From Nocardioides marinisabuli (GTDB taxonomy: Bacteria; Actinomycetota; Actinomycetes; Propionibacteriales; Nocardioidaceae), in contig NZ_CP059163.1 in the NCBI RefSeq assembly GCF_013466785.1, forward strand, positions 3,472,001-3,536,000: a stretch of 64,000 nt of DNA, read 5' to 3'. Both the position numbers and the translations under genes were made by a program. Numbering within the stretch: the first letter of the stretch is position 1; each line of letters opens with the position of its first letter. Of this stretch, positions 1 through 64,000 are shown in pieces. The notes beneath the pieces were generated by a model. It had not been told where the DNA came from, searched no databases, and worked only from the letters and a program-made list of their open reading frames with translations.

Positions 1-1
1 C

Positions 2-559
2 TACGACGTCACCAGCGCCTTCATCAAGTCGGTGCGCGGCTCCGACGCCGACGCCGCCATGCACTACCTGACCCGGATGATGGAGGCCGGCGAGGACCCG
101 CGCTTCATCGCCCGGCGCCTGGTGGTGCTGGCCAGCGAGGACATCGGCCTCGCCGACCCCACCGCGCTGACCACGGCGGTGGCGGCCGCGCAGGCCGTGC
201 AGCTGATCGGGATGCCGGAGGCGAAGTTCAACCTCGCGCACGCCACCATCGCGCTGGCCGTGGCCCCCAAGTCCAACGCCGTCACCACGGCGCTGGCCGA
301 GGCGTCGGGCGACGTGCGCGCCGGCAAGGTCGGCCCGGTGCCGGCCCACCTGCGCGACGCGCACTACGCCGGCGCCAAGGACCTCGGCCACGGCAGGAGC
401 TACACCTACAGCCACGACGAGCCCTACGGCGTCGCCGAGCAGCAGTACGCGCCCGACGTCGTCGCGGACGCCACCTACTACCGCCCCAAGGAGATCGGCG
501 CGGAGGCCGCGATCAAGGAGCGGTGGGAGCGAGTTCGTCGCATCATCCGCGGACGGTAG
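2..559 (+). CDS. rarA: Replication-associated recombination protein A, C-terminal part
   Basis: The window opens inside this gene: the frame is open from base 2 and ends at a TAG, leaving about 185 residues. They match the C-terminal half of the RarA/MgsA AAA+ ATPase family (Escherichia coli RarA, yeast Mgs1), which acts at stalled replication forks and forms tetramers through this region. Recognisable stretches are the [12 protein letters not shown] helix, the [17 protein letters not shown] segment and the late [13 protein letters not shown] stretch. The N-terminal Walker motifs lie outside the window. RarA upstream of alaS is a usual actinobacterial order. The TAG stop also forms the start of a -10-like hexamer for the next gene. 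Confidence 0.93.
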
Positions 560-562
560 GGT
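557..562 (+). promoter_or_regulatory. Candidate -10 box of a leaderless promoter (TAGGGT)
   Basis: TAGGGT fits the actinobacterial -10 pattern TANNNT. It ends 8 nt before the ATG at 571 and no Shine-Dalgarno sequence precedes that ATG, so transcription would start at or near the start codon. The first three bases are the stop codon of rarA. No clear -35 is visible. Confidence 0.45.
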
Positions 563-570
563 CGGGCCCC

Positions 571-1098
571 ATGACCGAGCAGTGGAGCGTGCCCGCCTGG
601 GCGCTCGTCGCGACCACCGTCGCCGTGCTCCTGCTGGGCGCGCTGGCCGCGACCGCGCTCGTGGCCGTGGGCCGCGCCCGGCGCCGCGCCGCCGCCGAGA
701 TCGACGCCGTGCGCGCCAGCGCCGAGGAGCTGCTGGGCCGTGTCGAGGAGGTCGAGCAGCGCCTCGCGCGCCAGCACCGGCGCGAGGAGCTCGACGCCCA
801 CGAGTACGTCATCACCCACGTCGGCGAGCACGACGACACCGAGGTCGACGAGCCGGACGCCCCCACGGTGCCCGCCCCGCTCTTCGCCGACCTGGTGCTG
901 CGCGAGAGCGCCGTGCAGGCCGCCTCGCTGGCCCACGGCCTGCGCCGGGCGCTGGCGCCCGAGACCCGCCACCGCATCCGCTTCGAGATGCGCCGCGAGG
1001 TCAAGCGGGCCCGCAAGCAGCGCCGCGCCGACCTGCGGGCGGCGCGCCGCGACTGGGCGGCCCGTGGCCGTGCCGACCAGGCGGAGCCGGCCGCATGA
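571..1098 (+). CDS. Membrane-anchored protein of unknown function
   Basis: A 175-residue protein that I cannot assign to a family. It begins with a short cytoplasmic stub and a strongly hydrophobic helix at about residues 8-30. An Arg/Ala/Glu-rich stretch at about 32-72 looks like a coiled coil. An acidic patch follows near residues 85-100, and the C-terminus is very basic (about 125-170). One membrane helix followed by a long charged cytoplasmic tail suggests a scaffold or envelope-associated role, but this is inference. The ATG was chosen because a TAGGGT box lies 8 nt upstream. The next gene overlaps its stop by 4 nt (ATGA), so the two are probably co-transcribed with alaS. Confidence 0.75.
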
Positions 1099-1367
1099 GC
1101 CGCGGGCTCTGGTTCGTGGCCGGAGCCGGCGCCGGGGTCTACGCGATGGTGCGTGGTCGCCGTGCCGCCGAGGCCCTGAGCGCCGACGGCCTGCGCGACC
1201 GCGCCGGGGCCCTGGCCCTGGGCGCCCGGATGTTCCGCGACGAGGTCGCGCAGGGGCGCGCCGAGGCCGAGGACCAGCTGCGCCAGCGGCTCGCGGCCGC
1301 GCGGCCACGCGAGATCGACAGTCCCCACCCCACCGAACGCACGACAGAACAGGAAGGCACCAGCTGA
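1095..1367 (+). CDS. Small DUF6167-like protein
   Basis: A 90-residue protein with a short hydrophobic start ([14 protein letters not shown]) followed by a charged helical region containing [20 protein letters not shown]. This layout matches the small actinobacterial proteins usually annotated DUF6167, which sit directly before alaS. The function is unknown. It starts at ATG 1095 overlapping the previous stop, and its TGA overlaps the alaS ATG (TGATG), so translational coupling to alaS is likely. The family call is from memory of gene context and the N-terminal pattern, not from a search. Confidence 0.7.
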
Positions 1368-4042
1368 TGGAGACCGCGGAGATCCGGCGCAGGTTCGTGG
1401 CGCACTTCGAGCGTCACGGTCACACGGTGGTCCCGTCGGCCTCGCTGCTGCTCGACGACCCCAACCTGCTGTTCGTCAACGCCGGCATGGTGCCGTTCAA
1501 GCCCTACTTCCTGGGCCAGGAGACCCCGCAGTGGGACCGCGCGACCAGCGTGCAGAAGTGCGTGCGCACCCTCGACATCGAGGAGGTCGGCAAGACCACG
1601 CGCCACGGCACCTTCTTCCAGATGTGCGGCAACTTCTCCTTCGGCGACTACTTCAAGGAGGGGGCGATCCGCTTCGCCTGGAGCCTGGTCACCGGCTCGG
1701 TGGAGGACGGCGGCTTCGGCTTCGACCCCGAAAAGATCTGGGTCACCGTGCTGCCCAGCGACGACGAGGCCAAGCAGCTGTGGCACGAAGTGGCGGGCCT
1801 GCCCTTCGAGCGCATCCAGGAGCGCGGCCTCGAGGACAACTACTGGAACATGGGCGTGCCGGGCCCCGGCGGCCCCTGCTCGGAGATCTACGTCGACCGC
1901 GGGCCCGAGTACGGCCCCGACGGCGGTCCCAACGCCGACGAGGACCGGTTCCTGGAGATCTGGAACCTCGTCTTCATGCAGGAGTCGCTGAGCCAGGTGC
2001 GCTCGAAGGCCGACTTCGACGTCGAGGGCCCGCTGCCGGCCAAGAACATCGACACCGGCATGGGCCTGGAGCGGGTGGCCTACCTGCTGCAGGGCAAGGA
2101 GAACCTCTACGAGATCGACGAGGTCTTCCCGGTCATCGAGCGCGCCGCCGAGCTGAGCGGCAAGAAGTACGGCGCCGACCCGGCCGACGACGTGCGCTTC
2201 CGGGTCGTGGCCGACCACGTGCGCAGCGCGCTGATGCTCATCAGCGACGGCGTCACCCCCGGCAACGAGGCCCGGGGCTACGTGCTGCGCCGGCTGCTGC
2301 GCCGCGCGATCCGCTCGATGCGCCTGCTCGGCTACGACGGCCCGGCGCTGCCCGAGCTGCTGCCGGTCAGCCGCGACCGGATGAAGCTGTCCTACCCCGA
2401 GGTCGAGACCGGCTTCGACCGGATCAGCCGGGTCGCCTACGCCGAGGAGGAGGCGTTCGCCAAGACGCTGCTCGCCGGCACCCAGCTCTTCGACCGCGCC
2501 GCCGAGGAGGTGCGCAGCACCGGGCAGGGCCGCCTCTCCGGCGCCCAGGCCTTCACGCTGCACGACACCTACGGCTTCCCCATCGACCTGACCCTCGAGA
2601 TGGCCTCCGAGGCCGGCCTCGGCGTCGACGAGGAGGGCTTCCGCGGGCTGATGGCCGAGCAGCGCGAGCGCGCCAAGGCCGACGCGAAGGCCAAGAAGGG
2701 CCAGCACGCCGACACCGGCGTCTACCGCGGCATCCTCGACGCCCACGGCCCGACCGACTGGCTGGCCTACGAGACCCTCGAGACCGAGTCGCGCGTCCTC
2801 GCGGTGCTCTCCGGCGGCGCCGGGGTGCCGGCGCTGGGCGCCGGCCAGGTCGGCGAGGTCGTCCTCGACCGGACCCCGTTCTACGCCGAGTCGGGCGGCC
2901 AGGCCGCCGACGCCGGTGTGCTGGTCGCCGACGGTGCGCGCCTGGAGGTGCTCGACGTCCAGCGCCCCGTGCGCGGGCTGGTCGTGCACCAGGTGCGCGT
3001 GCTCGAGGGCGAGCTGGTGGCCGACGCCGTGCTGCACGCCCAGGTCGACCCCGAGTGGCGCACCGGCGCCCGCCAGGCGCACTCGGGCACCCACGTGGTG
3101 CACGCCGCGCTGCGCGAGGTGCTCGGCCCCTCGGCGCTGCAGTCGGGCTCCTACAACCGGCCCGGCTACCTGCGCCTGGACTTCGGCTGGACCAGCGCGC
3201 TGAGCCCCGAGCAGGTGCGCGACATCGAGCAGGTCTCCAACCAGGCGCTGCGCGCCGACCTGCCCGTGGGCTGGCAGTACATGACGCTCGGCGAGGCCAA
3301 GGACTGGGGCGCGATCGCGCTCTTCGGCGAGACCTACGACGACTCCAAGGTGCGCGTCGTCGAGATCGGCGGCCCCTGGTCGCGCGAGCTGTGCGGCGGC
3401 ACCCACGTCGAGCACTCCTCGCAGATCGGCACCGTCGTGGTGACCGGCGAGTCGTCGGTGGGCTCGGGCAACCGGCGCATCGAGGCCTTCACCGGCGTCG
3501 AGGGCTTCGCCTACCTGGCCCGCGAGCGCGACGTCGTGGCCCAGCTGACCGGGCTGCTCAAGACCCAGCCCGACGACCTGGTGCCCCGGGTCGCCGACCT
3601 GGTCGAGCGCCTGCGCGCGGCCGAGAAGGAGGCCGAGAAGGCACGGCTGGCCCAGCTGCTCTCCGGCGGCGCCGCGCTGGCCGCGGGCGCCCAGGACGTC
3701 GCGGGCGTGGCCGTGGTCGCGCACCGGGTCGACGGTGCCGGCGGCGGCGACGTGCGCACCCTGGCCACCGACGTGCGCGGCCGGCTGCCGCAGGGCCGCC
3801 CCGGTGTGGTGGTCGTCGTCGGCGCGCTCGACGGCAAGGTCTCGGTGGTCGCGGCGACCAACGAGGAGGCCCGCGCCCGCGGGCTCAGCGCCAACGACCT
3901 CGTCCGGGCCGTCGGCCCGTTCGTGGGCGGCAAGGGCGGCGGCAAGGCCGACGTGGCGCAGGGCGGCGGCACCGACACCTCGCGCCTCGACGAGGCGCTG
4001 GCCGCCGTCGGCACCGAGGTCGCCCGCGCGGTGGGGGCCTGA
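1367..4042 (+). CDS. alaS: Alanyl-tRNA synthetase
   Basis: A full-length 891-residue class II aminoacyl-tRNA synthetase that charges tRNA-Ala with alanine in the cytoplasm. The N-terminus has the typical [20 protein letters not shown] and [20 protein letters not shown] motifs of the catalytic core. The editing domain zinc site is visible as HSGTH (about residues 572-576) and CGGTH (about 676-680). A coiled-coil and C-Ala domain ending in [15 protein letters not shown] closes the protein. The ATG at 1367 shares its A with the previous TGA. A longer reading frame extends to 740 but covers the two upstream genes and is not used. Confidence 0.98.
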
Positions 4043-4046
4043 GCGG

Positions 4047-4517
4047 GTGCGCCACGGCGTACGGCTGGGCCTCGACCCGGGTGATGCCCGGATCGGGGTC
4101 GCGCGCAGCGACCCCACGGGCTTCCTGGCCACGCCGCTGGAGACCGTGCGCCGCGGCGGGGGAGACCTCAAGCGGCTGCAGGCGATCGTGGGTGAGATCG
4201 CCGAGGACTCCGAGGTGCTCGAGGTGGTCGTCGGCCTGCCCCGCTCGCTGAAGGGCGGCGAGGGCCCGGCGGCGGCCAAGGTGCGCGACTTCGCGGCCTC
4301 GCTGGCCCGCAGGCTCGACCCCGTGCCGGTGCGCCTGGTCGACGAGCGGCTCACCACCGTGTCGGCCGAGGCTATGCTGCGCGACCGAGGACGCAAGGGC
4401 AGCAACCGACGTGCGGTGGTGGACATGGCCGCGGCCGTGGTGATCCTCCAGCACGCACTGGACACCGAACGCGCCACGGGCACCGCTCCGGGCGAGATCG
4501 TCGAGGAGCAGAGATGA
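4047..4517 (+). CDS. ruvX: Holliday junction resolvase-like protein RuvX (YqgF family)
   Basis: A 156-residue RNase H-fold protein of the RuvX/YqgF family, implicated in 16S rRNA 5'-end maturation and proposed as a resolvase. The family start is seen as LGLDPGDARIGVA near residues 7-19, with VVGLPRSLKG in the middle. The DERLTT motif and the later AVVDMAAAVVILQ helix supply further conserved acidic residues. The start is GTG 4047, four bases after the alaS stop, chosen because the family has only a few residues before the first strand. The stop overlaps the mltG ATG by four bases. The alaS-ruvX-mltG-aroE order is conserved in actinobacteria. Confidence 0.95.
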   Translation: MRHGVRLGLDPGDARIGVARSDPTGFLATPLETVRRGGGDLKRLQAIVGEIAEDSEVLEVVVGLPRSLKGGEGPAAAKVRDFAASLARRLDPVPVRLVDERLTTVSAEAMLRDRGRKGSNRRAVVDMAAAVVILQHALDTERATGTAPGEIVEEQR

Positions 4518-5683
4518 GCGAGCAGCACCCCACGGAGGAGTCGGTCCTGCCGGCCGAACCGGAGTACGTGCCCGGTGGCTCGCGCCGTCGCAAGCGCAGC
4601 CGGCTGCCCGGCTGCCTGGCGGTGCTGGTCGCGCTCGCCCTCATCGGCGGCGGCGTCTGGTTCGCCGGCAGCAAGGTCACCGACTTCGTCTCCGACCGCT
4701 TCTCCTCCGCCCCCGACTACGACGGCCCCGGCCGCGGCCGGGCGCTCGTCGAGGTCAGCAGCGGCGACTCCGCCGCCGCGATCTGCCGGAGCCTGAGGGA
4801 GCAGGACGTCGTCGCCTCCGTCGACTCCTGCATCGCCGCCGCCCAGGCCAACAGCGAGTCGGCCGGCATCCAGGTCGGCTTCTACGAGCTGCAGAAGGAG
4901 ATGGCCTCCGCCGACGCCATCGACGTGCTCGTCGACCCGGCCAACCTGCTGACCAGCTCGGTGACGGTGCCCGAGGGCCTCAACGTCGACCAGGTCGTCG
5001 AGGTGCTCGCGAAGGGCACCGACTTCGGCGCCGGCCGCTTCCGCAACGTGCTGGAGCAGCCCGAGAAGATCGGGCTGCCCGACTATGCCGACGGCAACCC
5101 CGAGGGCTACCTGTTCCCCTCCACCTACGCCTTCGGGCCCAAGGACAAGCCCGCCGACATGATCTCGGCGATGGTCGACCGCTGGGAGCAGGCCGCCGAG
5201 GAGGCGGGTCTCGAGGCGGCTGCCGAGGAGCTGGGCTACACCCCGCACGAGCTGATGACGGTGGCCAGCCTGGTCGAGGCCGAGGGCCGGGGCGACGACA
5301 TGCCCAAGGTCGCGCGGGTGATCTACAACCGGCTCGAGAACCCCGAGAACGGGGTGACCAACGGGCTGCTGCAGATCGACGCGGCCGTCAACTACGCCCT
5401 GGACAAGTCGCCCATCGCCCGGCTCACGCTCGACGAGATCGACTCGGTCGCCGACTCGCCGTACAACACCTACACCCAGCAGGGGCTCCCGCCGGGTCCG
5501 ATCGAGGCGCCCGGGGACGCTGCCATCGCGGCGGCGGCCAACCCCGACGAGGGGCCCTGGCTGTTCTACGTCACGGTCAACCTCGAGACCGGCGAGACCA
5601 AGTTCACCGAGTCCTACGACGAGTTCCTCGGCTTCCGCCGCGAGCTCGACGAGTACTGCGCCACCCAGTCGGACCGCTGCTGA
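4514..5683 (+). CDS. mltG: Endolytic murein transglycosylase MltG (YceG-like)
   Basis: A 389-residue membrane-anchored lytic transglycosylase that cleaves nascent peptidoglycan strands and is thought to release or terminate new glycans. A basic cytoplasmic tail (GGSRRRKRSR) leads into one membrane helix at about residues 33-55. The extracellular part has a LysM-like segment and then the YceG domain. The catalytic glutamate lies in SLVEAEG, about residue 255. The other family signatures, LLQIDAAVNYAL and SPYNTYTQQGLPPGPI, are present. It overlaps ruvX by ATGA. An acidic tail ends in two cysteines (EYCATQSDRC), which could form a disulfide outside the cell. Confidence 0.96.
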   Translation: MSEQHPTEESVLPAEPEYVPGGSRRRKRSRLPGCLAVLVALALIGGGVWFAGSKVTDFVSDRFSSAPDYDGPGRGRALVEVSSGDSAAAICRSLREQDVVASVDSCIAAAQANSESAGIQVGFYELQKEMASADAIDVLVDPANLLTSSVTVPEGLNVDQVVEVLAKGTDFGAGRFRNVLEQPEKIGLPDYADGNPEGYLFPSTYAFGPKDKPADMISAMVDRWEQAAEEAGLEAAAEELGYTPHELMTVASLVEAEGRGDDMPKVARVIYNRLENPENGVTNGLLQIDAAVNYALDKSPIARLTLDEIDSVADSPYNTYTQQGLPPGPIEAPGDAAIAAAANPDEGPWLFYVTVNLETGETKFTESYDEFLGFRRELDEYCATQSDRC

Positions 5684-5691
5684 GCACGGCG

Positions 5692-6525
5692 GTGGCTCCT
5701 GTGCGCTGTGCCGTGCTCGGCGACCCCGTCGACCACTCGCTGTCCCCGGTGCTGCACCGCGCGGCGTACGACGCGCTGGGCCTGGCGGGCTGGACCTACG
5801 AGGCGGTGCGGGTGCCCGGCGGCACCCTCGCCGAGCTGCTGCGCGGCCTGGACTCCTCGTGGCGCGGGCTGTCGCTGACCATGCCCCTCAAGCGCGAGCT
5901 GCTCGGCCTGGCCGGCGAGGTCACCGCGCGGGCCCGGCTGGCCGGGGCCGCCAACACGCTGGTGCTCGGCCCCGACGTCGCCCCCGGCGGCCTGGCCGAC
6001 AACACCGACCTGCCCGGCGCCGCGGCCGCGGTGCGGGAGCGCTGGTCGGGCGGCGTCGACGACGTGGTCGTGCTCGGCGGCGGCGCCACCGCCGCCTCCA
6101 CCGCGCTGGCCCTGGTCGACGAGGGCGCCACCCGGGTGCGGGTGCTGGCCCGCTCACCCCAGCGCGCCGCCGAGACCGTCGACGCCGTGCGGGCGCACCC
6201 GTCGGCGCCGCAGGTCGAGGCGCTGGCGCTGCCGACCCTCCCGGTGCGGGCCGACGTCGTGGTCTCCACGGTGCCGGTCGCGGCCCAGACCCCCGAGCTC
6301 GTCGCCCTGCTCGAGGCGCCCGTGCTCTTCGAGGTGCTCTACGACCCCTGGCCCACCCCGCTGGCCCGCACCGCCGCGGAGCGCGGGGCCGTGCTCGTCG
6401 GCGGCCTCGACCTGCTGGTCCACCAGGCGGCGCTCCAGGTCGCGCTCTTCACCGGGCAGGACGCACCGCTGGAGGTGATGCGCGCGGCCGGCGAGCGCGC
6501 GCTGGTCGCGCGGGCACGGGGCTGA
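5692..6525 (+). CDS. aroE: Shikimate dehydrogenase
   Basis: A 277-residue NADP-type shikimate dehydrogenase that reduces 3-dehydroshikimate to shikimate. The substrate-binding SLSPVLH motif is at about residues 16-22, and the catalytic lysine lies in MPLKRE. NTDLPG supplies the conserved Asn/Asp pair, and the cofactor loop is GGGATAAS in place of the more common GAGGA form. The start is GTG 5692, eight bases after the mltG stop. It is the first of six closely packed genes in which five shikimate-pathway enzymes surround a prepilin peptidase. Confidence 0.95.
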   Translation: MAPVRCAVLGDPVDHSLSPVLHRAAYDALGLAGWTYEAVRVPGGTLAELLRGLDSSWRGLSLTMPLKRELLGLAGEVTARARLAGAANTLVLGPDVAPGGLADNTDLPGAAAAVRERWSGGVDDVVVLGGGATAASTALALVDEGATRVRVLARSPQRAAETVDAVRAHPSAPQVEALALPTLPVRADVVVSTVPVAAQTPELVALLEAPVLFEVLYDPWPTPLARTAAERGAVLVGGLDLLVHQAALQVALFTGQDAPLEVMRAAGERALVARARG

Positions 6526-6526
6526 C

Positions 6527-7228
6527 GTGGAGCCGCTGGTCGCGCTCCTCGCGGTCGCCGTGGCCGCGGCCGGCGGTGCGCTGGGGCCGGCCGTGCTGCG
6601 CCGGCTGCCCGACCCGCCGCCCGACGACCACCCGGCCGACGAGCCCGCGCCGCCGGCGTACGCCGCCCTCGCCGACGCGCCCCGCCTGGGTGCCGGGCTG
6701 GCGGCGGTCTCGGCGACGGTCGTGGCGCTGGCCGCGCTGGTGCTGGGCACCGGCTGGGTGCTGGCCTACGTCGTCCTGGCCACCCCGGTGTGCGTGCTCC
6801 TGGCCCACGTCGACTCCCGCACCCGGCTGCTGCCCAAGCGGGTCGTGCTGCCGGCCACCGGGGCGCTGGTGCTGCTGGCGCTGGGGGAGTGGGCGGTCAC
6901 GGGCGAGGCCGGCGAGGTGCTGCGCGCCGGGGTCGCGATGGTCGCGCTGCGCTCCTTCTACTGGTTCCTGTGGTTCGTGAACTCCGCCGGGATGGGCTTC
7001 GGCGACGTGCGCCTGGCCGCCCTGCTGGGCCTGGTGCTGGGGCGCGCCGGGGCCGCCGAGGTGCTCGTCGGCGCCTACGCGGCGTTCCTGGTGCTGGCGC
7101 TGCCGGCGCTGGTGGTGGCGCTCGTGCGCCGCGACCGGTCGCGGCTGCGCCAGGCCAAGCCGTTCGGCCCGGCCATGATCGCGGGTGCACTGGTTGGACT
7201 GCTGGCAGGACCCGTCCTGCTGCCGTGA
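6527..7228 (+). CDS. Type IV prepilin peptidase (A24 family), catalytic domain only
   Basis: A 233-residue polytopic membrane protein with about seven hydrophobic helices. The two catalytic aspartates of A24 aspartic proteases are visible: HVDSRTRLLP (Asp about 96) and GMGFGDVRLA (Asp about 160, the GxGD motif). The N-terminal methyltransferase domain and zinc-binding cysteines of classical PilD are absent, as in many short archaeal and actinobacterial peptidases. The role would be to cleave class III signal peptides of Tad or type IV pilins, though no pilin gene is in the window. The start is GTG 6527, one base after the aroE stop. A peptidase inside this aro cluster is common in actinobacteria. 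Confidence 0.9.
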   Translation: MEPLVALLAVAVAAAGGALGPAVLRRLPDPPPDDHPADEPAPPAYAALADAPRLGAGLAAVSATVVALAALVLGTGWVLAYVVLATPVCVLLAHVDSRTRLLPKRVVLPATGALVLLALGEWAVTGEAGEVLRAGVAMVALRSFYWFLWFVNSAGMGFGDVRLAALLGLVLGRAGAAEVLVGAYAAFLVLALPALVVALVRRDRSRLRQAKPFGPAMIAGALVGLLAGPVLLP

Positions 7229-7240
7229 AAGACTGGGGCC

Positions 7241-8428
7241 ATGCTGCGTTGGCTCACCGCGGGCGAGTCCCACGGCCCCTCTCTTGTCGCGATCCTGGAA
7301 GGGCTCCCCGCCCACGTCCAGGTCACCTCCGACGACGTCGCCGAGTCCCTGGCCCGGCGCCGCCTCGGCTACGGGCGCGGGGCCCGGATGAAGTTCGAGC
7401 AGGACGAGGTCACCTTCACCGGCGGCGTGCGCCACGGGCGCACGCAGGGCGGACCGGTCGCGATCATCGTCGGCAACACCGAGTGGCCCAAGTGGGAGAA
7501 GGTGATGTCGGCCGACCCGGTCGACCAGGACGAGCTCGACGCGCTGGCCCGCAACGCGGCCCTCACCCGGCCCCGCCCCGGCCACGCCGACCTGGCCGGC
7601 ATGCAGAAGTACGACTTCGAGGAGGCCCGCCCGGTCCTCGAGCGCGCCTCGGCCCGCGAGACCGCCGCCCGCGTCGCCCTGGGCCGGGTCGCCACCAACT
7701 TCCTCGAGCAGGCCTGCGGCGCCGGCGTGGTCTCCCACGTCGTCGAGCTCGGCGGCGTGCGCGCCCCCGACGGCTCGTGGCCGGCTGACGCCTCGGCGGC
7801 CACCGTCAAGGCGCTGGACGACGACCCGGTGCGCTGCCTGGACCCCGGCACCTCCCAGGCCATGGTCGAGCGCATCGACGCCGCCCACAAGGACGGCGAC
7901 ACCCTCGGCGGCGTCGTCGAGGTCGTCGTCCACGGCCTGCCGCCCGGCCTCGGGTCGCACGTGCACTGGGACCGCCGCCTCGACTCGCGGCTGGCCGGCG
8001 CCCTGATGGGCATCCAGGCCATCAAGGGCGTCGAGGTCGGCGACGGGTTCGCGCTCGCCGCGACCCCGGGCTCGCTCGCCCACGACGAGATCGTCCCCGG
8101 CCCCGACGGCATCCGGCGCACCAGCGGACGCGCCGGCGGCACCGAGGGCGGGATGACCACCGGCGAGGCCCTGCGCGTGCGCGCAGCGATGAAGCCGATC
8201 GCGACCGTGCCCCGGGCGCTGCGCACCGTCGACGTCGCCACCGGCGAGGAGGCCGTGGCCCACCACCAGCGCTCCGACGTGTGCGCCGTGCCGGCCGCCG
8301 GCATCGTCGCCGAGGCGATGGTCGCGCTCGTCGTCGCCGACGCGCTCCTGGAGAAGTTCGGCGGCGACTCGGTCGCCGAGACCCGCCGCAACGTCGAGGG
8401 CTACCTGCAGGCGCTGAGGTACCGGTGA
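7241..8428 (+). CDS. aroC: Chorismate synthase
   Basis: A 395-residue chorismate synthase, which converts EPSP to chorismate using reduced FMN. The start [15 protein letters not shown] carries the first family signature. The [12 protein letters not shown] and [13 protein letters not shown] segments and the late [30 protein letters not shown] region are all present and match full length. It starts 12 bases after the peptidase stop. Its TGA overlaps the aroK GTG by four bases, indicating translational coupling. Confidence 0.98.
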
Positions 8429-8940
8429 GCGCTCCCCGGGTGGTCCTCGTGGGCCCGATGGGCGCCGGCAAGACCACCGTGGCGACCCTGCTGGCCGGTC
8501 GCTGGGGCGTCGCCGTGCGCGACACCGACCACGACGTCGAGGCCACCGCCGGGCGCGAGATCTCCGAGATCTTCGTCGACGACGGCGAGGCGGCCTTCCG
8601 CGAGCTCGAGCGGGCCGCGGTCGCGACCGCGCTGGCCGAGCACGACGGCGTGCTCGCCCTGGGCGGGGGAGCGGTGCTCGACCCCGCCACCCGTGAGCTG
8701 CTCGCCGGACACACCGTGGTCTTCCTGAGCGTCGGGCTCAGCGACGCCGTCAAGCGCGTCGGGCTCGGCGTCGGCCGCCCGCTGCTGCTGGGCAACGTGC
8801 GGGCGCGCATCAAGGCGCTGCTCGACGAGCGCACCCCGGTCTACGAGCAGGTCGCCACCCACACGGTCAGCACCGACGCCCGCAGCCCCGAGGACGTCGC
8901 CGACGAGATCGACGCCCTGCTCGAGGCGGCGCAGCGATGA
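8425..8940 (+). CDS. aroK: Shikimate kinase
   Basis: A 171-residue P-loop kinase that phosphorylates shikimate at the 3-hydroxyl. The Walker A loop GPMGAGKTT is at residues 10-18, DTDHDVE is the substrate-binding acidic motif, and AFRELER and GGGAVL follow in the family order. The lid region contains VGRPLL. The start is GTG 8425, overlapping the aroC stop, and this places the P-loop at the usual distance from the N-terminus. The stop overlaps the aroB ATG (ATGA). Confidence 0.96.
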
Positions 8941-10052
8941 GCACGCCGGCCCCGCCGAGCACCCTGCACGTCGGCGGCGCGTCGCCGTACGACGTCGTGG
9001 TCGGCCACGGCGTCGCCGACCGGCTGCTCGGCCTGCTGGGGGAGGCCCCCCGCCGCGTCGCGGTGGTGCTCACGCCGAGCCTGCGCGAGCTGGCCGGGCC
9101 CGTCCTCGAGGCGCTGCGCAGCGCCTACGACGTCACCGAGCTGGTGGTGCCCGACGGCGAGGCCGCCAAGACCGCCGAGACCGCCGCCGGCTGCTGGGAG
9201 CAGCTGGGCGCGGCCGGCTTCACCCGCTCCGACGCCGTGGTCACCTTCGGCGGCGGCGCGACCACCGACCTCGGCGGCTTCGTGGCCGCCACCTGGCTGC
9301 GCGGGGTGCGGGTCGTGCACGTGCCGACCACGCTGCTGGCGATGGTCGACGCGGCGGTGGGCGGCAAGACCGGCGTCAACACCGCCGCCGGCAAGAACCT
9401 GGTCGGCTCCTTCCACGAGCCGGCCGGCGTGCTCTGCGACCTGTCGCTGCTCGAGACGCTGCCGCGCGTCGACCTGGTGGCCGGCCTCGGCGAGGTCGTC
9501 AAGTGCGGCTTCATCGCCGACGAGCGGATCCTCGAGCTCGTGGAGGGCACCCCTCCCGAGGAGCTGCTGGCCCCCGGCTCGCCGGTGCTGCGCGAGCTCG
9601 TCGAGCGCTCGGTGCAGGTCAAGGTCGACGTCGTCGTCGCCGACCTGCGCGAGACCGGCGGCGCCGGGGGGCACCCCGGGCGCGAGGCGCTCAACTACGG
9701 CCACACCATGGCCCACGCCATCGAGCGGGCCGAGGGCTACACGATGCGCCACGGCGAGGCCGTGGCCATCGGCTGCGTCTTCGTCGCCGAGCTGGCCCGC
9801 CGCGCCGGCCGCCTCGACGACGCCACCGCCGACCGGCACCGCAGCGCCTTCGCCCGGGTGGGGCTGCCGGTGGGCTACGCCGGCGCCGACTACGACACCC
9901 TGCGCGCGGCGATGGCCGTGGACAAGAAGTCGCGCGGCGACCAGCTGCGCTTCGTGGTGCTCGAGGAGGTCGGGCGGCCCGTCGTGCTCGCCGGGCCCGA
10001 GGAGTCCCACCTGCGCGGCGCCTACGAGACGATGAGGGGAGCGGCCTCGTGA
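8937..10052 (+). CDS. aroB: 3-dehydroquinate synthase
   Basis: A 371-residue NAD- and metal-dependent 3-dehydroquinate synthase, acting on DAHP in the second step of the shikimate pathway. The NAD-binding PDGEAAKT and [15 protein letters not shown] segments, the [20 protein letters not shown] core, and the metal-ligand stretches GEVVKCGF and [12 protein letters not shown] are all present. It starts with ATG 8937 overlapping aroK and ends overlapping the aroQ GTG, so aroC, aroK, aroB and aroQ form one overlapping transcription unit. Confidence 0.97.
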
Positions 10053-10486
10053 GGGTGCTCGTGCTCAACGGTCCCAACCTGGGCCGGCTCGGCCGCCGCC
10101 AGCCCGAGATCTACGGCACCACGACGTACGCCGAGCTCGCGGAGCGCTGCGTGGCCTGGGGCGCCGAGCGCGGCCTCGAGGTCGAGGTGCGCCAGACCAA
10201 CCACGAGGGGGTGCTGGTCGACTGGCTCAACACCGCCGCCGACGAGGAGACCCCCGTGGTGCTCAACGCCGCGGCCTGGACCCACTACTCCTACGCCGTG
10301 CACGACGCCTGCGCCCAGCTGGTGGCGCCGCTGGTGGAGGTGCACCTCTCCGACCCGCGCACGCGGCCCGAGGAGTTCCGCCACCACTCGGTGGTCACCC
10401 CGCACGCCGTCGAGGTCGTCGCCGGGCACGGTGTCGAGGGCTACCGGATGGCCCTCGACGTGCTCGCGACCCGCCCCGGCCCGTAG
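10049..10486 (+). CDS. aroQ: 3-dehydroquinate dehydratase, type II
   Basis: A 145-residue type II dehydroquinase, which dehydrates 3-dehydroquinate and normally forms dodecamers. VLNGPNLGRLG and the catalytic tyrosine in RQPEIYG open the protein. QTNHEG, NAAAWTHYS (usually NPGAYTHTS), EVHLSDP with its conserved histidine, and EEFRHHS complete the active site. The Pro-to-Ala change in the NPGA motif is a mild deviation. GTG 10049 overlaps the aroB stop. The pepQ-type peptidase often found between aroQ and efp in actinobacteria is absent. The TAG stop forms part of TAGACT, a possible efp -10 box. Confidence 0.95.
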   Translation: MRVLVLNGPNLGRLGRRQPEIYGTTTYAELAERCVAWGAERGLEVEVRQTNHEGVLVDWLNTAADEETPVVLNAAAWTHYSYAVHDACAQLVAPLVEVHLSDPRTRPEEFRHHSVVTPHAVEVVAGHGVEGYRMALDVLATRPGP

Positions 10487-10489
10487 ACT
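10484..10489 (+). promoter_or_regulatory. efp: Candidate -10 box for efp-nusB (TAGACT)
   Basis: TAGACT fits the TANNNT -10 consensus and shares its first three bases with the aroQ stop codon. The efp ATG is 47 nt downstream, so the transcript would carry a short leader of about 40 nt. No convincing -35 is visible. Confidence 0.35.
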
Positions 10490-10536
10490 GCCACGCTGTT
10501 GATCCGACCCCTCGACGACAAGGCTGACGTACGCGC

Positions 10537-11100
10537 ATGGCATCGACCAACGACCTGAAGAACGGCATGGTTCTCTCCATCGACAACGGGCTGTGGTCCG
10601 TCGTGGAGTTCCAGCACGTCAAGCCGGGCAAGGGCCCCGCCTTCGTGCGGACCAAGCTGAAGAACGTCGAGTCCAACAAGACCGTCGACAAGACCTTCAA
10701 CGCCGGCACCAAGGTCGAGACCGCCACGGTCGACCGCCGCACCATGCAGTACCTCTACAACGACGGCACGTCGTACGTCTTCATGGACATCAGCACCTAC
10801 GACCAGCTCGAGATCGCGCCGGAGATCGTCGGCGACGCCGCCAACTTCCTGCTCGAGAACAACGAGGCCATCGTGGCCACCAACGAGGGCCGGGTGCTCT
10901 TCATCGAGCTGCCGCCCTCGGTCGAGCTCGAGATCACCTTCACCGAGCCCGGCCTCGCCGGCGACTCGGCGACGGGTCGCACCAAGCCCGCGACCCTCGA
11001 GACCGGGCACGAGATCCAGGTCCCGCTCTTCATCAACCAGAACGAGAAGGTCAAGGTCGACACCCGCGACTCCTCGTACCTGGGCCGCGTCAAGTCGTGA
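10537..11100 (+). CDS. efp: Elongation factor P
   Basis: A 187-residue, three-domain translation factor that rescues ribosomes stalled on polyproline stretches. The N-terminal loop that reaches the peptidyl transferase centre reads KPGKGPAF, with the tip lysine at about residue 34. The PGKGP loop is the actinobacterial form, for which an unmodified lysine has been described; no EF-P modification gene is in the window. The C-terminal signature ([12 protein letters not shown] and the GRV end) is intact. It is followed after 7 bases by nusB. The same pair is adjacent in many actinobacteria. Confidence 0.98.
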
Positions 11101-11107
11101 CCGCCTG

Positions 11108-11521
11108 ATGTCGGCACGGACCAAGGCGCGCAAGCGCGCCCTCGACGTCCTGTTCTCCAGCGAGCTGCGCGACGAGACCCCGCTCGAGGCCCTCGAGCGG
11201 GTGCTCGCCGACGGCGAGCGCCCCACCACCGAGTACACCGTCACGCTGGTGCGCGGGGTGGCCGAGCACCAGGCCCAGATCGACGAGCTGCTCTCGTCGT
11301 ACTCGCAGGACTGGACGCTGTCGCGGATGCCCGCGGTGGACCGCAACGTGCTGCGCCTGGGAGTCTTCGAGCTGCTGCACGTCGACGACGTGCCCGACGC
11401 CGTCGCGGTCTCCGAGGCGATGGCCCTGGTGCGCGAGCTGTCGACCGACGAGTCGCCGCAGTTCGTCAACGGGGTCCTGGGCACCATCCAGCGCAACAAG
11501 CCGAGCATCCTCGGCGCCTGA
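11108..11521 (+). CDS. nusB: Transcription antitermination factor NusB
   Basis: A 137-residue all-helical RNA-binding protein that binds boxA with NusE and promotes antitermination of rRNA operons. The start SARTKARKRALDVLFSSEL holds the basic boxA-contact helix. MPAVDRNVLRLGVFELL and the late SPQFVNGVLGTIQR helix are family hallmarks. It lies 7 bases after efp. In Streptomyces bldD usually follows nusB before the pyr operon; here it is absent and an 8-kb accessory stretch intervenes. Confidence 0.97.
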   Translation: MSARTKARKRALDVLFSSELRDETPLEALERVLADGERPTTEYTVTLVRGVAEHQAQIDELLSSYSQDWTLSRMPAVDRNVLRLGVFELLHVDDVPDAVAVSEAMALVRELSTDESPQFVNGVLGTIQRNKPSILGA

Positions 11522-11583
11522 GCCCGGCCCCCGGCCCAGGGGGGTGACCCGGCACCACCGGGGGTGGGGTCCATGCTGGTCGC

Positions 11584-12978
11584 ATGAGCGAGCAGCAGAG
11601 CACGGACGTTGACCTCGTCGTCGTCGGGCTCGGGCCCGGCGCCGAGTCGCTGGCCACCGGGGCCGCCGCGGCCGGCCTGCGGGTCGTCGCGGTCGACAAG
11701 CACCTGGTGGGCGGCGAGTGCCCCTACTACGGCTGCGTGCCGTCGAAGATGATGCTGCGCGCCGCCGACAGCCTGGCCGAGGCCCGCCGCGTCTCGCAGC
11801 TCTCGGGCGAGGCGCAGGTCGTGCCGTCCTGGGCGCCGGTGGCCCGGCGCATCTCCGAGGAGGCCACCAGCGGCTGGGACGACCAGATCGCGGTGCAGCG
11901 CCTCGAGGACGCCGGCGTCACCTTCCACCACGGCGTCGGGCGCCTCGACGGCCCCGGTCGCGTGGTCGTCACCCTGCCCGACGGCGCCACCCGCGCCTAC
12001 GAGGCGGCCCGCGGGGTCGTGCTCAACCCCGGCACCCGCCCCGCCGAGCTGCCGATCGAGGGTCTCGCCGGCACGCCGTACTGGACCAACCGCGAGGCGG
12101 TGCAGGCCACCGAGCTGCCCGGCTCGCTGATCGTCGTCGGCGGCGGCCCGATCGGCGCCGAGATGGCCCAGGTCTTCCAGCGCTTCGGGGTGCGCGTCAC
12201 CCTGCTCGAGGCCGGCCCACGCATCCTGGGCCCCGACGAGCCCGAGGCCGCGCAGGTCCTCGAGGAGGTCTTCGTCGAGGAGGGCATGCGCGTGATGACC
12301 GGGGTGGAGATCACCTCGGTGAGCCACGCCGACGGCGGCTTCGAGATCACGCTCGGCTCCGGCGACACGCTGCGCGCCGACAAGCTGCTGCTCGCAGCGG
12401 GCCGCACCCCCAACCTCGACGACATCGGCCTCGAGACCGTCGGTCTCGACCCGCAGGCCCGCACCGTCGAGGTCGACGAGCACCTGCGCGCCGGCGAGCG
12501 GCTCTGGGTGATCGGCGACGTCACCGGCAAGGGCGCCTTCACCCACGTGGCGATGTACCAGTCGGCGATCGCGCTGCGCGACATCACCGGCCAGGACGGG
12601 CCGCCCGCGCAGTACCACGCGGTGCCGCACACCACCTTCACCGATCCCGAGGTCGGCGGGGTCGGCCTGACCGAGGAGCAGGCGCGCGAGGCCGGGCTGC
12701 GGGTGCGCGTCGGCACCGCCCCGATGGAGTCGTCCTCCCGCGGCTGGCTGCACGGCCCCGGCGGCCGGGGGCTGGTCAAGGTCGTCGAGGACGCCGACCG
12801 CGGCGTCCTGGTCGGCGCCACCGCGATGGGACCCTCCGGCGGCGAGGTGCTCGGCTTCCTGGCCGTCGCCGTGCACGCCGAGGTGCCCGTCGAGACCCTG
12901 CAGCAGATGATCTACGCCTACCCGACCTTCCACCGCACCATCGAGACCGCCCTCGGCGCTCTGGAGGAGACCCGATGA
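11584..12978 (+). CDS. Class I pyridine nucleotide-disulfide oxidoreductase, paralogue 1
   Basis: A 464-residue FAD/NAD(P) flavoprotein of the lipoamide dehydrogenase, mercuric reductase and glutathione reductase superfamily. The FAD loop GLGPGAES is near the N-terminus. The redox disulfide is in GGECPYYGCVPSK, a CX4C spacing. A second nucleotide loop is GGGPIGAEMAQVF, and GDVTGKG is the second FAD motif. The C-terminus has YPTFHRTIE, keeping the His/Glu catalytic pair of the dimer interface. It lacks mercuric reductase's extra N-terminal domain and C-terminal cysteine pair, so the substrate is unknown. It overlaps the DUF1206 gene by ATGA, and a second paralogue follows. Confidence 0.9.
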   Translation: MSEQQSTDVDLVVVGLGPGAESLATGAAAAGLRVVAVDKHLVGGECPYYGCVPSKMMLRAADSLAEARRVSQLSGEAQVVPSWAPVARRISEEATSGWDDQIAVQRLEDAGVTFHHGVGRLDGPGRVVVTLPDGATRAYEAARGVVLNPGTRPAELPIEGLAGTPYWTNREAVQATELPGSLIVVGGGPIGAEMAQVFQRFGVRVTLLEAGPRILGPDEPEAAQVLEEVFVEEGMRVMTGVEITSVSHADGGFEITLGSGDTLRADKLLLAAGRTPNLDDIGLETVGLDPQARTVEVDEHLRAGERLWVIGDVTGKGAFTHVAMYQSAIALRDITGQDGPPAQYHAVPHTTFTDPEVGGVGLTEEQAREAGLRVRVGTAPMESSSRGWLHGPGGRGLVKVVEDADRGVLVGATAMGPSGGEVLGFLAVAVHAEVPVETLQQMIYAYPTFHRTIETALGALEETR

Positions 12979-13790
12979 ACCGCTCCGCGTCCGACCTCGG
13001 CCACCAGGCCGAGGACCACCGCTGGGTCGACCACGCGGCGCGAGCCGGCATGGTCGCCTACGGCGTCGTCAACCTGCTCATCGCCTGGCTGGCCCTCCAG
13101 CTGGCCTTCGGCGACCGCGAGGGCAGCACCTCCAGCAGCGGCGCGATGTCGCAGCTGGCCCAGCAGCCCTTCGGCAAGGTCCTGGTCTGGCTGGTGGCGG
13201 TCGGGATGCTGCTGCTGGTCGGCTGGCGCGCCATCGAGGCCGCCTTCGGCCACGACGACGAGGACGGCGCCAAGCGCACCGCCAAGCGGGTCTTCTCGGG
13301 CGGCAAGGCCCTCATCTACCTGGCCATCGCGATCTCCGCGATCCGGGTGGCCACCGGGTCCAGCGGCGGCGGGGGCGGCGGCACCGACTCCACGACCAAG
13401 AAGCTGATGGACCTGCCGGCCGGCCAGACCCTGGTCTTCCTCGTCGGCGCCGGCATCGTCGGCTACGGCATCTTCCAGATCTACCACGCCTGGAGCGGCA
13501 ACTTCCGCGACAACCTGACCGCCGAGGGCGAGCGCGGCGGCTCCGGCACGGCGTACGTCGCCTTCGGCACCGCCGGCTACACCGCCAAGGGCATCGCCAT
13601 CGGCATCGTCGGCTCGCTGTTCCTGTACGCCGCGTGGACGCACTCGGCGAAGAAGTCCGGCGGCCTCGACGTGGCCCTGCAGAAGGTGCTCCAGCAGCCC
13701 TTCGGCCCGTTCCTGCTCGGCGTCCTGGCCCTGGGCATCGGCGCCTACGGGCTGTTCTGCTTCGCGCGAGCCCGGCACCTGTCGCGGTGA
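12975..13790 (+). CDS. DUF1206 membrane protein
   Basis: A 271-residue membrane protein with about six hydrophobic helices arranged as three repeats of a two-helix unit, at roughly residues 22-95, 110-180 and 205-268. Each unit starts with a G..AYG or GYTAKG-type helix. The first and third reach a QQPFG motif and the second has LPAGQ. This triple repeat is the DUF1206 architecture, whose function is not established. A Gly/Ser-rich loop lies near residue 125. It is translationally coupled on both sides (ATGA and GTGA overlaps) to two paralogous flavoprotein reductases, which suggests it partners them in an electron-transfer or envelope redox process; that is inference from context. Confidence 0.88.
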   Translation: MNRSASDLGHQAEDHRWVDHAARAGMVAYGVVNLLIAWLALQLAFGDREGSTSSSGAMSQLAQQPFGKVLVWLVAVGMLLLVGWRAIEAAFGHDDEDGAKRTAKRVFSGGKALIYLAIAISAIRVATGSSGGGGGGTDSTTKKLMDLPAGQTLVFLVGAGIVGYGIFQIYHAWSGNFRDNLTAEGERGGSGTAYVAFGTAGYTAKGIAIGIVGSLFLYAAWTHSAKKSGGLDVALQKVLQQPFGPFLLGVLALGIGAYGLFCFARARHLSR

Positions 13791-15160
13791 GCAGCACCCA
13801 CCGCGTCGTCGACGTCGTCGTCCTCGGCGTCGGCTCCGGGGGCGAGCACGTCGCCCGCAAGCTGGCCGCGGCCGGGCTGCGGGTCGCGGCCGTCGACTCC
13901 CGGCTGGTCGGCGGCGAGTGCCCGTTCTACGGCTGCACGCCCTCCAAGCTGCTCATCCGCGCGGCCGACGCCCTGGCCGAGGCGCGGCGCGCCGACGACC
14001 TCGGCGGCCGGGTCGAGGTGCGCGCCTCCCTCGGGCCCGCCGCACAGCGGATCCGCGAGGCCACCCACGACTGGCACGACGACGACCACGCCGGCACCCT
14101 GGAGGAGGCCGGGGTGCGCGTCGTGCGCGGCCACGGCCGCCTGGCCGGCCCCGGGGTCGTCGAGGTCGACACCCCCGGCGGGCTGAGCCGGCTCACCGCC
14201 ACCCGCGGCGTGGTGCTGAACACCGGCACCGAGCCGACCGTGCCCGACGTCGAGGGCCTCGCCGGGACGCCGTACTGGACCAACCGCGAGGTGCTGACCG
14301 TCTCGGAGGCGCCGGCCTCGCTGGCGCTGGTCGGCGGCGGTCCGATCGGCGTCGAGATCGCCCAGGCGCTGCACCGCTTCGGCACCGAGGTCACGATCGT
14401 CGAGGCCGGCCCGCGGCTGCTGGGCTCGGAGGAGCCCGAGGCCGGCGACCTGCTGGCCCAGGTGCTGCGCGAGGAGGGCGTCGACGTGCGCACCGGCGCC
14501 GACCTGACCCGGGTCGAGCACGACGGCGAGCGCTTCCACCTGCACGTCGACGGCGAGCAGGTCGTCGTCGAGAGGCTCCTGGTGGCGGCCGGCCGCGCCG
14601 AGAACCTGGGCGACGTGGGGCTCGACACGGTGGGCCTGGACCCCGCCGCCGACCACGTCGAGGTCGACGAGCGGATGCGCGCCGGCGAGCGGCTGTGGGC
14701 GGTCGGCGACATCACCGGCAAGGGCCCGTGGACCCACGTCTCGCTCTACCAGGGCGAGCTGGTCGTGCGCGACGTGCTGGGCGACGACGAGGGGCCGTGG
14801 GCCGACTACCGCGCGGTGAGCCGGGTGACCTTCACCGACCCCGAGGTCGGCGCGGTCGGGCTGACCGAGGCCCAGGCGCGCGAGCAGGGCATCGACGTGG
14901 TCGTCGGCACCGCCGACCTCGCGCGCGGGCCCCGCGGGTGGATCCACCAGGCGCAGGGGCTCGTCAAGGTCGTCGCCGACCGCGAGCGCGGGGTCGTGGT
15001 CGGCGCGACCACGATGGCGCCGTACGGCGGGGAGGTGCTGGGGCTGCTGAGCACCGCGGTGCACGCGCAGGTGCCGGTCGCGGTGCTGCGCACGATGCAC
15101 TTCGCCTACCCGACCTTCCACCGCACCATCGAGGTGGCGCTCAAGGAGACCGGTCTGTAG
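13787..15160 (+). CDS. Class I pyridine nucleotide-disulfide oxidoreductase, paralogue 2
   Basis: A 457-residue flavoprotein clearly paralogous to the one ending at 12978. The FAD loop is GVGSGGEHVA and the redox pair lies in GGECPFYGCTPSK (CX4C). The NAD(P) loop is GGGPIGVEIAQAL, GDITGKG is the FAD motif, and YPTFHRTIE the dimer-interface His/Glu motif. The two proteins share motif-level identity along their whole length and probably arose by duplication. The first loop differs (GVGSGG against GLGPGA) and the tail is shorter. The start is GTG 13787, overlapping the DUF1206 stop. The TAG stop here is not followed by a -10-like sequence. Confidence 0.9.
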   Translation: MSSTHRVVDVVVLGVGSGGEHVARKLAAAGLRVAAVDSRLVGGECPFYGCTPSKLLIRAADALAEARRADDLGGRVEVRASLGPAAQRIREATHDWHDDDHAGTLEEAGVRVVRGHGRLAGPGVVEVDTPGGLSRLTATRGVVLNTGTEPTVPDVEGLAGTPYWTNREVLTVSEAPASLALVGGGPIGVEIAQALHRFGTEVTIVEAGPRLLGSEEPEAGDLLAQVLREEGVDVRTGADLTRVEHDGERFHLHVDGEQVVVERLLVAAGRAENLGDVGLDTVGLDPAADHVEVDERMRAGERLWAVGDITGKGPWTHVSLYQGELVVRDVLGDDEGPWADYRAVSRVTFTDPEVGAVGLTEAQAREQGIDVVVGTADLARGPRGWIHQAQGLVKVVADRERGVVVGATTMAPYGGEVLGLLSTAVHAQVPVAVLRTMHFAYPTFHRTIEVALKETGL

Positions 15161-15182
15161 CTGGTGTGACCGGGGCACCATC

Positions 15183-15221
15183 GGGGAAGGAACCCCTCAG
15201 CACCCCCATGGCTGAGGAGGA
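15183..15221 (+). promoter_or_regulatory. Leader with alternative hairpins over the ribosome-binding site
   Basis: CCTCAGC (15195-15201) can pair with GCTGAGG (15211-15217), whose 3' arm overlaps the Shine-Dalgarno region GAGGAGGAAG ahead of the ATG at 15225. An upstream GGGG (15183-15186) can instead pair with CCCC (15193-15196), using bases needed by the first stem. The two pairings exclude each other, so the leader could switch exposure of the ribosome-binding site. This is seen by eye only. Confidence 0.35.
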
Positions 15222-15224
15222 AGC

Positions 15225-16391
15225 ATGACCCAGGGGCACTTCCAGGGCCGTTCGGACACGAGCGACCGGCTCTACACCCGCGAGGAGCTCGACCGGTTCG
15301 CCGCCGGGGTCGGCGACCCGCTGACCGACCCCCTGGGACCGCCGCCCAGCTGGACGCCTGAGGAGGTGTCGGAGGCGACCCGGGAGGTACCGGTCGTGGC
15401 GCCCGCGGCGCCCCCGGCGCCCGCGGCACCCGCGGCACCCGCCCGCGCGGAGGAGCCGCGCCGCTTCATGACCGCGACCGACTTCCTCGACCGGCGCGCC
15501 GAGGAGACCGGCCAGGGCCCCGCGACGTGGGGCTGGCGCGGCGTGCTCAACCGGATGGGCGCCCGGCTGCCGATGGGCCCGGCCGAGCAGACCCACGAGC
15601 AGCAGCGCTCGGTGATCCAGCGCGACTTCGACGGCCCGCGCACCATCGCCTTCATCAACCCCAAGGGCGGCGCCGCCAAGACCACGGGGGTGCTGGCGGC
15701 CGGCTACACCTTCGGCACCGTGCGCGGCGGCGGCGTGGTCGCCTGGGACAACAACGAGACCCGCGGCACCCTGGGCATCCGGGGCACCCGCAGCACCCAC
15801 CGCAACACCACCCGCGAGCTGCTGGAGGACCTGGGCCGCTTCAGCGACGTCTACCAGTCGCGCATCGGCGACCTGGGGGCGTTCGTGCGCTCGCAGGGCG
15901 ACGCGCACTTCGACGTGCTGGCCTCCGACGAGCGCCCCGACGTCACCGGCATGATCCACGCCGACGACTTCGCGGCCGTGCACGCGCTGCTCGAGCGCTT
16001 CTACCGCATCATCCTGGTCGACACCGGCAACAACATGCGCGCCGAGAACTGGCTGGCCAGCGCCGAGCAGGCCGACCTGCTGGTGGTCACCAGCACGGTG
16101 CGCGAGGACACCGGCTACTCGGGGCTGTGGATGCTCGACGCGCTGCAGGACGCCGGGCACACCGACCTCAAGCACAAGTGCGTCACGGTGCTCTCCGACC
16201 CCTCGCCGAAGGTCGACGACAAGCTCGCGGCCGACCTGGTCGACGTCTACGAGCAGCGCACCCGCGCGGTCTACCGGGTGCCCTACGACCCGGCCCTGGT
16301 CGCCGGGTCGGTGGTCCCGTACGCCGAGCTCTCGGCCGCCACGCGCCGCTCCTGGCTGGCGGCGTGCGCCGGGATGGCCGAGTCGCTCTGA
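15225..16391 (+). CDS. ParA/MinD-like P-loop ATPase with Pro/Ala-rich N-terminus
   Basis: A 388-residue protein. Residues 1-90 are low-complexity and proline/alanine-rich. A linker near 75-130 follows, then a deviant Walker A motif, NPKGGAAKTTG (about 143-153), typical of ParA/MinD ATPases. AWDNNETRGTLGIRG corresponds to the switch I region and ILVDTGNNM to the Walker B strand, where the usual D-x-P is D-T-G. A proline-rich N-terminus joined to a ParA-type ATPase resembles mycobacterial EspI-like and other cell-positioning proteins, but no ESX or chromosome partition partner is adjacent. It has a strong ribosome-binding site (GAGGAGGAAG). Function: probable membrane- or polymer-associated positioning ATPase; the specific role is unknown. 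Confidence 0.8.
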   Translation: MTQGHFQGRSDTSDRLYTREELDRFAAGVGDPLTDPLGPPPSWTPEEVSEATREVPVVAPAAPPAPAAPAAPARAEEPRRFMTATDFLDRRAEETGQGPATWGWRGVLNRMGARLPMGPAEQTHEQQRSVIQRDFDGPRTIAFINPKGGAAKTTGVLAAGYTFGTVRGGGVVAWDNNETRGTLGIRGTRSTHRNTTRELLEDLGRFSDVYQSRIGDLGAFVRSQGDAHFDVLASDERPDVTGMIHADDFAAVHALLERFYRIILVDTGNNMRAENWLASAEQADLLVVTSTVREDTGYSGLWMLDALQDAGHTDLKHKCVTVLSDPSPKVDDKLAADLVDVYEQRTRAVYRVPYDPALVAGSVVPYAELSAATRRSWLAACAGMAESL

Positions 16392-16444
16392 GCGAGCCGT
16401 CGCGGGCCGGGAACAACGGCACGCACCGCGGTGCTGGGCCTGGC

Positions 16445-17461
16445 ATGCGAGCAGTCGTCTACAGCCAGACCGGTCCCTCCTCCGTGCTCTCCGTCGAGGA
16501 GCGCCCGCTGCCCGAGCCCGGGCCGGGCGAGGTGCGGGTGCGCGTCGTGCGCGCCGGGGTCAACCCGACGGACTGGAAGTTCCGCGCCACCGCCATGAAC
16601 GGCCCCTGGGACGAGGTGGTCCCGGGCCAGGACGCCGCCGGCGTCGTCGACGCCGTCGGTGAGGGCGTCGAGGGCTTCGACGTCGGCGACCGGGTCTGGA
16701 CGATCCTGGCCCAGTGGGCCCGCCCCGGCGGCACCGCCGCGGAGCACACCGTGCTGCCCACGGCCTGCGTGGTCCCGCTGCCCGACGAGGCGTCGTACGA
16801 CCTGGGTGCCTCGCTGGGCGTGCCCGCCGTGACGGCGCACCGCGCGCTGACCGCCGGCGAGGGCGCCTCGCGCCTGGCCCCCGGCACCCTCGCGGGCAGC
16901 ACCGTGCTGGTCGCCGGCGGTGCCGGCGCGGTCGGCAACGCCGCGATCCAGCTGGCCGTGTGGGCCGGGGCCACCGTGGTCACCACCATCAGCAGCGACG
17001 AGAAGGCCGACCTGGCGCGCGCCGCGGGCGCCCACCACGTCGTGAACTACCGCACCGACGACGCCGCCGCCCGCATCAAGGAGATCGCCCCGCAGGGCGT
17101 CGACCTGGTCGTCGAGGTGGCGCTGGCCGAGAACCTCGCGCTCGACGTCGAGGTGCTGCGCAACCGCGGCACCGTGGCCTACTACGCCGACAACGGCGGC
17201 GCCGAGGCGACCCTGCCGGTGCGGGCGAGCTTCGCCAAGAACCTGCGCCTGCAGGGCCTGCTGCTCTACACCCTGGGCGAGGACCTGCTGGCCGCCGCCG
17301 CCGAGGACGTCAGCGCCGCCGTGGCGGCCGGGGCCCTGCGCGTCGGCGCCGAGGTCGGGGTGCCGCTGCACCACTACCCGCTTGAGGAGACCGCCGCCGC
17401 CCACGACGCCGTCGAGGCCGGCGCGGTCGGCAAGGTGCTCATCGACGTCGCGACCGACTGA
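16445..17461 (+). CDS. NADPH:quinone reductase-like zinc-independent MDR protein
   Basis: A 338-residue medium-chain dehydrogenase/reductase of the quinone oxidoreductase (zeta-crystallin) group. The GroES-like part starts MRAVVYSQTGPSSVL and contains GVNPTDWKFR and VPGQDAAGVVDAVGEGV. The Rossmann part has the AGGAGAVGNAAIQLA loop. Catalytic zinc ligands of alcohol dehydrogenases are missing, as expected for this branch. It would reduce quinones or enones with NADPH in the cytoplasm. ATG 16445 was chosen at the family start. It converges on the PPOX gene, sharing the inverted repeat at 17453-17488. Confidence 0.9.
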   Translation: MRAVVYSQTGPSSVLSVEERPLPEPGPGEVRVRVVRAGVNPTDWKFRATAMNGPWDEVVPGQDAAGVVDAVGEGVEGFDVGDRVWTILAQWARPGGTAAEHTVLPTACVVPLPDEASYDLGASLGVPAVTAHRALTAGEGASRLAPGTLAGSTVLVAGGAGAVGNAAIQLAVWAGATVVTTISSDEKADLARAAGAHHVVNYRTDDAAARIKEIAPQGVDLVVEVALAENLALDVEVLRNRGTVAYYADNGGAEATLPVRASFAKNLRLQGLLLYTLGEDLLAAAAEDVSAAVAAGALRVGAEVGVPLHHYPLEETAAAHDAVEAGAVGKVLIDVATD

Positions 17462-17488
17462 GCCGACGACTGAGCAGGCTCAGTCGGT
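17453..17488. terminator. Bidirectional hairpin between convergent genes
   Basis: ACCGACTGAGCC (17453-17464) and GGCTCAGTCGGT (17477-17488) form a perfect 12-bp stem with a 12-nt loop. The stem overlaps the 3' ends of both convergent reading frames, including both stop codons. There is no T-run, as is common for high-GC actinobacterial terminators. Confidence 0.65.
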
Positions 17489-17902
17489 CTTCGCCGCGCC
17501 CCAGCCGTGCCAGCGGTCGATGCGCATCCACGCGCTGGTGCGCGGCGACTCGCGGTCGGGGTAGTCGCGCCCGCCGTAGTGCTGCGAGAGCCGGTCGATG
17601 TCGACCAGTCCCTCGTCGGGCTGGATCTCGACGACCTCGCCGATCAGCGTCACGTGGGTGTACCAGCTGTCCGCGTCGAGCACCGAGAGGCTCAGGCGGG
17701 GGTCGCGGCGCAGGTGCCCCAGGCGCACCCGGGTGTCGTCCATGTTGACCAGCACCGTGCCGGCGCGCGGGCCCTCGGTCTCCAGCAGGTACCAGGTGGG
17801 CACCGTGACGGGCGTGCCGTCCTTGCGCAGCGTCGCCACGACGCTCGGGTTGGGTCGACGCAGCAGGTCGACGACGTCGTCGGGAAGGGGAGCAGTGGAC
17901 AT
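17480..17902 (-). CDS. PPOX-class split-barrel flavoprotein (F420/FMN type)
   Basis: A 140-residue member of the pyridoxamine-phosphate-oxidase-like split beta-barrel fold. The family pattern is seen as VVATLRKDGTPVTVPTWYLLE, followed by VNMDDTRVRLGHLRRDPRLSLSVLD and a C-terminal basic WMRIDRWHGWG stretch. In actinobacteria such proteins (Mycobacterium Rv1155 type) often use F420 or FMN, and the true substrate is unknown. The start ATG at 17902 is preceded on the minus strand by TAGGCT and a 6-nt gap. The histidine kinase gene begins 44 bp away on the opposite strand, so the two promoters are divergent. Confidence 0.85.
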   Translation of the reverse strand: MSTAPLPDDVVDLLRRPNPSVVATLRKDGTPVTVPTWYLLETEGPRAGTVLVNMDDTRVRLGHLRRDPRLSLSVLDADSWYTHVTLIGEVVEIQPDEGLVDIDRLSQHYGGRDYPDRESPRTSAWMRIDRWHGWGAAKTD

Positions 17903-17908
17903 GTTTCC

Positions 17909-17914
17909 AGCCTA
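17909..17914 (-). promoter_or_regulatory. Candidate -10 box of a leaderless promoter (TAGGCT)
   Basis: On the minus strand TAGGCT ends 6 nt before the ATG at 17902, with no Shine-Dalgarno sequence between. The position implies a leaderless transcript for the PPOX gene. Confidence 0.45.
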
Positions 17915-17932
17915 GGCGAGCCCCGACCCGCG

Positions 17933-17938
17933 TAGGCT
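17933..17938 (+). promoter_or_regulatory. Candidate -10 box of a leaderless promoter (TAGGCT)
   Basis: TAGGCT ends 7 nt before the GTG at 17946 of the histidine kinase and no ribosome-binding site is visible. It diverges from the PPOX -10 box 19 bases away, so the two genes may share a regulatory region. Confidence 0.45.
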
Positions 17939-17945
17939 CCGGCTC

Positions 17946-19742
17946 GTGCTGCACGAACGCGACCGGACCGGTTGGTCGGACTCGTCGGCACGTGACGTCC
18001 TGCAGCTGATGGTCGAGTCGGTCGCGGAGCTGGTCGGCTTCCGGGTCGCGGCGCTCTCGGTGGTCCTCGACGGCCAGCTCGTCACCACGGCGTACACCGG
18101 CCCGGTCGAGAAGGATGAGGACGCCTGGGCCAGCGACCCGGTCTCGGTGCTCGATCAGGTCCTGGCGGTCGCCGAGCCGCGCGGGCGGCTGCACTTCATC
18201 GACGGCGAGGCCACCGGCGGCGACCTCGCCGGGCACTGGGTGGTCACCCTCGAGGAGCAGGGCGAGGGCCCCGACGCCTGGCACCCCTACGACGGCCTGA
18301 TCGGGGTGCTGCGCGACGACGACGGGACCCCGGTGGGCGTCCTCTCGGTCGACCAGCCGGTCTCCGGGCGCCGTCCCGACGAGGCCCAGACCCGGCTGCT
18401 GGAGCGCTACGCCGCGCAGGCCGAGCGTGCGGTGCTGACCACCCTGGAGCGCGAGGCGCTGCTGCAGCGCGTCGAGCACGCCGAGCGCGCCCGCAGCCTG
18501 GTGCGCAGCGCGGCCCTGGGCAGCCACGGGTCCCTCGACGAGGTCGTCGAGAGCACCCACGCACCCCTGGTGGAGGGGTTCGCCGCGACCGCCTCGTGGG
18601 TGCAGGTGGGCCGGGGCGACGACGCCGAGGGGTGGACGGCCGAGGACCGGGCGCGGCTGCGGGACGGCAGCGTGGTGACGCTGCCGCCGGTGGTGCCGGC
18701 CGTGGCGCGCCGGCTCGCGCCGCTGCTGTGGGCGCGCCAGGAGGTGCTGGTGCTGGACCCCACCCTCGACGGCGCCCTGCCCGAGCACCTCCTCGACGCC
18801 CTGGACCTGCCCGAGGAAGTGGTGCGGGAGGCAGGGGAGGGCCTGTCGTGGCTCGGCCCGGCCCGGCTGCTGGGTGTGCCGCTGGGTGCCGGCACCGAGT
18901 CCGTGGGCTTCCTGATGCTGACCCGCCGCAGCCAGGACCCGGCCTGGTCGCCGGCCGAGACGGCCGCTGCGCTCGAGCTGGGCCACGACCTCGGATCGGC
19001 GCTGACGACGGTCTGGGCCCTCGAGCGGGAGCGCCGGGTGGTCCACGAGCTGCAGGAGCTGGCCGAGGAGCGGGCCCGGCTGGTGGCCACCCTGACCCAC
19101 GAGCTCCGCACGCCGCTGACCGTGGTGGCCGGCAACCTGGAGATGCTGGAGGACCTCGGGCTGCGGCCGGAGGCCGAGCGCCACCACACCGCCCTGGCCC
19201 GCGGCACCGCGCGGATGCAGCAGATCGTCGACGACATGCTGCTGCTGGCCCGGGTCAGCGACCCCACCCACCCGCTGCTGGCCGTCGACGTCGACGTCAC
19301 CACCGTCGTGGCGGGCATCGAGGCCCTCATCGCCCCCACGGCGCGTGCCGAGGGCCTGCGGCTCGAGGTCGACGTCGAGGGCGAGGACCTGGTCGTGGCC
19401 GGCGACCCCGACGAGGTCGACCGGGCGCTGGGCAACCTGGTCAGCAACGCGGTCAAGTACACCGCCGCGGGCGGCACGGTGCGCGTGGGCGCGCACCGCG
19501 AGGGCGACCTGGTGGTGCTCGAGGTCGGCGACGACGGCATCGGCATCAGCGACGACGACCAGCGCCGGCTCTTCCGGGCCTTCTACCGCAGCAGCAACCC
19601 GGCCGCGCTGCGCCAGCCCGGCACCGGGTTGGGCCTGGTGACGGTGGCCCACATCGCCGAGCGCCACGGCGGCAGCGTGGGCGTCAGCTCGGTGCTCGGC
19701 GAGGGGACGGTCTTCACGCTCCGGCTGCCGGCGGCCCACTGC

Positions 19743-19745
<3 letters not shown>
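17946..19745 (+). CDS. Soluble GAF-domain sensor histidine kinase
   Basis: A 599-residue histidine kinase with no predicted membrane helix. Two GAF-like sensor regions occupy about residues 10-150 and 165-355. A coiled-coil linker leads to the HisKA domain with the phosphorylated histidine in THELRTPL (His about 385). The HATPase domain has NLVSNAVKYT (N box), GDDGIGIS (G1), FRAFYRS (F box) and PGTGLGL (G2). It should autophosphorylate in response to a cytoplasmic signal such as a small molecule, redox state or light. No response regulator gene is adjacent, so it is an orphan in this window. The start is GTG 17946 behind a leaderless-type -10 box. Confidence 0.92.
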
Positions 19746-21315
<1,570 letters not shown>

Positions 21316-21316
<1 letters not shown>

Positions 21317-22620
21317 TGATGACCGAGCAGACCCCGGGCACGATCCTCCTGCGGGGCGCCTCGCTGCTGGGCGAGCGCAGCGCCGACGTGCTGGTCGTCG
21401 ACGGCGTCATCGCCGAGATCGGCAGCCTCTCGGCCGAGGGCGCCCGCGTCGTCGACGCCGACGGGCTGGTGGCCCTGCCGGGCCTCGTCGACCTGCACAC
21501 CCACCTGCGCGAGCCGGGCCGCGAGGACGCCGAGACGGTCGTGACCGGCTCGCGCGCCGCTGCGATGGGCGGCTTCACCGCGGTGCTGGCGATGGCCAAC
21601 ACCTCGCCGGTCACCGACACCGCCGAGGCCGCCGAGCGGGTCCACGACCTGGGCCTGGCCGCGGGCCTGGTCGACGTGCAGCCCGTCGGCGCCGTCACCA
21701 AGGGGCTCGGCGGCGAGGAGCTCGCCGAGCTCGGGCTGATGGCCCGCTCGCGGGCCCGGGTGCGGGTCTTCTCCGACGACGGCCGCTGCGTGGCCGACCC
21801 GCGCGTGATGCGCCGCGCGCTGGAGTACGTCAAGGCGTTCGGCGGGGTCGTCAGCCAGCACTCCCAGGACCCCGACCTCGCCGGGCCGCAGTCGTGCTGC
21901 CACGAGGGCGAGCTCTCCGGGCGGCTGGGCCTGCCCGGCTGGCCCGGCGTCGCCGAGGAGGTCATCGTCGCGCGCGACGTGATGCTCGCGCGCCACACCG
22001 GCTCGCGGGTGCACGTCGCGCACGCCTCGACCGCCGGCACCGTCGAGGTGCTGCGCTGGGCGAAGTCGCAGGGGATCGCCGTCACCGCCGAGGTGACCCC
22101 CCACCACCTGCTGCTGACCACCGACCTGCTCAGCGGCTACGACCCGACGTACAAGGTCAACCCGCCGCTGCGCCCGGCCGAGGACGTCGAGGCGCTGCGC
22201 GCCGCGCTGGCCGACGGCACGATCGACGCGGTGGCCACCGACCACGCCCCGCACGCGCGCCACGACAAGGAGCACGCGTTCGTCGACGCGGCCTTCGGGA
22301 TGCTCGGGCTCGAGACCGCGCTGCCGGTGGTGGCCTCGGTGATGGTGGAGAGCGGACTGATGACGTGGGCCGACGTGGCCCGGGTGATGTCGACGACGCC
22401 GGCGGCGATCGCCGGGCTCGAGGGCCACGGTCGAGGCCTCGAGGTCGGCGCGCCGGCCAACATCGTGCTGGTCGACCCCTCGGCCGACCTGACCGTCGAC
22501 CGCGACGCCTCGGTCTCGCTCTCGCGCAACAACCCGTGGCACGGGCGCACCTTCGGTGCCGCCGTGCGCCACACGCTGCTGCGCGGGCGGCCGACGGTGC
22601 TCGACGGGTCGCTGGTCTGA
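21316..22620 (+). CDS. pyrC: Dihydroorotase, class I
   Basis: A 434-residue amidohydrolase that cyclises carbamoyl-aspartate to dihydroorotate. The metal ligands are visible in DLHTHLREPG, SQHSQD, VHVAHAST and ATDHAPH. NPPLRP and the C-terminal LSRNNPWHGRTF motif are typical of the long class I form. The start is ATG 21316; ATG 21319 is equally possible. It is the third gene of the PyrR-controlled operon. Its TGA overlaps a CTG that is the best available start of hrpB. Confidence 0.98.
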
Positions 22621-25133
22621 GCGGTGCCGACCTGAGCGGCGCCCTGCAGCGGCTGCTCGCCGACCCTCCGGACCTGCCGGTCGTCGGCGGGCTCGACGCC
22701 CTGCGCGCCGCGCTCGCCGAGCGGGGCAGCGCGGTCGTGCAGGCCCCGCCGGGCACCGGCAAGACCACGATGGTGCCGCCGGCGGTGGCGGCGCTCTGCG
22801 AGGGCCGGGTCGTGGTGACCCAGCCGCGCCGCATCGCGGCACGGGCTGCGGCGCGCAGGCTCGCGTCGCTGCTCGGCGAGCCGGTCGGGCAGACGGTCGG
22901 CTACGCGGTGCGCGGCGAGCGGCGCACGTCGGCGGCGACCCGCATCGAGGTCGTCACCACCGGCCTGCTGCTGCGGCGGCTGCAGCGCGACCCCGAGCTG
23001 CCCGGCGTGGGGGCGGTGGTGCTCGACGAGGTCCACGAGCGCGGCCTCGACGCCGACCTGGCGCTGGCGCTGCTGGTCGACGTGCGCGCGGTGCTGCGCG
23101 AGGACCTGCTGCTGGTGGCGATGTCGGCGACCGTCGAGGCGGGCCGCACGGCGGCGCTGCTGGGGGAGCGGCCGGTGCCGGTCGTCGACGTGCCGGGGGC
23201 CCTGCACCCGGTCGAGCGGCGCTGGGCGCCGCTGCCGCCGGGGGTGCAGCGCCTCGACGACCGGGGCGTCACCCCGGCCTTCCTCGACCACGTCGCGGCC
23301 ACGACGAGGGTGGCCCTCGGCGAGGGCTCGGGGGACGTGCTGGTCTTCGTGCCTGGCGTGGCCGAGGTCGACGGCGTCGTTCGCCGCCTGGCCGGGGTCG
23401 AGGCCGACGTGCGGCCGCTGCACGGCCGGCTGGGCGGGGAGCAGCCAGGACCTGGCGCTGGGTCCCGGGCCGCGGCGCCGGGTCGTGGTCTCGACCGCGG
23501 TCGCGGAGTCGTCGCTGACGGTGCCGGGGTGCGCTCGGTCGTCGACGCCGGGCTCTCGCGGGAGCCGCGCACCGACCACCGGCGCGGCCTGGGTGGGCTG
23601 GTCACCGTGCGGGTGTCGCGGGCGGGCGCCGAGCAGCGGGCCGGTCGCGCGGGGCGAGAGGGCCCGGGGCGGGTGCACCCGTGCTGGTCGGAGGCCGAGC
23701 ACGCCCACCTGCCCGCGCACCCCGAGCCCGAGATCGCGGTCGCCGACCTGACCGGGCTGGCGCTGGAGCTGGCGGTGTGGGGGAGCCCCGACGGTGCGGG
23801 CCTGGCCCTGATGGACCCGCCACCGGCACCGGCGCTGGCGACGGCGCGCGCCACCCTCACCGACCTCGGCGCGGTGGACGCCGCCGGCCAGGTCACCGAC
23901 CGCGGCCGCGCGATCGCCGGGGTGCCGGTCGACCCGCGGCTGGCCCGCGCCCTGCTCGACGGGGCCGCGCTGGTCGGGGCGAAGCGGGCCGCGGAGGTGG
24001 TGGCGATGCTCTCGGAGGACGTGCGCCCGCCCGGCGGCGACCTGGTCGCGGGGCTGCGCTCGCTGCGCCGCGGCGGACCCGGCTCAGGACCGTGGCGCGC
24101 TGCCGTGCAGCGGCTGTCGGGGTACGTCGAGGAACCGCGCTCACCGGCCGAGCGGCTCACCGACGACCTGGCGGTGGGTCTCGTGGTGGCCCTGGCGCAC
24201 CCCGACCGGGTGGCGCGCCGCCGCCCCGGCGGGACGGCGTACCTGATGGTGGGCGGGACGGGCGCGACCCTGCCGCGCGGGGAGTCGGCGCCGGGGCTGG
24301 AGTGGCTGGCGGTGGCCGACGTCGACCGGCGGGCGGGGGAGCGGGAGGCACGGGTGCGCTCGGCGGCCCCGATCGACGCCGACCTGGCGCTGGAGGCCGC
24401 GGCCGCCCGGTGGGGCGAGGACGACGAGGTGACCTGGCGCGAGGGCCGGGTGGTGGCGCGCAGGGTGACCCGGCTGGGCGCGATCGAGCTGGCGTCGTCA
24501 CCCCTGGCTGAGCCGCCGGTGGAGGCGGTCGGGGCGGCCGTGCGCGAGGGGCTGCGGCGCGACGGGCTCGACGCGCTGCCCTGGAAGGAGTCGGCGCGCG
24601 AGCTGCGGGCGCGGCTGGCGTTCCTGCACGCGGCGGTGGGGGAGCCGTGGCCCGACGTGGGTGACGAGGCGCTGCTGGCGGGCGTGGACAGCTGGCTCGA
24701 CCTGTCGCGGGTGCGCTCGGGGCGTGACCTGGCGAGGCTGGACGTCGTCTCGGGGCTGCGCGGGCTGCTGCCCTGGCCCGAGGCGGCCCGGCTCGACGAG
24801 CTGGCGCCCGAGCGGGTCGTCGTACCCAGCGGGTCGGCGGTGCGGGTCGACTACGCCGACCCCGGGCAGCCGGTGCTGGCGGTGAAGCTGCAGGAGGTCT
24901 TCGGGTGGGCGGCGACGCCGCGGCTGGCCGACGGCCGGGTGCCGCTGCTGCTGCACCTGCTCTCCCCGGCGCGACGCCCGCTGGCGGTGACCGCCGACCT
25001 GGCGTCGTTCTGGGAGTCGGCCTACCCGGCCGTGCGGGGCGAGATGCGGGGGCGCTACCCGAGGCACCCGTGGCCCGAGGACCCGTGGAGCGCGCCGGCG
25101 ACAGCGAGGACGAAGCGGCGCGACAGCACCTAG
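22617..25133 (+). CDS. hrpB: HrpB-like ATP-dependent helicase with an internal double frameshift
   Basis: About 838 residues of a DEAH-box helicase of the HrpB family. Walker A is PPGTGKTT, motif Ia TQPRRIAARAAARR, motif II LDEVHERG, motif III SATVE and motif VI QRAGRAGREGPG. The HrpB C-terminal domain is complete. Between about 23445 and 23528 the frame is shifted by one base and then restored by an opposite shift in a GGGG run. Motif V (STAVAESSLTVPG) is therefore readable only in the other frame, and about 28 residues of the main frame are nonsense. No ATG or GTG start fits; CTG 22617 overlaps the pyrC stop in the same way as its ATGA/GTGA neighbours and is used here. It may be a consensus error or an inactivated helicase. 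Confidence 0.85.
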   Translation: MSGADLSGALQRLLADPPDLPVVGGLDALRAALAERGSAVVQAPPGTGKTTMVPPAVAALCEGRVVVTQPRRIAARAAARRLASLLGEPVGQTVGYAVRGERRTSAATRIEVVTTGLLLRRLQRDPELPGVGAVVLDEVHERGLDADLALALLVDVRAVLREDLLLVAMSATVEAGRTAALLGERPVPVVDVPGALHPVERRWAPLPPGVQRLDDRGVTPAFLDHVAATTRVALGEGSGDVLVFVPGVAEVDGVVRRLAGVEADVRPLHGRLGGEQPGPGAGSRAAAPGRGLDRGRGVVADGAGVRSVVDAGLSREPRTDHRRGLGGLVTVRVSRAGAEQRAGRAGREGPGRVHPCWSEAEHAHLPAHPEPEIAVADLTGLALELAVWGSPDGAGLALMDPPPAPALATARATLTDLGAVDAAGQVTDRGRAIAGVPVDPRLARALLDGAALVGAKRAAEVVAMLSEDVRPPGGDLVAGLRSLRRGGPGSGPWRAAVQRLSGYVEEPRSPAERLTDDLAVGLVVALAHPDRVARRRPGGTAYLMVGGTGATLPRGESAPGLEWLAVADVDRRAGEREARVRSAAPIDADLALEAAAARWGEDDEVTWREGRVVARRVTRLGAIELASSPLAEPPVEAVGAAVREGLRRDGLDALPWKESARELRARLAFLHAAVGEPWPDVGDEALLAGVDSWLDLSRVRSGRDLARLDVVSGLRGLLPWPEAARLDELAPERVVVPSGSAVRVDYADPGQPVLAVKLQEVFGWAATPRLADGRVPLLLHLLSPARRPLAVTADLASFWESAYPAVRGEMRGRYPRHPWPEDPWSAPATARTKRRDST

Positions 25134-25136
25134 GGT
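25131..25136 (+). promoter_or_regulatory. Candidate -10 box of a leaderless promoter (TAGGGT)
   Basis: TAGGGT begins with the hrpB stop codon and ends 6 nt before the ATG at 25143 of the SHOCT protein gene. No ribosome-binding site is present. Confidence 0.45.
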
Positions 25137-25142
25137 GGCGCC

Positions 25143-25643
25143 ATGATCTCGGTGCTGCTGCTGGCCTTCTCGGGGCCGAACGACCCGCCTGCCAAGTGCT
25201 TCCGCACGAACGAGTTCGGCGACCTGCCGACCTGCACGTACAGCGGGGGTGAGTGGGTGCGCAGCTACCCGTCCTCGGGGTTCGGCCCGGGGCCCGGCGG
25301 GGGCGGCGGCTTCGAGGGCGTCTTCGTGCTGTTCTTCGTGGTCGCGCTCGTCGCTGGCGTGGCCGGCACGGTCTGGAAGGTCTCGACGGCCCGGCGGATG
25401 GCGCGGGAGTCGGGGATGAGCGAGCGCGACGCCACGGCGATGTCGCTGCTGAGCGACGACGGCTTCGAGGCGACGTACCTGGCCTCGAACCTGCGGGGGC
25501 GCCCGACGACGCCGATCCCGGCGGCGACCCCGGGTCGCTCCACCGCCGACCGGTTGCGCGAGCTCGACAAGCTGCGCGCCGAGGGCCTGGTCAGCGACGA
25601 GGAGCACGAGACCGCGCGGCGGTCGATCCTCGAGGAGCTGTGA
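25143..25643 (+). CDS. Membrane protein with C-terminal SHOCT domain
   Basis: A 166-residue protein. A short hydrophobic start (ISVLLLAF) may be a signal or anchor. Two cysteines lie in the following exported-looking part (about residues 19 and 32), then a Gly/Pro linker, and one strong membrane helix sits at about 60-83. The last 31 residues fit the SHOCT domain (RLRELDKLRAEGLVSDEEHE), a short oligomerisation or recruitment motif. Function unknown. It sits alone behind a leaderless-type -10 box and converges on the tandem paralogues at 25647-26748. Confidence 0.8.
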   Translation: MISVLLLAFSGPNDPPAKCFRTNEFGDLPTCTYSGGEWVRSYPSSGFGPGPGGGGGFEGVFVLFFVVALVAGVAGTVWKVSTARRMARESGMSERDATAMSLLSDDGFEATYLASNLRGRPTTPIPAATPGRSTADRLRELDKLRAEGLVSDEEHETARRSILEEL

Positions 25644-25646
25644 GGT

Positions 25647-26186
25647 TCAGCGCGCGCGGTAGGTGAGGTGGCCGCCGGTCACCTGGGTGCCGCGGCGCAG
25701 CCCGTCGCGGTAGGACAGCTCGATGCCGCGGACCTCGACGACGCCGGGCTGCGCGGCCTGCACGCGGATGACGAGCTCCTGGTAGGGCTCGCCCCCGCCG
25801 ACGACGAGGCGGGTGCCGTCGGTGACCCGCTCGAACGTGGAGCAGACGTCGGTGGGCGCCGTGCGCTGGCTGCCGACCCCGACGGCGCCCTGGCCCGGGT
25901 CCACCTCGCAGAGGTAGACCTCGAGGTCGGCGTCGGCGGTGTTCTTAGCGACCACCGGGGTGGCCGAGCGCAGCTCGAGCTCGCGGCGCTCCGCGTCGAG
26001 AGGTGGGCTGACGAGCCCGGCGTAGTAGGAGGTGCCGACCTCCTCACGGGCGGTGGACAGGGAGTAGCCGCCGGCGTCGCCGAAGACGTCGGGGTGGGTG
26101 ACCCACCAGGCTGCACCGCCGGCGCCGAGCGCCAGGGCCAGGCCGACCGCCGTCCAGCGGAACCGGTGGCTGGTCGTGCTCTCCAT
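25647..26186 (-). CDS. Single-pass exported protein, tandem paralogue A
   Basis: A 179-residue protein of no family I recognise. A basic N-terminus leads into one hydrophobic helix at about residues 11-29, followed by WWVTHPDVF. The rest looks like a beta-rich extracellular domain with two cysteines (VYLCEVDPG and VCSTFERVT) and a conserved ending YRDGLRRGTQVTGGHLTYRAR (only its YRDGLRRGT core is invariant). It is clearly paralogous to the next gene upstream (26200-26748), with the same cysteines and end. A Shine-Dalgarno AGGAGGT precedes the ATG, and only 13 bases separate the two genes. Role unknown; probably a cell-surface or secreted pair. Confidence 0.75.
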   Translation of the reverse strand: MESTTSHRFRWTAVGLALALGAGGAAWWVTHPDVFGDAGGYSLSTAREEVGTSYYAGLVSPPLDAERRELELRSATPVVAKNTADADLEVYLCEVDPGQGAVGVGSQRTAPTDVCSTFERVTDGTRLVVGGGEPYQELVIRVQAAQPGVVEVRGIELSYRDGLRRGTQVTGGHLTYRAR

Positions 26187-26199
26187 GTGACCTCCTGGG

Positions 26200-26748
26200 T
26201 CAGCGGGCGCGGTGGGTGAGGTAGCCGCCGGTCAGCTCGGTGCCGCGTCGCAGGCCGTCGCGGTAGGACACCTCGGCGCCCTTGACCTTGACCACACCAC
26301 GTCGGGTGGTGCGCACCTCGAGGACGAGCTGTTGGTGGGGGGAGCCCTTGCCGGTGAGGAACCGGGTGCCCTCGGTGACGGGCTCGAAGGTGCTGCAGGT
26401 CTTGGTCGGCGGCACTCGCTGGGCCATGACGCTGCCGAACCGGGCGTCGGGGTCGATCTCGCAGAGGTAGACGGTGAGCTCGGCATCGGCGGTGTTGGCG
26501 CGGACGACCGGTCTGACCGATCGCAGCTCGAGGTCGCGACGCTCGTCGTGCAGCGAGGTGGTGACGATCCCGAAGTACATGGTGCGCCCGCTGTCACGCT
26601 CGGAACGGAAGCCGTAGCCGCCCACGTCGTCGAACACGTCGGGGTGCGTGGCCCACCAGCCGGCGCTGCCGACGCCGATGAGCAGCGCTGTGACCAGCGC
26701 GAGCGGCCAGGCGCGGCGGCGTACCCAGTGCAGGGTGGTGCTCCCCAT
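26200..26748 (-). CDS. Single-pass exported protein, tandem paralogue B
   Basis: A 182-residue paralogue of the protein at 25647-26186. After a basic start and one hydrophobic helix (about residues 13-31) comes WWATHPDVFDDVGGYGF. Further shared landmarks are RRDLELRSV.PVV.ANTADAEL, YLCEIDPD, TCSTFEPVTEGTR and SYRDGLRRGTELTGGYLT. The two cysteines probably form a disulfide outside the membrane. The ATG has a clear GGGAGGA site. The pair looks like a recent local duplication transcribed as one unit. No family or function is recognised. Confidence 0.75.
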   Translation of the reverse strand: MGSTTLHWVRRRAWPLALVTALLIGVGSAGWWATHPDVFDDVGGYGFRSERDSGRTMYFGIVTTSLHDERRDLELRSVRPVVRANTADAELTVYLCEIDPDARFGSVMAQRVPPTKTCSTFEPVTEGTRFLTGKGSPHQQLVLEVRTTRRGVVKVKGAEVSYRDGLRRGTELTGGYLTHRAR

Positions 26749-26791
26749 GGTTCCTCCCGAGATGAGGGTGGGCGCAGCGTAGCCCGACGGC

Positions 26792-28051
26792 TCAGGCGGT
26801 GAGGACCCAGTGGCCGGGCCACTGCTCGACCCAGGTGGGTTGGGGTGGGAGGAGGCCGGGTGGGTCGGGGGCGCGGGAGTGGGTGGTCTGGCCGGCGGGT
26901 GAGGTGATCTCGACGTCGTGGGGGTCGAGGTCGTAGTGGTGCAGCACTTTGTGGTGCCAGCCGGGTTCTTCCTTGAGCTGGTTGCAGGCTGCGCAGAGGC
27001 CTTGGCCGTTGAGGGTGCTGGTGGGGCCGCCGGCGTGGTCGGGGGTGATGTGGTCGTGGTGGCGGATGGGGGCGTTGCACCACGGGGTGCGGCAGGTGCG
27101 GTCGCGCAGGGTGATGAACTGGCGCAGCAGTCCGTCGAAGGTCCGGCTGGTGGATTCCATGGCGACGAGCTGGTCGGTGTCGGCGAAGAGGCGGCGTACC
27201 CGGGTGCCCATTTCGGGGGCGCAGGCCAGGAGGTTGCGGGCCACGGAGGCGGGGATGGGTCCGCCGGCGCCGCCGTACATGGGCACGACCTCGGCCGGCT
27301 CGTCGGCGTCGGAGCCGTCGCCGAGGAGTGCTTCGGCGGAGATCACGATGTTGAGGGCGATGGGGGTGTGGGTGGCGGTGATCTGGCCGGTCAGGCGGGC
27401 CACGAACAGGTCGGCGATGATCTGGGCGTGGGTGCGGTCCTCGTCGGGTTGGGCCTTGAGCTGGGTGGCGCGTTGGTGCAGGGACTGCATGACCGCGGCC
27501 GCTTGGACATCGGAGATGACGGCGGTGATCTGGGCGGTGCCGTCCTCGCGCCGTTGGTAGGTGAGGTGGCGGTTGCGGTGGGCGCGTTCGCGGCGCCGGG
27601 CTGCGGCGTGGTCGTCGAGGCGGATCGCGATCCGCTGCGCGGCGAGTCGTAGCGCCCGATCCCCCAGGGGTGCGCCGGTGGCGAGGAGCTCACCCAGGGC
27701 GGTGTCGAAGGCGGGACGCAGCGCGGAGTGGACGTGGTCGGCCTCGGTGGCGAGGATCTCGGCGCGGTGCTCGTTGATCAGCCCGTCATCGAGCGCGGCG
27801 AGCACGTGGGGCAGGTCATCGACCAGGGTGCAGGCCATCGCGCGCAGCCGGGCACCGCGGTGTGGTGACTCGTGGCGTGCGAGCGCGACCTGCGCACCCA
27901 CCGACCGATCACTGGCGTCGGCCTGGAGGTCGTCGAGGTGCGCGGTCAACCTGGCCTGGCGAGCCGCCAGGTGCGCTTTCAGCGACTCCAGCTCCTCCAG
28001 CATCGCGACACACTCACCCGCGGTGGCGGGGAGGGCGTCGCTCGAGGTCAT
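26792..28051 (-). CDS. DUF222 / HNH endonuclease protein (13E12 repeat type)
   Basis: A 419-residue protein with an N-terminal helical DUF222 domain (about residues 10-300) and a C-terminal HNH nuclease domain. The HNH site reads CRTPWCNAPIRHHDHITPDH, then LCAACNQLKEEPGW, giving two Cys pairs and the catalytic histidines. Families like Mycobacterium REP13E12 and many multicopy actinobacterial proteins share this layout; their role is unproven and they are often spread as repeats. The frame is open to 28162, but ATG 28051 is preferred: TAGGGT lies 7 nt upstream and the extension runs toward the csp terminator. Confidence 0.92.
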   Translation of the reverse strand: MTSSDALPATAGECVAMLEELESLKAHLAARQARLTAHLDDLQADASDRSVGAQVALARHESPHRGARLRAMACTLVDDLPHVLAALDDGLINEHRAEILATEADHVHSALRPAFDTALGELLATGAPLGDRALRLAAQRIAIRLDDHAAARRRERAHRNRHLTYQRREDGTAQITAVISDVQAAAVMQSLHQRATQLKAQPDEDRTHAQIIADLFVARLTGQITATHTPIALNIVISAEALLGDGSDADEPAEVVPMYGGAGGPIPASVARNLLACAPEMGTRVRRLFADTDQLVAMESTSRTFDGLLRQFITLRDRTCRTPWCNAPIRHHDHITPDHAGGPTSTLNGQGLCAACNQLKEEPGWHHKVLHHYDLDPHDVEITSPAGQTTHSRAPDPPGLLPPQPTWVEQWPGHWVLTA

Positions 28052-28058
28052 GTCCTCG

Positions 28059-28064
28059 ACCCTA
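28059..28064 (-). promoter_or_regulatory. Candidate -10 box of a leaderless promoter (TAGGGT)
   Basis: On the minus strand TAGGGT ends 7 nt before the ATG at 28051 of the DUF222/HNH gene, with no ribosome-binding site. It supports the internal ATG over the longer frame. Confidence 0.45.
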
Positions 28065-28162
28065 GACGCGACCACCGACAACGACGTCCGACCGAGCCCG
28101 GCTCTCCACACACCGGGCGCTGCGGTCACTTCGCCGCGTTGCCCCGCCTCGGGTACATGCAC

Positions 28163-28198
28163 GAAGAGCCCCGGCCGCGCGTGCGGTCGGGGCTCTTC
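28163..28198 (-). terminator. Intrinsic-type terminator downstream of the cold-shock gene
   Basis: GAAGAGCCCCG (28163-28173) pairs perfectly with CGGGGCTCTTC (28188-28198), and the stem extends inward by about five more pairs to a 4-nt loop. It lies 10 bases past the csp stop. The AGAGC/GCTCT ends leave a short A/T-rich flank on both strands, so it could work in both directions. Confidence 0.8.
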
Positions 28199-28207
28199 GG
28201 GGTGGAA

Positions 28208-28411
28208 TCAGGAGACGCGGACGTTCTCCGCCTGGGGGCCCTTGGGCCCCTGAGCGAGGTCGAACTCGACCTTTTGGTTCTCGTCGAGCGACTTGTAACC
28301 GCCGGACTGGATGGCCGAGAAGTGAACGAACACGTCCTCGCCGCCCCCGTCCTGCGCGATGAAACCGAAGCCCTTGTCGGCGTTGAACCACTTGACAGTT
28401 CCCTGAGCCAT
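28208..28411 (-). CDS. Cold-shock domain protein (CspA family)
   Basis: A 67-residue five-stranded RNA/ssDNA-binding protein. RNP1 is KGFGFI (about residues 13-18) and RNP2 is VFVHF (27-31), with GTVKWFN at the start. It should bind single-stranded nucleic acid and melt RNA structure. The leader of at least 24 nt contains a GAGAGCA/TGCTCTC hairpin (28435-28451), and a second inverted repeat lies further upstream. A strong terminator follows. It is monocistronic. Confidence 0.97.
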
Positions 28412-28738
28412 GATCTGTTCCTTTGCTCGGTACCGAGAGCAATGTGCTCTCAAGCCGCTGAAGACATCCACCTGTGCTGATGTCCAGCGAACCGAAAACC
28501 AGGAGTGCAAGATACGAGCCGCGACATCTTGCGCGGCCAGGACGGCTCGCAGAGCCATCCCTTCAACAGGACCCACCATAGGGCATCGGTCGCGAGTCCT
28601 GGGTGTTGGCGAAAACTTGTGCAAGCCAGGCGAATGTCCTCGCGCTGCTTCACTCGCACCAAACCGCCGTCTGCTGGCGACGGAGGAGCCTCGGGCTCTA
28701 GACGTGGGGCGCGCCGGCTGTCGCTGTTCGCGCCGAGA
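28412..28738. other. Non-coding interval upstream of csp with two inverted repeats
   Basis: No credible gene is seen in these 327 bases; the short open frames lack codon bias and start signals. It holds a GAGAGCA-atg-TGCTCTC stem-loop (28435-28451) 24 nt before the csp ATG and a 7-bp inverted repeat GCAAGAT/ATCTTGC (28507-28513 and 28526-28532). The stretch has visibly lower GC than its surroundings and should contain the csp promoter. Confidence 0.6.
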
Positions 28739-29440
28739 TCACCAAGCGTATCTGGCTTTACGTCCGAGGTGCGGCTCCCCATCTGCAGGTGGGATCACCG
28801 TGTAACCAGCGTCGCGGAGCTCGGCGGCCGCCACTGACGCCATCGCACGGACCGCGGCGCGGGTCTGAATCGCGCGCCATTCCGCCCGTCTCTCGTCGAC
28901 GGCGTCCTGCCAACCGTCAAGGCTGTCGAACCCGCACTCGGTTATGACGAACTGAACGACATCCTCGAGGTCAGGACGAAAGCGAGCGCCTCCCGTAGGC
29001 AAGTGGAGAGCGGACATGTCGTGCGAGCGCCCATGGCCAGTACGGGTAAGCAGATGACTGAGGGTGCCCCGTTCAGCATGCACCTGGATGTGTGAGTGTG
29101 GAGCCGTGCGAGAGTCATAGTTGTACTCGAACCGAAAAAGCGGCGACCGGTCACGGGTAGACACGATCCACAGCTTCGAGGTGTCGACGGCAAGGTACTT
29201 CCGGGTGCTGTCGGACCGGCATGAGTAGTTGATCCGCAACCAGGCGAGCGGCGTGCCGTCCACGTGGAGGGGGACGCCGCCCTGCTCACCCGTTTGACCG
29301 TCCGGTCGGATTCTGACCTTCCCTCCAACCACGCTCACTCGCATACTTGGCGCGTCCGGAAGGCATTGCGTGAGGAGTGTCCCGATCTTGTCGCTGAAGC
29401 TCCGTGCTTGATCCTCCAGCGAGGCGTCGGCGTCACTCAC
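28739..29440 (-). CDS. Unknown protein, second gene of a two-gene module
   Basis: A 233-residue soluble protein that I cannot assign. Its codon use is less GC-biased than its neighbours. Landmarks are SMRVSVVGGKVRIRPDG, LFRFEYNYDSRTAPHSHIQVHAE (three histidines in a HSHIQVH cluster that could bind metal or be catalytic), LHLPTGGARFRPDLEDVVQFVI and an Arg/Ala-rich C-terminal helix. The start is taken as GTG 29440, which overlaps the end of the 59-residue upstream gene by 8 nt; no good Shine-Dalgarno is seen, so translational coupling is likely. The small-plus-larger gene layout resembles toxin-antitoxin modules, but this is a guess from context. Confidence 0.65.
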   Translation of the reverse strand: MSDADASLEDQARSFSDKIGTLLTQCLPDAPSMRVSVVGGKVRIRPDGQTGEQGGVPLHVDGTPLAWLRINYSCRSDSTRKYLAVDTSKLWIVSTRDRSPLFRFEYNYDSRTAPHSHIQVHAERGTLSHLLTRTGHGRSHDMSALHLPTGGARFRPDLEDVVQFVITECGFDSLDGWQDAVDERRAEWRAIQTRAAVRAMASVAAAELRDAGYTVIPPADGEPHLGRKARYAW

Positions 29441-29612
29441 CGAGGAGGTATCCCAGTTCCTCAACCTCGGCCCAAGCTGACCACTCTTCGCCCACCAGCT
29501 CACCGGACGCTGCTCGTTCGGCAAGCTCCTCCGCCGACAGTCCGACGGCATTAAGGATCGCATCACGCTGTCGCTGAACTTCTTCCCGAGTCGGGTGATC
29601 GATGGTGGTCAT
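29433..29612 (-). CDS. Small acidic protein, first gene of a two-gene module
   Basis: A 59-residue, strongly acidic, helical protein. It opens MTTIDHPTREEVQRQRD, continues with LGLSAEELAERA-like spacing (here VGLSAEELAERAASGEL), and ends in EVEELGYLLGE. Similar small proteins occur in actinobacteria beside larger unknown proteins; I do not know a function. ATG 29612 is chosen over an in-frame upstream start at 29651 because the extra residues look non-coding. Antitoxin-like size and charge are suggestive only. Confidence 0.6.
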   Translation of the reverse strand: MTTIDHPTREEVQRQRDAILNAVGLSAEELAERAASGELVGEEWSAWAEVEELGYLLGE

Positions 29613-29750
29613 GGCAAAACCGTAGACCGGAGGACCGACAGACCCCAGCAAGCATGGCTAGACCGAAGAGCACTACTTCGCGACGCGTCATCTTGTGACG
29701 GCGTCTGAAGGCAGCTCGTCGGCACTTGCCTGCCTCTATCCGCCGCTTAT

Positions 29751-29786
29751 GTGGGCGTGGGCGTTGGCGTTGGCGTGGGCGTTGGC
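29751..29786 (+). repeat. Six tandem hexamers GT(G/T)GGC
   Basis: The units are GTGGGC, GTGGGC, GTTGGC, GTTGGC, GTGGGC and GTTGGC in direct succession. They lie 50 bases before the preferred start (GTG 29836) of the DUF998 gene, in the otherwise non-coding interval 29613-29835. The frame through them stays open, so an N-terminally extended protein with Trp-Ala-Leu-Ala repeats is possible. Confidence 0.8.
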
Positions 29787-29835
29787 GCTCGCTCGTAGGC
29801 TGTCGAACACCCGCGGCACGGTCTACGGTGACCGG

Positions 29836-30519
29836 GTGCCCCCGACCGCAAGACGACGGCTCCGGGAAGCGTTCGCAACCGGGAGCGGGGCTGCGCGCTG
29901 GGGAGCGCTGGCGCTCCTCGTGCGACCGCTCTACATCGCGACCGAGTACGTCGTCGCGGCGGCGACGACGGGTGGCTACAGCTTCGTCTCCGACTCGGTC
30001 AGCCGGCTCGGGGAGGTCGGCTGCACGGCGGCGTACTGCTCACCGCGCCATGAACTGATGAACGGCTCGTTCATCGTCTTCGGGGTCCTGCTGGCCGTCG
30101 GCGCGCTGCTGCTGCGTCGGTCGCTGGGGCCGTGGGTCACCGGGCTGCTCGTGATCTCCGGGTTGAGCTCGGTAGCGACGGGACTGGCGCCTCTCGACCA
30201 GGACGCCACCTTGCACGCGATCGCCGCGACGCCGCTGTTCGTGACGCAGCCGGTCGCGCTCGTAGTCCTGGGTGCGCGACTGCGTGGTGTCCGGCCGCGC
30301 ATGGCCGGGGCGCTGTTGGTCGCGGGGGTGGTCACGGCGTCGGCCGCCGCGGCGTTCGTGCTGTCCGGTGACGGCTCCGCGGCGGGTGCCCTCGAGCGGC
30401 TGGCCCTGTGGCCGGTGCTGATCGGGTTGGCTGCGTTCGCTTGGACGCAGCTCGCTTCCGACGGCCGCTCGACGGAGCAGTCCTCGAGCATCGATGGTGG
30501 CGCCCTCACGACCAGGTAG
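29836..30519 (+). CDS. DUF998-type membrane protein
   Basis: A 227-residue protein with six hydrophobic helices. SDSVSRLGEVGC followed by LMNGSFIVFGVLLAVGALLL fits the DUF998 pattern (a serine/leucine-glycine motif, then an N-G-S-containing helix). Function is not established for the family. The frame is open to 29695, which would add a hydrophobic, hexamer-repeat-encoded N-terminus. GTG 29836 (PPTARRRLREAF) is preferred because it gives a normal positively charged start. It converges on the NUDIX gene with a 19-bp gap. Confidence 0.7.
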   Translation: MPPTARRRLREAFATGSGAARWGALALLVRPLYIATEYVVAAATTGGYSFVSDSVSRLGEVGCTAAYCSPRHELMNGSFIVFGVLLAVGALLLRRSLGPWVTGLLVISGLSSVATGLAPLDQDATLHAIAATPLFVTQPVALVVLGARLRGVRPRMAGALLVAGVVTASAAAAFVLSGDGSAAGALERLALWPVLIGLAAFAWTQLASDGRSTEQSSSIDGGALTTR

Positions 30520-30538
30520 TGCGTAGCAGCGGGTTGGC

Positions 30539-30943
30539 TTACGTGAGCCGGCCGCTCATCGCGGCCACCAGCGCGGTCCGCACCACCACGTGTGGGGGAG
30601 GGGGCAGGTCGGCCAGCCCGAACCACGCGACCTCGTCGTGCTCGTCCGGCGCCTGGTTGGTCGGCGTGCCATCCCAGCGCGAGACCAGCCAGGCGCTCAG
30701 CAGCACCGGGTCGTCCGCGGGGCCGACGCGCACCCGAGCCAGATGAGTCGCCGAGTCCGTCGCGATGTGGACGCCGAGCTCCTCGTGCAGCTCGCGTGAC
30801 AGCGCCTCGAGCTCGGACTCGCCGGCCTCGATGACGCCGCCGGGCAGGTCCCAGAGTCCGGCGCGCGCCTGCTTGTCCGGGCGTCGGTGCCCGAGGAGGA
30901 CCCGGCCGTCAGCGACCAGCGCACCGACGACGACCCGGAGCAC
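30539..30943 (-). CDS. NUDIX hydrolase
   Basis: A 134-residue NUDIX-fold protein. The NUDIX box GGVIEAGESELEALSRELHEELGV keeps all Gx5Ex7REUxEExGU positions. It begins with the strand VLRVVVGALVADGRVLLGHRR. The substrate, a nucleoside diphosphate derivative, cannot be told from sequence. The start is GTG 30943, five bases after the stop of the upstream membrane gene, so the two are probably co-transcribed. A longer frame to 31042 would run through that gene and is rejected. The stop is TAA, rare in this window. Confidence 0.9.
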   Translation of the reverse strand: MLRVVVGALVADGRVLLGHRRPDKQARAGLWDLPGGVIEAGESELEALSRELHEELGVHIATDSATHLARVRVGPADDPVLLSAWLVSRWDGTPTNQAPDEHDEVAWFGLADLPPPPHVVVRTALVAAMSGRLT

Positions 30944-30948
30944 GCGGC

Positions 30949-31620
30949 TCAGCCAGTGGCTGCGGTGGGCTCCACGGCCGAGCGGGAGCCGACGTACGGC
31001 TCCAGCTGGGGCGCGGCGGACATCAGCAGGCCGCGTCGCCACAGCCGGTGCACGACGACGCCGGCGACCACGGCGCCGATCGATCCGAGGGCCAGGTCAC
31101 CGAGGGTGTCGGCGTAGGCGTGCCGCTTCTCGGAGGACTTGCTGATGAAGGCGAAGTACTCCGCGATCTCCCACCCGACGGCGGCGGTGACGCCGAAGGC
31201 CAGCGACCGCTCGACGACCGCGGCGAGGGTCGAGCTGTGCCGCATGGTCAGCAGGATGATGGCCGCGGTGATCAGCCCGGTGTTCATGAAGTGCATCAGG
31301 TCGTCGAACCAGACGACCGAGTCGTAGAGGTCGAGCCGGTTGCCGAGGGTGTCGGTGAAGCACGTGGAGGTGATCAGCAGGTCGGCCACCCACGGGAACG
31401 ACGCCCGCTCGCGCCAGAACACCCACCACACCAGCGGCACCGTGAACGCGAGCATCGGGTAGGCGGCCGCGCGCAGTCCGGCGGCCTTGTCCTCGACGTT
31501 GCCCAGGTCGGGGTAGAGCAGCGACATCACGAGGAGCATCACCAGGCCCGCCTTGGCGGTCACGTCGAGCGCCGCCACCAGCGGCGGGGTGTCATGGCGC
31601 AGGGCGTTGCTCTCGATCAT
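30949..31620 (-). CDS. YjdF/DUF2238-like integral membrane protein
   Basis: A 223-residue protein with about five to six membrane helices. The pattern DTLGNRLDLYDSVVWFDDLMHFMNTGL, then VGWEIAEYFAFI and ADTLGDLALGSIGAVVAG, fits the YjdF/DUF2238 group, where conserved Asp, His and Glu residues lie at helix ends. Function is unknown. ATG 31620 is used because TACCGT lies 8 nt upstream on the minus strand, and the frame beyond it has no protein-like features. It is co-directional with the NUDIX gene and divergent from the helicase gene. Confidence 0.75.
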   Translation of the reverse strand: MIESNALRHDTPPLVAALDVTAKAGLVMLLVMSLLYPDLGNVEDKAAGLRAAAYPMLAFTVPLVWWVFWRERASFPWVADLLITSTCFTDTLGNRLDLYDSVVWFDDLMHFMNTGLITAAIILLTMRHSSTLAAVVERSLAFGVTAAVGWEIAEYFAFISKSSEKRHAYADTLGDLALGSIGAVVAGVVVHRLWRRGLLMSAAPQLEPYVGSRSAVEPTAATG

Positions 31621-31628
31621 CGGGCGCC

Positions 31629-31634
31629 ACGGTA
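31629..31634 (-). promoter_or_regulatory. Candidate -10 box of a leaderless promoter (TACCGT)
   Basis: On the minus strand TACCGT fits TANNNT and ends 8 nt before the ATG at 31620, with no ribosome-binding site between. Confidence 0.35.
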
Positions 31635-31700
31635 TGCCACCGCCGCGCCACGACCGATTGCGCGTGGGCGAGCCGACCCTGTCCCGGGCCCGGCTCCGGA

Positions 31701-31706
31701 TAGCGT
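31701..31706 (+). promoter_or_regulatory. Candidate -10 box of a leaderless promoter (TAGCGT)
   Basis: TAGCGT ends 6 nt before the GTG at 31713 of the helicase gene. The gap is only G/C and contains no Shine-Dalgarno sequence of its own. Confidence 0.4.
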
Positions 31707-31712
31707 CCGGGG

Positions 31713-33416
31713 GTGGCCAGCTCCCGCCGTTCCCGACCCCGCCGCCGCGGCGCAGCCCCGCGGCCACTGCCGGTCGCCGGGCCGGGGGAGCGGCTTTGGG
31801 TGCTCGACGTGCCGTACGGCACCCAGGTCGACGGCGCCTCCTGGCACCCCGCCGTCAAGACCCACCTGTACGTCGGGCGCGCGCTGCCCGCGCACCTCAC
31901 GCCGTACGCCCCGGGCCCGCACACGCTCGGCCGCTTCATCGAGAACACCCTCAACCCCGACGACCCGACCCCCCACCCCGACCCGGACGACACTCTCGAG
32001 CCCCGACGGCTCCAGTTCGAGGCCGCCGACGCGATCGCCGAGCGCGCCGCGGCCGGCGGGCGGCAGTTCCTGCTCGCCGACGAGCCCGGCGTGGGCAAGA
32101 CGATCTCGGCGGTCCTCGGCGCCAGCGCGGTCGGCGACCTGCGCGGGGCCCAGCGGGTGCTCGTCGTCGCCGACCGGCCCGCGGCCATCACCATCGGCCA
32201 CTGGTGCCGCACCATCACCGCGCTCGGCGACAGCGGCCTCGAGTGGGTGGTGATCACCTGGGACCGCCTCGAGAAGGTCAAGGACCACACCTGGGACGTG
32301 ATCATCGCCGACGAGGCCCACGCCCTGCGCCGCACCACGACCAAGCGGTGGAAGCACTGGGCCAGGATCTCCAGCCACGCCAAGCCCCACGACAAGGCCC
32401 CCTTCGTCATCGCCACCACCGCGACGCCCGGCCACACGCCGTTGGAGCTGCCCTACCTCGCCCCCGCCTACGCCCAGGTGCTGGGTGAGCCGATGAAGGA
32501 GTGGACCTCCGCCACCCAGCCCGGGCCGGCCTTCGCCTCCGCGCTCGAGCGCCACGGCGTCGGCGTCGAGCAGGGCCGCTACGGCGCGACCTGGACCTCC
32601 GACCCGGGCCGCCGGGCCGCCGACCTCAAGCTCGTGCGCGGCTGGCTGGCCGACGAGCGGCCCCCGGCGATGCTCCACCGCGCCGCCCCGTGGGGGCCGG
32701 TGCCCATCTCCGGCATGCCGGTGACGCTCACCCCGGCCGAGCGGGCGGCGTACGAGGCCGAGTGGGGTGAGTTCTGCCGCGAGATGGACATCGCCCGCCG
32801 CGGCCGCAACACCGCCAAGGGCCGGGCCGCGCTGCTGCGCTTCCGGCAGAAGGCCGGCCTGGTCCGCGTCGACTCCACCGTCGACTGGATCGTCCAGCAG
32901 GTCCAGGCGGGGCGGCAGGTCGCCTGCTCGGTCGAGTTCGTCGCCACCGCCGCCGACCCGATCACCGACCGGCTGCGCGACGCCGGCATCGAGGTCGCCA
33001 CCATCTACGGCCGCGACCGCTTCGACCCCGAGGCCGAGCGGCTGCGCTTCCAGACCGGCCAGGCGAAGGTCTGCGTCTTCACCACCGTCGCCTCGATCAG
33101 CCTGCACGCCGGCGAGAGCCTCGCCGACGGCCGCCAGGCCAGCACCGAGCCCCGCGTCGGCGTCTTCCACCAGGCCCGCTTCTCCGGCATCGCCGGACGC
33201 CAGGTCACCGGTCGCACCCACCGCGACCACCAGGTCTCGCCCTGGCACATCGCCTACGCCGAGGGCACCGTCGAGGAGGAGGTCGGCAAGGTGATGGTCG
33301 AGCGGATCGCCGCCGCCTCCGACACGGTCGGCAGCGACACCACCGGTCTCGCCGACCTCGCCGAGCTGCTCGGCGCCGACTGGCTGCCGGCCGCGGCGCT
33401 GACCGAGGACGCCTGA
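31713..33416 (+). CDS. SNF2/DEAH-type helicase-like ATPase resembling phage helicases
   Basis: A 567-residue superfamily 2 ATPase. A basic N-terminal tail precedes the Walker A motif DEPGVGKT (about residues 127-134), motif II DEAH, motif III ATTATPGH, and a motif VI-like QVTGRTHRD near residue 500. The second RecA-like domain is compact. Compact single-gene DEAH/SNF2 helicases of this kind with a short N-terminal domain are common in actinophage genomes, so phage origin is possible; codon use is host-like. It sits in the accessory stretch between the two pyr operons, divergent from the YjdF-like gene. The biological substrate is unknown. Confidence 0.82.
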   Translation: MASSRRSRPRRRGAAPRPLPVAGPGERLWVLDVPYGTQVDGASWHPAVKTHLYVGRALPAHLTPYAPGPHTLGRFIENTLNPDDPTPHPDPDDTLEPRRLQFEAADAIAERAAAGGRQFLLADEPGVGKTISAVLGASAVGDLRGAQRVLVVADRPAAITIGHWCRTITALGDSGLEWVVITWDRLEKVKDHTWDVIIADEAHALRRTTTKRWKHWARISSHAKPHDKAPFVIATTATPGHTPLELPYLAPAYAQVLGEPMKEWTSATQPGPAFASALERHGVGVEQGRYGATWTSDPGRRAADLKLVRGWLADERPPAMLHRAAPWGPVPISGMPVTLTPAERAAYEAEWGEFCREMDIARRGRNTAKGRAALLRFRQKAGLVRVDSTVDWIVQQVQAGRQVACSVEFVATAADPITDRLRDAGIEVATIYGRDRFDPEAERLRFQTGQAKVCVFTTVASISLHAGESLADGRQASTEPRVGVFHQARFSGIAGRQVTGRTHRDHQVSPWHIAYAEGTVEEEVGKVMVERIAAASDTVGSDTTGLADLAELLGADWLPAAALTEDA

Positions 33417-33455
33417 GGAGCGGAAGAAGACGACCGGGTCGCTGGTTGTCGAGAC

Positions 33456-34475
33456 ATGAAGAAGATCGGCTTCCTGTCCTTCGGCCACTGGAACCCCTCG
33501 CCGCAGTCGCAGACGCGCTCGGCCTCCGACGTGCTGCTCCAGTCCATCGACCTCGCGGTCGCCGCCGAGGAGCTCGGGGCCGACGGTGCCTACTTCCGGG
33601 TGCACCACTTCGCCCGCCAGCTCGCCTCGCCGTTCCCGCTGCTCGCGGCTGCGGGCGCCCGCACGAGCCGCATCGAGCTCGGCACCGGCGTGATCGACAT
33701 GCGCTACGAGAACCCGCTCTACATGGCCGAGGACGCCGGCGCCGCCGATCTGATCTCCAGCGGCCGGCTCCAGCTCGGCATCAGCCGTGGCTCACCGGAG
33801 CAGGTCGTCGACGGCTTCAAGCACTTCGGGTACGACCCCGGCGAGGGCGACGACCACGCCCAGATGGCCCGCGACCACACCGCGCGGTTCCTCCGGGCCA
33901 TCAGCGGCGAGCGGTTCGCCGAGCCCCACCCACGCCCGATGTTCCCCAACCCGCCCGGCCTGCTCGGCATCGAGCCGCAGTCACCGGGCCTGCGCGAACG
34001 GATCTGGTGGGGTGCCGGGACCCGCGCCACCGCCGTGTGGACGGGGGAGCAGGGCATGAACCTGATGAGCTCGACGCTGCTCACCGAGGACACCGGCGTG
34101 CCGTTCCACCAGCTCCAGGCCGAGCAGATCCGGATGTTCCGGGACGCGTGGAGCGAGGCCGGGCACCAGCGCGAGCCGCGGGTGTCGGTGAGCCGCAGCA
34201 TCTTCCCCATCGTCAACGGCACCGACCGGGCGTACTTCGGCGCCGAGGCGGGCAGCCGCGACCAGGTCGGCCACATCGACGGTGGCCTGGCCCGGTTCGG
34301 CAAGTCGTACGCCGGCGAGCCCGACCAGCTCGTCCGCGAGCTCGCCGAGGACGAGGCGGTCGCGGCCGCCGACACCCTGCTGCTGACGGTGCCCAACCAG
34401 CTCGGCGTCGACTACAACGCGCACCTGCTCGACAGCGTGGTCAGGTACGTCGCCCCCGAGCTGGGCTGGCGCTGA
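33456..34475 (+). CDS. LLM-class flavin-dependent oxidoreductase
   Basis: A 339-residue bacterial luciferase-like TIM-barrel protein. The family signatures are GADGAYFRVHHFARQLASPFPLL, IELGTGVIDMRYENPLYMAEDAGAADLIS and LQLGISRGSPEQV. Members use reduced FMN or F420. The substrate cannot be assigned. It has no clear ribosome-binding site and starts 39 bases after the helicase stop. Confidence 0.9.
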   Translation: MKKIGFLSFGHWNPSPQSQTRSASDVLLQSIDLAVAAEELGADGAYFRVHHFARQLASPFPLLAAAGARTSRIELGTGVIDMRYENPLYMAEDAGAADLISSGRLQLGISRGSPEQVVDGFKHFGYDPGEGDDHAQMARDHTARFLRAISGERFAEPHPRPMFPNPPGLLGIEPQSPGLRERIWWGAGTRATAVWTGEQGMNLMSSTLLTEDTGVPFHQLQAEQIRMFRDAWSEAGHQREPRVSVSRSIFPIVNGTDRAYFGAEAGSRDQVGHIDGGLARFGKSYAGEPDQLVRELAEDEAVAAADTLLLTVPNQLGVDYNAHLLDSVVRYVAPELGWR

Positions 34476-34705
34476 GGCGCCCGCCGACGTCGCTCGACAG
34501 GTGGGCTGGGGCCCCGTGATTGCTGCTCTGAGAAGCGGGTCGTGGTCCGGGTCGCGGCCTGGGTCGTGTGCCTGCTGACGCGCCAGGCCGCGGCCATGGG
34601 CCACGACCTGAGCCACGACCTGAGCCACGACCCGGGCGGCCTCGCCAGCCCGGCGGGCGCCGCCCGACGCACGGACACGTGGTCGGCGGGAGCGTCGTGC
34701 GCTGC
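34476..34705. other. Non-coding spacer with direct and inverted repeats before carA
   Basis: No gene is seen here. A 12-mer CCACGACCTGAG is repeated at 34601-34612 and 34613-34624, with a partial third copy to 34631. CGGGTCGTGG (34536-34545) is a perfect inverted match to CCACGACCCG (34625-34634), so a large imperfect hairpin is possible. The PH-domain gene that precedes carA in mycobacteria is absent at this place. Confidence 0.6.
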
Positions 34706-34711
34706 TAGGCT
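34706..34711 (+). promoter_or_regulatory. carA: Candidate -10 box of the carA operon (TAGGCT)
   Basis: TAGGCT lies 16 nt before the start of the PyrR element, nearly the same spacing as TAGGGT in the pyrR leader (14 nt). The predicted leader of about 53 nt would hold the complete element. Confidence 0.45.
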
Positions 34712-34727
34712 CAGCGCGCTGATCACA

Positions 34728-34764
34728 TCCTTTAACGATCCGTCCTGTGAGGCGGAGAAGGAGG
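34728..34764 (+). promoter_or_regulatory. carA: PyrR-binding RNA element that hides the ribosome-binding site (carA leader)
   Basis: The core TCCTGTGAGG (34743-34752) matches UCCNGNGAGG. TCCTT (34728-34732) pairs with AAGGA (34758-34762), part of the Shine-Dalgarno sequence AAGGAGG (34758-34764). Only a few bases differ from the pyrR leader element at 19763-19799. It predicts PyrR-mediated translational repression of the downstream carA-carB-pyrD-pyrK-pyrF genes together with the distant pyrR operon. Confidence 0.85.
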
Positions 34765-34770
34765 TACGGC

Positions 34771-35903
34771 GTGCCCGTGCATGCCCCTGCCCCGGCGATC
34801 CTCGTGCTCGAGGACGGCCGCACCTTCCACGGCGAGGCGTACGGCGCCCCCGGGGAGACCTTCGGCGAAGCCGTCTTCAACACCGGCATGACCGGCTACC
34901 AGGAGACGCTCACCGACCCGTCCTACCACCGCCAGGTGGTGGTGATGACCGCCCCGCACGTCGGCAACACCGGCGTCAACGACGAGGACCCCGAGTCGCG
35001 CCGCATCTGGGTCTCCGGGTACGTCGTGCGCGACCCCGCCCGGGTGCCCAGCAACTGGCGCTCGGTGCGCTCCCTCGACGAGGAGCTGCGCCAGCAGGGC
35101 GTCGTGGGCATCAGCGGGGTCGACACCCGCGCCCTGACCCGCCACCTGCGTGAGCGCGGCGCGATGCGCGTGGGCATCTCCACCACCGAGACCGACCCCG
35201 CGGCGCTGCTCGCCCGGGTGCAGGCCTCGGGCGAGATGGCCGGCACCGAGCTGGCCAGCGAGGTCTCGACCACCGAGGCCTACGTGGTGCCCGCCCACGG
35301 CGAGAAGCGCTTCACCGTCGCCGCCCTCGACCTGGGCATCAAGACGATGACGCCGCACCGGATGGCCGAGCGCGGCGTCGAGGTGCACGTGCTGCCCGCC
35401 ACCGCGACCCTCGACGACGTGCTCGCCGTGCAGCCCGACGGCCTCTTCTACTCCAACGGCCCCGGCGACCCGGCCGCCACGACCCACCAGGTCGAGGTCC
35501 TCCAGGGCGCCCTCGAGCGCGGGGTGCCCTACTTCGGCATCTGCTTCGGCAACCAGCTCTTCGGCCGCGCGCTGGGCTTCGGCACCTACAAGCTCACCTA
35601 CGGCCACCGCGGCCTCAACCAGCCGGTGATCGACCGCACCACCGGCAAGGTCGAGGTCACCGCCCACAACCACGGCTTCGCCGTCGACGCGCCGCTCGAC
35701 GGGCCCACCACCACGGCGTACGGCGAGGCCAGCGTCAGCCACGTCTGCCTCAACGACGACGTCGTGGAGGGCCTCGAGCTGCGCGGCGCCGATGGGGAGC
35801 TCAAGGGCTTCTCCGTGCAGTACCACCCCGAGGCCGCCGCGGGCCCGCACGACGCGGCGTACCTCTTCGACCGGTTCACGACTCTCATGGAGGGCAGGGC
35901 CTG

Positions 35904-35904
<1 letters not shown>
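34771..35904 (+). CDS. carA: Carbamoyl-phosphate synthase small subunit
   Basis: A 377-residue class I glutamine amidotransferase subunit that supplies ammonia to CarB. The N-terminal domain starts [20 protein letters not shown]. The nucleophile elbow is [16 protein letters not shown], with the catalytic cysteine, and QYHPEA holds the histidine of the triad. The start GTG 34771 lies 6 nt after AAGGAGG; GTG 34777 is an alternative. The in-frame GTG at 34747 is inside the PyrR loop and is rejected. The stop overlaps the carB ATG (TGATG). Confidence 0.97.
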
Positions 35905-39217
<3,313 letters not shown>

Positions 39218-39221
<4 letters not shown>

Positions 39222-40279
39222 GCCCCGTGAGCCCGTACCGGGTGCTCTTCGACCGGGTCGCGACCCGCGTCGACCCCGAGCGCGCCCACCACGCGGGCTT
39301 CCGCGCGGTGCGGGCCGGGGCGCCGGTGCTGGGTCTGCGGGGGCTGCCGGGGCGGCCGGTGCAGGCGCTGGGCACCACCTTCCCCAACGTGCTCGGGATG
39401 GCGGCCGGCTTCGACAAGAACGCGGTCGGCATCGACGCGCTGGGGGCGCTCGGCTTCGGCCACGTCGAGGTCGGCACCGTCACCGGGCTGGCCCAGCCCG
39501 GCAACCCGCAGCCGCGGCTCTTCCGGCTCGTCGAGGACCGTGCGGTGCTCAACCGGATGGGCTTCAACAACGACGGTGCCGAGGTGGTCGCGGCCCGGCT
39601 CGCCCAGCGCGCCCGCCGCCGCGGCGACCGGCCGGGGCCGGTGCTGGGGGTCAACATCGGCAAGTCGAAGGTGGTGCCCGAGGACGACCAGGCCGCGGTC
39701 GAGGCCGACTACGAGACCAGCGCCCGGCTGCTGTCGCCGTACGCCGACTACCTCGTGGTCAACGTGTCCTCGCCCAACACCCCGGGGCTGCGCTCCCTGC
39801 AGGCCGTGGAGCGGCTCGAGCCGCTGCTGGCCCACGTGCGCCGCACCGCCGACGCCGCGACCGGTGGGCGCCGGGTGCCGCTGCTGGTCAAGATCGCCCC
39901 CGACCTCGCCGAGGCTGACATCGACGCGGTCGCCGACCTGGCCGTGGCGGGCCGGCGCGACGGGGTGCTCGACGGCCTCATCGCCACGAACACCACGATC
40001 TCGCGCGAGGGCCTGCGCACCCCGGCCGCCGACGTCGAGGCGCTCGGGGCCGGCGGCCTCTCCGGGCGCCCGCTCACCGCCCGCTCCACCGAGGTGGTGC
40101 GCCGGCTGCGCCAGCGGGTCGGCCCCGGGCTGACCCTGGTCGGCGTGGGCGGCATCAGCACCGTCCAGGACGCCCGCGACCGCCTCGCAGCCGGGGCCGA
40201 CCTGCTGCAGGCCTACACGGCGTTCGTCTACGAGGGGCCCGGGTGGCCGCGCCGCCTGGTCACGGGCGCCCAGGCATGA
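39218..40279 (+). CDS. pyrD: Dihydroorotate dehydrogenase, class 2 (quinone-linked)
   Basis: A 353-residue membrane-associated FMN enzyme oxidising dihydroorotate with a respiratory quinone. The class 2 N-terminal helices ([27 protein letters not shown]) are present. The catalytic serine lies in [39 protein letters not shown] and [12 protein letters not shown] are intact. The start is GTG 39218, overlapping the carB stop, with GTG 39227 as an alternative. It is a complete and apparently functional enzyme, unlike the class 1B-like gene that follows. Confidence 0.97.
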
Positions 40280-40289
40280 GGGACCAGGC

Positions 40290-41136
40290 GTGAGCGTGCC
40301 CGTCCACGTGGTCGCGGAGGTGCTGGCCAGCAAGCGCATCGGCGCCTTCCAGCACCTGACGCTGGTCGCGCCGGGGGTGGGGGAGCGCTTCCGGCCCGGC
40401 ACGTTCCTGGCCGCCTCGGTCGGCTCGCCCGGCGACCCCGCCGGCCGCAGCCACCTGGGCCGCCGGGCGCTGTGGATCCACCAGGTCCGCCCGCTGGCGG
40501 GTACGCCGCCACCGTGCAGGTCGTCGTCGAGCCCGTGGGGCCCGGCACCCGGTGGCTGGCCGGCCTCGAGCGCGGCGACCGCCTCGAGGTGACCGGACCC
40601 CTGGGCCGGCCCTTCGCGCTGCCCAAGGAGCCGGTGCCCACCGTCCTGGTCGGCGAGGGGTACGCCGCCGCCGCCCCGCTCTTCACCCTCGCCGAGCGGC
40701 TGCGCGAGCGCGACTGCCCGGTGACGCTGGTGCTCGGCGCCGTCGACGAGGGGCACCTGCTCAACGCCCTCGAGGCCCGGCGCACCGCCCGCGCGGTCAC
40801 CGTCGTGACCCGCGACGGCTCGGTCGGCGCCCGAGGCGGGGTCGTCGACGTCATCGACGACGTGCTGCGCCGCGCCGGCGCCGACGTCGTCTACGCCGCC
40901 GGCCCGGTGGCCACGCTGCACGCGGTGGCCCGGGCCGCGGAGGCTCACGGTGCCTGGAGCCAGACCGCGCTGGAGCAGCCGCTGACCTGTGCCACCGGGC
41001 TCTGCCAGGGCTGCCCGGTGCCGGTGGTCGGCGAGGACGGCGTGGCCCGCACCGCCGCGCCTGCGCCGACGGGCCGGTGCTGCGCGGCGACCGGGTGCGC
41101 TGGGACGACCTCGTCGCCGCCGGGAGCCCGTCGTGA
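40290..41136 (+). pseudogene. pyrK: Dihydroorotate dehydrogenase electron-transfer subunit PyrK, frameshifted
   Basis: The gene starts at GTG 40290 (SVPVHVVAEVLASKRIGAFQHL) and reads well as PyrK to about 40490. There one base appears to be missing, and the frame moves before GYAATVQVVVEPVGPGTRWLA. A second missing base near 41058 moves it again before CADGPVLRGDRVRWDDLV. Across the three frames the protein is complete: FAD domain, NAD domain and the [2Fe-2S] cysteines in CATGLCQGC plus the late Cys. As sequenced it cannot make a whole protein. Both shifts are in G/C runs, so consensus errors are possible. It normally works with class 1B PyrD to pass electrons to NAD. Confidence 0.85.
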
Positions 41137-41982
41137 CGCTGCTCGCCGGGCTGCGCCTGGCCTCCCCGGTGCTGGTCGCTCGCCGGCTGCGGCGGCACGG
41201 CGCGAGCTCGCGGCGTACGGGCCGCTGGAGGCGCTGGGCGCCTTCACCACCCGCACCGTCACCCTGGACGCCCGCGCCGGGGGAGCGCTGCCGCGCCTGG
41301 TGGAGACGCCCTCGGGGCTGCTGCACGCCACCGGCCTGCCCAACCCCGGCGTCGACGGGTTCCTGGCCACCGAGCTGCCGTGGCTGCTGCAGCAGCGGGC
41401 CCGCGTCGTGGTCTCGGTGGCCGCGCGCAGCCTCGCCGAGCTCGCCGAGCTGGCCCGCCGGCTCGGGACCGCCCCCGGCGTCAGCGCCGTGGAGGTCAAC
41501 CTCTCGCCGCCCGACACCGGGCCGGAGGGCGACCTGATGACCGCGCGCGAGCCGTTCCAGGTCGGGGCCGCGGTCGCCGCCGTCGAGCGCGACTGCCCCG
41601 CGGCGTGCCGGTGCTGGCCAAGCTGCGCCCCGACGCGGTGCGCGTGGTCGAGGCGGCCCGGGCCGCGGTCGACGCCGGCGCCGAGGCGCTGGTGGTCGGC
41701 CAGGCGCTGCCGGGCGCGATGCCCGACGGTCGTGACGCCGGGCTCAGCGGGCCCGCGGTCGGTCCGCTGGCGCTGCGCTGCCTCACCGAGGTGCTGGCCG
41801 CGCTCGACGTGCCCGTCGTGGCCGGTGGCGGCATCACCACCGTCGCCGACGTGCGGGCCCGCCTCGCCGCCGGGGCCGTCGCCGTGCAGGTCGGCGCCGC
41901 GCTGCTGCACGACCCCACCACCGCCGCGCGGCTGGTCGCCGCGCTGAGCCCCGACGCGACGAGCGAGGAGACACCGTCATGA
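41133..41982 (+). pseudogene. Class 1B dihydroorotate dehydrogenase-like protein, frameshifted and lacking the catalytic cysteine
   Basis: Starting at GTG 41133 (TLLAGLRLASPVLVA), the class 1B PyrD fold can be followed through at least three frame changes: near 41180-41187, near 41200, and in a CCCC run at 41596-41599. The family segments LGAFTTRTVTLDARAGG, ETPSGLLHATGLPNPGVDGFL, LAKLRPDAVRVVE and VVAGGGITTVADVRARLAAGA are clear. The motif that should be N-L-S-C-P-N reads NLSPPDTG, so the catalytic cysteine is replaced by proline in a stretch where the frame is sound. It overlaps pyrK and pyrF by four bases each. It is either an altered-function paralogue or a decaying one. Confidence 0.8.
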
Positions 41983-42818
41983 CCAGCACCTTCGGGAGCC
42001 GTCTGCACGCCGCCATGGCCGAGCGGGGGCGCCTGTGCGTCGGCATCGACCCGCACGCCTCCCTGCTGCACGAGTGGGGCCTCGACGACGACGTCGCCGG
42101 CCTCGAGCGCTTCGCGCTGTCGGTGGTCGAGGCGGTCGCCCCGGTCGCCTCGGTCGTCAAGCCGCAGTCGGCGTTCTACGAGCGATTCGGCAGCCGGGGC
42201 GTGGCGGTGCTCGAGCGCGTCGTCGCCGAGTCGCGCGCGGCCGGCGCGCTGGTGCTGCTCGACGTCAAGCGCGGCGACATCGGCTCCACCTCGCAGGCCT
42301 ACGCCGACGCCTACCTCGACCCGGCCTCCCCGCTGGCCTGCGACGCGGTGACCGTCAGCCCCTACCTCGGCCTGGGCTCCCTGGACCCCTTCGTGGAGAC
42401 CGCGCGCCGCCACGACGGGGGCGTCTTCGTGCTGGCCCTGACCTCCAACAAGGAGGGCCCCGAGGTGCAGCACGCCGTCGGGGCCGACGGTGTGCGGGTG
42501 GCCGACCGGGTCCTGGACCACCTGCGCGCCCTCAACGCCGGCGCCGAGCCGCTGGGCTCCTTCGGCGCGGTGGTGGGCGCCACCATCACCCAGCCCGAGG
42601 ACGGCCCCGCCTTCGACCTGGCCTTCGGCGGGCCGGTGCTGGCGCCCGGGTTCGGCGCCCAGGGCGGCACCGTCGCCGACGTGCGCCGCATCTTCGGGGC
42701 CTCGGCCGCCCACGTGCTGGCCAGCTCCTCGCGCGACGTGCTGCGCCTGGGCCCCGACCGGGTCGCGATGCGCGACGCGGTGCGGGCCACCAACGACGAG
42801 CTGGCGGCGCTCGGGTGA
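41979..42818 (+). CDS. pyrF: Orotidine-5'-phosphate decarboxylase, long form
   Basis: A 279-residue OMP decarboxylase of the long actinobacterial/archaeal-like type, forming UMP. The catalytic Lys/Asp motif is LLDVKRGDIGSTSQAYA. LCVGIDPH opens the barrel and VLAPGFGAQGGTVADV is the phosphate-binding end. It starts with ATG 41979 overlapping the previous gene. The stop overlaps the GTG of the lipoprotein gene. It is the last pyrimidine gene of the operon; pyrE is not in the window. Confidence 0.97.
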   Translation: MTSTFGSRLHAAMAERGRLCVGIDPHASLLHEWGLDDDVAGLERFALSVVEAVAPVASVVKPQSAFYERFGSRGVAVLERVVAESRAAGALVLLDVKRGDIGSTSQAYADAYLDPASPLACDAVTVSPYLGLGSLDPFVETARRHDGGVFVLALTSNKEGPEVQHAVGADGVRVADRVLDHLRALNAGAEPLGSFGAVVGATITQPEDGPAFDLAFGGPVLAPGFGAQGGTVADVRRIFGASAAHVLASSSRDVLRLGPDRVAMRDAVRATNDELAALG

Positions 42819-43270
42819 GGCCGCGCGTCGGCGCCCTCGGCACCGCCGGGCTCGCGCTCCTGCTCACGGGGTCGCTGTCGGCCTGCGCCGAGGACCGCTT
42901 CGAGGCCTACTGCGAGCGCGTCGAGGAGCACCGGGTGGCGCTGACCGAGGCCGTCGCCGCGGGCGGGTCCGACGCGCTGCTGGGCGTGCTGCCGCGCCTG
43001 CAGGAGCTGCGCGACGAGGCGCCGCGCGACATCGCCGACGAGTGGCAGCAGGTCGTGGGGCGGCTCGAGGCGCTCGAGCGGGCGCTCGAGGACGCCGGTG
43101 TCGACCCGGCCTCCTACGACCGCGAGGCGCCGCCGGAGGACCTCGACGACCAGCAGCGCGCCGCGATCGACGGAGCGGCGCGCGAGCTGGTGCGCCCGAC
43201 CACCGTCGCGGCCCTCCAGGCGGTCGAGACCCAGGTGCGCGACGTGTGCGGCACCCCTCTGTACCAGTGA
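42815..43270 (+). CDS. Predicted lipoprotein of unknown function
   Basis: A 151-residue protein with a lipoprotein signal: [23 protein letters not shown], with the lipobox LSAC near residue 24 (hydrophobic core, then small residues before Cys). The mature part is acidic and helical, with two more cysteines ([10 protein letters not shown] and [11 protein letters not shown]) and many Glu/Arg/Ala residues. I know no family for it. The start is GTG 42815, overlapping pyrF, so it is likely translated with the pyr operon, though a role in pyrimidines is not implied. Confidence 0.8.
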
Positions 43271-43300
43271 GCCCCGCGACGCCCGCCTGGGCCCGTGGCG

Positions 43301-43330
43301 TTGCCGCCCGCTGAGAAGTCTGACTAGATT
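43301..43330 (+). promoter_or_regulatory. mihF: Candidate promoter of mihF-gmk-rpoZ
   Basis: TTGCCG (43301-43306) and TAGATT (43325-43330) are separated by 18 nt, fitting a sigma-70-type promoter. Transcription would begin near 43337, leaving a leader of about 41 nt before the GTG at 43378. Confidence 0.45.
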
Positions 43331-43377
43331 GGCCCCTCCTTGCACCGCTCCCGCACCGACACGAGGACCGAGACGAC

Positions 43378-43704
43378 GTGGCACTCCCACCGCTGACACC
43401 CGAACAACGCCAGGCGGCCCTCGACAAGGCAGCCGCGTCCCGTCGGGAGCGGGCCGAGGTGAAGAACCGCCTGAAGAACTCCGGGGCCTCGATCGTCGAC
43501 GTCCTCGCCGAGGGCGCGACCAACGAGGTCATCGGCAAGATGCGGGTCGTCGACCTGCTGCAGTCGATGCCCGGCCTGGGCAAGGTGCGCGCCAAGCAGA
43601 TGATGGAGCGCATCGGGATCGCCGAGAGCCGCCGCGTGCGCGGCCTGGGCACCAAGCAGGTCGCCGCCCTCGAGAAGGAGTTCAGCTCCCGAGAGGCCCG
43701 GTGA
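43378..43704 (+). CDS. mihF: Actinobacterial integration host factor
   Basis: A 108-residue nucleoid-associated protein unrelated in fold to Escherichia coli [22 protein letters not shown] is the typical N-terminal helix and [25 protein letters not shown] the helix-two-turn-helix region that binds DNA. It is needed for mycobacteriophage L5 integration and for chromosome compaction. The start is GTG 43378. The stop overlaps the gmk GTG by three bases, and mihF-gmk-rpoZ is a conserved actinobacterial order. Confidence 0.97.
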
Positions 43705-44300
43705 ACCCCCCGGAGCCCGCGCGTCGTACCCGTCTGGTCGTGCTGGCCGGCCCCACCGCGGTCGGCAAGGGCACGGTCGCTGCCGCCGTGCGCGACCTGC
43801 ACCCCGACGTGTGGATCTCGGTGTCGGCCACCACCCGCGCCCCGCGCCCCGGTGAGGTCGACGGCGTGCACTACCGCTTCGTCGACGACGCCGAGTTCGA
43901 CCGGCTCGTCGAGGCCGGCGAGATGCTCGAGTGGGCGGTCGTGCACGGCGCGGCGCGCTACGGCACCCCGCGCGGGCCCGTCGAGGAGGCCCTGGGCGCC
44001 GGACGCCCCTCGATGCTCGAGATCGACCTGCAGGGCGCGCGCCAGGTGCGGGCCACGATGCCCGACGCGCTGTTCGTCTTCCTCAAGCCGCCCTCGTGGG
44101 AGGAGCTGGTGCGCCGGCTGGTCGGTCGCGGCACCGAGACCGCCGAGCAGCGCGAGCGCCGCCTGCTCACCGCGCGCGAGGAGCTGGCCGCCGAGCCGGA
44201 GTTCGACGTGACCATCGTCAACCACGAAGTTCACGCCGCGGCCCACGACTTGGTAACCTTGATGATGCTCGACCCGAGCGCCAACCCCAACGATCTGTGA
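43701..44300 (+). CDS. gmk: Guanylate kinase
   Basis: A 199-residue P-loop kinase converting GMP to GDP. The loop is GPTAVGKGT (usual form GPSGVGKGT). [22 protein letters not shown] is the GMP-binding stretch and [11 protein letters not shown] is conserved. The start is GTG 43701 with an overlap on mihF. No other features are unusual. Confidence 0.97.
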
Positions 44301-44307
44301 GGCCTTC

Positions 44308-44643
44308 TTGTCTGCCCCGAACATCGACGCCGTGGGAGTCACCAACCCCTCGATCGACGACCTGCTGACGAAGACCGACAGCAAGTACAAGCTCGTGCTG
44401 TACAGCGCCAAGCGCGCGCGCCAGATCAACGCCTACTACTCCCAGCTCGGCGAGGGCCTGCTGGAGTACGTCGGCCCCCTCGTGGAGACCCACGTGCAGG
44501 AGAAGCCCCTCTCGATCGCGCTGCGCGAGATCAACGAGGACCTGCTGACCTGTGAGGACGTCGACCCCGCGGAGCTCGCCGCCGAGGAGGCCGCCGCCAA
44601 GGCCGCTGCCGCCGACGCCGCCGCGTTCAGCCAGGGCGAGTGA
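44308..44643 (+). CDS. rpoZ: RNA polymerase omega subunit
   Basis: A 111-residue omega subunit that aids assembly of the beta' subunit. [30 protein letters not shown] is the conserved core. Streptomyces and mycobacteria share the [10 protein letters not shown] motif. The C-terminus is a poly-alanine/glutamate tail. The only reasonable start is TTG 44308, a rare start in this window, seven bases after the gmk stop. Confidence 0.96.
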
Positions 44644-44662
44644 GCTGAGCACCCACTCCGAC

Positions 44663-45916
44663 ATGCAGGCCGCTTCCCCGACGGGGGAGCGGCCCGCTGC
44701 CGTTCCGGGGCCGCGCGTGGTCCTCGGGGTCGCCGGCGGGATCGCGGCGTACAAGGCCTGCGAGCTGCTGCGCCGCCTCAGCGAGTCGGGCCACGACGTC
44801 ACCGTCGTCCCGACCGCGGCCGCGCTGCGCTTCGTCGGCGCCCCCACCTGGTCGGCCCTGTCGGGCAAGCCCGTCAGCGACGAGGTGTGGAGCGACGTGC
44901 ACGAGGTCCCGCACGTGCGCATCGGGCAGCAGGCCGACCTGGTCGTGGTGGCCCCGGCCACCGCCGACCTGATGGCCAAGGCCGCCCACGGGCTGGCCGA
45001 CGACCTGCTGACCAACACGCTGCTGACCGCCCGCTGCCCCGTCGTGCTGGCCCCGGCGATGCACACCGAGATGTGGGAGCACCCCGCCACCCGCGCCAAC
45101 GTCGCGACGCTGCGCGAGCGCGGGGTGCTGGTGCTGGAGCCCGCCGAGGGCCGCCTGACCGGCGCCGACACCGGCAAGGGGCGGCTGCCCGAGCCGTCGG
45201 AGATCTTCGAGGCCTGCCGCGAGGTGCTGGTCGGGGGCGCGCGCCGCGACCTCGCCGGGCGCCACGTCGTGGTCTCGGCCGGCGGCACCCGCGAGCCGCT
45301 CGACCCGGTGCGCTACCTGGGCAACCGGTCCTCGGGGCGCCAGGGCTACGCGCTGGCCCGCGCCGCGCTGGCCCGTGGGGCCGAGGTCACCCTGGTCAGC
45401 GCCAACGCCACCCTGCCCGACCCCGCCGGGGTCAAGGTGCTGCACGTCGAGACCACCGCCGAGCTGCGCGAGGCCGTCGTGGGCGCGGCGCCCGGCGCCG
45501 ACGCGGTCGTGATGGCCGCCGCGCCGGCGGACTTCCGCCCCGTCGACGTCAGCGCCGCCAAGATCAAGAAGCGCGAGGACGGCTCGGCCGCCCCCGTCGA
45601 GCTGGTGCAGAACCCCGACGTGCTGCTCGAGATCAGCCAGGACCGCGCGCGGCCCGGCCAGGTCGTGGTCGGCTTCGCCGCCGAGACCGGCGACGAGAGC
45701 GGCGGGGTCCTCGACCACGCCCGCGCCAAGCTGGCCCGCAAGGGCTGCGACCTGCTCGTCGTCAACGACGTCAGCGGGGGAGCGGTCTTCGGCAGCGAGG
45801 ACAACCAGGGCATGATCCTGAGCGCCGACGGCGAGGCCGTCGACGTACCCCTGGGCTCGAAGTCGCAGCTGGCGCACGCGATCTGGGACCAGGTCACCAT
45901 CCGGATGAGGGACTGA
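44663..45916 (+). CDS. coaBC: Bifunctional phosphopantothenoylcysteine decarboxylase/synthetase
   Basis: A 417-residue fusion carrying out two steps of coenzyme A synthesis. The CoaC flavoprotein half starts [21 protein letters not shown]. It has [20 protein letters not shown] with the catalytic histidine, and APAMHTEMW. The CoaB half has [27 protein letters not shown], the Asn-containing NPDVL and the lysine-rich AAKIKKRED substrate loop. ATG 44663 is used; the frame extends upstream into rpoZ. Confidence 0.96.
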
Positions 45917-45986
45917 GCAGTCCCACCCGGTAGAAATGACACGCCCAGCCGATGACCGGTTGGGGTACCGCACACGAGGAGCCGAG

Positions 45987-47183
<1,197 letters not shown>

Positions 47184-47191
47184 GGCCGCCT

Positions 47192-47256
47192 GTGCATGAG
47201 TCCCCGGTCGACCGGGGACTCATGCACTTGTCAGGGGTTGCAACACCTGACAAGTG
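47192..47256. terminator. Two overlapping perfect palindromes after metK
   Basis: GTGCATGAGTCCCCGGTC (47192-47209) is followed directly by its reverse complement to 47227, a 36-bp palindrome with no loop. CACTTGTCAGG (47225-47235) pairs with CCTGACAAGTG (47246-47256), and inside that stem is the palindrome GTTGCAAC (47237-47244). The two share CAC. They could end metK transcription (no T-run, common here) or act as operator sites for priA, which starts 74 bp downstream. The bases 47257-47329 show only a TAGACA hexamer ending 6 nt before the priA ATG. Confidence 0.7.
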
Positions 47257-47329
47257 AGCGACTCGCCCGTCCAGCACGGCGCTCGGTGCTGCCCGCTCCG
47301 GCGTCGGCGGCGGCTGCTAGACAACACCC

Positions 47330-49377
47330 ATGCCCGCCCGCCCCGAGGATGCCCAGCCCGAGCTGCTGCCCGGGCTGGTGCGCGCCACCCTCAAGGAGTC
47401 GCAGGCCAAGGCCCGGGCCACCCGGGAGCGCAAGGCGGCGCAGGCCGAGACCGCTGCCGAGCTGCCGGTGGCGCGGGTGCTGGTCGACGTGCCGCTGGCC
47501 CACCTCGACCGGCCCTTCGACTTCTCGGTGCCGGCCTCGATGGCCGACGACGCGGTGCCGGGGGCGCGGGTCAAGGTGCGCTTCGCCGGCAAGGAGACCG
47601 ACGGCTTCCTGGTCGAGCGGGCCGCGACCAGCGAGCACACCGGCGCCCTGCTGCCGCTGCGCCGGGTGGTCAGCGCCGAACCGGTACTCACCCCCGAGGT
47701 GGCCGCGCTCACCGCGGCCGTCGCCGAGCGGTACGCCGGCAGCCGCGCCGACGTGCTGCGCCTCGCGGTGCCGCCGCGGCACGCCACCACCGAGAAGGCC
47801 GAGGTGGCCACGCCGCCGCCGGCGCCGGCGCACCCGCTCGACGACGCCCGGGCCGCGTGGGCCGAGCATGCCCACGCCGCGGCCTGGTTGGGCCACCTGC
47901 GCGACGGCGGCGCCCCGCGGGCGGTGTGGAACCCGCCGCCGGGCGCCGACTGGCCGCTGATCGTGGCCCACGCCGCGCTCAGCGCCCCGGGGGGCGTGGT
48001 GGTGTGCCTGCCCGACGGCAAGGACGTCGAGCGGGTCGACGCCGCGCTGACCTCGCTGGCCGGCGAGCGGCCCGAGCACGCCGTGCTCACCGCCGACCTC
48101 GGCCCCGCTGCGCGCTACCGCTCCTTCCTGCAGCTGGCCCGCGGCCACCGCCGCATCGCCGTCGGCACCCGGGCCGCGGCCTTCGCCCCGGTCGCCGACC
48201 TGTCCCTGGTGGTGGTCTGGGACGACGGCGACGACCTGCACGCCGAGCCGCGCGCCCCCTACTGCCACACCCGCGAGACCCTGCTGCTGCGCGCCGAGCT
48301 GGCCGGGGCGGCCGCCCTGGTCGGTGGCTTCGCCCGCAGCGTCGAGGCCGACCACCTGCTGCGCAGCGGCTGGGCCCACGAGCTCGTCGCCCCGCGCGAG
48401 CGGGTGCGGGCCGCAGCCCGGGTCGAGGTCGCCGGGGCCACCGACTTCGACCTCGTGCGCGACCCCGGGCCCGCACCAGCCGGCTGCCACGCCAGGTCCT
48501 CGACCTGCTGCGCTCGGCCCTGCCCGAGGGCCCGGTGCTGGTGCAGAACCCGCGCCAGGGCTACGTCGCGTCCCTGGCCTGCGAGCGCTGCCGCACCCCG
48601 GCGCGCTGCACGACGTGCTCCGGCCCGCTGCGCCTGCCCTCGCCGACCACCCCGCCCTCGTGCCGCTGGTGCGGCACCGAGGCGGCCACCTGGGCCTGCT
48701 CCGAGTGCGGCCACCGCGGCCTGCGGGCGCCGGTCCTGGGCGAGGCGCGCACCGCCGAGGAGCTCGGTCGCGCGTTCCCGTCGGTGCGGGTGCGCACCTC
48801 CGCGCGCGACGGCGTGCTGGCCCGGGTCGACGCGGAGCCCGCGATAGTGGTCGCGACCCCCGGCGCCGAGCCCGTGGCCGAGGGCGGGTACGCCGCCGTG
48901 GTGCTGCTCGACGCCTGGCTGCTGCTGGCGCGCCCCGACCTGCGCACCGACGAGGAGGCGCTGCGCCGCTGGGCCAACGCCGTCGGTCTGGTGCGGCCCG
49001 GTGGCCGGGCGATGGTGGTCGCCGACGCCGCCCTGGCCCCGGTGCAGGCGCTGGTGCGCTGGGACATGGGCGGCTTCGCCGCCCGGGAGGCCGACAGCCG
49101 GGCCGAGGCCCACCTGCCGCCGGCCTCGCGGCTGGCCACCATCACCGGCGAGCCGGGCGCCGTCGACGACGCACTGGTGCTGCTCGAGGTGCCCGAGCCC
49201 GCCGAGGTGCTGGGCCCGGTCGAGCTTCCCGACGACGAGGGCCGCAGCCGGGTGGTGGTGCGGGTGCCGCGGGTCCAGGGGCACGCGCTGTCGCGCGCCC
49301 TGGGCGACCTGCAGCGGATGCGCTCCTCGCGCAAGCTCGACCCGGTGCGGATCCAGGTCGACCCGCCGAGCCTGTGA
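47330..49377 (+). pseudogene. priA: Primosomal protein N' (PriA), actinobacterial type, frameshifted
   Basis: Reads as actinobacterial PriA from ATG 47330 to about 48463 (PVARVLVDVPLAHLDRPFDFSVPA start, 3'-DNA-binding domain, first RecA-like domain). One base is then missing in the run CCCCGGG (48463-48470), and the remainder continues in another frame: RLPRQVLDLLRSALPEGPVLVQNPRQGYV, eight zinc-binding cysteines between CERCRTPARC and CSECGHRG, and the C-terminal domain. The Walker A site is replaced (NPPPGADWPLIV), as in other actinobacterial PriA proteins that are thought not to unwind DNA. PriA restarts stalled forks and is nearly always kept, so a consensus error is likely. Confidence 0.88.
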
Positions 49378-49392
49378 CCCGGCCCGGGCTCC

Positions 49393-49398
49393 TAGGAT
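49393..49398 (+). promoter_or_regulatory. def: Candidate -10 box of a leaderless promoter (TAGGAT)
   Basis: TAGGAT ends 7 nt before the ATG at 49406 of def; no ribosome-binding site lies between. An in-frame ATG at 49397 overlaps the box and is therefore less likely as the start. Confidence 0.45.
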
Positions 49399-49405
49399 GC
49401 TGGCC

Positions 49406-49951
49406 ATGCCCACCCAGCCGATCCGCCTGTTCGGCGACCCCGTCCTGCGCAAGCCGGCCGTCGAGGTCGTCGACTTCGACCGCGAGCTGCGCAGGCTCGT
49501 CGAGGACCTGACCGACACCATGCGCGAGGCCCCGGGCTCGGGCCTGGCCGCACCCCAGATCGGGGTCGGGCTGCGGGTCTTCACCTGGTGGGTCGACGGC
49601 GAGCTGGGCCACCTGGTCAACCCCGTGCTCGACCTGTCGGAGGAGGAGCAGGACGGCCCCGAGGGCTGCCTGTCGCTGCCCGACCTGGTCTTCGACACCA
49701 AGCGCGCCCTGCGCGTGGTCGCCAAGGGCCAGGACATGCACGGCGAACCGGTGACGATCGAGGGCTCCGAGCTGCTCGCCCGCGCCATCCAGCACGAGAC
49801 CGACCACCTCGACGGCATCCTCTTCATCGACCGGCTCGACACCGCGGCCCGCAAGGCCGCGATGCGCGAGATCCGCGAGTCGGAGTGGTTCGGCCTCGAG
49901 AAGCCCACCGTCAAGCTCAGCCCGCACGCCACGCGCGGGCTGGGCCTGTGA
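49406..49951 (+). CDS. def: Peptide deformylase
   Basis: A 181-residue iron-type deformylase removing N-formyl groups from new proteins. The three motifs are [17 protein letters not shown] (metal cysteine) and QHETDHLDG (metal histidines and catalytic Glu). [12 protein letters not shown] opens the protein. It is followed after 16 bases by fmt, which adds the formyl group to initiator tRNA. ATG 49406 is used because of the -10 box 7 nt upstream. Confidence 0.97.
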
Positions 49952-49967
49952 GGAGAGAGACCACCTG

Positions 49968-50891
49968 ATGCGCGTCGTCTTCGCCGGCACCCCCGAGGTC
50001 GCCCTGCCCGCCCTGGACGCGATCGTCGCCTCCGACCACGAGCTGGTCGGGGTCGTCACCCGTCCCGACGCTCCGGCCGGGCGCGGCCGCAGGCTCGTGG
50101 CCAGCCCCGTGGCGCAGCGCGCCGAGGAGCTCGGTGTCCCCGTCCTCAAGCCCGAGCACCCCCGCGAGCCGGAGTTCCAGGAGGCGCTGCGGGCCCTGCG
50201 GCCCGACTGCTGCCCCGTCGTGGCGTACGGCGCCCTGCTGCCGCAGTCGGCGCTCGACATCCCCGAGCACGGCTGGGTCAACCTGCACTTCTCGTGCCTG
50301 CCGGCCTGGCGCGGCGCCGCCCCGGTGCAGCACTCCATCTGGGCCGGCGACGAGGTCACCGGCGCCACCACCTTCCGCATCGTCAAGGCCATGGACGCCG
50401 GCCCCACCTTCGGTGTGATGACCGAGCGCATCCGCGAGCACGACACCGCCGGCGACCTGCTGACCCGCCTCGCCGAGGGCGGGGCCGGCCTGCTGGTGCA
50501 GACCCTCGACGGCATCGAGGACGGCTCCCTGGTGGCACGCGAGCAGCCCGAGGACGGCGTCTCGATGGCGCCCAAGATCCTCGTCGACGACGCGCGCGTC
50601 GACTGGAGCGAGCCGGCCGTGGCCGTCGACCGGCGGATCCGCGCCTGCACGCCGTTCCCCGGCGCCTGGTCGCTCTTCGAGGGCGAGCGGATCAAGATCG
50701 GCCCCGTCACCCTCGTCGAGGGCAGCCTGCCCGCGGGCGAGATCGCGGTCGGCAAGAACGACGTGGTCGTGGGCACCGGCACCCAGGCGGTGCGGCTCGG
50801 CGACGTCAAGGCGTTCGGCAAGAAGCAGATGGCGGCGGCCGACTGGGCGCGCGGCGCCCGGCTGACCAGCGGCACGCGTCTCGGCGACTGA
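49968..50891 (+). CDS. fmt: Methionyl-tRNA formyltransferase
   Basis: A 307-residue enzyme transferring a formyl group from 10-formyl-THF to Met-tRNA-fMet. [16 protein letters not shown] starts it. [20 protein letters not shown] is the folate/active-site motif (usually N-x-H-x-S-L-L-P), with [16 protein letters not shown] following. A C-terminal OB-like domain ends with [14 protein letters not shown]. It stands next to def, as is typical. Confidence 0.97.
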
Positions 50892-50892
50892 C

Positions 50893-52269
50893 GTGGGGCG
50901 CTCCCGGGTCGACCCGGCCCGCACGGTCGCCTTCGAGGTGCTCAAGGCGGTGCGCGTCCACGACGCCTACACCAACCTGGTGCTGCCCTCGCTGCTGCGC
51001 AAGCACCGGCTGACCGGGCGCGACGCGGCCTTCGCGACCGAGCTGGCCTCGGGCACGCTGCGCCGGCTGGCGACGTACGACGCGGTGCTCGACGCGTGCA
51101 CCGACCGCCCGCTGCGCAAGGTCGAGGCCAAGGTGCTCGACGCGCTGCGCCTGGGCGCCCACCAGCTGCTGGCGATGCGGGTGCCGCAGCACGCCGCGAT
51201 CGCCACCACCGTCGACCTGGTGCGCTCCGAGGTCGGCCCCGGCGCCGGCGGCTTCGCCAACGCGGTGCTGCGCAAGGTCTCGCAGCGCGACCTCGAGGCC
51301 TGGTTCGCCGAGCTGGCGCCCGCGCGCGACGCCGACCCGGTCGGCCACGACGCGCTGGTGCACAGCCATCCCGCGTGGGTCGTGGAGGCGCTGGGAGCGG
51401 CGCTGGAGGGCGTCGGTGCCGGTGACGAGGTGGCCGACCTGTTGGCCGCCGACAACGTCGCGCCCGCCGTGACCCTGGTGGCGCGCCCCGGGCGCAGCAA
51501 CCGCGAGGAGCTGCCCGGCGAGCCCACGCCGTACTCGCCGCACGGCGTGGTGCTCGGCTCCGGGGACCCCGGCCAGGTGCCGGCGGTGGCCGAGGGCCGA
51601 GCGGGCGTGCAGGACGAGGGCTCCCAGCTCGTCGCGGTCGCCCTCGCCGACGCCCCGCTCGAAGGCCGCGACGAGCACTGGCTCGACCTGTGCGCCGGCC
51701 CCGGCGGCAAGAGCGCCCTGCTGGCCGCGCTGGCCGCCGGCCGCGGCGCCGACCTCCTGGCCGTGGAGCGCCAGCCGCACCGCGCCGAGCTGGTCCGCCG
51801 CGCGCTCGCCGGCGCCGACGGCGTACGCGGCGTGGTCACCGCCGACGGCACCCGTCCGCCGCTGGAGCCGGGGTCGTTCGACCGGGTGCTGGTCGACGCG
51901 CCCTGCACCGGTCTCGGGGCGCTGCGACGCCGCCCGGAGTCGCGGTGGCGGCGCAGCCCCGACGACCTCACCGTCCTCGTCGACCTGCAGCGCCGGCTGC
52001 TGGCCTCGGCCCTGGACCTGGTGCGGCCCGGGGGAGTGGTGCTCTACGCCACCTGCTCCCCGGTGCTGGCCGAGACCCGGGACGTCGTGGCCGCGACCCT
52101 CGAGCAGCAGCCCGGCGCGCAGCTGGTCGACCTGGCGCCCCAGCACGTCCAGGTGCCCACCAGCGCCGGACCGCTGCCCGGCACCGTGCAGCTGTGGCCG
52201 CACCGGCACCGCACCGACGCGATGTTCATGGCGGTGCTGCGCCGCGCGGGTGAGCCCGCCGGCGACTAG
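50893..52269 (+). CDS. rsmB: 16S rRNA m5C967 methyltransferase (RsmB/Sun)
   Basis: A 458-residue protein: an N-terminal NusB-like RNA-binding domain (about residues 1-140) followed by a SAM-dependent methyltransferase. LDLCAGPGGKSALLAAL is the SAM loop. DAPCTGLGALRRRPESRWRR holds one catalytic cysteine and YATCSPVLAETRDVV the other. The start is GTG 50893, one base after fmt. The TAG stop is part of a -10 box for the next gene. Confidence 0.96.
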   Translation: MGRSRVDPARTVAFEVLKAVRVHDAYTNLVLPSLLRKHRLTGRDAAFATELASGTLRRLATYDAVLDACTDRPLRKVEAKVLDALRLGAHQLLAMRVPQHAAIATTVDLVRSEVGPGAGGFANAVLRKVSQRDLEAWFAELAPARDADPVGHDALVHSHPAWVVEALGAALEGVGAGDEVADLLAADNVAPAVTLVARPGRSNREELPGEPTPYSPHGVVLGSGDPGQVPAVAEGRAGVQDEGSQLVAVALADAPLEGRDEHWLDLCAGPGGKSALLAALAAGRGADLLAVERQPHRAELVRRALAGADGVRGVVTADGTRPPLEPGSFDRVLVDAPCTGLGALRRRPESRWRRSPDDLTVLVDLQRRLLASALDLVRPGGVVLYATCSPVLAETRDVVAATLEQQPGAQLVDLAPQHVQVPTSAGPLPGTVQLWPHRHRTDAMFMAVLRRAGEPAGD

Positions 52270-52272
52270 TCT
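52267..52272 (+). promoter_or_regulatory. Candidate -10 box of a leaderless promoter (TAGTCT)
   Basis: TAGTCT begins with the rsmB stop codon and ends 7 nt before the ATG at 52280 of the polymerase-domain gene. No ribosome-binding site is seen. Confidence 0.45.
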
Positions 52273-52279
52273 CGCGGCC

Positions 52280-53221
52280 ATGGCCTCCTCCTCGCCCGCC
52301 GTCGAGATCGAGGTCGACGACAAGGTCGTGCGGGTCAGCAACCCCGAACGGGTCTACTTCCCCGAGACCGGCGCCACCAAGCTCGACCTCGTCGAGTACT
52401 ACCTGGCCGTCGGCCCCGGCATCGTCAACGCGCTGTGGGAGCGCCCGTGCATGCTGCACCGCTTCCCGAAGGGGCTGGCGGGCCCCAAGGTGCACCAGAA
52501 GCGGCTGCCGAAGGGCGCGCCCGACTGGGTGGAGACCGTCGAGCTGCACTTCCCGCGCTGGGACCGCACCGCCGACGAGCTGTGCGTGACCGGGCTGGCG
52601 CCGGTGATCTGGGCGGTGCAGATGTCGACGGTGGAGTTCCACCCCTGGAACAGCCGCCGCGGCGACACCGAGAAGCCCGACGAGTGGCGCATCGACCTCG
52701 ACCCCGGCCCGGAGTGCGACTACGCCACCGTGCAGCGCGTCGCGCACGTGGTGCACGAGGTGCTCGACGAGCTGGGCGCGGTCGGGTTCCCCAAGACCAG
52801 CGGCAGCAAGGGCCTGCACGTCTACGTGCGCGTCCCGCCCGCGCACGGCTTCACCGAGGTGCGCCGCGCGGCCCTGGCCTTCGCGCGCGAGGTCGAGCGG
52901 CGCAGCGACGAGGTCACCACCACCTGGTGGACCAAGGACCGCGACCCGGCGGCGGTCTTCGTCGACTACAACCAGAACGCCCGCGACCACACGATCGCGG
53001 CGGCGTACTCGGTGCGCGGGCTGCCCGACGCGCGCGTCTCCACACCGCTGCGCTGGGACGAGGTCGACGACGCGGACCCGCGCGACCTCACCATCGCGAC
53101 CGTGCCGCAGCGCTTCGCCGAGCTCGGTGACCTGCACGAGGCGATCGACGAGCACCCCTTCGACATCGCCCCGCTGCTGGAGTGGGCCGACCGCGACGAC
53201 CTGCCCGTCGACGACGACTGA
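52280..53221 (+). CDS. Stand-alone LigD-type polymerase domain (AEP primase-polymerase)
   Basis: A 313-residue member of the archaeo-eukaryotic primase superfamily, LigD PolDom branch. The catalytic Asp pair is in RIDLDPG, the phosphate-binding histidine in SGSKGLHVY and the third Asp in DYNQNARDHTIAAAYSVRG. No ligase or nuclease domain is joined to it, and no Ku or ligase gene is in the window. Mycobacterial stand-alone homologues (PolD1 and PolD2 types) fill short gaps with dNTPs or NTPs. RecQ lies 57 bp downstream. ATG 52280 follows a leaderless-type -10 box. Confidence 0.92.
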   Translation: MASSSPAVEIEVDDKVVRVSNPERVYFPETGATKLDLVEYYLAVGPGIVNALWERPCMLHRFPKGLAGPKVHQKRLPKGAPDWVETVELHFPRWDRTADELCVTGLAPVIWAVQMSTVEFHPWNSRRGDTEKPDEWRIDLDPGPECDYATVQRVAHVVHEVLDELGAVGFPKTSGSKGLHVYVRVPPAHGFTEVRRAALAFAREVERRSDEVTTTWWTKDRDPAAVFVDYNQNARDHTIAAAYSVRGLPDARVSTPLRWDEVDDADPRDLTIATVPQRFAELGDLHEAIDEHPFDIAPLLEWADRDDLPVDDD

Positions 53222-53278
53222 CGCGGTTTCACCCCCAGGGGTTGATCGGGGCGGCCCCGCGCGGGGCAGAGAGGGGGA

Positions 53279-54886
53279 GTGAGTGCCTCCCGGAAGACCG
53301 CCGCCGCCCGCCCCGCCCTCGACCGGGTGCGCCGCACCGCCAGCGAGGTGTTCGGCCGCGACGAGCTGCGGCCCGGGCAGGCCGAGGCCTCGACCTCGCT
53401 GCTCGAGGGCCACGACGTGCTGCTCATCGCCCCGACCGGAGCCGGGAAGTCACTGACCTACCAGGTGCCCGGGCTGCTGCTCGACGGTTTCTGCGTGGTC
53501 GTCTCACCCCTGATCGCGCTGCAGCAGGACCAGGTCGGCGGGCTGCTCGAGGCGGGGGTGCGCGCCGCGCGGCTCAGCTCGGCGGAGACCGGCAAGGAGC
53601 GCGAGGAGGTGCTGGTGGCGGTCGAGGAGGGCGAGCTGGACTTCGTCTTCCTCTCGCCCGAGCAGCTGGCCGTCGACGAGGTGCGGCACCGGCTCGCGGC
53701 CGCCCGCCCTGGCCTGGTCGCCGTCGACGAGGCGCACTGCGTGTCCGCCTGGGGCCACGACTTCCGTCCCGACTTCTTCCGGCTCGGCGAGCTCATCGAC
53801 GACCTCGGCGAACGCCCGGCCCGGCCGCGGGTGGTCGCGATGACCGCCACCGCCGCGCCGCCGGTGCGCGAGGACATCACCGAGCGGCTGCACCTGCGCG
53901 AGCCCCGCACCGTGGTCACCGACTTCGCCCGCGAGAACCTGTCCTTCCGGGTCGTCCCGGTCGCCGACGCCGCCGCCCAGCAGGGCGCGGTGCTCGAGGC
54001 CGCCGAGGCGCCCGGCTGCGGCATCGTCTACTGCCGCACCCGCCCGGCCACCGAGGAGTACGCCGAGCTGCTGGCTGCCCGCGGGCGCCGGGTGGCGGCG
54101 TACCACGCGGGGCTCTCGCAACGACGCCGCGCCGAGACCCACGAGGCGTTCCTCGCCGGGGATCTCGACGTCGTCGTCGCCACCTCGGCCTTCGGGATGG
54201 GCATCGACAAGCCCGACGTGCGGTGGGTGGTGCACGCGCAGGCCCCCGAGTCGCCCGACACCTACTACCAGGAGGCCGGCCGCGCCGGTCGTGACGGCGA
54301 GGAGGCGCTGGCCACGCTGGTGCACCGGCCCGAGGACCACGCGCTGGGCCGGTTCTTCGCGCCCTCGGTCCCCAAGCGGGGAGAGGTGCGCCGGGTGCTG
54401 GCGCTCGACGTCGACCTCGACGTCGCCACCGCCTCGGAGGAGACCGGGCTGAGCCGCCGCAAGATCCAGCGGATCCGCAACCTGGCCGGCCTGGCCGCCG
54501 AGACCGGGCGTGGTGAGGGCGCCGAAGCGGTGATCGAGTTCGCCGAGGCGCACCGCAGCCTGGAGAAGTCGCGGGTCGAGATGATGCGCGCGTACGCCGA
54601 GACCTCGCGCTGCCGCGAGGAGCAGCTGCTGGCCTACCTCGGCGCCTCGCTCGACGAGCGCTGCGGGCGCTGCGACACCTGCCTCGACGGTCGCGCGGAC
54701 GTCGACGAGGCGCCCGCGGACTCGCCGTACGAGCTGCAGCAGCGGGTGGTGCACCCCGAGTTCGGCACCGGGGTCGTCAGCGACCTCGAGGCCGACCGGC
54801 TCACCGTGCTCTTCGACGAGGTCGGCTACCGGACCCTGGCGCTGGCGCTGGTGGAGCAGGAGGAGCTGCTGACGCCGGCGGGCTGA
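53279..54886 (+). CDS. recQ: RecQ-type DNA helicase
   Basis: A 535-residue 3'-5' helicase. Motif 0 [12 protein letters not shown], Walker [15 protein letters not shown], motif II VDEAHC followed by [12 protein letters not shown], motif III MTATA, and motif [15 protein letters not shown] are present. The RQC zinc site (CREEQLL...CGRCDTC) follows. It ends in a short winged-helix-like part with no HRDC domain, making it shorter than Escherichia coli RecQ (about 610 residues). The start is GTG 53279, behind GAGGGGGA. Confidence 0.95.
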
Positions 54887-54926
54887 GGCGACACCATGGA
54901 GGCCCGACCACAGACCGGAGCCCACC

Positions 54927-55448
54927 GTGAGCCTCGCCGCCGACCTCTCCTACGAGTTCCGCCCCGCCAACCCCGTGCAGCGGGCCCTGCAGGCCCTGGT
55001 GGCCTCGCGTCCCGGCGCCTGGGTCTTCGCGCGCACCCTGCCGCACCTCGACTCTCTGGTGCTGCGGCTCTCCGGCGGGCGGCACACCGTGCCCGGGCTG
55101 CTGGCCGGGCTGCCGGTGGTGCAGGTGACCACCACCGGGCGGCGCTCGGGGCTGCCCCGCCGCACGCACCTGATCGGCATCCCGTACGGCGACACCCTCG
55201 CGCTGCTCGGCACCAACTTCGGCCAGCACGACACCCCGGCGTGGGTGCACAACCTCGAGGCCGATCCGCGCGCCGTCGTCGCCTACCGCGGCGCGCAGGT
55301 CGACGTGGTGGCCCGCCCGGCCGACGAGGAGGAGGCCGAGCAGGTGCTGCGGCGCTCCGAGGAGCTCTACGTCGGCTACCGGCGCTACCAGTCGCGGCTG
55401 GGCCACCGGCGCCTGCGGGTCTTCGTGCTGGAGCGGGCCGCCGGTTGA
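54927..55448 (+). CDS. Deazaflavin (F420)-dependent nitroreductase-like protein
   Basis: A 173-residue split-barrel protein of the Ddn/Rv3547 group. [38 protein letters not shown] is the F420-binding signature and [19 protein letters not shown] is the other family motif. Members reduce quinones or nitro compounds with F420H2. The start is GTG 54927, with the stop 28 bp before rpe. The natural substrate is unknown. Confidence 0.9.
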
Positions 55449-55476
55449 GCGGGGCGGTCTGAGAGGATGCGGCCTC

Positions 55477-56139
55477 GTGGGCATCCAGATCACTCCGAGC
55501 ATCCTCAACGCCGACTTCGCGAACCTCGGGGCGGAGGTGGCCCGCATCCCCAGCGCCGACTTCGTGCACGTCGACGTGATGGACAACCACTTCGTGCCGA
55601 ACCTGACCTTCGGCCCGACCATGGTCGAGGCGATCGCGCGCTCGACCGACACCCCGCTCGACGCGCACCTGATGATCAACGACCCCGACCGGCACGCCCC
55701 GACGTACGTCGAGGCGGGCTGCGCGTCGGTCACCTTCCACGTCGAGGCCGCCGCGGCGCCGGTGCGGCTGGCCCGGGAGATCCGCTCGGCGGGCGGCCGG
55801 GCCAGCATGGCGCTGAAGCCCGCGACGCCGGTGGAGCCCTACGAGGACCTGCTGCCCGAGCTCGACATGCTGCTGCTGATGACCGTCGAGCCCGGCTTCG
55901 GCGGCCAGAAGTTCCTCGACCTGGTGCTGCCCAAGATCCGCCGGGCCCGTGCGCTGATGGACAAGCACGGCGTCGAGACCTGGCTGCAGGTCGACGGCGG
56001 CGTCTCGCTCGAGACGATCGAGCGGTGCGCCGAGGCCGGTGCTGACGTCTTCGTGGCCGGTTCGGCCGTCTACTCCGCCGACGACCCCGACGCGATGGTC
56101 GAGAAGCTGCGGGCCGCGGCCGCCGACGCCGCGCCCTGA
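55477..56139 (+). CDS. rpe: Ribulose-5-phosphate 3-epimerase
   Basis: A 220-residue TIM-barrel epimerase linking ribulose-5-phosphate and xylulose-5-phosphate. [13 protein letters not shown] opens it. [18 protein letters not shown] carries metal ligands, DAHLMI is conserved, [10 protein letters not shown] is the loop near the phosphate site, and VDGGV the late motif. The start is GTG 55477. Its product pool feeds ribulose-5-phosphate to the riboflavin genes that follow. Confidence 0.97.
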
Positions 56140-56217
56140 TCCGTCCCGTGTGGTGGGTCTCACTCCCGGGCGGCCGACGGCGTGTGGGAGACTGCCATGG
56201 ACGAGTGAACATTGCTC

Positions 56218-56359
56218 GCGTGCTCTGGGGTCGGTGAAAATCCGAGCCGGCGGTGACTGGCCGAGAGGCCGGAAGTCCGCGACCCGGTCACCGCCAGTGA
56301 CCGGTTGACCAGGTGTGAGTCCTGGACCGACGGTCAAAGTCCGGATGGGAAGTGCACGC
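56218..56359 (+). ncRNA. FMN riboswitch (RFN element)
   Basis: The basal stem pairs GCGTGC (56218-56223) with GCACGC (56354-56359). Conserved blocks follow in order: TCTGGGGTCGGTGAAAATCC (56224-56243), GAGCCGGCGGTGAC, AGTCCGCGACCC, then GTTGACCAGGTGTGAGTCC and the end block AAAGTCCGGATGGGA. These match the FMN aptamer consensus. The ribD ATG is 88 nt downstream, with no T-run terminator between, so regulation may be at translation. It should repress the rib operon when FMN is plentiful. Confidence 0.95.
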
Positions 56360-56447
56360 ACAGCAGGCTCATCCGCCGACGCTCCGCGCGCGGCGAGGGT
56401 CCGCAGTCAGCCCCGGGGTCCGCGACGGACCGAGAAGGGCGGCGGAC

Positions 56448-57527
56448 ATGGCCGGCACCAGCAGCCACGAGCACGACGCGATGCGTCGCGCGCTCGTGCT
56501 GGCTGCGGGCCCCGACGCGCCCCTCCACCCCAACCCGCGGGTCGGCTGCGTGCTCCTGGCCCCCGACGGCCGCGTGGTCGCCGAGGGCGCCCACCGCGGC
56601 GCCGGCACCCCGCACGCCGAGGTCGACGCCCTGTCCCGTGCCGGCGCCGAGGCGCGCGGCGCCACCGCCGTGGTCACCCTCGAGCCCTGCAACCACACCG
56701 GGCGCACCGGCCCGTGCGCCGAGGCCCTCGTCGCCGCCGGCGTACGCCGCGTGGTGCTGGCCCAGCGCGACCCCAACCCGCTCGCCGCGGGCGGGGCCGC
56801 GACCCTGCGCGCCGCCGGCATCGAGGTGGCGACGGGGCTGCTGGAGGCCGAGGCCCGTGAGCTGAACCGGGTCTGGACCTTCGCCGTCGAGCACGGGCGT
56901 CCCTTCGTGACCTGGAAGCTGGCCACGACCATCGACGGGCGCAGCGCCGCGGCCGACGGGACCAGCCGCTGGGTCAGCGGCACCGCCTCGCGCCGCGACA
57001 CCCACCGGCTGCGGGCGCTGGCCGACACGATGCTGGTCGGCACCGGCACAGTCGCGGTCGACGACCCGCTGCTGACCGTGCGCGACGCCGAGGACCGTCC
57101 CCTGGCGCGCCAGCCGCTGCGCGTGGTGATGGGGGAGCGCGACCTCGACCCGGCGGCCCGGGTGCTCGCCCCCGTCGACGGGATCGCGTCCCCGAGCCTG
57201 CACCTGCGCACCCGCGACCCGCACGAGGCGCTGGCCGAGCTGGCCGCCCGCGAGCGTCGCCACGTGTTCCTCGAGGGCGGCCCGACGCTGGCCGCCGCCT
57301 TCGTGGCCGCCGGACTGGTCGACGAGGTCGTCGCCTACGTCGCCCCGTTCCTGCTCGGCGCCGGTCGCAGCGCGGTCGCCGACCTCGGTATCACCACCAT
57401 CACCGACGCCTGGCGCCCCGAGGTGCTCGACGTCGCCGTCCTGGAGCCGGTCGTGGCGGGCGAGCAGCCCGACGTCCGGTTCACGCTCGTGCCACCCGTC
57501 CGCACCCCCGCAGCAGGAGACGCCTGA
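56448..57527 (+). CDS. ribD: Bifunctional riboflavin deaminase/reductase RibD
   Basis: A 359-residue protein. The N-terminal cytidine-deaminase-like domain has the zinc motifs HAEVDAL and [11 protein letters not shown], and NPRVGCVL. The C-terminal reductase domain has [14 protein letters not shown] and [14 protein letters not shown]. It carries out two steps converting the GTP cyclohydrolase II product toward the ribityl intermediate. ATG 56448 ([15 protein letters not shown]) is the usual start; the frame extends back into the riboswitch. The stop overlaps ribE (TGATG). Confidence 0.96.
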
Positions 57528-58150
57528 TGTTCACCGGCATCGTCGAGGAGCTCGGCACGGTCGCCGCGATCGACGACCTCACCGACGCCATCCGACTCAC
57601 CATCACCGCCAGCGAGGTGCTCGAGGGCACCGGGCTCGGCGACTCGATCGCCGTCAACGGCTGCTGCCTGACCGTCGTCTCCACCGACGGGGCGGCCTGG
57701 ACCGCCGACGTGATGAAGGAGTCGCTCGACAAGACCTCGCTGGGTGGCCTGCGCGCCGGCGACCCGGTCAACCTCGAGCGCGCCGTCACCGCCGAGAAGC
57801 GCCTGGGCGGCCACATCGTGCAGGGCCACGTCGACGGTGTCGGCGAGGTGCTGCGCCGCGAGCCCAGCGAGCACTGGGAGGTCGTCGAGATCTCCCTGCC
57901 GCCGGCGCTGGCGCGCTACCTGGTCGACAAGGGCTCGATCACCGTCGACGGCGTCAGCCTCACCGTCGTGGAGGCCGGGCCCGCCAGCTTCACCATCAGC
58001 CTCATCCCCGAGACCCTCGCCCGCACCACCCTGGGCCGCCGCGAGCCCGGCGCCCGGGTCAACCTCGAGGTCGACATCCTCGCCAAGCACGTCGAGAAGC
58101 TGCTGGCAGCACAGCTGTCCAGCGGCCAGCAGAAGGAGCAGGACGCATGA
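57527..58150 (+). CDS. ribE: Riboflavin synthase alpha chain
   Basis: A 207-residue riboflavin synthase with two lumazine-binding barrels. [12 protein letters not shown] is the invariant N-terminus and VNGCCLTV and [10 protein letters not shown] are family motifs; the repeat unit begins again near residue 95. It dismutates two lumazines to riboflavin. Overlaps with ribD and ribBA indicate one coupled operon. Confidence 0.97.
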
Positions 58151-59466
58151 CCGAGCAGAACCCCACGCTGCAGCGCATCCGCCTCGACAGCGTCGAGCGC
58201 GCGGTCGCCGACATCGCCGCCGGCAAGGCGGTCGTGGTCGTCGACGACGAGGACCGCGAGAACGAGGGCGACATCATCTTCGCCGCCTCCAAGGCGACCC
58301 CCGAGCTGATGGCCTTCACCATCCGCCACTCCAGCGGCGTGATCTGCGTGCCGATGCCCGCCGACATGCTCGACCGGCTCGAGATCCCGCTGATGACCCC
58401 GCACAACAAGGACAAGCTGCGCACGGCGTACACGATCTCGGTCGACGCCCGCGACGGCGTCTCCACCGGCATCTCGGCCGCCGACCGGGCGCACACCGCG
58501 CGGGTGCTGGCCGACTCCGCGACCGAGCCGTGGGAGATCACCCGGCCCGGCCACGTCTTCCCGCTGCGCTACCGCGAGGGCGGCGTGCTGGTGCGCCGCG
58601 GCCACACCGAGGCCGCGGTCGACCTGGCCCGCCTCGCCGGGCTGACCCCGGCCGGCGTGCTGGTCGAGGTCGTCAACGACGACGGCACCATGAAGCGCGC
58701 CGTCGAGCTGCGCGAGTTCGCCGACGAGCACGGCCTGGCGATGATCTCGATCGAGGACCTGGTGCGCTACCGCCGCCGCCACGAGACGCTCGTGGAGCGC
58801 GCCGCGGTCACCCGGCTGCCCACCCGCCACGGCGACTTCACCGCCTACGGCTACCGGATCACCGTCGACGGCTCCGAGCACGTCGCCCTGGTGCACGGCG
58901 ACCCCGCCGACCTGGCCACCGACGAGCCGGTGCTGACCCGGGTGCACTCGGAGTGCCTGACCGGCGACGTGCTCGGCTCCGACCGCTGCGACTGCGGCCC
59001 CCAGCTCGACGAGGCGCTGGAGCGGGTCGTGGCCGAGGGCCGCGGCGTCGTGGTCTACCTGCGCGGCCACGAGGGCCGCGGCATCGGCCTGCTCGGCAAG
59101 CTGCAGGCCTACCAGCTCCAGGACGGCGGCCGCGACACCGTCGACGCGAACCTCGACCTGGGCCTGCCCGCCGACGCGCGCCACTACGGCACCGCCACCC
59201 AGATCCTGCGCGACCTCGGGGTGCGCTCGGTGCGGTTGATGACCAACAACCCCGACAAGGTCAGCAGCCTCGAGGACTTCGGGGTGCCGGTGGCCGAGCG
59301 GGTGCCGCTCACCCCGCACCCCAACGACCACAACCTGGCCTACCTGCTGACCAAGCGCGACCGGATGGGCCACGTGCTGCCCGACCTCGTCGACGCCGCT
59401 GTCGACCCAGCCGTCGACCCCGCTGTCGACCCCGTTGTCGACCCTGCCACGAACGGAGCCGTCTGA
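58147..59466 (+). CDS. ribBA: Bifunctional DHBP synthase / GTP cyclohydrolase II
   Basis: A 439-residue fusion. The N-terminal half makes 3,4-dihydroxybutanone phosphate from ribulose-5-phosphate ([14 protein letters not shown] and the [11 protein letters not shown] stretch). The C-terminal half opens GTP; its zinc cysteines are in [19 protein letters not shown], with [10 protein letters not shown] following. The last 24 residues are an unusual Val-Asp-Pro-Ala repeat tail encoded by five 12-nt units (59389-59448), outside the normal domain. Confidence 0.97.
59389..59448 (+). repeat. ribBA: Five tandem 12-nt repeats in the ribBA 3' end
   Basis: Units of GTCGACSCNGYY type begin at 59389, 59401, 59413, 59425 and 59437 and encode [16 protein letters not shown] and VDPA. 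They form the C-terminal tail of RibBA. Copy number may vary between strains. Confidence 0.9.
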
Positions 59467-59942
59467 TGAGCGGACACGGAGCCCCCACCGCCGAGCCCGT
59501 CGACTGCAGCGACCTGCGCGTCGCCGTCGTCGCGGCGTCCTGGCACACCGAGGTCATGGACGGGCTGCTCGCCGGTGCGCAGCGCGCCGCCGACGACTTC
59601 TCGGTGCGCGACCTCGAGGTCGTGCGGGTGCCCGGCACCTTCGAGCTGCCGGTCGTCGCCTCGGCGCTGGCCGAGCAGGGCTACGACGCCGTCATCGCCC
59701 TGGGCGTCGTCATCCGCGGCGGGACCCCGCACTTCGACTACGTCTGCAACGCCGCCACCGACGGCCTGGGCCGGGTCGCGCTCGACCACACCGTGCCCGT
59801 CGGCTTCGGTGTGCTGACCTGCGACGACGACCAGCAGGCGCTCGACCGCGCCGGGCTGCAGGGCTCGAAGGAGGACAAGGGCTACGAGGCCACCTCCGCC
59901 GCCCTGCACACCGCGCGCACCTTGCGCTCGCTGCGCGGCTGA
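59466..59942 (+). CDS. ribH: 6,7-dimethyl-8-ribityllumazine synthase
   Basis: A 158-residue lumazine synthase that builds lumazine from the pyrimidine and butanone precursors and usually forms large capsids. [45 protein letters not shown] (catalytic His) and [11 protein letters not shown] are typical. It starts with ATG 59466 overlapping the ribBA stop and ends the FMN-controlled operon. Confidence 0.97.
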
Positions 59943-60107
59943 GGCCCCCTCTCCCGCCCGCCAGTTCCGTGCGCCCGGCGGGAGATTCATCGGGTGCCCG
60001 ATGGAACTCGCGCCGGGACCATGAAGCTTCGTGGTCCCGGCGCCAGTTTCGTACGGCCGGCCCCGTGCTGCCAGGTGCGTACAGCCGGGCTCTGACAGGC
60101 CGGCCCC
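59943..60107. repeat. Repeat- and hairpin-rich intergenic stretch
   Basis: No gene lies here. A 20-bp motif of type GCCAGTTTCGTACGGCCGGC occurs three times with changes: 59960-59979, 60042-60061 and 60070-60089. Between the first two are CATCGGG/CCCGATG (59988-60003) and a long hairpin with arms CGCCGGGACC (60011-60020) and GGTCCCGGCG (60033-60042) around GAAGCTTC. Its loop and arms give nearly 15 bp of pairing. It may be the rib operon terminator or a REP-like repeat family. Confidence 0.7.
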
Positions 60108-60446
60108 ATGAGTGCGGGACTGACGGGACTGCTCGTGGCCGCCACTGTCGCCCTCGCCGTGCTCGGCTGGCTGGTGGCCGAGAGCGCGCTGGGCCGCGGT
60201 GCCGACCGGGCGCAGGCGCGGCCCACCCCTGCCGAGCGCTGGCAGCGTCGTACGCCGCTGCGCACCGCGGGGCTGGTCTCGCTCGGCCTGGGGGTGGGGG
60301 CGGGCGCGCTGGGCGCGGCCGCCCTGGCCTCGGACGGTGCCGACCGCGGGGGAGGCCTCGACCTCGTCGGGCTGGCCGTGGCGCTGGTGCTGGTCGGCCT
60401 CAGCCTGCTGGCGACGTGGTGGCGGCTGGCCGGCCGGCGCCGCTGA
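60108..60446 (+). CDS. Small two- to three-helix membrane protein
   Basis: A 112-residue hydrophobic protein with helices at about residues 5-25, 52-73 and 84-104 and basic ends (a WWRLAGRRR tail). No family is recognised. The start ATG 60108 has no clear ribosome-binding site. Its last 47 bases overlap the 3' end of the GNAT gene on the other strand, so one of the two may be annotated too long or the overlap may be real. Confidence 0.6.
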   Translation: MSAGLTGLLVAATVALAVLGWLVAESALGRGADRAQARPTPAERWQRRTPLRTAGLVSLGLGVGAGALGAAALASDGADRGGGLDLVGLAVALVLVGLSLLATWWRLAGRRR

Positions 60447-61047
60447 CCCGCTCGTCGGCCAGCAGCGCGTAGGCGTAGGAGTCGAGCCACCCCAGCTCGC
60501 GGTGCAGCGACTCGGCCACCAGGTGCGCCTCGCGGCGCATCCCGACCCGCTCCATCAGCCGCCACGACGGCTCGTTGGCCGCGAAGCAGCCGGCGGTGAC
60601 CCGGCGCAGGCCCAGGCCGCGGGGTGCGGGGGAGAGACACAGGTCGAGCAGCGCCGCCACGGCCTCGGTGCCCAGCCCGCGCCCGCCGTACGCCGGGTCG
60701 AGCACCCAGCCGAGCTCGGCCTGCACGCCGGCCGCGGCTGCCGCCACGTCGCTCTGCGCCCAGCCGTCCGCCACCCGCACCATCAGGTCGCCGACCAGGC
60801 GGCCCCGGTGCTCCACGACAAGCGTCCTGGCCAGGCGTTCGGGGCGGCCGAACCAGGTGGTGAACGCGGCCAGGTCACCCTGGCCGCCGCCCAGCCAGCG
60901 GCTCACCCCGGGCGCGTGGCGGTAGGCCCACACGGCCTCCACGTCGCCGGCCAGTGCGGGCCGCAGCAGCAGCCGGGGCGTGCGGTGCGGCCAGGTCAGA
61001 CGGGTCAGGGGAGCGGGAGGGGGAGAGGCAAGAGGTGCGGCGTCCAC
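60400..61047 (-). CDS. GNAT-family acetyltransferase
   Basis: A 215-residue GNAT protein of the RimJ/RimL-like group. [29 protein letters not shown] is the N-terminal strand-helix. The acetyl-CoA site is [23 protein letters not shown] (Q/R-x-x-G-x-G/A type). [20 protein letters not shown] is motif B. The substrate is likely an amino group of a protein or small molecule. GTG 61047 is the start chosen; the frame remains open to 61290. Confidence 0.88.
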
Positions 61048-61112
61048 GGGGCCATGGTGTCGTGCAGGTCTCGTTCGCGCGATGCGATATCGGGCGCCGG
61101 CACCCCACCGCC

Positions 61113-61118
61113 TAGGCT
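61113..61118 (+). promoter_or_regulatory. hisE: Candidate -10 box of a leaderless promoter (TAGGCT)
   Basis: TAGGCT ends 8 nt before the GTG at 61127 of hisE. No ribosome-binding site is found between. Confidence 0.45.
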
Positions 61119-61126
61119 TGCGCCTC

Positions 61127-61390
61127 GTGAAGACGTTCGAGGAGCTGTGGACCGAGCTGGCCGAGAAGGCCCGGACCCGTCCCGAGGGGTCGGGCACCGT
61201 GCGAGAGCTCGACGCGGGGGTCCATGCGATCGGCAAGAAGCTGGTCGAGGAGGCCGCCGAGTCCTGGATGGCCGCCGAGCACGAGGGCAAGGAGCGCGCG
61301 GCCGAGGAGATCAGCCAGCTGCTCTACCACGTGCAGGTCCTGATGCTCGGGCTCGGTCTCGAGCTCGACGACGTCTACACCCACCTCTGA
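61127..61390 (+). CDS. hisE: Phosphoribosyl-ATP pyrophosphatase
   Basis: An 87-residue all-helical pyrophosphatase for the second step of histidine synthesis. [27 protein letters not shown], the [20 protein letters not shown] metal-binding helix and [16 protein letters not shown] match the family. The start GTG 61127 follows a leaderless -10 box. hisG starts 11 bases downstream. The fused HisI form is not used here. Confidence 0.96.
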
Positions 61391-61401
61391 GAGGCACCCC
61401 C

Positions 61402-62250
61402 ATGTCGTTGTTGCGAGTAGCGGTCCCCAACAAGGGGTCGCTGTCCGTCTCCGCCTCCGAGATCCTCAAGGAGAGCGGCTACCGCCAGCGTGAGGACTCC
61501 AAGCAGCTCACGCTCACCGACGCCGACAACGGCGTCGAGTTCTTCTACCTGCGCCCCCGCGACATCGCCCTGTACGTCGGCGAGGGCACCCTCGACGTCG
61601 GCATCACCGGGCGCGACCTCCTGCGCGACTCCGGGGCGAAGGCCGAGGAGGCGCTCGAGCTCGGCTTCGGCCGCAGCCGCTTCCGCTTCGCGGGCCGCCC
61701 CGGCCGGTTCAGCGAGCTCGAGGACCTCGCCGGCGCGCGGATCGCCACGTCGTACACCGGCGTGGTGCGCACCTTCCTCGAGGAGCGTGGCATCGACGCG
61801 AGCGTCACCCGCCTCGACGGCGCGGTCGAGACCAGCATCCAGCTCGGGGTCGCCGACGCGATCGCCGACGTCGTGGAGACCGGCAGCACGCTGCGCCAGG
61901 CGGGGCTCGAGGTCTTCGGCGAGACGATCCTGGAGTCCGAGGCGGTGCTGATCACCCGCTCCGGCGACGTGCCCGAGGGCTTCGAGTCCCTCAAGCGCCG
62001 CATCGAGGGCGTCCTGGTGGCCCGCAGCTACGTGATGATGGACTACGACATCCCGACCGACCAGGTCGCCGACGCGGTGCGGCTGACCCCCGGCATCGAG
62101 AGCCCGACCGTGGCGCCGCTGCATCGCGAGGGCTGGTCCGCCGTGCGGGCGATGGTCCCGCGCTCGGGCGCCCAGCGCCTGATGGACCAGCTGTGGCAGA
62201 TCGGGGCCCGCGGCATCCTGCTCACCGACATCCATGCCTGCCGCCTCTGA
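61402..62250 (+). CDS. hisG: ATP phosphoribosyltransferase, long form
   Basis: A 282-residue HisG with the C-terminal regulatory (histidine-binding) domain, the first and feedback-controlled step of histidine synthesis. LRVAVPNKGSLS, DVGITGRDLL and ADVVETGSTLRQAGLEV (PRPP site) are clear. The long form works without HisZ. It overlaps the next gene by 17 bases. Confidence 0.97.
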   Translation: MSLLRVAVPNKGSLSVSASEILKESGYRQREDSKQLTLTDADNGVEFFYLRPRDIALYVGEGTLDVGITGRDLLRDSGAKAEEALELGFGRSRFRFAGRPGRFSELEDLAGARIATSYTGVVRTFLEERGIDASVTRLDGAVETSIQLGVADAIADVVETGSTLRQAGLEVFGETILESEAVLITRSGDVPEGFESLKRRIEGVLVARSYVMMDYDIPTDQVADAVRLTPGIESPTVAPLHREGWSAVRAMVPRSGAQRLMDQLWQIGARGILLTDIHACRL

Positions 62251-62692
62251 GCCCGGGGCGCCGGCCCTCCCGGTGACCTACCGCCCCCTGGGCCCCCGCA
62301 TCGTCGGCATCGGCCTGGGCCTGGGGCTGCTCGTGGTCTTCGCAGCCGCCTGGATCAGCTTCGGGCCCGACGTGCGGGCGCGCTTCACGTTCTTCCAGCG
62401 CAGCACCCTGGTCTTCCTGGGGGTGCTCGGCTTCGGCGCGATCTTCGCGCTGGTGCGCTCGCGCGTGGACGCCGAGCGGGAGCGGCTCGTGATCGTCAAC
62501 GGCTTCCGGCGCCGCGAGCTGGCCTGGGAGCAGGTCGTGAGCGTGCGGCTGCCGCCGGGGGCGCCCTGGGCGACCCTCGACCTCAGCGACGGCACCACCG
62601 TCTCGGCGATGGGCATCCAGGGCTCCGACGGCGCCCGCGCCCAGCAGGCCGTCCAGCAGCTGCGCGCCATCGCGGCCGACCCGCCGCACTGA
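62234..62692 (+). CDS. Membrane protein with bacterial PH-like domain
   Basis: A 152-residue protein. Two membrane helices occupy about residues 21-40 and 55-73. A C-terminal PH-like beta domain starts RERLVIVNGFRRRELAWEQVVSVRLPPGAPWATLDLSDG. A PH-domain protein after hisG is a conserved actinobacterial arrangement (Mycobacterium Rv2120c position). Function is unknown. ATG 62234 overlaps the hisG 3' end. Confidence 0.85.
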   Translation: MPAASEPGAPALPVTYRPLGPRIVGIGLGLGLLVVFAAAWISFGPDVRARFTFFQRSTLVFLGVLGFGAIFALVRSRVDAERERLVIVNGFRRRELAWEQVVSVRLPPGAPWATLDLSDGTTVSAMGIQGSDGARAQQAVQQLRAIAADPPH

Positions 62693-62708
62693 CCCCTCGG
62701 TCGGCCGC

Positions 62709-63641
62709 TCAGTCGACTGCGCGGATGCCCCAGGAGCCGGAGTGCTCGTCGCCGGGGCTGCCCGCGGGGGCCAGCACCACCAGGTCGGTGCCCGAGCGCA
62801 GCGCGTCGGGCGGCGCCGTCATCGGCTCGACCGCCAACGACCGGCGGGCGCTGGGCCCGGCGTCGTCGGCGGTGTAGAGCTGCAGGTGGGTCCAGGCCGG
62901 GTCGACCCACAGGCTCACGCCCTCGCCGGTGCGCGGGTCGCGCAGCGTCGTGGTCGCCCGCCCCCACTCGTCGCGCTCGAGGTCGGTGAAGGCGGTGTCG
63001 AGCACGGTCGAGCGCAGCGGCCGCGAGACCCGGAAGTCCAGCTCCCCGCCCTCGACGGGGGCCGAGCCCACCGGTCGCAGGCGCTCGTCGGTGATCAGGG
63101 AGGTCGCCGCCGGCAGGGTCAGCTCGAGGCCGTCCACCGGCCCGTCGCCCACGCACAGGTAGGGGTGCGCGCCGGCGGCGTACGGCGCCGGCTCGCCCGA
63201 CATGTTGGTCGCGGTCATCGTCACCGTCAGCCCGTCGGCCGACAGGTCGTGCACCACGTGCAGGTCCAGGGTCCACGGCCACCCCGACCGCGCCATCAAC
63301 CGGTAGGTCAGCGAGACCGAGTGGGGGGTGTGCTCCTCGAGGCTCCAGGCCGCCCAGCGCACCAGCCCGTGGGTGGCGTTGCGGGTCTCGTGGTCGGTCA
63401 GCGGCAGGCTCAGCGACCGGCCGCCGAACTCGAAGCGGCCCTCGCCGAGCCGGTTGGGCCACGGCACCAGCAGCTGGCCGCGCCCGCCCCAGGAGCGCTC
63501 CTCGGGGCCGAAGCCGTCGACGAGCGGGCGGCCGGCGTACGACAGCTCGCGCAGCGCGGCGCCGCTCTCGGTGACGACCGCGCGGTAGCCGCCTGCGGCG
63601 ATCTCGAACTGGTCACCGCTCGGAGCAAGCATGGGCGTCAC
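62709..63641 (-). CDS. Aldose 1-epimerase-like protein
   Basis: A 310-residue galactose-mutarotase-fold protein. The conserved histidines are in NATHGLVR and GAHPYL, and the catalytic-type glutamate lies in AVEPMT. It probably interconverts sugar anomers or glucose-6-phosphate epimers. The start is GTG 63641, overlapping the upstream gene by GTGA; ATG 63632 is an alternative. It converges on the PH-domain gene. Confidence 0.9.
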   Translation of the reverse strand: MTPMLAPSGDQFEIAAGGYRAVVTESGAALRELSYAGRPLVDGFGPEERSWGGRGQLLVPWPNRLGEGRFEFGGRSLSLPLTDHETRNATHGLVRWAAWSLEEHTPHSVSLTYRLMARSGWPWTLDLHVVHDLSADGLTVTMTATNMSGEPAPYAAGAHPYLCVGDGPVDGLELTLPAATSLITDERLRPVGSAPVEGGELDFRVSRPLRSTVLDTAFTDLERDEWGRATTTLRDPRTGEGVSLWVDPAWTHLQLYTADDAGPSARRSLAVEPMTAPPDALRSGTDLVVLAPAGSPGDEHSGSWGIRAVD

Positions 63642-64000
63642 CCTAGTGGCTGGGCCGCCTGGGCCGCCTCGCTCCCGGGTACGACGGTGCGGGGCGCGTG
63701 GCGACCGGTGCCGTCGACCAGGATGTCGGCGCGACCCCGGGTGCCCTGGCGCTCGAAGTGGTGCGCCTCGGCCTCTGCCCAGGCCTCCCAGTGCGGCGCG
63801 AAGGAGTCGCCGTCGCGCTCGAGCCCGCGGCGGCGGCGCACCTCGGTGGGGGCGTCGACCCAGACCAGCACGGTGGTCAGCGGGGTGAGGCGCGCCGATC
63901 CCGCCCCGACGCCCTCGAGGACCAGCAGCGGCACCGGGGCCACCGTCACGTCCTCACCGGGCGCCCCGGCCTCCCAGTCGTAGCGGGTGTAGCTGCCCGC
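63638..64000 (-). CDS. P-loop nucleoside kinase-like protein, C-terminal part
   Basis: The gene runs off the right edge; about 120 residues remain. RYDWEAGA, VTVAPVPLLVLEGVGAG, LVWVDAPTEVRRRRGLERDGD and HWEAWAEAEAHHFERQGTRGRADILVDG fit the uridine-kinase-like group of AAA/P-loop proteins, whose Walker A would lie outside the window. It overlaps the epimerase gene by four bases. Confidence 0.75.
   Translation of the reverse strand, partial: AGSYTRYDWEAGAPGEDVTVAPVPLLVLEGVGAGSARLTPLTTVLVWVDAPTEVRRRRGLERDGDSFAPHWEAWAEAEAHHFERQGTRGRADILVDGTGRHAPRTVVPGSEAAQAAQPLG

Follow-up and report, generated by a model that had tools for sequence, protein, structure and literature searches.

The two flavoproteins and the DUF1206 membrane protein encoded between them probably constitute a small accessory transcription unit whose genes are co-expressed yet were gained and lost separately, with flavoproteins that would reduce an acceptor not needing a catalytic His/Glu pair and a DUF1206 protein that would serve a non-redox role. 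The trio was analyzed in a 64,000-nucleotide stretch of Nocardioides marinisabuli DNA, henceforth referred to as the window, in which it lies directly behind efp-nusB. The features of the locus are as follows.

11108–11521, + strand: nusB, above the cut-off for Pfam NusB and TIGR01951; anchor of the slot
11572–11577, + strand: CATGCT, by sequence reading a probable leaderless-promoter -10 element
11584–12978, + strand: flavoprotein 1, an FAD/NADH-type oxidoreductase (464 aa; CPYYGC; Tyr446/Arg451)
12963–12969, + strand: GGAGGAG, probable ribosome-binding site of DUF1206 by sequence reading, within flavoprotein 1
12975–13790, + strand: DUF1206 membrane protein (271 aa; three two-helix repeats, six hydrophobic segments)
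13787–15160, + strand: flavoprotein 2, an old paralogue of flavoprotein 1 (457 aa; CPFYGC)
15225–16391, + strand: ParA/MinD-like ATPase (assigned by eye), the next gene after the trio, with its own ribosome-binding site

The flavoprotein-DUF1206-flavoprotein order with ATGA and GTGA overlaps, described in the first-pass annotation, was confirmed from coordinates and Pfam matches. The DUF1206 start sits inside the stop of flavoprotein 1 (ATGA), and the GTG start of flavoprotein 2 sits inside the stop of DUF1206 (GTGA). On reading the sequence, no ribosome-binding site could be seen ahead of this GTG. The CATGCT element is separated from the flavoprotein 1 start codon by 6 nt. Genes upstream of nusB were named aroC, aroK, aroB, aroQ and efp, as we presume from their sequences, and the cluster names EFP, AroQ, PyrR, PafA/Dop, Pup, ARC, ParA and QOR were likewise assumed. 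Family searches covered the NusB, DUF1206 and flavoproteins of the window as well as EgtB, EgtD, DUF427, DsbD_TM, redoxin and OpuC-type parts (one locus each). The ParA/MinD-like gene, a common downstream neighbour of the cluster, matched nothing in Pfam or NCBIfam at E 0.001.

A [CT]AnnnT signature 5–8 nt before the start codon was found at 35 of 47 nusB-to-flavoprotein and 28 of 41 nusB-to-DUF1206 junctions (shuffle means 1.7 and 1.3, respectively). Control junctions carried it at 0/97 (efp to nusB), 0/39 (flavoprotein to ParA), 2/56 (AroK to AroB), 3/62 (AroB to AroQ) and 3/19 (ParA to QOR). This motif was widened from TAnnnT after sequence inspection; the stricter form was present at 7/47 nusB-to-flavoprotein and 28/41 nusB-to-DUF1206 junctions, with controls at 0/39 and 0/97. 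The signature was rare when DUF1206 stood in second place (4/31). Since the first gene after nusB usually has a leaderless signature of its own, the trio resembles a small transcription unit of its own, which a leaderless promoter before whichever gene comes first would drive. NTGA overlaps were possible at 11 of 31 flavoprotein-to-DUF1206 and 10 of 37 DUF1206-to-flavoprotein junctions, compared with 1/47, 1/41 and 0/39 at the neighbouring nusB-to-flavoprotein, nusB-to-DUF1206 and flavoprotein-to-ParA junctions. The trio is probably co-transcribed.

The gene order is not peculiar to one strain. With the genus flavoprotein clade cut at E <= 1e-110, a clade member was located within 8 kb of DUF1206 in 54 of 147 Nocardioides genomes, always on the same strand, and match edges were about 130 bp or less apart in 51 of the 54. 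Neighbourhoods were surveyed for 100 of 129 DUF1206 genes, comprising the 54 adjacent cases, 5 non-adjacent cases, the 24 most similar of 33 from flavoprotein-less genomes and 17 of 37 low-identity genes; no DUF1206 was called at two of these loci (L128 and L135). Gene starts and gaps in the fetched loci are approximate because they were called with our own GC-frame caller.

A hit to nusB was obtained in 143 of the 147 genomes and not in the other 4. Of 131 genomes, 50 had both genes in the slot behind nusB, 27 only DUF1206, 30 only a flavoprotein and 24 neither. This count excludes 8 of 139 genomes whose contig ends less than 4 kb behind nusB, and four distant genomes (G099, G111, G166 and G169) containing neither gene. 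Wherever a flavoprotein-bearing genome had DUF1206 at nusB, the flavoprotein was also at nusB (50 genomes, elsewhere 0), while 27 genomes with DUF1206 at nusB had no flavoprotein. Overall, 33 genomes contained DUF1206 (at least 46% identity) without a flavoprotein, 27 of them with DUF1206 behind nusB; conversely, 30 of 143 had a flavoprotein at nusB while DUF1206 was missing or located elsewhere. Obligate coupling was rejected on the 27 DUF1206-only and 30 flavoprotein-only slots of the 131 genomes, and, as each gene is frequently present without the other, there is no good sign of one electron-transfer machine. Other unrelated genes also occupy the slot.

The association between the two genes in the slot was weak, with p 0.028 over the 143 genomes in which nusB was mapped, p 0.36 over the 131 and p 0.16 when the four distant genomes were put back. 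It was not significant on the species tree, which carried 14 and 11 changes for the two genes. Across 13 independent pairs differing in DUF1206, the flavoprotein was unchanged in a mean of 10.2, changed the same way in 2.8 and the other way in 0; across 10 pairs differing in the flavoprotein, the corresponding values for DUF1206 were 6.6, 2.9 and 0.5. These comparisons have low power, as fewer than six informative pairs cannot reach 0.05. The p value of 0.028, the presence of the flavoprotein at nusB beside DUF1206 and the concentration of overlaps at the trio's junctions leave room for a real, non-obligate partnership.

Outside the genus, both genes occurred in 29 of 56 genomes of the family, adjacent in only 2; in the remaining 27 they were far apart on the same contig (11) or on different contigs (16). 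Family co-occurrence was not above expectation (odds ratio 0.60, p 0.73; 50 of 63 rows used, omitting those weaker than 1e-110 and one of two G051 DUF1206 pieces). In the phylum sample, adjacency was found in none of the 5 genomes with both genes, one of which (G208) has them on different contigs; the flavoprotein cut of 1e-90 used there admits some proteins of 42–44% identity, e.g. from G253. The cluster recurs within Nocardioides, and in the family outside the genus the genes are rarely adjacent. In the samples searched, the neighbourhood was restricted to part of the Nocardioidaceae and one unplaced actinomycete metagenome contig (L039). The trio would be placed as an accessory unit of the nusB-to-pyrR gap of Nocardioides, its three genes gained and lost separately; co-expression is the most likely bond between them, in preference to membership of a single complex.

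Both flavoproteins consist of Pyr_redox_2 and Pyr_redox_dim domains (Pfam) with a CX4C motif after the FAD motif, and are 59% identical. Each contains exactly two cysteines, both in CX4C (C46/C51 in flavoprotein 1, C45/C50 in flavoprotein 2), which leaves neither a C-terminal CC pair nor further cysteines for metal binding. The active-site survey took in 113 clustered sequences from the genus, including one divergent relative (L178_10). CX4C was kept in all 112 sequences having that region. The position of the catalytic His was occupied by Tyr in 103 and Phe in 9 of 112 and by His in none, and that of the Glu by Arg in 105 and Glu in none, whereas the two LPD-like paralogues of the same genome retain both residues. 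Tyr or Phe in place of the His and mostly Arg in place of the Glu make a classical disulfide reductase of the LPD, glutathione or mycothione type unlikely. An acidic residue after beta-2, which we take to be typical of NAD enzymes, was present in 86 of 113 sequences.

The best solved relative by profile was MerA (1zk7, 4k8d; 3.1e-76), which shares the FAD/NAD fold, CX4C and, by alignment, Tyr at the His position; the aligned MerA has Glu where the flavoproteins mostly have Arg. Vicinal C-terminal cysteines are a feature of MerA and are absent from both flavoproteins, which score 283.6 and 290.8 bits against the TIGR02053 equivalog cut-off of 454.45. The flavoproteins are not mercuric reductases; they do lack the mercuric reductase extras, as first annotated, and no mer-like gene was seen by eye among the genes in ~11–13 kb around the trio. 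Dihydrolipoyl dehydrogenase (2eq6) shares the fold, CX4C and the acidic residue after beta-2, but its His/Glu dyad is replaced in the flavoproteins (296.5 and 281.4 bits vs the TIGR01350 equivalog cut-off of 408.8), and the genome has two separate dyad-bearing LPD-like genes. The flavoproteins also scored below the equivalog cut-offs of two further members of the superfamily: the SthA Si-specific NAD(P)+ transhydrogenase (NF003585; 210.3 and 188.5 bits vs 465), which has Tyr at the His position and is not known to carry the CX4C pair, and mycothione reductase (TIGR03452; 193 and 181.9 bits vs 635.65), an actinobacterial thiol disulfide reductase whose catalytic His/Glu is not kept in the flavoproteins. 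The flavoproteins are predicted to be soluble, FAD-dependent, two-cysteine reductases preferring NADH. Electrons from NADH would travel via FAD and the CX4C cysteines to an acceptor that, like those of mercuric reductase and SthA-type enzymes, can do without a His/Glu acid-base pair. Candidate acceptors are metal ions, quinones and activated sulfur compounds.

A quick, midpoint-rooted flavoprotein tree, with supports of 100 and 92 but a number of unresolved internal branches, placed the two flavoproteins of the window in different branches. Members of one branch usually precede DUF1206 (29 of 38 rows, with 1 following it), and those of another usually follow it (35 of 40 rows, with none preceding). 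A recent tandem duplication was rejected because the two belong to different branches, one mostly upstream and the other mostly downstream of DUF1206 across the genus. In L180, a member of a separate branch of the clade has a redoxin and a membrane protein of DsbD_TM/CcdA type as neighbours.

The DUF1206 protein matched PF06724 in three repeat stretches (195.8 bits vs a cut-off of 26.2), and six hydrophobic segments were marked by a crude scale that also flagged one segment in flavoprotein 2, taken as noise. No sequence feature was found to distinguish the window protein from its family, for which we know of no function. It has no conserved Cys, and no His, Cys or Met is conserved in the wider alignment; a single His is near-invariant in the genus (94/98) and absent from three more distant relatives aligned. 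A low-confidence model (pLDDT 60.7) gave no Foldseek match at E <= 0.001, the matches listed, which start at E 0.015 with many receptors and TM-scores <= 0.32, being regarded as uninformative, and no PDB sequence match was obtained at E <= 1. The protein is probably a six-helix membrane protein with a non-redox role. The Streptomyces coelicolor member of the family (TC 9.B.140) likewise has six hydrophobic segments (PMC3924187). That DUF1206 recurs beside a flavoprotein subfamily of distinctive character offers a testable start on its function.

An alternative to the accessory unit is that the nusB-pyrR gap is simply a permissive insertion site in which both genes merely landed. The near-independent contingency over 131 genomes and the unrelated genes filling the same gap favour this explanation, but DUF1206 and the flavoproteins recur there in the ordered positions given above, and the overlaps together with the rarity of the signature before a second-place DUF1206 point to an integrated unit; we consider it unlikely. 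The genus-wide count shows that a tight-looking ATGA/GTGA operon can consist of separately dispensable genes sharing a slot, which calls for caution in assigning function by neighbourhood.

The first-pass annotation had suggested that the trio serves redox sensing or an electron path linked to the membrane. As an electron path, the flavoproteins would reduce, or be reduced through, DUF1206, which would carry electrons or reducing equivalents to quinone or across the membrane. Consistent with this are the recurrent close adjacency on one strand, the stop-start overlaps at about a third of junctions and the clade branch next to the CcdA-type protein and redoxin. However, the slot holds either gene without the other, the genes are non-adjacent in 27 of 29 family and 5 of 5 phylum-sample genomes with both, and DUF1206 lacks a conserved Cys and loses its genus-wide His in more distant members. 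The suggestion was thus unsupported, and an electron path is rather improbable.

More speculative, and very improbable, is that the clade represents an undescribed NADH-dependent reductase of low-molecular-weight thiones or sulfur compounds with exchangeable membrane partners, DUF1206 acting as a membrane port for the substrate. Its partners would be DUF1206 in the nusB slot, the CcdA-type protein with redoxin, and an OpuC-type transporter next to a third branch.

Least probable of all is that the clade reduces ergothioneine disulfide or another compound of the thione kind, although with a thione as leaving group the absent His would be dispensable. The gene egtD was present in 51 of 99 genus genomes with the flavoprotein vs 10 of 48 without (raw p 0.0004), but was absent from the other 48 of the 99, lost significance after tree correction, occurred in 5 of 19 flavoprotein genomes of the phylum sample (~5.0 expected from 65/246) and accompanied DUF1206 less often than expected (46/122 vs 15/25, p 0.047). 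Ergothioneine as a general substrate was rejected on these 147 genus and 246 phylum genomes. A clade member does lie ~1.5–5.4 kb from egtD in three genomes, with egtB adjacent in one (L162).

The window spans positions 3,472,001-3,536,000 of the source genome, a single contig of 4.17 Mb that carries one DUF1206 gene and two members of the flavoprotein clade (CX4C FAD/NADH-type reductases), both within the following trio:

11584-12978, forward strand: flavoprotein 1
12975-13790, forward strand: DUF1206 membrane protein, start overlapping the flavoprotein 1 stop (ATGA)
13787-15160, forward strand: flavoprotein 2, start overlapping the DUF1206 stop (GTGA)

The families of all three genes were verified by Pfam, which together with the coordinates confirmed the overlapping array proposed in the first-pass annotation. 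The gene order 5' of the trio is taken to be aroC-aroK-aroB-aroQ-efp-nusB, the names upstream of nusB being assigned by eye from the sequence. The same array was found in N. cremeus (DUF1206 83% identical) and N. oceani (61%). A ParA/MinD-like ATPase, recognized by eye at 15225-16391 on the forward strand, has no Pfam or NCBIfam match; its cluster mates occur in 35 of 100 DUF1206 loci, often 3' of the flavoprotein and DUF1206 genes.

In the genus sample of 147 genomes, DUF1206 was present in 122 and the flavoprotein clade in 99 (E <= 1e-110). The two lie less than 8 kb apart in 54 genomes, on the same strand in every case, and the gene order is therefore not confined to one strain, which disposes of one half of the refutation proposed in the first-pass annotation. 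The flavoprotein is found solely downstream of DUF1206 in 22 genomes, on each side in 19, solely upstream in 12 and as two downstream copies in 1, with the nearest no more than 130 bp from the match edge in 51 of the 54. Every adjacent DUF1206 is at least 46% identical to the protein of the window, a level reached by 92 genes (59 in flavoprotein-bearing genomes). None of the 37 DUF1206 genes below 46% adjoins a flavoprotein, though 34 are in flavoprotein-bearing genomes.

Comparison of 100 DUF1206 loci identified nusB as the anchor of the neighbourhood. Where the genome has no flavoprotein, 27 of 33 DUF1206 genes of at least 46% identity still lie behind nusB, and nusB directly precedes DUF1206 in all 24 loci fetched from the most similar of these 33 (L104-L127). 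The flavoprotein likewise remains behind nusB in several genomes with low-identity DUF1206 and in several without DUF1206. Of 17 fetched low-identity loci, 13 lie beside what we take to be pafA/dop-, pup- and proteasome-like genes. In Nocardioides genomes other than the source (L129-L133, L136-L138, L140-L142), the proteasome region carries a more divergent DUF1206 on the opposite strand, adjoining presumed pafA-like and mostly also ARC-like genes.

nusB was mapped in 143 of the 147 genomes. With DUF1206 at nusB, 50 genomes also had the flavoprotein there, 0 had it elsewhere and 27 lacked it; the corresponding counts were 23, 12 and 8 with DUF1206 elsewhere, and 7, 5 and 11 with DUF1206 absent (Fisher p 0.028 for association in the slot, the nusB-to-pyrR gap). 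After exclusion of 8 genomes with a contig end behind nusB and 4 distant unfetched ones, the slot of the remaining 131 held both genes in 50, DUF1206 only in 27, flavoprotein only in 30 and neither in 24 (p 0.36); re-adding the 4 distant genomes gave p 0.16. Over the species tree (139 genomes), occupancy of the nusB position requires 14 changes for DUF1206 and 11 for the flavoprotein. Among 13 independent pairs with unlike DUF1206 status, the average numbers with the flavoprotein unchanged, changed in the same direction and changed in the opposite direction were 10.2, 2.8 and 0; among 10 pairs with unlike flavoprotein status, the corresponding numbers for DUF1206 were 6.6, 2.9 and 0.5. A weak tendency to co-occur in the slot is possible, the pair test being low-powered. 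Obligate coupling was excluded by the slot counts and tree pairs. The earlier proposal is upheld in part: the gene cluster is real and recurrently adjacent in the genus, but a membrane-linked electron path or redox sensor found no support, each gene also occupying the slot in the absence of the other.

We consider it fairly probable that the three genes are expressed together and yet each dispensable on its own; confidence was lowered slightly because the slot association varies with the genomes scored. The cluster is ordinary in its parts, and literature searches found no account of a flavoprotein-DUF1206 neighbourhood.

The association is local. Outside the genus, 29 of 56 family genomes have both genes (odds ratio 0.60, p 0.73), adjacent in 2 (G028, G060); in the other 27 they lie far apart on one contig (11) or on different contigs (16), where a break could hide adjacency. 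In the phylum sample of 246 genomes, DUF1206 was present in 41, the flavoprotein clade in 19 (E <= 1e-90) and both in 6 including the source genome; the other 5 are not adjacent (in G208, on different contigs). An unplaced actinomycete metagenome contig (L039) has the order nusB-flavoprotein-DUF1206-flavoprotein.

The motif [CT]AnnnT, widened post hoc from TAnnnT with the sequences already viewed, occurs 5-8 nt before the start of the first gene after nusB in 35/47 flavoprotein and 28/41 DUF1206 cases (shuffle means 1.7 and 1.3); the stricter TAnnnT gave 7/47 and 28/41. A ribosome-binding-site-like stretch was present at only 3/47 and 2/41 of these starts. For flavoprotein 1 of the window, the matching hexamer is CATGCT, 6 nt ahead of the start codon. 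Control junctions gave 0/97 (efp-nusB), 0/39 (flavoprotein-ParA), 2/56 (AroK-AroB), 3/62 (AroB-AroQ) and 3/19 (ParA-QOR). The motif is rare before DUF1206 following a flavoprotein (4/31), intermediate before a flavoprotein following DUF1206 (13/37) and absent from overlapping junctions (0/13 and 0/10). This layout matches that of actinobacterial leaderless promoters, with a -10-like signature close to the start codon. Stop-start overlap is possible at 11/31 flavoprotein-DUF1206 and 10/37 DUF1206-flavoprotein junctions, and at 1/47 (nusB-flavoprotein), 1/41 (nusB-DUF1206) and 0/39 (flavoprotein-ParA) outer junctions; for scale, AroK-AroB gave 48/56 and PyrR-PyrB 38/41. Taken together, the promoter-like signature and overlap counts suggest that the trio behaves as a small separate transcription unit, translationally coupled in about one third of cases.

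Both flavoproteins scored below the cut-off of every NCBIfam equivalog among the best 25 of 50 and 25 of 45 families, and the best solved relatives by profile are mercuric reductases (MerA) and dihydrolipoyl dehydrogenases (LPD). Active-site residues were counted in 113 clustered genus flavoproteins, one of which (L178_10) is a divergent relative. CX4C is kept in all 112 having that region, while the catalytic His position is Tyr in 103 and Phe in 9, and the Glu position of the dyad is Arg in 105. The two LPD-like proteins of the source genome retain His and Glu; Tyr446 of flavoprotein 1 aligns with the His of LPD and the Tyr of MerA. Given these replacements, the electron acceptor is most likely something other than an ordinary disulfide. 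The residue after beta-2 (Glu 82, Gln 27, Asp 4) points to NADH as the probable cofactor of most clade members. Flavoproteins 1 and 2 fall in different old branches of the tree, one of which lies upstream of DUF1206 in 29 of 38 rows and the other downstream in 35 of 40.

The DUF1206 protein of the window consists of three two-helix repeats, with six hydrophobic segments on a crude scale; by that scale, 48 of 98 relatives likewise have six, 49 have five and 1 has four. Conservation falls mainly on Gly, Ala, Pro and Trp residues and on a QPFG motif. Of the 98 genus proteins, 94 retain His 223 and 88 share one Met column, and no Cys column is conserved (best 63). A wider alignment (n=10) contained no invariant or near-invariant His, Cys or Met, a pattern that makes a carrier of thiols or heme less likely and would not count against a transporter or quinone site. 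A PDB sequence search and Foldseek with a low-confidence model yielded no structure or fold match.

Away from nusB, the gene neighbours of some clade flavoproteins may point to sulfur or thiol chemistry. egtD lies 1.5-5.4 kb from a clade flavoprotein in 3 genomes. In the genus it is present in 51/99 flavoprotein genomes vs 10/48 without (raw p 0.0004), an association that was not significant after tree correction; in the phylum, 5/19 flavoprotein genomes have it (5.0 expected).

Individual loci gave further observations. A clade flavoprotein stands beside egtB and egtD, both above the family cut-off, in L162, near both by cluster in L175, and near egtD by cluster and position in L179. At L180:5983-9080, genes for a redoxin, a DsbD_TM/CcdA-type membrane protein and DUF427 precede a clade flavoprotein on the same strand, DUF427 overlapping its start. 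OpuC-type ABC transporter genes adjoin the clade flavoprotein in L159 (Nocardioides), and a similar set was identified by cluster in L168 (Nocardioides) and L188 (another family). In L187 (genome positions 567293-571292), the paralogue neighbouring an LPD-like gene lacks the first CX4C cysteine and presumably resembles an LpdA-type quinone reductase (1xdi).
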